Shown here in pieces: positions 1 through 5,979 of a stretch of 5,979 nt of DNA (the stretch's first letter is position 1; the number at the start of each line of letters is the position of its first letter). Under the pieces are notes generated by a model. That model had not been told where the DNA came from. It did no database searches and saw nothing but the letters and a program-made list of their open reading frames with translations. Source of the stretch: an uncultured Eubacteriales bacterium (GTDB lineage: Bacteria; Bacillota_A; Clostridia; Oscillospirales; Oscillospiraceae); NCBI GenBank assembly GCA_949747935.1, contig CATKHE010000152.1, positions 1 through 5,979 of the forward strand, given 5' to 3'. The translations under genes and the position numbers were made by a program.

Positions 1-540
1 ACAAAATGGAGGAGGGCAAAATTCCTAAAACTATATCAGGATTTTATTCATCTTTCTGTAAGAATGTGAGGCCGTCAGTAAAATATCAGGCAATCCATAA
101 AAACAAGGACTCTTACAGGATTTCCTTTCTTTGCAGGTTCTTCAGGATGTCCCGCAGCGGTTATTATAAATGGCTGAAGCAAAAGGACAGGCCGGATACC
201 CTGATTACCCAGCTGATTGAAAAGGCAAAACGACAAATTCAGAAAGGCACACTGATAGACAGCGACCAAGGAGGACAGTATTCTTCCAAAGAGTACTTCC
301 TCTTATCAGAACGCCATGCTTTTATCCCATCCATGTCCCGAAAGGCTACGCCGATGGATAATGCATGTGCAGAGGGATGTTTTAGAACGCTGAAGACGGG
401 AATGCATATACCGTCACACAATCGAGACAATAGATGATGCAAGGAAGCTGGTTCGTTCCTATATTTACTTTTATAATCATCAACGAATACAGCTTTCCAC
501 TGGATGTAGGCCTTTAGAAAAACGGCATTCTTTGGCTTAA
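1..540 (+). pseudogene. IS3-family OrfB transposase, internally deleted and frameshifted
   Basis: This is a relic of a DDE transposase. The N-terminal part (about 84-245) shows the typical OrfB start, with FFRMSRSGYYKWL followed by a basic segment. It then jumps directly, near 245-258, to the IDSDQGGQYSS motif, which carries the second catalytic aspartate. The domain between them, including the first catalytic Asp, is missing. The catalytic Glu is still visible in NACAEGCFRTLKT. One extra G in the GGG run at 398-400 breaks the frame. In the next frame the normal C-terminus continues (ECIYRHTIETID, then SYIYFYNHQRIQ) to a TAA at 538-540. The ATG at position 6 is not a convincing start, since the frame is open to the window edge and OrfB is often made by frameshifting from OrfA. 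No function is expected. Confidence 0.85.
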
Positions 541-550
541 GTGGAAATAG

Positions 551-718
551 GGCATCGGTTATAAACAGCGTCTACTTTGTTGGGGGCACTTCATTGCAGG
601 ATATTGTGCATTAGGCGGAGCGCTATTTGTTTGCGGTAGTATTTGTGGTACTGGCGGGCTAAAGCTCTTATGGCAGCACGGAAAATTCAGATACATCAAG
701 GCAAACAAATGTAAATGA
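551..718 (+). pseudogene. 3' tail of an interrupted gene, possibly a small membrane protein
   Basis: The frame is open from just after a TAG at 548-550 to a TGA at 716-718 and has no ATG. The part outside the insertion sequence (about 594-718) reads as a glycine-rich hydrophobic stretch (GYCALGGALFVCGSICGTGG) followed by a basic tail containing LLWQHGKFRYIKANKCK. This fits the last membrane segment and cytoplasmic tail of a membrane protein whose 5' end was cut off by the IS3-type element. A hairpin with a T-run follows 12 bases after the stop, which supports a genuine gene end. I do not recognise the family. A fragment of a double-glycine bacteriocin precursor is conceivable, but no leader is visible. 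Chance reading is also possible for so short a stretch. Confidence 0.35.
570..593 (+). repeat. Right terminal inverted repeat of the IS3-family element
   Basis: The sequence runs GTCTACTTTGTTGGGGGCAC and then TTCA. Its reverse complement starts TGAAGTGCCCCC and ends in GTAGAC, the pattern common at the ends of IS3-group elements. It lies 30 bases after the transposase stop, the expected place. The partner repeat is outside the window, so the exact outer base is an estimate. Confidence 0.6.
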
Positions 719-729
719 AACAATTAATG

Positions 730-762
730 AAGAATGAGTGACAAATGGTACCCATTCTTTTT
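730..762 (+). terminator. Weak intrinsic terminator behind the truncated gene tail
   Basis: AAGAATG at 730-736 pairs with CATTCTT at 753-759, with a few further possible pairs inside, and a run of five T at 758-762 overlaps and follows the 3' arm. It lies just after the TGA at 716-718 and before the tRNA promoter, so it would isolate the two transcripts. The stem is short and AT-rich, so efficiency is uncertain. Confidence 0.45.
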
Positions 763-817
763 GTCAAGAGAAATTTTACTTTACGAATCGCAAATCGCAG
801 AAAAATTAAAAAAGGTA

Positions 818-846
818 TTGACATTTGCAGTAAGGTTTGATAAAAT
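818..846 (+). promoter_or_regulatory. Sigma-70-type promoter of the tRNA-Val gene
   Basis: A perfect -35 box TTGACA (818-823), a 17-base spacer and a -10 box TAAAAT (841-846, five of six consensus bases) stand 28 bases upstream of the mature tRNA 5' end. Spacing and sequence are those of a strong housekeeping promoter, as expected for a stable RNA gene. The predicted start near 853 leaves a leader of about 20 bases to be removed by RNase P. Confidence 0.85.
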
Positions 847-874
847 AATTTCTGCTAATAAATATATGAGTTGT

Positions 875-950
875 GGACGATTGGCGCAGCTGGTAGCGCA
901 TCCGCTTGACGTGCGGGAGGTCACAAGTTCGAGTCTTGTATCGTCCACCA
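875..950 (+). tRNA. tRNA-Val, anticodon GAC
   Basis: A complete 76-base cloverleaf. The acceptor strand GGACGAT pairs with ATCGTCC, followed by discriminator A and an encoded CCA. The D arm is closed by GCGC pairs (884-887 with 896-899). The anticodon stem TCCGC/GCGGG, with one T-G pair, encloses the loop TTGACGT, giving anticodon GAC, which reads valine codons GUC and GUU. The T arm ACAAG/CTTGT carries the invariant TTCGA. All helices pair, so the gene looks functional. It is a single-gene transcription unit with its own promoter and terminator, standing among insertion-sequence relics. G at position 37, next to the anticodon, is unusual for valine tRNAs, where A is more usual. Confidence 0.95.
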
Positions 951-952
951 GT

Positions 953-990
953 AAAAGCCGCTGTTTTCTTTTAAAACAGCGGCTTTTCTT
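953..990 (+). terminator. Intrinsic terminator of tRNA-Val
   Basis: AAAAGCCGCTGTTTT (953-967) pairs perfectly over 15 bases with AAAACAGCGGCTTTT (973-987) around the five-base loop CTTTT. The 3' arm runs into TTTTCTT. It begins three bases after the tRNA CCA. The A and T flanks make it usable in both directions. Confidence 0.95.
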
Positions 991-1052
991 AGTTTTACGG
1001 CGATAAGGAACTATTCACAACAACTTATCATTAACGCTGATAAACAGGGTGC

Positions 1053-1102
1053 AAATAAAGAACGAGTGGAAAGCTCATACCGCTTTTCACTCGCCTTTAT
1101 TT
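1053..1102 (-). terminator. Long bidirectional terminator hairpin of the truncated minus-strand gene
   Basis: Arms at 1053-1074 and 1082-1102 pair in three blocks, AAATAAAG, CGAGTG and AAAGC on one side, with single unpaired bases between blocks and a seven-base loop. On the minus strand it starts at the stop codon of the gene tail at 1101-1167, and the 3' arm ends in CTTTATTT, giving a U-rich end. On the plus strand it is followed by TTTATTTATTTTTT. It could therefore stop transcription from both sides and marks the natural 3' end of the broken minus-strand gene. Confidence 0.7.
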
Positions 1103-1167
1103 ATTTTTTAAATTCATTGGCTATTTCCGCTATTTGCATAAGAGCTTGAAATGATTCTGGATTTTTA
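1101..1167 (-). pseudogene. 3' tail of a minus-strand gene cut off by the IS5-family insertion
   Basis: Reading leftwards from the insertion boundary, the frame gives KNPESFQALMQIAEIANEF, then KK and a TAA at 1101-1103. The residue mix is that of an amphipathic helical C-terminus of a soluble protein, and the stop is immediately followed by a strong terminator. I do not recognise the family. Beyond the right side of the insertion, joining the flanks with a 2-base duplication puts a stop codon directly upstream in this frame, so the remainder of the gene was probably deleted or has decayed. The reading is short, but the stop plus terminator context makes it more credible than chance. Confidence 0.45.
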
Positions 1168-1183
1168 GGGGTTGTTTGAAAAA
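1168..1183 (+). repeat. Left terminal inverted repeat of the IS5-family element
   Basis: GGGGTTGTTTGAAAAA matches the reverse complement of 1842-1857 at 15 of 16 positions. The flanking bases 1166-1167 are TA. Confidence 0.8.
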
Positions 1184-1197
1184 ACAAGGAAGGTGTG

Positions 1198-1801
1198 CTA
1201 AATCAACAAAATAGCGATGGAAGCCAAGTAAACAAAGGCGAGAAAAGAAGCGTCCAACTTGTCATATCTGGCGGTAATTCTGCAAAACCATTTGAACTTT
1301 TGGAAGAAGCACTCAAGCAAATGGCGCTCTTTATATAACCACCTATCAACTGGCCACGGCTCAGAAACATTGCTCTGAGGCGGGATCATATAGCTGGCTC
1401 CCCGTTCTGAGATACAATCTCAGATGGCTTTTGCCCCATAAGCACGGTCTGCCAATACATTGCTGCCGCTAATCTCTATCTTTTCCAACAATTCAATGGT
1501 ATAGATTGAATCATGGTCTTTCCCTGCGGACAGCATAAATTCAACCGGGTTCCACAATCCATCCACAATTACGTGCAGCTTTGTATTCAGTCCGCCACTT
1601 GACAAATCGGGCATACACGAACTGCCAGGGGCATATGCCTCCAGTATTCTCTCCACTGAGCTCCGATGCGGGCAATCCAGAGCATCCCATTGAGCATTCT
1701 CCGGTCATCTTCCGGGGACAGCCTTGCTTCCCTGTTCTTTCCGGCGGCAGCACTGCTTTTATGCGTTCCCATTGTTCTTTTGTTAATTCATACTGTTTCA
1801 T
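1198..1801 (-). pseudogene. IS5-family transposase with frameshifts, a nonsense codon and a deletion
   Basis: The start is clear: MKQYELTKEQWERIKAVLPP at 1801, the usual N-terminal domain of these transposases. Near 1710 one G appears to be missing from an AAGGATGAC-type site, and the expected DDRRMLNGMLWIARIGAQWR continues in another frame. A second shift near 1640-1650 leads to PWQFVYARFVKWR. Near 1594-1600 this is joined directly to GGLNTKLHVIVDG, dropping about 60 residues that normally hold the first catalytic Asp (an SIDST-like motif). The second Asp survives in LADRAYGAKAI, followed by an in-frame TGA at 1420-1422. The last part (WLYKERHLLECFFQKFKW, with the catalytic Glu) is intact to the TAG at 1198. 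At least four independent lesions show long-standing decay. Confidence 0.88.
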
Positions 1802-1841
1802 ACCCCTATTTTACGCTTATTCATAATTTGTGCAATATCTA

Positions 1842-1857
1842 TTTTTCAAACAAACCC
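1842..1857 (-). repeat. Right terminal inverted repeat of the IS5-family element
   Basis: TTTTTCAAACAAACCC on the plus strand is the partner of the repeat at 1168-1183 with one mismatch at the fourth base. It lies about 40 bases upstream of the transposase start, and TA follows at 1858-1859. Confidence 0.8.
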
Positions 1858-1859
1858 TA

Positions 1860-2027
1860 AACTAAGTTATCTTGCAAGGAAAAGAAAATGTAGTTTCCGC
1901 AAAAGCAAATCATTTTGAACGTGCGCCAGTGTATACATGATCTACACTTCATCATCGCCCTGTGGTCCAACTTCATCTACATCTGAAGCCGGGCCTCTTC
2001 CCATGGAAACGTATTTCCCAGCGGACA
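1860..2027. other. Gene-poor junction between relic region and operon
   Basis: I see no convincing gene here. A 24-codon plus-strand reading (1866-1940, starting after a TAA and containing VVSAKANHFERAPVYT) could be a gene tail severed by the IS5-type element, but it is too short to claim. The other open readings have no start or ribosome binding site. Composition shifts from AT-rich to GC-rich inside this stretch, so it probably holds the boundary between accessory debris and the conserved operon. Confidence 0.4.
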
Positions 2028-2068
2028 GCGGCCGCGAACCGCCTCTTGATCAGGCGGTCCGCGGCTGC
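2028..2068 (-). terminator. GC-rich hairpin downstream of the symporter gene
   Basis: Arms of 17 bases at 2028-2044 and 2052-2068 pair with two mismatches around the loop CTTGATC. The inner part ACCGCCT/AGGCGGT is perfect. It begins 35 bases after the symporter stop codon on the minus strand, where an operon terminator is expected. No T-run follows on either strand, so it is not a textbook intrinsic terminator. It may instead protect the 3' end or work with Rho. Confidence 0.5.
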
Positions 2069-2103
2069 TTGACATATGTGAATCCGGAAGAGAGGAAAGT
2101 GGA

Positions 2104-3513
2104 CTAAGATTCTGTCTTCTGCTCAGCCTTGCAGGTAAGGAGAGATACCACAATCAATACCACTAGGGACAGCAGAGAACTGGCAATATCGCTGGGAATG
2201 CCAAAGAAGGAGAACCCGCTCCAACCCAGAGCCACAAAAATCAGGCCGCTGAACAGGCCGGAAAAGGCGCCGATCTTGGTGGCTTTTTTCCACAGCAAGC
2301 CGGCCACCACAGGAGAAAAGACACCGGCTGTAAAGAGCGTGTAGGAGGAATTCAGCACCATCAGGACAGAGGGGATGGCCAGGGCGACCACCACAGAGAT
2401 CACGCCGATTACCAGCGTCATGATACGGGAAATGTTCAGCAGCTTTTTCTGGATGGCGGGGTCCTCCACATTGTCCTTGCAGATATAGCGCACATATATG
2501 TCGTTTACAACATGGGAGGTAGCGGCCGTCAGAATAGAATCGGCAGTGGATACCACAGCCGCGATGATAGCGGCCAGAGTAAATCCGGAGAACACAGGGG
2601 GCAGCATGGTGCGGATGATGGTGGGCACCACTAGGGAGGAGACCTCCAGTTCAGGGAACAGAACCCGGCCAGCCATACCCAGAACCACGGGGAAGAAGCA
2701 GATCACCAGCAAAATAACGCAGGCAAGTATAGCAGACTTATAGGCAGTTTTGGTATCCTTGGCTGCAAAGAGCCTCTGATAGACATCCTGTCCAATCAGC
2801 GTGTAGATGAACATAGGCAGAATCAGCCACAGCACATAGGAGGGCTCGGTCCCCTGAAGCAGGCTGAAGTAGTTGTCAGGCACGTCAGCCGCCGTCAGCT
2901 GGGCGGCAATGTCATCCCAGCCGCCGCTCTTGAATATCACAAAGAGGGTGGCCGCAACCAGGCCGACGCCCGCGATAATGATCTGAATAAAGTCAGTTAC
3001 AGTCACCGCCCATAGGCCACCGAAGGCGGTGAAGCCGATAAAGAAGACCGCCACGATAATAGCACAGGTGGTGGTAGAACCGACGCCCAGAGAGGCCAGT
3101 ACACTACCTGCGGAGGTGACCTGTCCGGCCAGAATGCCCACCAGGGCCAGCAGGGACAGGATGGTGGTGAGCAGGCGGAGCATGGGGCTGTTATACCGGT
3201 TCTCCATGATCTCCGTCACAGTGCAGACCTTCATGCCCTCCATTTTCTTCAAAATCAGGCAGACGGCCAGAATACCCACCGCGCCGGCCACCGGACTCCA
3301 GTAGGCGCTCATGCCGTTGTTGAAGGCCTCGCCGCCCACGCCGATGACATAGCCGCCGCCGAAATAGGTGGCCACCAGGGTGAATGTGGTCAACCCCACC
3401 CCCAGCCTCCGTCCGGCCAGCAGGTAATCGTCAATACTGTTGTTGAACTTGTTGCAGTAGATTCCAACACCAAAAATGGCAATGAGATACAGGGCAATAA
3501 TTGCAAGTTCCAT
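2104..3513 (-). CDS. Sodium:solute symporter family (SSS) transporter
   Basis: A 469-residue inner-membrane transporter of the SSS family (PutP/PanF/vSGLT type, LeuT-like fold), which uses a sodium gradient to import a small organic solute. The length fits the family, and I count about 12-13 hydrophobic segments. Residues 42-60 (TTFTLVATYFGGGYVIGVG) form the broken first core helix. The family signature FGGLWAVTVTDFIQ lies at 164-177 and GQDVYQRLFAAKD at 241-253. The segment AAVVSTADS (318-326) matches the helix where PutP and vSGLT bind sodium, with Ala319, Ser322 and Thr323 in the expected spacing. The start is fixed by AAGGAG six bases before the ATG. The gene follows the lyase by 29 bases, surely in the same operon, so it most likely imports the lyase substrate. 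Specificity cannot be read from sequence; ergothioneine, histidine or another histidine betaine are the candidates suggested by context. Confidence 0.92.
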   Translation of the reverse strand: MELAIIALYLIAIFGVGIYCNKFNNSIDDYLLAGRRLGVGLTTFTLVATYFGGGYVIGVGGEAFNNGMSAYWSPVAGAVGILAVCLILKKMEGMKVCTVTEIMENRYNSPMLRLLTTILSLLALVGILAGQVTSAGSVLASLGVGSTTTCAIIVAVFFIGFTAFGGLWAVTVTDFIQIIIAGVGLVAATLFVIFKSGGWDDIAAQLTAADVPDNYFSLLQGTEPSYVLWLILPMFIYTLIGQDVYQRLFAAKDTKTAYKSAILACVILLVICFFPVVLGMAGRVLFPELEVSSLVVPTIIRTMLPPVFSGFTLAAIIAAVVSTADSILTAATSHVVNDIYVRYICKDNVEDPAIQKKLLNISRIMTLVIGVISVVVALAIPSVLMVLNSSYTLFTAGVFSPVVAGLLWKKATKIGAFSGLFSGLIFVALGWSGFSFFGIPSDIASSLLSLVVLIVVSLLTCKAEQKTES

Positions 3514-3542
3514 ATTCTTCTCCTTTTCTCTCCTGGCGTCTG

Positions 3543-5105
3543 TTAAAATTCCAGCTCGCCGGTTACTTCTTCCAGCAGGTCGATGAGGGAGCAGTCCCGC
3601 ACCCGGTCAAAAATGTATTCCATATCGGGATGGAGAAAACGGTCATTGTCCACGAAGGGGATGGTCTGTCGCAGGAAGTCCCGGACTTTGGCGATGGCCG
3701 GGGAGGGCTCCAGAGGCTTGAGGAAATCCATAGCCTGGAGGGCCACATAGATCTCAATGGCGGTGACATATTGCAGCTTGCGCACCGCCGCCCCGGCCTT
3801 TTTAGAGGCATAGTAGGCCATAGAGACGGGGTCCTCCTGATTGGCACAGGTGGGAATGCTGTCAATGGTGACGGGGACAGCCAGGTGCTTGATCTCGTTG
3901 ACCAGGCCGGCAGCGGTGTACTGGGTAATCATCAGGCCGCTGTTCAGCCCCGGGTTGGACACCAGGAATGCGGGCAGACCGTCGTTCAGATTGCGGTTGA
4001 CCATCCGGTCGGTGCCCCGCTCCACCAGGTTGCCGGCGATGGCGCAGGCCATGGCGATCATGTCGGCGTGGGCGCCCACAAAGCTGCCGTCGAAGTTGCC
4101 GCACATCAGGGCCACGCCGTCGTCCTCCCCCTCGGCGAAGATCTCCGGATTGTCGCTGATGGAGTGCATCTCCTTTACAATGACCTCGTAGGCCTCCTTC
4201 ACCAGCTTTTTGGCCGCGCCGTGGATATGGGCCATGGAGCGCATCACATAGGCGTCCTGCACCTTGGCGTCCACATACTTGGCGGCGATTTCACTCCCCT
4301 CCAGCATCCGGCTGAGATTGCGGGCGGAGCCGGCCTGCTCCTCGTGGCGTTTCGCGTTATGGATCCGGGAGTCCAGCGCCTTGGTGGTGCCGCGCAGCGC
4401 CTCATAGCACATGGCCCCCGCCAGCTCCACATTCTGCATGGCGGTGACGGACTCATAGAGGGCCAGCAGACCCAGCGCGGTGACGGTGATGGTGCCGTTG
4501 AGCATGGTCAGCCCCTCCTTATAGGAGAGGACCAGGGGCTTCAGCCCATTAGCCTCCAGTACCGGGAGGGCAGGGACCGCCTTTCCGTCCAGGAAAATTT
4601 TCCCCTCTCCGATGTAGGCCATCACCAGATGGGCCTCCACCCCAAGATACCCCACAGATCCCTCACCGGGCGCAAAGGGAATCAGATTCTTGTTGAGCAT
4701 CTGCCGAATGAGCTCCAAGGTCTCGAAGCGGATTCCAGAGTGACCCTTCCCGGCATTGAGAATGGTCATCAGCATCACCGCCCGGGCCTGGACTGTATCC
4801 AGGGGCTCGCCCACCGCGCAGGCGTGGGTGCGGACGATATTCTCCTGAAGCTTAGTGGCGTCCTCGGGTGAAATGGTATAGCGGACATTTTCACCGAACC
4901 CGGTGGTGACGCCGTAAATAATGCGGCCCTCCTCCAGGAATTTGTCCAGCAGCTTGCGGTTGGCCCGGACCGCCTCCTCCATCTCCTTGGAAAATTCCAG
5001 CTTCGCGCCAAACTTGGCCACTGCGATAAACTCCTCCAGGGTGGGCATGCAGTCAGTCAGGGTAACGCTGGAAATGGTCCTTGCGGACCTGACAGACAGA
5101 TTCAT
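3543..5105 (-). CDS. MIO-less aromatic amino acid lyase-fold enzyme; ergothionase-like candidate
   Basis: A 520-residue cytoplasmic member of the histidine/phenylalanine/tyrosine ammonia-lyase superfamily (PF00221), of normal length. Canonical positions kept: YGVTTGFG (64-71, catalytic Tyr64), VRTHA (His94, the histidine-lyase-like position), LNGT (Asn203), QDAYVMR (Tyr286, Arg289), SDNP (317-320) and NQEDPVSM (Glu424). Missing is the cofactor site. Where active ammonia-lyases have GSVGASGDLAPLAH, this protein has GSVGYLGVEAHL (149-160), so Ala-Ser-Gly is replaced by Tyr153-Leu154-Gly155 and the loop is three residues shorter. No MIO electrophile can form. The known MIO-less member, as I recall, is ergothionase of Treponema denticola, which eliminates trimethylamine from ergothioneine to give thiourocanate. 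The neighbouring symporter and sigma-54 control fit a scavenging pathway. An unknown betaine lyase or an inactive paralogue remains possible. Superfamily certain; ergothionase role about 0.55. Confidence 0.9.
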   Translation of the reverse strand: MNLSVRSARTISSVTLTDCMPTLEEFIAVAKFGAKLEFSKEMEEAVRANRKLLDKFLEEGRIIYGVTTGFGENVRYTISPEDATKLQENIVRTHACAVGEPLDTVQARAVMLMTILNAGKGHSGIRFETLELIRQMLNKNLIPFAPGEGSVGYLGVEAHLVMAYIGEGKIFLDGKAVPALPVLEANGLKPLVLSYKEGLTMLNGTITVTALGLLALYESVTAMQNVELAGAMCYEALRGTTKALDSRIHNAKRHEEQAGSARNLSRMLEGSEIAAKYVDAKVQDAYVMRSMAHIHGAAKKLVKEAYEVIVKEMHSISDNPEIFAEGEDDGVALMCGNFDGSFVGAHADMIAMACAIAGNLVERGTDRMVNRNLNDGLPAFLVSNPGLNSGLMITQYTAAGLVNEIKHLAVPVTIDSIPTCANQEDPVSMAYYASKKAGAAVRKLQYVTAIEIYVALQAMDFLKPLEPSPAIAKVRDFLRQTIPFVDNDRFLHPDMEYIFDRVRDCSLIDLLEEVTGELEF

Positions 5106-5114
5106 GATTTCGAT

Positions 5115-5120
5115 CTCCTT
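5115..5120 (-). promoter_or_regulatory. Ribosome binding site that fixes the lyase start
   Basis: AAGGAG lies nine bases before the ATG at 5105. The frame is open further upstream to an ATG at 5240, but that 45-residue extension would run across the sigma-54 promoter at 5165-5181, does not resemble a lyase N-terminus and has no comparable ribosome binding site. The start at 5105 is therefore preferred. Confidence 0.85.
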
Positions 5121-5164
5121 TTCTATTTCTGTCTCTGGGTGTCTCCCAATGGAATTATTGATAG

Positions 5165-5181
5165 AGCATCTGTCGTGCCAA
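5165..5181 (-). promoter_or_regulatory. Sigma-54 (-24/-12) promoter of the lyase-symporter operon
   Basis: On the minus strand the sequence is TTGGCACGACAGATGCT. The sigma-54 consensus is TTGGCACG, four bases, then TTGCT; only the first T of the -12 element differs (A). The invariant GG (5179-5178) and GC (5167-5166) are exactly ten bases apart. The predicted transcription start is near 5154, giving a leader of about 49 bases before the lyase ATG with its AAGGAG. A sigma-54 enhancer-binding regulator is encoded directly upstream, so promoter class and regulator class agree. Confidence 0.88.
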
Positions 5182-5255
5182 CTGCCCGAAAAACCAATAT
5201 TTTTTTCAAACAGCAGTTTTTCACGCAGATCGCGGCACAAATCAGCAAAATAGAA

Positions 5256-5307
5256 GACAGTCCAAAAATTCCGCGTTCCACTCAGGACGCAAATTTTTTG
5301 GACTGTC
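5256..5307. repeat. Long inverted repeat between regulator and operon: terminator and/or enhancer site
   Basis: GACAGTCCAAAAATT (5256-5270) is mirrored by AATTTTTTGGACTGTC ending at 5307, with one extra T. Inside, GCGTTC (5273-5278) pairs with GGACGC (5285-5290) around a six-base loop, so the whole folds as one long hairpin. On the minus strand it starts 25 bases after the regulator stop and is followed by TTCTATTTTG, fitting a terminator of that gene. On the plus strand a T6 run (5311-5316) follows. Its centre is about 128 bases upstream of the predicted sigma-54 start, a usual distance for an activator-binding site, so the GACAGTCC/GGACTGTC arms may also be the regulator's target. Confidence 0.6.
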
Positions 5308-5332
5308 AGCTTTTTTGGCGCAAAAAATTTTT

Positions 5333-5979
5333 TCAGTTCAGGCCATATTTTTTCCGGTAGTATTGAAAGCTCTGACGGCTGATTTTCAGCAATTCAGCGG
5401 TCCTGGTGGCATTTTTTCCACATGCCTCATAGGCTTGTGACAGAACCTGCCGCTCATATGCCTGAACCATGCCGTCCAGCCCTTTTTTAAACAGAAGCTC
5501 AGGACCTGCGGAAACCGCAGCAGAAGCCGGGGCGGAGACGGGCAAGACGGAGCGGCGCAGAAAATAGACCGGCAGATTTTCCCGGCGCAGCACGCCCTGC
5601 TTCGCCATGCCGACGGAGCACTCCAAAATATGGAACAGCTCCCGCACGTTTCCGGGCCAGCTGTACTGCCGCAGACTCTCCCAAAAATCGGGCTCAATCC
5701 GTTCAATCGGATGGGCAGACTTGGAGCTGCGCTCCCGGACGTAGTACCAGACCAGCTCCTCCAGGTCCTCCATCCTCTCCCGCAGAGGCGGAATTTCAAC
5801 CATCGCGGAGGCCAGACGGTAAAACAGGTCCCGGCGTAGCACGCCGGCCTCTACCAGCGCAAAAACCTCCTGATTACAGGCGGACAGGACCCGGATATCC
5901 ACTCGGATGTCCTTGGTGCTGCCCACCCGCTGGAGTGTCCCCTCCTCCAGCACCCGGAGCAGCTTGGCCTGCATCGGCA
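5333..5979 (-). CDS. Sigma-54-dependent transcriptional activator (C-terminal part, N-terminus beyond window)
   Basis: The 3' part of a bacterial enhancer-binding protein, about 215 residues, running off the window's right edge. The frame stays open through the ATG at 5974, and MQAKLLRVLEEGTLQRVG is internal to the AAA+ domain, so that ATG is not the start. Counting from that Met: RRDLFYRL (47-54) holds the arginine-finger region, IPPLRER follows at 61-67, and WPGNVREL (106-113) is the sensor II signature. A variable alanine-rich linker (about 145-160) precedes a Fis-type helix-turn-helix, GKNATRTAELLKISRQSFQ with YYRKKYGLN at the end, similar to clostridial RocR/PrdR-type activators. Walker A, the GAFTGA loop and the sensor domain are not in view. 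It reads toward the lyase operon, which has a sigma-54 promoter, and most likely activates it in response to the substrate or a product. Confidence 0.93.
   Translation of the reverse strand, partial: PMQAKLLRVLEEGTLQRVGSTKDIRVDIRVLSACNQEVFALVEAGVLRRDLFYRLASAMVEIPPLRERMEDLEELVWYYVRERSSKSAHPIERIEPDFWESLRQYSWPGNVRELFHILECSVGMAKQGVLRRENLPVYFLRRSVLPVSAPASAAVSAGPELLFKKGLDGMVQAYERQVLSQAYEACGKNATRTAELLKISRQSFQYYRKKYGLN

Follow-up and report, generated by a model that had tools for sequence, protein, structure and literature searches.

Without MIO, the self-made electrophilic cofactor of histidine ammonia-lyases (HAL or HutH; PDB 1gkj, 7tqr, 6v6h), a free alpha-amino group leaves poorly and a quaternary amine leaves well. 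The ammonia-lyase fold already has one known MIO-free member, ergothionase from Treponema denticola (PDB 6s7j/6s7q), which is the sole such relative that we found described. According to PMC13405746, this enzyme lacks MIO and releases trimethylamine. In the window analyzed here, i.e., a stretch of 5,979 nucleotides from an uncultured Eubacteriales bacterium, an aromatic amino acid lyase-family gene (Table 1) also lacks the MIO triad. Judged by its sequence, its product belongs to the histidine ammonia-lyase fold family but is MIO-free. The lyase belongs to a lineage that we name after its GSVGY loop. Neither this lineage, nor its residue signature, nor its link to betaine carriers was found in the titles and abstract openings of open-licence literature, a scope that leaves most subscription journals outside. 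A structure of ergothionase by Maurer in 2019 and a gut bacterial ergothioneine pathway in JACS in 2025 have reportedly been published, and either might hold a description of GSVGY proteins.

Table 1. Features located in the window, with strand and basis of assignment.
Feature	Coordinates	Strand	Basis
Sodium:solute symporter gene, downstream of the lyase and 29 bases from its stop	2104..3513	minus	PF00474, 157.8 bits
MIO-less aromatic amino acid lyase-family gene	3543..5105	minus	intact frame; PF00221, 496.7 bits
Glu424 codon, equivalent to HAL Glu414	3834..3836	minus	residue counts, 95 rows
Asp339 codon; His in MIO rows, Asp/Glu in MIO-less rows	4089..4091	minus	residue counts, 95 rows
Altered MIO loop, residues 149-160, GSVGYLGVEAHL	4626..4661	minus	translation and alignment
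Glu157 codon, invariant in A and B	4635..4637	minus	residue counts in tree set and homologue set
Tyr153 codon, in place of Ala-Ser-Gly-Asp	4647..4649	minus	multiple alignment
Sigma-54-type promoter, TGGCACGACAGATGCT, upstream of the lyase	5165..5180	minus	pattern match
Inverted repeat in the regulator-lyase gap, 31-base arms, 81% complementary	5246..5317	.	dyad search
Sigma-54-dependent transcription activator, C-terminal part, cut by the window end	5333..5977	minus	PF00158, PF25601, PF02954

The lyase gene has an open frame encoding 520 amino acids; its coordinates include the stop codon, and its ATG at 5105 is preceded by AAGGAG at 5115-5120. The PF00221 match (cut-off 27.3 bits) spans 458 residues. 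In a sequence search of the PDB, MIO HALs came out on top (6v6h, 293 bits), with ergothionase 6s7j far lower (120.5 bits). The expectation that such a protein would be mislabelled as histidine ammonia-lyase holds in all six cases in which a source name was legible among the 120 best of 7623 homologues, but the window lyase itself falls under the curated NCBIfam hutH cut-offs (TIGR01225, 476.6 vs. 539.15 bits; NF006871, 496.2 vs. 524 bits).

Multiple alignment with MIO HALs confirmed that the triad is missing and that the loop is three residues shorter, and the placement of residues 149-160 at 4626-4661 of the minus strand in the original prediction is exact, counted from the ATG. That prediction also described the change as Tyr-Leu-Gly for Ala-Ser-Gly, which is right in that the triad is gone but reads a deletion without its gap: the MIO loop is GSVGASGDLAPLAH and that of the window lyase is GSVGY---LGVEAH(L), with a single Tyr and a three-residue gap replacing Ala-Ser-Gly-Asp. 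The homologue search scored 8000 candidates and gave 7623 homologues, and residues were examined in the best 120 of these, which are 56-95% identical to the query across the aligned parts. With the query they make up 121 proteins, 117 of which hold the loop. Ala-Ser-Gly or Ser-Ser-Gly was found in none of these 117, and 116 of them carry Tyr-[Leu/Ile] at the triad site, the exception, P0055, having Gly-Leu. Glu157 is present in all 58 tree-set rows of A and B, and in all 117 homologue-set rows with a letter at that position, which corresponds to HAL Leu149 and is Leu in 25/25 MIO rows. A decayed HutH, chance or one bad read was rejected as an explanation, since the triad is missing in 116/116 loop-holding homologues among the best 120 of 7623. 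The earlier statement that this is not simple decay is supported, also by the invariant loop residues and by the sigma-54 sites at 12 of the 14 loci examined, as discussed later.

The tree, built from 95 rows with the loop columns excluded, contains two MIO-less clades, each with an SH-aLRT of 100, although long-branch warnings were raised for both this tree and a 24-row tree. The GSVGY clade (59 rows) consists of a branch A, a sister group B and the odd lyase L028, while the ergothionase clade has 11 rows; MIO HALs and AdmH fall outside both. The window lyase is placed in branch A, with QEDP at 423-426 where B rows have NQEDY or SQEDY, and it shows the signature of the GSVGY clade: Tyr153 with the three-residue deletion, Glu157 and an acidic residue at 339. 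We speak of B as a group, since it is weakly supported as one branch, with an SH-aLRT of 89 for the 95 rows and a recovery of 24% among 200 bootstraps for the 24 rows. Its members are 39-47% identical to P0001 and mostly carry GSVGYLSPEAH, thus sharing with the window lyase the loop type, Tyr153, Glu157, the acidic 339 and Glu424. Two independent losses of MIO are only suggested; MIO rows lie on one side of a branch in 0% of 200 bootstrap trees (24 rows), and a single MIO-less clade is not rejected in the 24-row likelihood test (p-AU 0.232), so that one or two losses are both possible. A third triad-less loop type, GTVGQLTCQPY, is seen in L028 (L038:9427-10968), which is 38% identical and adjoins a sodium symporter gene.

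Sequence comparisons with ergothionase were made via two Acidaminococcus paralogues, the close relative L030 (921 bits to 6s7j) and the more distant relative L031 (532 bits). When compared with HutH and ergothionase, as had been proposed, the window lyase lies in its own clade apart from both and is about 24% identical to the ergothionase relative (L030 vs. P0001). Like ergothionase, it has no MIO and is acidic at 339. However, the ergothionase loop SSIGEGDITTLSH is one residue shorter than MIO loops, as opposed to three in the window lyase, and keeps HAL Asp145; both the loop pattern [SG]S[VI]G[EQ][AG]D and Leu286, which are features of ergothionase, are missing in the window lyase. An assignment of the window lyase as ergothionase was rejected on the basis of the separate clades, the different loop and the different neighbours.

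A PF00221 search found in each of five genomes one HAL with Ala-Ser-Gly or Ser-Ser-Gly, either of which was counted as MIO, together with two to five triad-less genes. Urocanase is present in 8/8 genomes searched. Among 291 genomes of one class, 39 had matches at an E-value of 1e-20, and the 30 loci obtained comprised 25 MIO HALs and 5 lyases with the GSVGY loop. Searches at 1e-111 of 300, 200, 22, and 194 genomes matched 1, 19, 2, and 10 genomes, respectively; MIO HALs still accounted for 5 of the 24 matches in the 200-genome search.

A quaternary-amine substrate is favoured because a free amine leaves poorly without MIO, and ergothionase provides the precedent. Our preferred reading, which we consider evenly poised between right and wrong, is that the lyase, working without MIO, eliminates a tertiary amine (probably trimethylamine) from a hercynine-like betaine that is imported and probably bears an imidazole. 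The elimination would take place across C-alpha and C-beta of the imported aromatic betaine, giving an aryl-acrylate of the urocanate type and the tertiary amine. Arg289 would hold the carboxylate, His94 and Glu424 would hold the ring as in HAL, and Tyr64 would take the beta proton. No electrophilic cofactor would then be needed for the departure of the already quaternary amine, whose positive charge would be met by Asp339 and by Tyr153 and Glu157 at the former place of MIO. The substrate of branch A, the group that leaves it and what individual residues do are our inferences.

These assignments were compared with residue counts over the 95 rows, in which one ergothionase-like protein is counted twice among the 70 MIO-less rows (A, B, L028 and ergothionase-like), the other 25 being MIO rows. 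We take HAL His83 and Glu414 to contact the imidazole and HAL Tyr53 to be the base. Tyr64 and Arg289 are invariant over all 95 rows. Position 339, equivalent to HAL His330, is acidic in 70/70 MIO-less rows vs. His in 25/25 MIO rows. Glu424 is present in all 70 MIO-less rows and in 24 of the 25 MIO rows, with Gln in AdmH, a non-histidine MIO enzyme, and Gln283 is kept in 68/70 MIO-less rows. Within branch A, His94 is found in 27/28 rows and Glu424 in 28/28. The window lyase retains Tyr64, His94, Asn203, Gln283, Tyr286, Arg289, Phe338, and Glu424 in common with MIO HALs, and differs from them by Pro426 (His in 19/25 MIO rows) in addition to Asp339 and Glu157. Retention of Tyr64, Asn203, Tyr286, Arg289, and Glu424, as originally noted, is therefore correct for the window lyase, but many members of the wider MIO-less clade have lost Asn203 and Tyr286, which are mostly kept only in branch A. 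Compared with B, the presumed ring contacts in branch A are the same, its amine pocket looks more HAL-like and its carrier is of another class.

Genomic neighbours were counted within 6 kb of each lyase by tblastn with reference genes, with one contig-cut copy reassigned. References for BCCT, MttB, SSF, sigma-54, urocanase, HutI, aconitase X, molybdenum hydroxylase, and Opu-type proteins were checked with Pfam/NCBIfam, and the assignments of FtcD, Fhs, FchA, HutT, and the SARP-like regulator were made by eye. Among 35 B lyases, 21 have a BCCT and 2 an Opu-type binding protein nearby (together 23/35); 10 of the remaining 12 have a sodium symporter, so that one or more of these three kinds of transporter are found near 33/35. 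By comparison, only 4/43 MIO HALs are near a betaine transporter (Fisher p = 1.8e-7), and all four, which are near BCCTs, occur in loci with a B lyase in between (L134-L137); without such a B lyase alongside, the count is 0/39 (p = 1.0e-10 vs. B), although both p values overstate the evidence because the set of loci contains close relatives as well as some contig ends. A hut gene of any kind is found near 10 of the 35 B lyases, urocanase near 7 and an ergothionase-like gene near 8. In L130, a B lyase is directly followed by urocanase, HutI, FtcD, and FchA homologues, and a SARP-like gene sits between the B lyase and urocanase in L126 and L128. The betaine carriers and partial hut linkage of B point to conversion of hercynine to urocanate and trimethylamine.

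Several other genes were observed around B-type and ergothionase-like lyases. A 180-residue protein accompanies eight B-type lyases in seven loci (L130:5340-5879, L034, L126, L128, L144, L145, L146), all of which have a sodium symporter instead of a BCCT; its L130 copy has no match in Pfam or NCBIfam. At two loci (L125, 8601-12165; L148, 446-3708), a B-type lyase lies beside an Opu/ProU-type ABC transporter set, in which the binding proteins match OsmF under the cut-off, the ATPases match ProV, one above and one below the cut-off, and the permeases were recognized by eye. These sets are possibly importers of the hercynine or ergothioneine type. In L034 (13942-15879), an aconitase X swivel domain (PF01989) and an ergothionase-like lyase (PF00221) share one ORF, with an aconitase X gene adjoining, and aconitase X also occurs together with an ergothionase-like gene in L124.

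The neighbourhood of branch A is different. A sodium:solute symporter is found within 6 kb of 7 of the 12 A lyases, two of these symporters being only 24 and 29% identical, and hut genes were found within 6 kb of none of the 12, vs. 31/43 MIO HALs. A BCCT lies near only one, at the basal L076 locus, where the lyase L047 (51% identity, QEDPVS) is located between a BCCT (374 bits) and an MttB-family methyltransferase (398 bits); whole-genome searches found no BCCT in the A-lyase genomes G001 and G764, and MttB genes were found in 2/8 genomes searched. The prediction of another elimination chemistry with a better leaving group is backed indirectly, by betaine-type transporters near B and one basal A lyase, but core A has only an unassigned sodium symporter adjacent.

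This difference leaves room for a rather unlikely alternative, in which B is still a betaine lyase but branch A, having kept a HAL-like pocket, expels a group other than trimethylamine, i.e., a less methylated amine or a non-amine, from a histidine-like compound. Core A has Asn203 in 22/25 rows and Tyr286 in 23/25, vs. Ser203 in 28/30 and Leu286 in 29/30 rows of B, which also has mostly Ala or Pro at 338 and Tyr426; the Ser203 and Leu286 changes are common to B and ergothionase-like rows (9/11 and 11/11, respectively). Asn203 and Tyr286 could mean a smaller amine pocket with no trimethylammonium. The transporter class and the lack of hut genes within 6 kb fit this alternative, as does the co-occurrence of A and B lyases in five genomes (G002, G003, G004, G005, and G764), which suggests different substrates. 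Against it, the basal A members L047 and L113 both carry Leu286, the former beside the BCCT and MttB genes, and Tyr153, Glu157 and the acidic 339 are common to A and B.

A betaine with a non-imidazole ring, derived from tryptophan, tyrosine, or phenylalanine, would account for the same genomic context as an imidazole betaine, and His at the His94 site also occurs in tyrosine ammonia-lyases. Such an aromatic-betaine trimethylamine-lyase is nevertheless improbable given the HAL-type Glu424 in every MIO-less row, where AdmH has Gln, and the location of some B lyases within hut clusters. Even less probable is a new type of ergothionase that reached the same substrate from another branch. Although the missing MIO and acidic 339 are common to both, and 8/35 B lyases neighbour ergothionase-like genes, the clades are separate and Acidaminococcus (G003) already bears the ergothionase relative L030 in addition to an A lyase. 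Moreover, seven of nine ergothionase-like genes have a molybdenum hydroxylase within 6 kb (six have a BCCT), and no molybdenum hydroxylase gene was found beside any of the 12 A lyases. That the protein is a catalytically dead paralogue serving as a binding protein or sensor, as loss of the triad might imply, is about as improbable in view of the conserved Tyr64, Arg289, Glu424, and Gln283 and the regulated cassette with a transporter.

Returning to the MIO-free elimination from an imported betaine, a tentative and somewhat doubtful extension is that the whole GSVGY lineage forms a second, large set of MIO-free betaine lyases in Clostridia, Negativicutes and relatives. B would convert hercynine to urocanate and trimethylamine for the hut pathway, A, controlled through sigma-54, would act likewise on another imidazole betaine, and MIO would have been lost twice, with an acidic residue replacing the same His each time. 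If true, some genes named histidine ammonia-lyase would break down betaines without deaminating histidine, and annotation would be hiding an extra source of trimethylamine, the precursor of TMAO. The lineage would also be a natural experiment on how the fold works without its self-made cofactor, in which the exchange of His for Asp/Glu at 339 is directly testable.

Branch A is a sigma-54 cassette composed of regulator, promoter, lyase, and sodium symporter. It has the look of a unit for regulated import and cleavage, in which the neighbouring sigma-54 activator would run the lyase gene and the symporter would import the substrate. A sigma-54 activator homologue is found within 6 kb of 11/12 A lyases, including that of the window, and of 22/35 B lyases. 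The window has one sigma-54-type match vs. 0.06 expected, and 10 of 200 shuffles reach one match. A pattern built after the window's site had been seen located similar sites, 65-125 bases ahead of the lyase, in 12 of the 14 loci examined, which include two copies in one genome and the close kin L001 and L009; the site was not found in L002, a 9.4-kb contig with no such regulator, or in L076, where the regulator is present. The inverted repeat, located between regulator and promoter with dyads at a like place in L001 and L009, may be an activator site or a terminator. On one contig (L036-L037), two A-branch lyases flank a single symporter, each with its own sigma-54 activator.

Two further features lie toward the left end of the window. 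An IS3-family transposase fragment (3-437) scores 88.9 bits vs. a cut-off of 160. A tRNA-Val gene (anticodon gac) is located at 875-950 on the plus strand, and the ORF that overlaps it (734-1006) is probably no gene.
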